DNA of 17,386 bases, from contig QFQM01000092.1 in the NCBI GenBank assembly GCA_003243255.1, positions 1 to 17,386 of the forward strand, written 5' to 3'. This document shows, one piece after another, positions 1-17,386 of this stretch (position 1 is the stretch's first letter; each line of letters begins with the position of its first letter). The position numbers were made by a program, and so were the translations under genes. The notes beneath the pieces were generated by a model. That model was not told the DNA's origin. It saw only the letters and a program-made list of their open reading frames with translations, and did not search any database. This stretch comes from Flavobacterium psychrophilum. Lineage in GTDB: Bacteria > Bacteroidota > Bacteroidia > Flavobacteriales > Flavobacteriaceae.

Positions 1-1452
1 CATTGGTGTAAGCGTAAGCGATACAAAAGCCGACACCAACACGGCCGCCGCGATGACGACCCCAAACTCCCGGAAGAGTCGGCCCACAAAACCTTCAAGG
101 AAGATTACAGGAAGGAAAACCGCTGCAAGCGTTACGGAAATGGAAATAACCGCAAAGAAGATCTCATTTGCTCCTTTCATAGCGGCTTCTATAGGTGTCA
201 TACCCTCTTCCACCTTTTTGAAGATATTTTCGGTAACAACAATACCATCATCCACTACAAGTCCCGTAGCCAGTACGATTGCCAATAGTGTAAGTACATT
301 TATCGAAAAACCGAAAATATACATGATGAAGAATGTAGCGATAAGCGATACCGGTATATCTAATAACGGACGTAATGCTATAGCCCAGTCCCTGAAGAAA
401 AGGTAAATAATCAGGGTTACCAGTATAATTGATATTGCCAGTGTTTCAGCAACCTCCAGTACCGATTTTTTGATGAATACTGTATTATCAATAACGATGT
501 TAGTAACCAAATCGGCAGGAAGCTCCTTTTTCATCTGGTCGTATTGAGCATAGAAAGCATCGGCAATCTCAACATAGTTTGTTCCCGGCTGCGGAATAAT
601 AGCAAGGCCGACAAGCTGCTGACCATCATTGGTCATTTTAGTCTCTGTATTCTCAGGACCCAGTTCGGCATTACCTACATCGCTAAAACGAACGATCTTC
701 TCGCCTTCCGACTTGATTATAATATTATTGAACTCCTGCGCAGACGCTAGGTTACCCAATGTTTTGATAGTAAGCTCAGTATTGGCACCAGTCAGTTTAC
801 CCGTTGGCAGTTCGACATTCTGGCTGTTCAACGCATTACGAACATCGCTAACGGTAACACCATACGAATTCAGTTTTATAGGGTCAAGCCAAAGCCTCAT
901 AGCATAACGCTTCTGCCCCCATATCTGTACGCTGCTCACCCCCGGAATGGTCTGTAACCTTTCGGCAATAACATTCTCGGCATAATCACTCAATTCAAGA
1001 GGATCGCGTGTAGCACTCTGAACCGTCATGGTGATGATGGGCTCTGAATCGGCATCTGCCTTAGATACTACAGGAGGAGCATCAATATCCTGCGGAAGGC
1101 TGCGTACCGCCTGGGATACTTTGTCGCGCACGTCGTTAGCAGCTTCTTCCAGATTCTTTTCAAGTTCAAATTCTATGGTAATATTACTCGAACCCTGATT
1201 ACTTGATGAAGTAATGTTACGGATACCATCAATAGAGTTTATGGCTTTTTCAAGCGGTTCGGTAATCTGTGATTCAATAATATCGGCATTAGCACCTGCA
1301 TAGCTGGTACGTACAGATATTTGTGCCGGATCGATAGAAGGGAATTCCCTTACGCCCAAAAATGTATAGCCTATAACCCCAAAAAGGATTATGGTAATAT
1401 TCATTACTATGGTAAGTACGGGACGCTTTATACTTAAGGTAGATAAACTCAT
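1..1452 (-). CDS. RND efflux pump inner-membrane permease (AcrB/MexB-like, HAE1 type), N-terminal part
   Basis: Inner-membrane proton-driven pump subunit of a tripartite efflux system. The frame stays open from an ATG at 1452 to the left edge, giving 484 residues, roughly the first 45% of a usual 1,000-1,050-residue pump. It opens MSLSTLSIKRPVLTIVMN, the usual cytoplasmic start and TM1 of the family. Porter-domain sequence follows (for example FPSIDPAQISV, then IPGVSSVQIWG). Near residue 395 is GLVVDDGIVVTENI, the TM4 motif whose two Asp residues carry protons. Reading frame and motifs are directly visible; the substrate cannot be told. The start lies 2 bp after the adaptor stop codon, so the two genes are co-transcribed and probably translationally coupled. 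An outer-membrane TolC-like partner would be expected further left, outside the window. Confidence 0.95.
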   Translation of the reverse strand, partial: MSLSTLSIKRPVLTIVMNITIILFGVIGYTFLGVREFPSIDPAQISVRTSYAGANADIIESQITEPLEKAINSIDGIRNITSSSNQGSSNITIEFELEKNLEEAANDVRDKVSQAVRSLPQDIDAPPVVSKADADSEPIITMTVQSATRDPLELSDYAENVIAERLQTIPGVSSVQIWGQKRYAMRLWLDPIKLNSYGVTVSDVRNALNSQNVELPTGKLTGANTELTIKTLGNLASAQEFNNIIIKSEGEKIVRFSDVGNAELGPENTETKMTNDGQQLVGLAIIPQPGTNYVEIADAFYAQYDQMKKELPADLVTNIVIDNTVFIKKSVLEVAETLAISIILVTLIIYLFFRDWAIALRPLLDIPVSLIATFFIMYIFGFSINVLTLLAIVLATGLVVDDGIVVTENIFKKVEEGMTPIEAAMKGANEIFFAVISISVTLAAVFLPVIFLEGFVGRLFREFGVVIAAAVLVSAFVSLTLTPM

Positions 1453-1454
1453 CG

Positions 1455-2537
1455 CTACTTCGCTTTTTTAGTTAGCGATACTTTTACCGGAGTTTCTTTT
1501 TTCAGGGTAAGTACACCCGTTGTAAGTACAGTATCTCCTGCCTTAAGGCCCGATAGCACTACAATGTCTTTATCGGTACGTGTGCCGGTTTCAACAGGGG
1601 CTTCCTGCGCCTGGCCGTTCCTTACTACAAAAACTTTTTTGCCTCCCTGTACCGGAACGATAGCCTCGGTAGGGATTACAAAAGCATCTTTAACCTCATC
1701 AAGCGGAAGGATTACATTCGCAAAAGTACCCGGCAGCAATTTGCCCTGAGCATTGTCTGCAATAGCTCTTACTTTCAGGGTACGGGTAGTAACCTCAACA
1801 GATGGCTCCAAAGCATATACCTTAGCCTGAAATTTCTCTGCGCTTCCGGCTACCGTAAATGTAATTACTGAATTCACCTTCATTTGCGAAGCATACTTTT
1901 CAGGAACAGAAAAAGTTATCTTGATCTGACTGCTGCTAACCAAATTTGTTATAAGCGTTGTTGGGGTAACATAAGTTCCTGGAGAGATATTACGCAAACC
2001 GATAGTCCCTGAAAAGGGAGCTCTGATTGAGGTCTTTCCTATCTGTGCATTGATAAGCTGCGTTTGCGCCTGTGCAGTTTTGTAGTCGGCACTGGCAATA
2101 TCATATTCTTCCTGGCTTATGGCTTCTTTTTGCAGCAGCAGTCTCGCACGCCTTTCATTTTCAGCAGCAAGAGTCTGTCTTGTCTTTGCCTGGCCTGCCT
2201 GTGCACGCAACTCTATATCATTTATCTTTAACAACACCTGTCCTTTACTGACTTTGGCACCTTCGGTAAAAAATATCTTTTCGGCAATACCTGAAACTTC
2301 TGAATGCACTTCAATCTGCTCATTCGCCTCAATAGATCCTGAGAGGGATAATGTATTGGCAAATTCCTGAGGAGCAACCACTACCCCATTTACAGCCATT
2401 GTTGGCTTTTTACCATCTTTGCCTCCACCTCCGCCGGCAGATTCCATTTTTTGTTTTTTGTTCTCCGATATCCTGTAAAAAACAAGGGCTCCAACGCCCG
2501 CAATCAAGAGTGTATATACAATGTATTTTACCTTCAT
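1455..2537 (-). CDS. RND efflux periplasmic adaptor (membrane fusion protein, HlyD/AcrA type)
   Basis: A 360-residue adaptor that links the inner-membrane pump to an outer-membrane channel. An N-terminal membrane anchor (about residues 5-22) is followed by a Gly-rich linker (about 35-42). There is no lipobox Cys, so it is anchored by the helix rather than by lipid. Next comes a barrel-sandwich (lipoyl) half, EVHSEVSGIAEKIFF, then an Ala/Gln/Glu-rich alpha-hairpin. The second lipoyl half, SIRAPFSGTIGLRNISPG, and beta-barrel and membrane-proximal domains complete the family order. An in-frame ATG at 2564 would add nine residues, but it falls on the predicted -7 element (2562-2569). The ATG at 2537, giving MKVKYIVYTLL, is therefore preferred. 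First gene of an operon with the pump, 2 bp apart. Confidence 0.95.
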   Translation of the reverse strand: MKVKYIVYTLLIAGVGALVFYRISENKKQKMESAGGGGGKDGKKPTMAVNGVVVAPQEFANTLSLSGSIEANEQIEVHSEVSGIAEKIFFTEGAKVSKGQVLLKINDIELRAQAGQAKTRQTLAAENERRARLLLQKEAISQEEYDIASADYKTAQAQTQLINAQIGKTSIRAPFSGTIGLRNISPGTYVTPTTLITNLVSSSQIKITFSVPEKYASQMKVNSVITFTVAGSAEKFQAKVYALEPSVEVTTRTLKVRAIADNAQGKLLPGTFANVILPLDEVKDAFVIPTEAIVPVQGGKKVFVVRNGQAQEAPVETGTRTDKDIVVLSGLKAGDTVLTTGVLTLKKETPVKVSLTKKAK

Positions 2538-2561
2538 AATATGATATAGTATAGGGATTTG

Positions 2562-2569
2562 CAAATCTA
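2562..2569 (-). promoter_or_regulatory. Predicted promoter -7 element of the RND efflux operon
   Basis: Minus strand reads TAGATTTG, an exact match to the Bacteroidota -7 consensus TAnnTTTG, 24 nt before the chosen ATG at 2537. The -33 region is weak. Two further minus-strand matches lie at 2652-2659 (TAGTTTTG) and 2703-2710 (TATTTTTG), so a longer leader is possible. Confidence 0.5.
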
Positions 2570-2588
2570 CACGAATAGCATGCCAATG

Positions 2589-2608
2589 TTATTACGAAAA
2601 CGTAATAA
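2589..2608. promoter_or_regulatory. Perfect 20-bp palindrome, probable repressor operator of the efflux operon
   Basis: TTATTACG-AAAA-CGTAATAA: 8-bp perfect arms around 4 bp. It lies about 20 bp upstream of the predicted -7 element, overlapping or just upstream of the -33 position. Size and symmetry suit a homodimeric repressor such as a TetR/AcrR-family protein, which often controls RND operons. No such regulator gene is in the window, so the binding protein is inferred. It has no T-tail and is too close upstream of the efflux genes to be a terminator for them. Confidence 0.55.
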
Positions 2609-3081
2609 ATGACCAATTGAATTCGTCAGAGCCTATCGTACAGATGCGCTACAAAACTAAGCCAATATATTGATGAATGGAAAAAAACGCGCCATACTTT
2701 AACAAAAATATTCGGGCTCTTTTCTTACATAAAAACATAACTATCAATACACTACAATTTTAAAGCCAAGAGAAATCAAATCATTTTCCGGAAAAGTGCT
2801 AAAGAAAAATACGACGAGAAGGCATAATATCAGGTCAAAAGGTAAATTTTAAACCCTTTTTGCGAATGAATATATTTTTTTTGGGCAAATCAACTCATTG
2901 TTAGTCAGTTAACTGCATCACAAACAGTATTCGTTGCCCCCGGACAAATACTTAAAAATAATGTGTGTGCTTATTTCGTTAAAAGCTTCCTATATATTCA
3001 GGAAGCTTTTTTATTAGCAGAATATGCTTATGATTATCTCCTGTATAAAGGCAACGATCATTACTATAAATTGTAACATAA
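2609..3081. other. Gene-poor AT-rich intergenic region
   Basis: No convincing coding sequence was found in any frame; the longest open stretches are only a few codons and lack family-like sequence. The region holds two additional -7-like matches on the minus strand (2652-2659, 2703-2710) and a hairpin at 2981-3010. It separates the efflux operon from the two small membrane-protein genes. A small RNA ending at the hairpin cannot be excluded. Confidence 0.5.
2981..3010. terminator. Hairpin terminator, probably bidirectional
   Basis: Inverted repeat AAAAGCTTCCT / AGGAAGCTTTT with 11-bp perfect arms and an 8-nt loop. On the plus strand it is followed by a run of Ts (3006-3012), the better intrinsic terminator. 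On the minus strand the tail is four Ts. The minus-strand gene ending at 3082 lies about 70 nt upstream, so it probably ends that transcript. No plus-strand gene precedes it. Confidence 0.65.
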
Positions 3082-3438
3082 CTATTGTTTTTTGATTGTG
3101 GTTTTTCTTTGATTGAAGAATATTACAAACGTCATAAGAAAGCCAAATAGTATAGGCTTTATGAAATCAATACCAAAAATAATTTTCCCTAAAAAGGCCA
3201 GCGCACTAAAAATAAGCAGCAAGACCAGTATACCAAAAGAATACCTTAGGTAAGGATTTGAAGATGCCATAAAAGGTTTTTCCTGAGTATTGATATACAG
3301 AAAACAACTTAGTGCTGAGCCTACAGCAAGATATCCATACCAGCGTACATCAAACAAAGTATCGGCAAGGTAGCCTATGGTAAGGCTAACAAATAACAAA
3401 GTGCAAAAAATTAAAGTATGTACAAAGGTAATTTTCAT
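3082..3438 (-). CDS. Small integral membrane protein of unknown function (118 aa)
   Basis: I do not recognise the family. The protein has four hydrophobic stretches at about residues 6-24, 33-50, 66-86 and 91-108, consistent with four membrane helices and short loops. The C-terminus is basic (QRKTTIKKQ), which suggests a cytoplasmic tail. Its start lies 8 bp after the stop of the 62-residue membrane protein upstream, so the two form one transcript and may act together. Both begin MKIT. No catalytic motif is visible. Confidence 0.7.
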   Translation of the reverse strand: MKITFVHTLIFCTLLFVSLTIGYLADTLFDVRWYGYLAVGSALSCFLYINTQEKPFMASSNPYLRYSFGILVLLLIFSALAFLGKIIFGIDFIKPILFGFLMTFVIFFNQRKTTIKKQ

Positions 3439-3446
3439 CAGGATCG

Positions 3447-3635
3447 TTATGCTTCAAGAAGTTGTTTCTTTCTCATGTTGTATTGAATGGCTATAAGTGC
3501 GGCAGCTGTAGAGAATACCGGTACCAAAGATCTTACTCCGTCAAAGTAATACAATACTGCGCCGATGACAGAAAAGACAAGCAGGTTTACAGTTATTATC
3601 AGGAGTAGCAATTGTTTTTTAGTTGTAATCTTCAT
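3447..3635 (-). CDS. Very small two-helix membrane protein of unknown function (62 aa)
   Basis: Starts MKITTKKQLLLL and has two hydrophobic segments, about residues 8-29 and 35-48, with basic residues at both ends (KITTKK and NMRKKQ), fitting a two-helix hairpin in the inner membrane. I do not recognise a family. It is supported as a gene by a good -7 promoter match (3664-3671) 28 nt upstream and by tight 8-bp spacing to the next gene on the same strand, also a small membrane protein. The regulator gene 3715-4569 lies upstream in the same orientation. Confidence 0.65.
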   Translation of the reverse strand: MKITTKKQLLLLIITVNLLVFSVIGAVLYYFDGVRSLVPVFSTAAALIAIQYNMRKKQLLEA

Positions 3636-3663
3636 AACCGGTTGATTTATCAGGTTTATGATA

Positions 3664-3671
3664 CAAACGTA
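3664..3671 (-). promoter_or_regulatory. Predicted -7 element of the small membrane-protein operon
   Basis: Minus strand TACGTTTG matches TAnnTTTG exactly and lies 28 nt before the ATG at 3635. The -33 region is degenerate. Confidence 0.5.
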
Positions 3672-3678
3672 CCAAATC

Positions 3679-3699
3679 TTTACAACAGAAAATTGTAAA
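3679..3699. promoter_or_regulatory. Inverted repeat upstream of the small membrane-protein operon
   Basis: TTTACAA / TTGTAAA, 7-bp perfect arms around a 7-nt spacer. It lies immediately upstream of the -7 element in the -15 to -35 zone, so an operator is the favoured reading. It is also just past the stop of the AraC gene (3715) and could form a weak hairpin at its 3' end. Confidence 0.4.
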
Positions 3700-3714
3700 A
3701 TTGGGACATTTCAA

Positions 3715-4569
3715 CTAATCTTCAAAATACCAATACGTTTCCTGGCTTCCAAGCTTAGTAAGCTTAGACAATAATGTTTTAGGCGACTGATGTGTAACCG
3801 ACTTGAAATGCTTAATGTAATGTGCCTGATCGTAATACAGGCTGTAAAGGGCAACATCAGTAAGGGAAGCCTCCTCGCCCATTGCCTGAGAATAGTTGAG
3901 CGCATTGCGGAACATTACCAGCTTTTTATACTCCTCAACACTACAGCACAGGTGCTTTTTAAAAAGGCGCAATAAGGTTTTACGGTTCACATCCAATTGT
4001 TCTGAAAGCTCTTCTACCTTAACCGAACCGTTTGAATTCAATATTTCCTGAACCGCTTTTTTTACTACCGGTTCCTCAAAACCTACAAAATTTGCTTTAA
4101 AAAAGGCATCAAGCAAATCGGCTTTAGCTTCTGCATTATCCTCTGCATAAACTTTTTGCATCGCCTCAACAAAAGGATTACCAAAACAATTAAGTACGTT
4201 CATTGACCTATCAAAAAAGCCCCCTAAAGCCTCTTTTAAAAAGTGGTTTAGTCCTAACGGATTGAATACAATACCTATTTTATCGAACACTCCATTGAGC
4301 TCCACTCTAAAATTTTGATCGGTATTAATGGAATAAAAAGAAAGTATCTTATCCCCCGACGAAGGCAACACAACAGAACCTTCATCGGTAAGGCTAACTT
4401 CCGAACCTTTATAAATGGTGATAGCGTGTTTGTAATTGGGGTAAAAAAAGAATTTTTTACTGAATACAGGATCATCAGACACATGAAAATAGTAGTAGTC
4501 TATATATTTTGCTACTACCACATCTTTAGGTTTTATGGTTATAAAATTTCCCGTCGTATCCAATGCCAT
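3715..4569 (-). CDS. AraC-family transcriptional regulator
   Basis: A 284-residue protein with a C-terminal AraC-type DNA-binding domain of two helix-turn-helix units, about residues 185-275. The region includes VEELSEQLDVNRKTLLRLFK, then LTDVALYSLYYDQAHYIKHF, then a short SPKTLL segment. The N-terminal ~170 residues (YFHVSDDPVFSKKFFFYP, then FDKIGIVFNPLGLNHFL) resemble the uncharacterised ligand-binding region seen in many Bacteroidota AraC-like proteins (DUF6597-type, from memory). It is divergent from the TonB-dependent receptor at 4755, with 185 bp between the starts, so control of that receptor is a reasonable inference. The ATG at 4569 is the only good start. The ligand is unknown. Confidence 0.88.
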   Translation of the reverse strand: MALDTTGNFITIKPKDVVVAKYIDYYYFHVSDDPVFSKKFFFYPNYKHAITIYKGSEVSLTDEGSVVLPSSGDKILSFYSINTDQNFRVELNGVFDKIGIVFNPLGLNHFLKEALGGFFDRSMNVLNCFGNPFVEAMQKVYAEDNAEAKADLLDAFFKANFVGFEEPVVKKAVQEILNSNGSVKVEELSEQLDVNRKTLLRLFKKHLCCSVEEYKKLVMFRNALNYSQAMGEEASLTDVALYSLYYDQAHYIKHFKSVTHQSPKTLLSKLTKLGSQETYWYFED

Positions 4570-4702
4570 TCTCTTTTCTCTTCAGTAAAAATAAGCAATC
4601 CCGTTGAAATAGTAAACGAAAAAACATAACATCTATTGTTAAAAAGCAACTTATAAAATTAGCCTTTACAAATAAAATTTTAAAATATCATAAAAAATAA
4701 TT

Positions 4703-4718
4703 TTTAGACTAATCTAAA
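4703..4718. promoter_or_regulatory. Palindromic operator over the TonB receptor promoter (DtxR/IdeR-like pattern)
   Basis: TTTAGACTAATCTAAA: perfect 6-bp arms, 14 of 16 positions symmetric. It ends 4 bp before the -7 element at 4723-4730, so a bound protein would block RNA polymerase. The TTAGnnTAnnCTAA-like core resembles sites of iron- or manganese-responsive DtxR/MntR-family repressors rather than AraC sites. A further half-site, TTTAGAT, lies at 4747-4753 just before the start codon. The identity of the repressor is inferred. Confidence 0.55.
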
Positions 4719-4722
4719 TTTA

Positions 4723-4730
4723 TACTTTTG
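4723..4730 (+). promoter_or_regulatory. Predicted -7 element of the TonB-dependent receptor gene
   Basis: TACTTTTG matches TAnnTTTG exactly and lies 24 nt before the ATG at 4755. The -33 region is not clear and would fall on the left side of the palindrome at 4703-4718. Confidence 0.6.
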
Positions 4731-4754
4731 TAAAACTAATTATATATTTAGATA

Positions 4755-7004
4755 ATGAAAACTTACATTCAGTTACTACTGATATTCGCCACATTACCCC
4801 TGTTCGCCCAAACGGGAAGCATAAAAGGAACCATCACGCAAAACAATGAACCCGTTCCTGCTGTAAACATTGTTGTACTCCCTACAGGCCAGTCTTTAGC
4901 TGCGGACAACGATGGAAATTATGAAATAAAAAATATGCCTTTTGGTAACTATGAAATCATCTTTACTTCAGTAGGAATGCTGAACGAACGCAAAAAGGTA
5001 ACTGTAAATAGTACTACGCCTATTGTACTGAACATTGCCATGCAGGATGAGAACAAAGCCCTTGAAGAAGTGGTTATCACCGGAACAATGAAAGAAGTAA
5101 GCAGAAGCGACAGCCCTATTCCGGTAGAGATCATTACACCAAAACTCTTTAAAAAGAATCCCACCGCCAGCCTTTTTGAAGCCGTGGGAATGGTAAATGG
5201 AGTTATGCCACAGCTTAACTGTAATGTATGCAATACAGGAGACATACACATAAACGGTATGGAAGGACCATACACCATGATACTCATAGACGGTATGCCG
5301 ATAGTTAGTGCCCTGTCCACCGTCTATGGGCTTAGTGGTATACCTAACAGCATTGTAGAACGTATTGAAGTGGTAAAAGGACCTGCTTCTTCGCTGTACG
5401 GGTCTGAAGCGATGGGAGGTATCATTAATGTGATAACCAAAAGCCCAACTAAAGCACCCATAGTAAGCGCTGACTATTTCTTTACCAGCTGGGGAGAACA
5501 AAGCCTTGATGCTGCGGTGAAACTCAAAGCCGGTACAGCTACATCGCTTCTTGGCGTAAACTATTTTAACTACAGCGTACTTGCGGATAAAAACGGAGAC
5601 AACTTTACCGATGTTACACAACAAAACCGTATCTCCATATTCAATAAATGGAATTTTGAGCGCAAAGAAAACCGTGCTTTCAGCCTGGGAGCACGATATG
5701 TATACGAAGATCGTTGGGGAGGCCAGATGAACTGGACCAAACAATGGCGTGGCAGCGACAGCATTTATGGCGAGAGCATCTATACCAAACGCGCAGAGCT
5801 AATAGGTTTATACCAGCTTCCCACGACCGAAAGGATATTCACGCAGTTCTCATACAACTGGCACGACCAAAACTCATATTACGGATTTACGCCTTATATG
5901 GCCAATCAGCAAGTAGCTTTTGTACAGACGTACTGGGACAAACAGTTTGGTCCTAACCATAATTTCCTGTTAGGTGGTGCGTTCCGTTACACCTATTATG
6001 ACGATAACACCCCAGCTACAGCGAGCATAGACGGCACTGGAAACAGGCCGCAGGAAACTCCGCTTCCTGCATTATTTATACAGGATGAATGGACACTGAA
6101 TGAAAAACACAAACTACTTGGAGGTTATCGCTTTGATTATGACAAAAACCACGGTGGGGTGCATTCGCCAAGGGTTGCTTATAAATTTGCCCCAAACCGT
6201 AATAATACTGTGAGAGCAAGCTTTGGAACCGGGTTCAGGGTCGTAAACCTTTTTACCGAAGACCATGCTGCACTTACCGGTGCCCGTGATGTTGTTATCG
6301 CCGAGGAACTAAAACCTGAACGTTCTTACAATGGTAACCTGAATTATATACTTAAAGTCCCGGCAAACTTTGCTTTCCTGAACTTTGATATTACAGGTTT
6401 TTACTCCTATTTTACGAATAAGATTGTAGGTGATTTTGATACCGATCCTAACAAGATTATTTATGATAACCTCAACGGGCACGCCATATCTCAGGGAGTA
6501 TCCCTAAATACCGATGTTACATTTAACTTCCCTCTAAAAATGATGGTGGGTGTATCATATATGGATGTTTTCCAGATAGAGGATAATAAAGGAAATGGTG
6601 ATGAAAGATCACAGCAGCTGCACGCTCCTAAATGGACAGGAAATTTTGTAGCTACCTACAGCTTTAAAAACAATTACAGTATAGACCTTACCGGTAACTG
6701 GTATGGCCCAATGCGCCTTCCTATTCAGCCTAATGATTACAGGCCTGAATATTCACCCTGGTTTTGCATTGCCAATATTCAGTTTACCAAAAAATTCACT
6801 TACGGGCTGGAGCTGTATACCGGTATGAAAAACATTCTGGACTTTGTCCCGGATGCTCCTTTAATGCGCCCGTTTGACCCATTTGATAAAACAGCCGATG
6901 ATCCGGTAACCAATCCTAATGGATATACTTTTGATACCAGCTACAACTATGGATCGCTGCAGGGTAGTAGGATCTATATAGGGATGCGTTATAATTTGTT
7001 TTAG
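4755..7004 (+). CDS. TonB-dependent outer-membrane receptor (CirA/FepA-like, with carboxypeptidase-regulatory domain)
   Basis: A 749-residue outer-membrane transporter that takes up a metal complex or cofactor using TonB energy. In order: a signal peptide (residues 1 to about 19, ending LFAQ); a carboxypeptidase-regulatory-like domain (about 20-100, GSIKGTITQNNEPVPAVNI); a TonB-box-like EEVVITGT (104-111); a plug (about 118-225, ending GPASSLYGSEAMGGIINVI from residue 209); and a 22-strand-type barrel ending in a terminal Phe (MRYNLF). The plug contains CNVC, with Cys156 and Cys159, right before GDIHINGMEGPYTMILIDG. The pair is typical of a subset of Bacteroidota receptors (from memory) and could bind a metal or form a disulfide. 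The divergent AraC gene and the metal-repressor-like palindrome in the promoter point to iron, haem or another metal, but the substrate is not determined. Confidence 0.93.
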   Translation: MKTYIQLLLIFATLPLFAQTGSIKGTITQNNEPVPAVNIVVLPTGQSLAADNDGNYEIKNMPFGNYEIIFTSVGMLNERKKVTVNSTTPIVLNIAMQDENKALEEVVITGTMKEVSRSDSPIPVEIITPKLFKKNPTASLFEAVGMVNGVMPQLNCNVCNTGDIHINGMEGPYTMILIDGMPIVSALSTVYGLSGIPNSIVERIEVVKGPASSLYGSEAMGGIINVITKSPTKAPIVSADYFFTSWGEQSLDAAVKLKAGTATSLLGVNYFNYSVLADKNGDNFTDVTQQNRISIFNKWNFERKENRAFSLGARYVYEDRWGGQMNWTKQWRGSDSIYGESIYTKRAELIGLYQLPTTERIFTQFSYNWHDQNSYYGFTPYMANQQVAFVQTYWDKQFGPNHNFLLGGAFRYTYYDDNTPATASIDGTGNRPQETPLPALFIQDEWTLNEKHKLLGGYRFDYDKNHGGVHSPRVAYKFAPNRNNTVRASFGTGFRVVNLFTEDHAALTGARDVVIAEELKPERSYNGNLNYILKVPANFAFLNFDITGFYSYFTNKIVGDFDTDPNKIIYDNLNGHAISQGVSLNTDVTFNFPLKMMVGVSYMDVFQIEDNKGNGDERSQQLHAPKWTGNFVATYSFKNNYSIDLTGNWYGPMRLPIQPNDYRPEYSPWFCIANIQFTKKFTYGLELYTGMKNILDFVPDAPLMRPFDPFDKTADDPVTNPNGYTFDTSYNYGSLQGSRIYIGMRYNLF

Positions 7005-7021
7005 AAAAAGTAATACGTTTT

Positions 7022-7094
7022 GTCATTGCGAGCGAAGTGAAACGTAGCGTGGCAATCTCTTTTAGATTGCTTCGTCGTACCTCCTCGCAATGAC
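7022..7094. repeat. Intergenic palindromic repeat (REP/MITE-like), possible shared terminator
   Basis: 73-bp element with perfect 11-bp outer arms GTCATTGCGAG / CTCGCAATGAC and inner arms GCAATCT (7052-7058) / AGATTGC (7064-7070) around a 5-nt loop. Sequences of this GTCATTGCGAG...GCAATCT type are, to my knowledge, scattered between genes in many Bacteroidota genomes. It sits between the convergent genes ending at 7004 and 7107, where the cruciform RNA could end both transcripts. Only one copy is in this window. Confidence 0.75.
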
Positions 7095-7106
7095 TTACGT
7101 AACTTA

Positions 7107-7493
7107 TTATTTATTAATAGCCACAGGCTCTTTATTCTCGTTGATGGCAACAAAAGTAAAATCACCGGTTATGGCTTTCTCCCTGGTGTCAGAATACATG
7201 TTCTCTACATAAATCTCAACATGTACCTTAAGGCTGGTGTTACCAATATGCGTAACCTTGCCTATCAGTTCGGCAAAAGTACCTGCCGGTATCGGTTTCT
7301 TGAAATCAATACGGTCGCTGCTAACAGTTACCATTCGCTGTCTGCTGAAACGTGTAGCGGTAATAAAAGCTACCTCATCCATCAGGTGCATGGCCATACC
7401 TCCGAAGAGCGTATCGTAATGATTGGTCGTGTTAGGGAATATTGCTTTAAAAATGTGTGTTTGTGCAGCGTCTATTTTTTGTTGTAATGTCAT
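7107..7493 (-). CDS. Acyl-CoA thioesterase, hotdog fold (YciA/BACH-like)
   Basis: A 128-residue single hotdog-domain enzyme predicted to hydrolyse acyl-CoA to free acid and CoA in the cytoplasm. Family landmarks are NHYDTLFGG (residues 24-32), MDEVAFITATR (38-48) with the usual acidic residues, and TVSSDRIDFKKPIPAG (56-71), followed by the GKVTHIGNTSLKVHVEI strand pair. Length fits a single-domain member. The start lies 2 bp after the fabH stop codon, so it is the second gene of a fabH operon. The pairing suggests a role in acyl-CoA primer supply or disposal, but this is inference. Confidence 0.9.
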   Translation of the reverse strand: MTLQQKIDAAQTHIFKAIFPNTTNHYDTLFGGMAMHLMDEVAFITATRFSRQRMVTVSSDRIDFKKPIPAGTFAELIGKVTHIGNTSLKVHVEIYVENMYSDTREKAITGDFTFVAINENKEPVAINK

Positions 7494-7495
7494 TG

Positions 7496-8500
7496 TTAGT
7501 TATAGTTTCTGAGATTTCCCCACACCACGCAGGTACTTCCCCATGTGAATCCGGCACCGAATGCGGTCAGCAATATTTTGTCACCGGGTTTAAAATCGTT
7601 ATGAAAGTCCCACAGGCAAAGCGGTAACGTAGCCGCTGTGGTGTTGCCGTAACGCTCAATATTCACCTTTACTTTTTCTTTAGGAATACCCAGATTTTGC
7701 CCTACCGAATCGATAATACGCAGGTTGGCCTGATGTGGCACTACCCAGTTGATATCTTCAGTGGTAATATCCAGTTTTTGCAACAATTCATTACTTGCAC
7801 TTGTCATACCGTTTATGGCATTTTTAAACACGGTACGCCCGTCCTGCTGTACATAATGCCTTTTATCGTCAAGTGTTTGCTGGCCTGTTCCTTCAGCCGA
7901 TCCTCCTGCCGGCACCGAAAGGAACTCAACCCCGCTTCCATCAGATTTGTAAACCGTATCCAAAACTCCTGTACCATCCTGAGAAGGCTCTAACAGTACC
8001 GCTCCCGCCCCATCACCAAAAAGCACGCAGGTATTGCGGTCTTCATAGTTTACGATGGCACTCATCTTGTCGGCTCCTACTAAAAGTACTTTTTTATGCC
8101 TTCCGCTCTCTACAAGCGAAGCTGCTACAGAAAGCGCATATAAAAAACCGCTACAGGCGGCATTCAGGTCGAAACCCCATGCATTTTTTAACCCTGCTTT
8201 TACACAGGCAAGGGGTGCGGTAGGCGACAGTAAATTATCCGGTGTGGACGTTGACAGAATAAGTACTTCAATTTCTTCAGGGTTTACACCCGATTTTTCA
8301 AGCAGGTTTTGTATTGCGTAAGCTGCCATGTCTGAGGTAGCTTTACCTTTTTCCAGTATCCTGCGTTCTTTTATACCCGTTCGGGTAATAATCCATTCGT
8401 CTGAGGTATCCACCATCTTTTCCAGGGCGGCATTATCAAGTACCGTTTCAGGCACATAGCCTCCAACAGCTGTAATCGTTGCGTTTATTTTGGTATTCAT
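7496..8500 (-). CDS. fabH: Beta-ketoacyl-ACP synthase III (KAS III)
   Basis: Condenses an acyl-CoA primer with malonyl-ACP to start fatty-acid synthesis. The 334-residue protein has the full KAS III catalytic triad: Cys116 in LNAACSGFL, His256 in VVPHQANLR, and Asn286 in ERYGNTTAA. The start region MNTKINATITAVGGYVPE and SDEWIITRTGIKERR (33-47) are classic for FabH. An upstream in-frame ATG at 8593 would add 31 residues unlike the family, so 8500 is chosen. Followed at 2 bp by a thioesterase. No clear -7 box lies just upstream. The nearest good promoter is at 8962-8969, which would place a cobalamin riboswitch in its leader. Bacteroidota often carry more than one fabH copy, so this may not be the housekeeping copy. 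Confidence 0.93.
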   Translation of the reverse strand: MNTKINATITAVGGYVPETVLDNAALEKMVDTSDEWIITRTGIKERRILEKGKATSDMAAYAIQNLLEKSGVNPEEIEVLILSTSTPDNLLSPTAPLACVKAGLKNAWGFDLNAACSGFLYALSVAASLVESGRHKKVLLVGADKMSAIVNYEDRNTCVLFGDGAGAVLLEPSQDGTGVLDTVYKSDGSGVEFLSVPAGGSAEGTGQQTLDDKRHYVQQDGRTVFKNAINGMTSASNELLQKLDITTEDINWVVPHQANLRIIDSVGQNLGIPKEKVKVNIERYGNTTAATLPLCLWDFHNDFKPGDKILLTAFGAGFTWGSTCVVWGNLRNYN

Positions 8501-8760
8501 AAAATTTGATTGATGTATGTATTGGCGTGCAGCAATAATGGTGCTAAACTCTATCCGGAAGACGAATAAAACGCACTGCCAACATTTTGGCATAAGCCTG
8601 ATGATTTTTGTGTCATGTTTTCTGCTTTTAAAAAATTAATAAATTAGTTAAAAGCCCTTCTGCCCATTTCACAATGCCTTAAGAAGTATGTTTACAGGCG
8701 TGGGTATTCCAGGGAACTGTAACCAATAGCTTCAAACCGCGAAAGCATTGTCAAGTAAGT
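8501..8760 (-). other. Long leader between the cobalamin riboswitch and fabH
   Basis: About 260 nt with no convincing gene. It holds the predicted riboswitch expression hairpin (GCTT 8746-8743 with AAGC 8732-8729). It also holds an A/T-rich inverted repeat GCTTTTAA / TTAAAAGC (8624-8655) and a 16-bp palindrome (8577-8592). Two tiny open frames of 18 and 21 codons (8692-8748, 8551-8616) have no support beyond being open. Confidence 0.55.
8577..8592. promoter_or_regulatory. 16-bp palindrome upstream of fabH, possible operator
   Basis: TGCCAA-CATT-TTGGCA: perfect 6-bp arms around 4 bp, 77 bp before the fabH start. Its position fits an operator for fabH or a transcript-internal hairpin. The binding protein is unknown. 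Confidence 0.35.
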
Positions 8761-8930
8761 AATGGCAGGTCTCCTGACTTATGCCGTTTTTACAGTCCTT
8801 CCCATCCGCAGCGGCAGACAGTGAACATTAGCAGTAAAAACTGTGGTGTGGCATTTACAGTTGCGCGACAGTTCGTGATTTGCACACGATTCCCTTTTCA
8901 TTCCGGCCTTAGCCAAAAACCATTTCCATT
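8761..8930 (-). ncRNA. Cobalamin riboswitch (AdoCbl-type aptamer, Rfam RF00174 class)
   Basis: On the minus strand the landmarks of the cobalamin aptamer appear in order. They are AAAAGGGAA (8898-8890), CGCGCAACTGTAA (ending 8855), TTCACTG in place of the usual CCACTG, GGGAAGG (8803-8797), and the B12 box AAGTCAGGAGACCTGCC (8780-8764). AATGG (8930-8926) can pair with CCATT (8765-8761) as the closing stem. Downstream, CGGTT (8739-8735) in a hairpin loop can pair with AACTG (8862-8858), the kissing interaction that couples B12 binding to expression. It has its own promoter (8962-8969). The next gene on the strand is fabH, 260 nt further on. Such elements usually precede B12 uptake or synthesis genes or B12-independent enzymes, so the context is unusual. 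Confidence 0.93.
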
Positions 8931-8961
8931 TGATAGAAATTAAGTAAAGAACTTGTGGGTG

Positions 8962-8969
8962 CAAATATA
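8962..8969 (-). promoter_or_regulatory. Predicted -7 element of the riboswitch transcript
   Basis: Minus strand TATATTTG matches TAnnTTTG exactly, about 32 nt before the aptamer closing stem. A TTTTTG lies 15 nt upstream and doubles as the U-tail of the terminator at 8991-9022, so it may act as a -33-like element. Confidence 0.6.
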
Positions 8970-8985
8970 CCAACTATATAAATAC

Positions 8986-9022
8986 AAAAAGTCCTGTCCG
9001 GCCAATAATGACGGGACAGGAC
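8986..9022 (-). terminator. Intrinsic terminator of the outer-membrane protein gene
   Basis: On the minus strand GTCCTGTCC (9022-9014) and GGACAGGAC (8999-8991) form a perfect GC-rich 9-bp stem with a 14-nt loop, followed by TTTTTG. It begins about 22 nt after the stop codon at 9044 and insulates the riboswitch promoter immediately downstream. Confidence 0.88.
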
Positions 9023-9043
9023 GGCTAACTCAAACGTTATTGT

Positions 9044-11464
9044 TTATAAACGATTCTGTTCTTCGGTTGTCTGGCGGGTTTTCCCATCCTGCAATTTCTG
9101 GTTACCAAAACGGTACCTGAACTGAATCCTGAAACTTTGCGTATCGCCATAATTCCTGTAACTGCTGTACTGATTAGCATAACTTGTAGTGGTAGTTTGA
9201 CGCTCGCCTTTATAGATATCAGAGAAAATTAGCGAAATTTCGCCATTTTCCTTCCAGAATCGTTTCCTGAAGCTTATGGAAAGGTTCGAAATATCATCTA
9301 ATTTGTAAGCTCCGTACACAGTTGGTGAAGAGTAGTAGAAACTGAGGTCGGCAAAAAAGTCTTTCTTTTTGTTCAGCGTAAAGCGATTGTTGGTATTTCC
9401 GTAAAACGTCCACCTGTCTATTTCCTGAATAGTTCCATCCACGCCCTGAAAGCTGTTTTGCTGATACCCTCCTGTTAAAAAAGTTCCTGCTTCCCACCAC
9501 GGAAACAACTCTACATTGGTATTAAATTCTGCCCCTACAGATGTATTGCTGCTAATGTTGGTATATTCTGTTATAATAGTACTCGTAGCATAATCCTGAT
9601 AGGTTATCATGTTGAACGGATCTTTTTCGTAACGGTAAAACGCCCCAAACATATATTTACCCTTAAGCGTATACTGTAAACCCAGATTATGGGCCAGTGC
9701 CGGTTGCAGTTGCGGATTACCCGTAGTGTATGAAAAAGGCGTACTATAAGACCTGAACGGATTGAGCATGCCATACTGTGGCCTGATGATACGCTTGCCA
9801 TAAGAGAAGCCGATCTGATGATTATCGGAAGCCTTATACAACAGATAAGCCGAAGGGAAAAGCTTGAAATAATCCTGACCGTTTACTTCTCCTGTGGTTT
9901 CCAGGTTCCCTTCGAGTTTAGTATGCTCACCACGAAGCCCCAACTTAACGCCCCATTTACCAAACTCCCTGTCGGCACCTACATATCCCGCAACGATTGA
10001 TTCATCATATAAAAACCTGTTCGAAAGGTTGCCCGGAACCTGAACACCGTCAATTTCGCTGTAATAATCAAAATTATTTTCGGCATCTACCTTACCGTAA
10101 CGCATTCCTCCCTCAATTTTAGTATTACCCAACTGCCCGTTGTAATCGGCCTGAACCGATAACAAATCGACACGTCGGGTATCATCACTCTGAATGTCCT
10201 GTTGCCTGTATGGCGGTGCATCGGGCAATGAAAAAGCCGTATTTATCCCCTGATCCTGGTTGGTGTAATATGTGGTATAGTCAGACGAAAGAACCAATAC
10301 ATGCTTAGCGTTGAACTTATGCTCAAAAGATCCTGTGAAAGTGCTGTTCTTTTCCGGGTAATCCCTGTGATTATGGCTTGTAAACAATGAATCAAGCTGG
10401 CCGGAAGCATTGTAAATATGCGTTGGCGTAGTTATAAGTGCGGTACTCTTAAGACTTTGGAAACCGTTAAATCCTGCTGTAAAAGTATTAAGTGAGTCAA
10501 TGGCATATTCAGCAGTTATGTTATAGCTGTTTTGCTGTTTTGCACGGTAATGCGATTTCTCCATGCTCTTCCATGTAGATGAGACATCCCCATTGGCATC
10601 AAAGTACTTTACTTCTCCCTGGCTCTGCGCGTAATAATGGCCTGAACCAAACATATAGCCCCCAAAAACCGTAAGTTTTTTATCTTTATAATAATGATTG
10701 GTCGCTACCACCCCTTTAGGGTACATTGACTGCACATAGGCTCCCGTTACCATACCTTTGTAGCCTCCCCCAATATTCTTTTTCATTTTGATGTTCAGTA
10801 CAGCGCTACCCTGAGCCTCATATTTTGCAGGCGGAGTAGTAATCACCTCAACTGATTTTATATTACTCCCATCGGTATTTTCAAGCAGGTTTTTCAGTTC
10901 AGTTCCGGTAAGGTACACCTTCTTATCGTTTATGGTAACCAGTATACCACTGCTTCCGCGAATGGAAAGCCCATCGCCTGCTGCGGTTACTCCCGGTGTT
11001 TTCTTCACGATTTCCCAGGCATTTTCAGATGACAATATCGAATTTTCCACATCAAACTCCAGGCGGTCTATCTTGCGGGTCACTACCGGCCTTTTCTTAT
11101 CTATTACTATACCATCAAGCTCTTTCGCTGATATTTTGAGTATTATATCCTGAACCGCTAGGTTTCCTGTAATCTGAAGTGCGGTACTGTAACTCTCGTA
11201 ACCAATAGTGCTAACCTCCAAGGTATAATCGTGCTGATTTGGATCGGAAGCAATTTCAAAACGGCCATTTTCATCGGTAAACGAAGTCCTTAAAAAGGTA
11301 CTGTCCTTTAATACTGCTTTCAGGATTACATTGGCAAAAGCTACAGGCTGCCTGTTGGTATCGAGCACTTTACCGGATACGGCGGGGTTCTGCGCCGCAC
11401 AGGTAAGTGAAATGAAAGTGATAATAAATGAAAACAAACGTTTTTTAATGATGATTGAACCCAT
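9044..11464 (-). CDS. Outer-membrane beta-barrel protein, TonB-receptor-like (carboxypeptidase-regulatory domain plus OMP_b-brl_3 barrel)
   Basis: An 806-residue outer-membrane protein. An N-terminal signal peptide (to about residue 25, ending CAAQ) is followed by a carboxypeptidase-regulatory-like domain (about 28-115, VSGKVLDTNRQPVAFANVIL). A plug-like segment comes next (about 130-225, KTPGVTAAGDGLSIRGSSGI, then VEVITTPPAKYEAQGSAVLN). The remainder is beta-barrel, ending near FRIQFRYRFG with a polar tail. The family (outer membrane beta-barrel, OMP_b-brl_3) is common in Bacteroidota; its substrates are mostly unknown. The gene is divergent from a histidine kinase/response regulator pair, whose predicted binding sites lie between them, so it is a likely target of that system. 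It ends at a strong terminator. TCATCA-type repeats surround the start codon. Confidence 0.9.
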   Translation of the reverse strand: MGSIIIKKRLFSFIITFISLTCAAQNPAVSGKVLDTNRQPVAFANVILKAVLKDSTFLRTSFTDENGRFEIASDPNQHDYTLEVSTIGYESYSTALQITGNLAVQDIILKISAKELDGIVIDKKRPVVTRKIDRLEFDVENSILSSENAWEIVKKTPGVTAAGDGLSIRGSSGILVTINDKKVYLTGTELKNLLENTDGSNIKSVEVITTPPAKYEAQGSAVLNIKMKKNIGGGYKGMVTGAYVQSMYPKGVVATNHYYKDKKLTVFGGYMFGSGHYYAQSQGEVKYFDANGDVSSTWKSMEKSHYRAKQQNSYNITAEYAIDSLNTFTAGFNGFQSLKSTALITTPTHIYNASGQLDSLFTSHNHRDYPEKNSTFTGSFEHKFNAKHVLVLSSDYTTYYTNQDQGINTAFSLPDAPPYRQQDIQSDDTRRVDLLSVQADYNGQLGNTKIEGGMRYGKVDAENNFDYYSEIDGVQVPGNLSNRFLYDESIVAGYVGADREFGKWGVKLGLRGEHTKLEGNLETTGEVNGQDYFKLFPSAYLLYKASDNHQIGFSYGKRIIRPQYGMLNPFRSYSTPFSYTTGNPQLQPALAHNLGLQYTLKGKYMFGAFYRYEKDPFNMITYQDYATSTIITEYTNISSNTSVGAEFNTNVELFPWWEAGTFLTGGYQQNSFQGVDGTIQEIDRWTFYGNTNNRFTLNKKKDFFADLSFYYSSPTVYGAYKLDDISNLSISFRKRFWKENGEISLIFSDIYKGERQTTTTSYANQYSSYRNYGDTQSFRIQFRYRFGNQKLQDGKTRQTTEEQNRL

Positions 11465-11486
11465 GATGATTTGATGATTGATGATG
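11462..11486. repeat. Short TGATGAT direct repeats at the start of the outer-membrane protein gene
   Basis: Plus strand TGATGAT at 11464-11470, 11472-11478 and 11479-11485 (ATCATCA on the coding strand), with a related copy inside codons 5-7. They cover the start codon and its leader. Their role, if any, is unknown; an unstructured A/C/T-rich leader could aid initiation without a Shine-Dalgarno sequence. Confidence 0.5.
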
Positions 11487-11518
11487 AAGCAAATCTCTGT
11501 AAATGTTTTGGGTACTAC

Positions 11519-11548
11519 GGTTAATGCTAGGTTAACGACAGGTTAATG
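11519..11548. promoter_or_regulatory. Three GGTTAA direct repeats at 11-bp spacing, probable OmpR-family regulator sites
   Basis: GGTTAATG at 11519, GGTTAACG at 11530 and GGTTAATG at 11541: the six-base core is identical in all three and the spacing is exactly one helical turn. This is the geometry of OmpR/PhoB-type response regulators, which bind head-to-tail to 11-bp-phased direct repeats. The repeats lie between the outer-membrane protein gene and the kinase/regulator operon. They end 35 bp upstream of the operon -7 element, so they would be suited to activation there. Confidence 0.7.
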
Positions 11549-11583
11549 ACCATTACTGATAGCATAAACAATAAAGAAACCTT

Positions 11584-11591
11584 TAGTTTTG
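11584..11591 (+). promoter_or_regulatory. Predicted -7 element of the two-component operon
   Basis: TAGTTTTG matches TAnnTTTG and lies 25 nt before the ATG at 11617. Transcription would start near 11598, which excludes a TTG start at 11596. Confidence 0.6.
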
Positions 11592-11616
11592 TAACTTGCA
11601 GACATTACGCCTGAAC

Positions 11617-12969
11617 ATGAAACGAAAGATACTTTTCCTTATCATCGGATGCATAGTTACCGTATCGGCACTTGCCGTGATACAGGGCTATTTTATTTAT
11701 AACACCTATAAGCTGAAAGCCAAAGAGGCCAATGCAGAGATTACAGAACAATTCCTGGAGCTGGAAACCTCAGGAAAGCTGGACTCCCTTAATAGTGCAT
11801 GGATGTTGCAAACAGGTAAATTCATCAGGAACTATTATGAGAATAGAGCGCAAAAAGAGGACTACAAAAAACTCATAGCAAAGGTGTCTGATTCCCTGTC
11901 GGATGCTATGAATAATTACATTAACAAGAACCAGATCTTTGAGCAATATGAGGTAAACTACATCAATTACCTTAAAACGATAGTACTTTTCAGGGATGGC
12001 AGCAAAATTCCCGACACGCTATTTAAGGGTAAACTGATGCTTTATGGAAACAATGCTGCAGGAACGCCCGAAACTCCTGCGTCACGCTCTACCTGGCGCG
12101 ACGGAAAATTTAGCGACGACCACGAAACAACATCCCAATATACTTTTGAGGTGGTATCGCAACGCTATTACAGTATTGCCAACTGGGAACGACAGGTTTA
12201 CATCAAAATGGCGGGATTGCTTATTTTTTCGGTCGTGCTACTGAGCTTTGTCGTGATACTTTTCTATCTGTCGATAAAAAACCTGATAACCCAGAAAAAG
12301 ATTGCTGAGATAAAGACCGACTTTATCAATAACATTACCCACGAATTCCAGACACCTATAGCCGCTCTCGACATTGCTGTAAAGACCCTTCGCAAAAAAG
12401 AAGGCGAACTTACCGAAGAGCACTTCAGGCATTCGCTGGAAATTATCGACAGGCAAAACATCCGTATGCAAAAACTCTTTGGACAGGTTACCGAAGCCTC
12501 GCTTACCGAAGGGAATATCTCTGCTACCAGAGAACAGTATATTGACAGGAATTGCATCAATGAGATACTGGAAGATTTTATGCTATCGCATCCTGATATT
12601 AAAATAGAGAACAATGTCAGTGCTACCCTGTTGCGCATGGACAGGTTTCACTTTACAACTATGCTTATCAATCTTCTGGACAATGCTGTAAAATATGGTG
12701 CTGATACAATCAGTATTAACCTGACTGAAAACAGCGATACCATTACCTTAAGTGTAAACGATAACGGCATTGGTATAGCCAAAAAAGAGCAAAAGGCCAT
12801 TTTTGATAAATTTTACCGTGTACAAAAAGGCAACATACACACTTCTAAAGGATTGGGGCTTGGCCTGTTTTATGTACAACAGCTTGTAAAAGCCTACCAA
12901 GGTCACATCTCTGTAAAAAGTGATGAAGGCCGCGGTGCCGAATTCTTAATCTCAATACCTCAGGCATGA
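11617..12969 (+). CDS. Sensor histidine kinase of a two-component system
   Basis: A 450-residue inner-membrane kinase. TM1 is about residues 5-27. A periplasmic sensor of about 165 residues with no recognised fold follows, and then TM2 (about 198-221). The cytoplasmic part has the H-box DFINNITHEFQTPIAALDIA with phospho-acceptor His242. It also has the N-box MLINLLDNAVKYG (Asn356), the G1 box DNGIGIA (382-388), DKFYR as the F-box, and the G2 box GLGLGLFYV (412-420). All catalytic boxes are intact. An in-frame TTG at 11596 would add seven residues but lies upstream of the predicted transcription start, so the ATG at 11617 is used. Its stop overlaps the regulator start by 4 bp (ATGA), indicating translational coupling. 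Confidence 0.95.
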   Translation: MKRKILFLIIGCIVTVSALAVIQGYFIYNTYKLKAKEANAEITEQFLELETSGKLDSLNSAWMLQTGKFIRNYYENRAQKEDYKKLIAKVSDSLSDAMNNYINKNQIFEQYEVNYINYLKTIVLFRDGSKIPDTLFKGKLMLYGNNAAGTPETPASRSTWRDGKFSDDHETTSQYTFEVVSQRYYSIANWERQVYIKMAGLLIFSVVLLSFVVILFYLSIKNLITQKKIAEIKTDFINNITHEFQTPIAALDIAVKTLRKKEGELTEEHFRHSLEIIDRQNIRMQKLFGQVTEASLTEGNISATREQYIDRNCINEILEDFMLSHPDIKIENNVSATLLRMDRFHFTTMLINLLDNAVKYGADTISINLTENSDTITLSVNDNGIGIAKKEQKAIFDKFYRVQKGNIHTSKGLGLGLFYVQQLVKAYQGHISVKSDEGRGAEFLISIPQA

Positions 12970-13658
12970 AGCATATATTATTAGCCGAAGACGACTTTGA
13001 TTATGCCAGCATACTCAGGCAATACCTTGAAATATCCGGCTTTACCGTAACCTGGGCCAAAGATGGCGCCGAAGCATTAGCCCTGTTCCCTGAAGCCAAT
13101 CCGGATATATGTGTCTTTGATGTTATGATGCCAAAGATGGATGGCTTTACCCTTGCCGAAAAAGTAATTGCCACAAAACCTGAAACGCCTATAGTTTTTC
13201 TTACTGCCAAAGGCATGAAGGAAGATAAAATTCGCGGACTCAAACTGGGTGCCGATGATTATGTGGTAAAACCTTTTGAAGCCGATGAACTGATATTACG
13301 CATTACCAACATACTGAAACGCTCGCAACGCACTTATACCTCTCAGGAAACCGGCACCGAAACGATTGCTATAGGAAGCTATATATTTGACAATACTAAT
13401 TATACCCTAACACTAAACGACACCCTGCACCGACTTACCGAAAAAGAAGCCCACCTGATAAGCTATCTGTTTACCAACAGAAACCGTATGATCAAAAGGG
13501 AAGATATACTTACTGAAGTATGGGGTAACGACGATTTTTTCTCCGGAAGAAGCATGGATGTTTTCATCAGTCGTTTGCGGAAATATTTTGGGGAAGATAC
13601 CGCAATTGCGATCAACAGTTACCGCGGACTTGGCCTTGAGTTTAAAATTAATTACTGA
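12966..13658 (+). CDS. OmpR/PhoB-family response regulator
   Basis: A 230-residue DNA-binding regulator, partner of the kinase encoded just upstream (4-bp overlap). The receiver domain (1-120) has the acidic pocket Asp9-Asp10, phospho-acceptor Asp52 in VFDVMMPKMDG, Thr80 in FLTAK, and Lys102 in VVKPFEADEL. A winged-helix domain follows (about 133-230), with LTEKEAHLISYLFTNRNRMI and SMDVFISRLRKYFGEDTAIA, then the terminal hairpin YRGLGLEFKI. Proteins of this type bind tandem direct repeats about 11 bp apart. Exactly such repeats (11519-11548) lie upstream of the operon and of the divergent outer-membrane protein gene. Confidence 0.96.
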   Translation: MKHILLAEDDFDYASILRQYLEISGFTVTWAKDGAEALALFPEANPDICVFDVMMPKMDGFTLAEKVIATKPETPIVFLTAKGMKEDKIRGLKLGADDYVVKPFEADELILRITNILKRSQRTYTSQETGTETIAIGSYIFDNTNYTLTLNDTLHRLTEKEAHLISYLFTNRNRMIKREDILTEVWGNDDFFSGRSMDVFISRLRKYFGEDTAIAINSYRGLGLEFKINY

Positions 13659-13703
13659 CAATCAAAATTTTAGCTACATTTACACAACCAACACTTATCA
13701 ATC

Positions 13704-13985
13704 ATGGCACGAACATTACTCTTTACACTGCTGCTTTTCTTTTGCATATCGGATGCTTTATCTCCTGATTCAGTACGATACGATTTCGATAATGAAATGA
13801 GTGTGAATTTGCCCTTTGAAAGTGCTGTGACTATAGTTGATGAGTCAGAAATGTGTAAACCTACTGGTGTTGAGACTGTAGTCTATACTGACGGCAAAAC
13901 CGAACCGGCTCCTGAGAAAAAGAAAACTATTAGCAAACCTCTGAAAAAGAGACCAGCCAAAAAGACCCAGCCTAAAAAAGTATAA
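13704..13985 (+). CDS. Small secreted Lys/Pro-rich protein of unknown function (93 aa)
   Basis: Not a family I recognise. It starts MARTLLFTLLLFFCISDALS, a likely signal peptide, so it is probably exported to the periplasm or beyond. The mature part has an acidic middle (DNEMSVNLPFESAVTIVDES) with one Cys, and a strongly basic tail from about residue 70 (KKKTISKPLKKRPAKKTQPKKV in character). This tail could bind nucleic acid, LPS or peptidoglycan. It begins 45 bp after the response-regulator gene on the same strand and may belong to that transcript. A near -7 box (TACATTTA at 13675-13682, one mismatch) could give it its own promoter. Its stop is 4 bp from the stop of the convergent regulator gene. 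Confidence 0.65.
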   Translation: MARTLLFTLLLFFCISDALSPDSVRYDFDNEMSVNLPFESAVTIVDESEMCKPTGVETVVYTDGKTEPAPEKKKTISKPLKKRPAKKTQPKKV

Positions 13986-13989
13986 ATCT

Positions 13990-14955
13990 TTACACTAATT
14001 GCCCGCTGAATTTCTCCCTGTACATTTTGGGAGTCATACCTACATTCTTTTTAAATAAAGTACGGAAGGTTTTCAGGTCGTTATACCCTGACTCAAGCAT
14101 TACCTCTAATATACTGTGACGTGACTGTTCCAGCATTTGCTTTGCGGCTTCGATACGCGTCTTCTGAAGGTATTCTATAGGTGTGATACCCGTAACCTGC
14201 TTAAAACGTCGTACCAGATTGCGTCGGCTTGCCGGCACATCGATAATAATTTCTTCGATTGTATTTGCAGTGTTGAAATTCTTTCTGATCTCTTCCTGAG
14301 CCCTTTTTACTAAATCATCCCCATGATCTTCGGCAGGAGTAAATGTTCCAAAATACGTTTGCCTGTTTCGGTCAAGGTCAATGGAGAAAACCTTTGCTGC
14401 CTTTACTGCTACTTTCTTACTACAATAGATTTCCAACAGCAGCATAAGCAGGTGGAATGTATTGGTTGCTCCTCCGCTGGTATATACCCTGTCTTTTTCG
14501 GTCACAACCGCTTCTGCCTGCAATTGCACTAAAGGGAATAATTTGGAGAAGGCCTGTTCAGCATTAATATGTGTAGTTGCAGGCCTGTTGTCCAGCAATC
14601 CGGAAGCACCCAACAAGAATGCCCCTGTACAGAAACTGGCCACAGCAGCCCCTTCTTTATACTGATCCTGCAACCACGGAATCCAGGCCATATTAGCTTT
14701 AAGTGATTCCGACAGCCCTTCCCCTGTAAATGAAGGCACAAGAATCAGGTCATAATACTCTTCTTTTTCCGCTACTTTCACAGCATAACCGGGATAAATC
14801 ATGTTTTTGTGAGCCGGAAGATGCAGCAGGTCTATCGTAAAAGGCTCCTCTTTACCTTCATTACGATAAAAACGGTTAGCTGTTTCAAGTACATCGAGTA
14901 TAGCAGCCACGCTAAGTAAACGGTGGTCCTGCGTTAATAAGATTCCTAATTGCAT
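13990..14955 (-). CDS. GlxA-type transcriptional regulator (DJ-1/PfpI domain fused to AraC HTH)
   Basis: A 321-residue regulator. The N-terminal DJ-1/PfpI-like domain (about 1-170) includes the nucleophile-elbow-like AAVASFCTGAFLLGASGLLD with Cys109; in regulators of this kind it usually senses rather than catalyses. The C-terminal AraC domain (about 221-317) includes PASRRNLVRRFKQVTGITP and ILEVMLESGYNDLKTFRTLF, ending GMTPKMYREKF. An in-frame ATG at 15006 would add 17 residues, but the -7 element at 14980-14987 lies downstream of it. The ATG at 14955 (MQLGILLTQDHRLLSV, the family start) is therefore used. Divergent from the SRPBCC/VOC cassette, which it probably regulates; the signal is unknown. 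Confidence 0.92.
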   Translation of the reverse strand: MQLGILLTQDHRLLSVAAILDVLETANRFYRNEGKEEPFTIDLLHLPAHKNMIYPGYAVKVAEKEEYYDLILVPSFTGEGLSESLKANMAWIPWLQDQYKEGAAVASFCTGAFLLGASGLLDNRPATTHINAEQAFSKLFPLVQLQAEAVVTEKDRVYTSGGATNTFHLLMLLLEIYCSKKVAVKAAKVFSIDLDRNRQTYFGTFTPAEDHGDDLVKRAQEEIRKNFNTANTIEEIIIDVPASRRNLVRRFKQVTGITPIEYLQKTRIEAAKQMLEQSRHSILEVMLESGYNDLKTFRTLFKKNVGMTPKMYREKFSGQLV

Positions 14956-14979
14956 AGCGATAAGATTAGAGGGGAAGAA

Positions 14980-14987
14980 CAAATATA
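14980..14987 (-). promoter_or_regulatory. Predicted -7 element of the GlxA-type regulator gene
   Basis: Minus strand TATATTTG matches TAnnTTTG and lies 24 nt before the ATG at 14955, supporting that start over 15006. Confidence 0.6.
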
Positions 14988-15042
14988 ATATTTTTGTCTT
15001 AAACACCCCCTTATCTTGACTTTTATAACACCTTATATAATA

Positions 15043-15073
15043 AATTGTTTAACTTAACTTTGTTTAAGCAATT
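15043..15073. promoter_or_regulatory. Inverted repeat spanning the promoter of the SRPBCC/VOC cassette
   Basis: AATTGTTTAA (15043-15052) and TTAAGCAATT (15064-15073): 9 of 10 positions pair across an 11-bp spacer. The -7 element TAACTTTG (15055-15062) lies within the spacer. TTGTTTAA also occurs as a direct repeat (15045-15052 and 15060-15067, 15-bp spacing), the geometry AraC-type proteins often use. A likely site for the divergent GlxA-type regulator or another repressor. Confidence 0.5.
15055..15062 (+). promoter_or_regulatory. Predicted -7 element of the SRPBCC/VOC cassette
   Basis: TAACTTTG matches TAnnTTTG. It lies 88 nt before the ATG at 15151, implying an untranslated leader of about 80 nt that is very AT-rich. 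No better promoter was seen nearer the gene. Confidence 0.45.
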
Positions 15074-15150
15074 CGAAATAGAATAATACATAAAATAAAT
15101 GTTAATTTTTTAACAAATAAATATCAACCTCAAAAATCAGATAATTCATT

Positions 15151-15594
15151 ATGAGCAACAGAATCATACAAAAAAGCATCACTTTAAATGCCTCTCCTCA
15201 AAAGGTATGGCAAGTGCTAATGGAATCTCCTTACATAGATGAATGGTATGCCGAATTTGGCGAAGACCTTAAAGTAGAAACCGACTGGTCAACCGGAAGC
15301 AAATACAGGGTTGTTGACAGCAATGGTTTAGGTATGGTAGGTAAAATTGCCGAAAATGTGCCGGGAAAAACCTTATCCATCGAATCTGAAGGCATGGTAA
15401 AAGACAACAAAGATGATTTTGAAAGTCCAGAGGCCAAGATGCTCAAAGGTAATCGCGAAACCTATTGGTTATCCGAAACTGCCGGAGGCACAAAACTCGA
15501 CATTGAATCGGCGTGTTTTGAAGAATATGCTGACCTAATGGCCGACATGTGGGACAAAGCTCTTATTAAGATCAAACAGCTTGCAGAAAAATAG
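15151..15594 (+). CDS. SRPBCC-domain protein (AHSA1/START-like), cytoplasmic
   Basis: A 147-residue single-domain helix-grip protein. The opening IIQKSITLNASPQKVWQVLM and the following WYAEFGEDLKVETDWSTGSKY are typical of the SRPBCC/AHSA1 start, and the C-terminal helix (MADMWDKALIKIKQLAEK) closes the ligand cavity. There is no signal peptide or membrane segment, unlike the next two SRPBCC genes. Such proteins bind hydrophobic ligands, and no catalytic residue can be named. First gene of a plus-strand cassette, 26 bp before the next gene and divergent from a GlxA-type regulator. Confidence 0.88.
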   Translation: MSNRIIQKSITLNASPQKVWQVLMESPYIDEWYAEFGEDLKVETDWSTGSKYRVVDSNGLGMVGKIAENVPGKTLSIESEGMVKDNKDDFESPEAKMLKGNRETYWLSETAGGTKLDIESACFEEYADLMADMWDKALIKIKQLAEK

Positions 15595-15620
15595 CATCAC
15601 AACAAACACCAAAACCACTT

Positions 15621-16148
15621 ATGAGAATCCTTAAAAAAATCCTGATCGTAATCGTAATCCTGATCGCATTGCCTTTTGTCATTGCGTTATTCGTTAACAA
15701 TGAATATGATGTTACCCGCGAATTAGTCATCAACAAGCCTAAAGCCGAAGTGTTTGATTATGTAAAGCACATCAAAAACCAGGACTATTACAGCGTATGG
15801 AACATGACCGATCCTAATATGAAGAAAAACTTCACAGGAACAGATGGTACTGTTGGGTTTATATACCACTGGGATGGCAATGATGAGGTAGGCGAAGGTA
15901 AACAGGAAATTACTGCCATTAAAGAAGGGGAACGTGTAGATATGAGTCTGCTGTTCATCCGTCCTTTTGAAGGTGATGCCCATACCTACATGGCTACCGA
16001 AGATGCTCCCGGCGGCACAAAAGTAACCTGGAACATGAAAGGCTACAGCAACTACCCTATGAACATCATGAACCTGTTTATGAACAAACAGCTGGGTGGT
16101 GCCTTTGAGCAGGGACTTACAAACATGAAAAACAACCTTGAAAAATAA
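15621..16148 (+). CDS. Membrane-anchored SRPBCC-domain protein, paralogue 1
   Basis: A 175-residue protein with an N-terminal membrane helix (about residues 5-25) followed by an SRPBCC (polyketide-cyclase-like) domain from about 30. Landmarks include INKPKAEVFDYVKHIKN, TGTDGTVGFIYHWDGN and LLFIRPFEGDAHTYM. The helix with a basic start (MRILKKIL) should anchor it in the inner membrane; which side the domain faces is not certain. It is clearly paralogous to the next gene, which begins 6 bp after its stop, so the pair arose by tandem duplication. Ligand and function are unknown. Confidence 0.88.
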   Translation: MRILKKILIVIVILIALPFVIALFVNNEYDVTRELVINKPKAEVFDYVKHIKNQDYYSVWNMTDPNMKKNFTGTDGTVGFIYHWDGNDEVGEGKQEITAIKEGERVDMSLLFIRPFEGDAHTYMATEDAPGGTKVTWNMKGYSNYPMNIMNLFMNKQLGGAFEQGLTNMKNNLEK

Positions 16149-16154
16149 TACGTT

Positions 16155-16679
16155 ATGATGACCTTGATCTGGATAATAGTAATAGTACTGGGTATACCGG
16201 CAATTCTGGCACTTTTTATACCAAAAGAATATGCTGTTGAAGCCTTTACCTTCATCAACAAACCAAAACACGAAGTGTTTGACTACCTGAAATACATCAA
16301 CAATCAGGAAGAATACAGCAAATGGGTTAAAACCGATCCCAACATTAAAAAGACCCTTACAGGAACTGATGGTACTGTAGGCTACATTTATGCCTGGAAT
16401 GGCAACAGCAAAGCCGGTGAAGGTGAACAGGAAATAACCGGAATTGTAGACGGCGAACGCATTACCACTGAAGTGAGGTTCATAAGGCCTTTTAAGAGTG
16501 TAGCTCACTTTTACATGACTACTGAAGCTGAAAGCGAACATAGCACCAAAATTGTGTGGCGTATGACCGGCAAAAGCCCTTACCCGATAAACCTTATGTC
16601 GGCCATGATGAAAGGTGCGCTGCGCAATGATATGAACATCAGCCTTAACGACCTGAAGCAAATATTGGAAAGCAGATAA
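16155..16679 (+). CDS. Membrane-anchored SRPBCC-domain protein, paralogue 2
   Basis: A 174-residue protein of the same layout as its upstream neighbour: N-terminal membrane helix (about 4-22) and an SRPBCC domain. It shares INKPKxEVFDYxKxI, TGTDGTVGxIYxW, the GEGxQEIT stretch and the FIRPF motif with paralogue 1. Two adjacent Met codons open the frame, so the exact start may be one codon later. It is 6 bp from the previous gene and 30 bp before the VOC gene, consistent with one transcript. The end differs (ALRNDMNISLNDLKQILESR). Retention of two similar membrane-anchored copies suggests distinct ligands or a heteromer, which is inference. Confidence 0.88.
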   Translation: MMTLIWIIVIVLGIPAILALFIPKEYAVEAFTFINKPKHEVFDYLKYINNQEEYSKWVKTDPNIKKTLTGTDGTVGYIYAWNGNSKAGEGEQEITGIVDGERITTEVRFIRPFKSVAHFYMTTEAESEHSTKIVWRMTGKSPYPINLMSAMMKGALRNDMNISLNDLKQILESR

Positions 16680-16709
16680 AACAGCAAACAAACAATTAAT
16701 CTAAATAGT

Positions 16710-17135
16710 ATGAACTCTTTAAATCCGTACCTGAACTTCAACGGCAATACCGAAGAAGTATTCAATTTCTATAAAAGCGTTTTTGGTGGCGAGTTTGCCA
16801 TGCTTATGCGCTTTGGCGAGACTCCCGGTTGTGAAAACATGCCGGAAACCGAAAAAAACGGTATTATGCACATTGCACTGCCTATCGGTTCGAATGTAAT
16901 TATGGGTACCGATGTTCCAAAATCTATGGAGCAGGTAACAACCGGAACCAATATGTCTATAAGCGCAAACACAAGCAGCCGTGAAGAAGCTGACCGTGTT
17001 TATAATGGCCTTAGTGCAGGAGGTAAAGCTACGATGCCTATGAACGATATGTTTTGGGGCGATTATTACGGCATGCTTACCGATAAGTTCGGAACGCAGT
17101 GGATGATTAGTTATAGTGAAAAGTATCAGCAGTAG
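16710..17135 (+). CDS. VOC-superfamily protein, PhnB-like
   Basis: A 141-residue protein of the vicinal oxygen chelate (glyoxalase/bleomycin-resistance) fold, PhnB-like subgroup. The opening LNPYLNFNGNTEEVFNFYKS, FGGEFAMLMRFGETPG and the end MFWGDYYGMLTDKFGTQWMI are hallmark segments. Despite the PhnB name, no phosphonate function should be assumed; most members are uncharacterised. In the family a metal site is formed by His/Glu pairs, but in the PhnB subgroup these are often degenerate; here His55 (MHIALPI) is one candidate. Follows the SRPBCC genes on the same strand by 30 bp. Confidence 0.9.
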   Translation: MNSLNPYLNFNGNTEEVFNFYKSVFGGEFAMLMRFGETPGCENMPETEKNGIMHIALPIGSNVIMGTDVPKSMEQVTTGTNMSISANTSSREEADRVYNGLSAGGKATMPMNDMFWGDYYGMLTDKFGTQWMISYSEKYQQ

Positions 17136-17148
17136 TAGTAAAATCTCA

Positions 17149-17235
17149 TTTTAAACACAAGGCTCTCAAAGTAAACACAAAGAACACAACGCTTTGTGAA
17201 CATAGTGAAGTCCTTGTGAACCTTGTGGTTTAAAA
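17149..17235. repeat. Intergenic imperfect palindrome (CACAAAG/CTTTGTG type)
   Basis: An 87-bp element in the gap between two VOC genes. Outer arms TTTTAAACACAAGG (17149-17162) and CCTTGTGGTTTAAAA (17221-17235) pair with one bulge. Inner arms CACAAAG (17176-17182) and CTTTGTG (17192-17198) pair around a 9-nt loop. Repeats with CACAAAG/CTTTGTG arms are, from memory, common between genes in flavobacterial genomes. The hairpin may lower read-through into the last gene or stabilise the upstream mRNA. Confidence 0.6.
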
Positions 17236-17251
17236 AATCAAAGTCAAAGTT

Positions 17252-17386
17252 ATGTTTAAAAACACCAAAGCATTTAGCGGATATTCGGTAGATGATACCG
17301 CCAGGGCAAAAGCCTTTTACAGCGACATCCTTGGTATTGAGGTAAAGGAGGGCGAAATGGGAATTCTGGAGCTGCACACCAACGGC
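17252..17386 (+). CDS. VOC-family (glyoxalase-like) protein, N-terminal part only
   Basis: An ATG at 17252 opens a frame that runs to the right edge (45 residues, no stop). It begins MFKNTKAFSGYSVDDTARAK and continues with FYSDILGIEV, the usual beta-strand/helix start of a VOC half-domain (xFYxxxLGxEV). The remaining domain lies outside the window. The 116-bp gap from the preceding VOC gene is mostly taken up by the palindromic repeat, so it may be in the same transcript or have its own promoter; no clear -7 box was seen. Confidence 0.85.
   Translation, partial: MFKNTKAFSGYSVDDTARAKAFYSDILGIEVKEGEMGILELHTNG

Follow-up and report, generated by a model that had tools for sequence, protein, structure and literature searches.

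In the window, i.e., the 17,386-nt stretch of Flavobacterium psychrophilum DNA analyzed here (contig QFQM01000092.1), a cobalamin riboswitch stands directly upstream of a fabH gene and an acyl-CoA thioesterase gene, and this linkage is both conserved and rearranged in relatives. On balance, we favor the explanation that a working riboswitch leads this operon, allows its expression when B12 is scarce, and thereby helps to drain a backlog of acyl-CoA. The elements of the locus are as follows:

7107-7493, minus strand: acyl-CoA thioesterase of the 4HBT hot-dog family, 128 aa (PF03061)
7496-8500, minus strand: fabH (KAS III), named FabH3 here (PF08545, PF08541, TIGR00747)
8671-8680, minus strand: possible alternative-helix segment, a potential pairing partner for the 5' arm (8742-8751) of the hairpin listed next
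8724-8750, minus strand: possible P13-like hairpin directly 3' of the aptamer, putative start of the expression platform
8747-8939, minus strand: cobalamin riboswitch aptamer (RF00174, 94.6 bits, E 8.1e-23)
8962-8969, minus strand: putative sigma-A -7 promoter box TATATTTG, a TAnnTTTG match just before the aptamer

The riboswitch and its leader

A cobalamin aptamer had been recognized here in the initial annotation, and the covariance search bears this out: the match extends over the full RF00174 model (1-189 of 189), far above the gathering score of 31.5, and nothing else in the window matches Rfam at the gathering threshold. The element is thus confirmed as a cobalamin riboswitch by sequence and structure. 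The proposed gene order holds as well, with fabH following the riboswitch on the same strand and the thioesterase gene following fabH after a gap of two bases; the span first given to the locus, 7107-8930, covers all of it except for 9 nt at the beginning of the aptamer match. FabH scores 363.5 bits against the NCBIfam fabH model TIGR00747 (cut-off 292.1), and has both KAS III domains and the catalytic Cys-His-Asn motifs. Its ORF opens at 8593 and was taken as 7496-8500 because the alignment of its relatives begins at the ATG at 8500; the spacer between the end of the aptamer and this ATG is 246 nt. The thioesterase scores 61.5 bits against PF03061 (cut-off 20.6), and the solved chains nearest to it are 2gvh and 2eis.

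In a motif scan of the minus strand from 7282 to 9645, TAnnTTTG, the sigma-A -7 consensus described for F. psychrophilum (PMC9723704), gave the single match at 8962-8969. Such boxes do not exceed chance frequency over the window as a whole (27 versus 20.95 in shuffles). When six riboswitch-fabH/thioesterase loci are aligned, a TAnnTTTG-like box is seen by eye in the same place. The P13-like hairpin is also kept across this alignment, and alternative pairing of its 5' arm can be drawn in three of the six loci (the window, L143, and L001), both judged by eye.

A terminator scan and a comparison of start-region pairing with shuffles revealed neither a convincing terminator nor a convincing start-codon sequestor in the window. 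The minus strand of the spacer holds one weak terminator-like site (8592-8577), and the region as a whole has four such sites against 2.0 (sd 1.6) in shuffles. For the E. coli btuB riboswitch, a ligand-dependent block of ribosome binding has been demonstrated (PMC2258182). Start-codon sequestration was considered as the platform here and was not borne out: start-region pairing in the window is not above shuffles (z 0.33), and in 25 relatives the mean z is -0.75, with only seven below -1. RNAalifold on these 25 leaders returned 20 pairs, of which three show changes in both partners, and did not reveal a clear switch. A 21-codon ORF in the spacer (8551-8616), considered as a hidden small gene, was likewise dismissed, being unrecognizable in L143 or L001 by reading.

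OFF switches are the rule among cobalamin riboswitches. The operon would accordingly be expected to be off when B12 is bound and on when B12 is scarce, as is usual before such genes.

Elsewhere in the window, an inverted repeat, GTCATTGCGAG ... CTCGCAATGAC (7022-7094; 11-nt arms, 51 nt apart), lies between the thioesterase gene and a converging TonB-receptor gene; it could represent a terminator or a repeat of mobile origin. Three adjacent SRPBCC/AHSA1-like ORFs are found at 15151-16679, the first recognized by PF08327 and the other two by reading.

Linked genes in Flavobacterium and its relatives

The initial annotation had called for a synteny comparison, and the riboswitch-fabH order is indeed kept in relatives. 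In five other Flavobacterium genomes a riboswitch lies directly upstream of the fabH/thioesterase pair: it precedes fabH in G034, G001, G060, and G148, while in G112 (L146) the order is swapped, with the thioesterase gene first and fabH second. The nearest relative obtained, G034, has a FabH 93% identical to that of the window. In F. cerinum (L001) the riboswitch is at 9444-9631, fabH at 10001, and the neighbors are as in the window; in 19 kb each of G060 (L148) and G112 (L146), none of the five other window neighbors queried was found. Behind fabH in G148, only 35 thioesterase residues match; this genome has a full copy of the gene elsewhere, where no riboswitch was found.

These arrangements bear on the suggestion, raised with the initial annotation, that the riboswitch is left over from a B12 gene, btuB for example, that has since been lost. 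Most other cobalamin riboswitches read in the genus precede TonB-receptor- or lipoprotein-like genes (by reading), and the spacer of the window is 246 nt long, both of which would suit a relic. This reading was nonetheless rejected, as the least credible of those considered, because the linkage is conserved and permuted in relatives; in addition, the spacer is only ~140 nt in L148 and L150, and a btuB-like gene between riboswitch and fabH/thioesterase is absent from all six Flavobacterium loci read, window included. It is also very improbable that fabH is transcribed from a separate promoter within 8500-8746, with no response to B12. The spacer is sufficiently long to house one, and TAnnTTTG is one promoter type among others, but no TAnnTTTG lies on the minus strand between aptamer and fabH, and the linkage is kept where the spacer is short (again L148 and L150).

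A FabH match was found in 148 of the 150 Flavobacterium genomes drawn around F. cerinum that form the genus sample, and the closer paralogue FabH3 in 23 of them. FabH3 proteins make up one separate clade (26 of 49 tree rows, support 100/100), which includes all seven riboswitch-linked FabH found, the window's among them; the Cys, His, and Asn motifs are kept in all seven. FabH had to be abandoned as the conserved riboswitch target, however, since the linkage is seen for only five of the 23 FabH3 genes in the genus sample. In G119, a fabH3-thioesterase pair has no riboswitch that could be found, even by a permissive search. Surveys of Flavobacterium, of the order, and of the Sphingobacteriaceae point instead to the thioesterase as the constant target, fabH probably being a passenger in some lineages.

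The Flavobacterium set comprised 54 close thioesterase rows (46-96% identity) from 52 genomes, the row of G076 being truncated where its contig stops. For 19 of the 54 genes, the operon is headed by a cobalamin-clan riboswitch in the same orientation. It lies directly before the thioesterase gene in G086, G019, G099, G085, and G042, and before two copies each in G021 and G124; in the remaining riboswitch-led operons the thioesterase gene is behind fabH (G034, G001, G060), before fabH (G112), behind a PP-loop ATPase gene (G025, G131), or behind nrdB-nrdA (G145, G028, G023, G108). The best matches of these 19 riboswitches are RF00174, RF01482, or RF01689, four of them (L225, L226, L228, L229) falling under the gathering score of the named family; these four are short and are perhaps compact variants missed by Rfam.

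No riboswitch was found in the stretches read for the other 35 genes. Twenty-four of these lie behind a ribBA-like gene, identified by reading (L234-L246, L248, L249, L252-L260), and seven are located elsewhere (G119, G045, G130, G037, G148, G059, and G077, with just 654 bases available upstream in G045); for G058, G064, G067, and G078, there was no riboswitch among the matches listed in the strict scan. Permissive Rfam searches for missed riboswitches returned none in L145, L147, L231, L233, L290, and L299, and none in ~1.5 kb or less upstream at 12 unlinked Sphingobacteriaceae loci.

In the order sample (296 genomes), the thioesterase is found in 60 genomes at E <= 1e-22, of which 40, i.e., the best ones minus five already in the genus sample, were searched for RF00174; some of these 40 may be Flavobacterium. 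RF00174 is present upstream on the same strand in 33 of the 40 (two of the hits, in G722 and G736, being below the gathering score), at 49-119 nt in 32 cases and, in G851, at 814 nt, with a PP-loop ATPase gene in between. In the Sphingobacteriaceae, to which Pedobacter aquatilis belongs, the thioesterase is present in 43 of 101 genomes, and in 14 of the 40 searched its operon is led by a riboswitch. Within 4.5 kb of the 80 thioesterase genes of these two sets, no riboswitch was found in any position other than that of leader. When the presence of a riboswitch is mapped onto a tree of 59 selected thioesterases, 10 changes are required, with at least three forced by well supported branches; three of the changes may amount to one gain and two losses. 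A regulatory link between riboswitch and operon is well supported.

The genes that accompany the thioesterase are none, fabH, metE, metE plus fabH, nrdBA, or that of a PP-loop ATPase. Nine of the 14 linked Sphingobacteriaceae operons are metE-thioesterase, one is metE-fabH3-thioesterase (G637), one is nrdBA-thioesterase (G554), and in three a PAS-domain ORF or similar precedes the thioesterase gene, in one case together with a shortened metE-like ORF. metE is thus found in 10 and nrdBA in one of these 14 loci, the window itself having neither, and nrdBA is in the operon of four of the 19 linked Flavobacterium genes; metE and nrdBA were identified by Pfam and NCBIfam searches of representatives only. 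At L328, one riboswitch heads metE, fabH3, and the thioesterase gene together. Since metE and nrdBA encode B12-independent isozymes, the thioesterase would belong to a low-B12 regulon.

Other features of these operons were noted. A PP-loop ATPase gene stands between cobalamin riboswitch and thioesterase gene in L166, L168, and L287, PF01902 having been detected in the L287 protein. A small PAS-domain protein (PF13426) is encoded in the same position in L320 (2055-2585, minus strand), with similar ORFs in L323 and L324, all three loci being from Sphingobacteriaceae. Shortened metE-like ORFs precede the thioesterase gene on its strand in L230 (86-445) and L323 (658-1533), by reading, which gives the impression of a metE in decay next to a thioesterase gene that has been retained. 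In L278, L281, and L282, the thioesterase gene follows a gene read as nrdA-like; these genomes lack PF01642, and no riboswitch was detected within 1.5 kb.

B12 shortage and acyl-CoA

When B12 is scarce, methylmalonyl-CoA mutase stalls, and propionyl-CoA and methylmalonyl-CoA accumulate. The riboswitch-led operon may be one form of a Bacteroidota low-B12 operon in which the thioesterase is constant and metE and nrdBA are among the other members. The thioesterase would not substitute for a B12 enzyme but would most likely handle the backlog of stalled B12-dependent acyl-CoA mutases, methylmalonyl-CoA mutase foremost among them, hydrolyzing propionyl-, methylmalonyl-, or related CoA esters and so releasing free CoA. 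FabH3 would provide a second drain by priming fatty-acid synthesis with propionyl-CoA or branched acyl-CoA. A rationale through B12, the mutase, and propionyl-CoA had been put forward from the outset and is still the best available; what has shifted is the emphasis, the thioesterase rather than fabH now being the conserved target.

The distribution of the mutase family (PF01642) is consistent with this scheme in one family. Within Sphingobacteriaceae, 16 of 40 genomes have PF01642, and linkage is found in 13 of these 16 versus one of the 24 mutase-negative genomes (Fisher 5.8e-7, uncorrected for kinship), or, among the 28 genomes with any RF00174 hit, in 13 of 15 versus one of 13 (6.9e-5, also uncorrected for kinship). 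Kinship alone could give this correlation, because the set of mutase-positive genomes coincides with the 16 genomes whose thioesterases match best. Three mutase-positive genomes are unlinked; in one of them, G572, the gene lies 727 bases from a contig end. Mutase-negative genomes retain the thioesterase, and G554 is linked without a mutase. PF01642 is present in all 10 order genomes tested and in all 27 genus-sample genomes chosen, linked and unlinked, so that mutase presence fails to separate the two groups in Flavobacterium.

Riboswitch control could also be real and serve a different purpose, namely lipid make-up, with FabH3 and the thioesterase altering primer use or free fatty acids at low B12. 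FabH3 forming its own KAS III clade with intact Cys/His/Asn motifs in all linked members would fit, as would the fatty-acid desaturase reported behind a B12 riboswitch (PMC2211319); as the majority of linked operons have the thioesterase without fabH, we regard this purpose as unlikely. A little more doubtful still is that fabH and the thioesterase gene came by chance to lie after riboswitch promoters or within metE/nrd operons, with no B12-related role. The thioesterase does join many operons, because it is also found behind the ribBA-like gene and behind the nrdA-like genes of L278, L281, and L282, for which no riboswitch was detected within 1.5 kb. Such hitch-hiking is, however, hard to reconcile with three cobalamin families standing directly before the thioesterase gene, with no other genes, in many genomes, with the repeated and partly forced changes of the riboswitch label on the tree, and with the lack of any non-leader riboswitch near the 80 genes surveyed.

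The pairing of riboswitch and gene in relatives suggests a CoA safety valve switched on at B12 shortage. That this valve is part of the B12-starvation response of Bacteroidota, assembled more than once with different cobalamin riboswitch families, is a more tentative proposal, to which we would give somewhat less than an even chance. If true, it would be a bacterial counterpart of methylmalonic aciduria. A conserved thioesterase target would give an anonymous hot-dog protein a function that can be tested, link B12 status in Flavobacterium to the primers of fatty-acid synthesis, and predict that bacteria relying on the B12 of other microbes release propionate or methylmalonate.

Relation to known systems

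Cobalamin riboswitches run genes for B12 uptake, B12 synthesis, and isozymes, and B12 control of nrdAB is known. So is that of metE (PMC2211319, PMC8123684), and in F. psychrophilum a cobalamin riboswitch has been reported before a TonB-dependent transporter gene (PMC9723704). In the literature searched, which took in few subscription journals, no cobalamin riboswitch tied to fabH/KAS III or to an acyl-CoA thioesterase was found; the RNA family is known, and the target and its logic look new. A conserved acyl-CoA thioesterase target in two Bacteroidota orders would add a further logic to these riboswitches, that of coping with an acyl-CoA backlog.

FabH3 is of the same family as the housekeeping FabH (KAS III) and shares its catalytic motifs, but forms a separate clade found in 23 of the 150 genus-sample genomes. 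YciA-type thioesterases share the hot-dog superfamily (PF03061) with the window protein, and we know of no B12 control of YciA. YciA is the best curated thioesterase match in NCBIfam, yet the window protein scores 51.7 bits against a cut-off of 162 (NF007970), and the analogy of substrates is weak because this score is so far under the curated cut-off. In engineered strains, related YciA thioesterases accept propionyl-CoA and C5 dicarboxylyl-CoA esters: YciA expression increased propionate formation from levulinate in Pseudomonas putida (PMC9399607), and in Methylorubrum YciA freed 2-methylsuccinate and mesaconate from their CoA esters (PMC9529712).

A B12 riboswitch before the fatty-acid desaturase gene ole1, described from metagenomes, likewise places a lipid-related gene behind this RNA; it concerns another enzyme, and that report explains it by a supposed isozyme pair, with no CoA-ester logic (PMC2211319).

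A close parallel is with metE and nrdAB, which are preceded by the same RNA families (RF00174, RF01482, RF01689) and share such operons with the thioesterase in relatives of the window. In contrast to the products of these genes, neither the thioesterase nor FabH3 is an isozyme of a B12 enzyme; both would rather handle the substrates that accumulate when one stalls.
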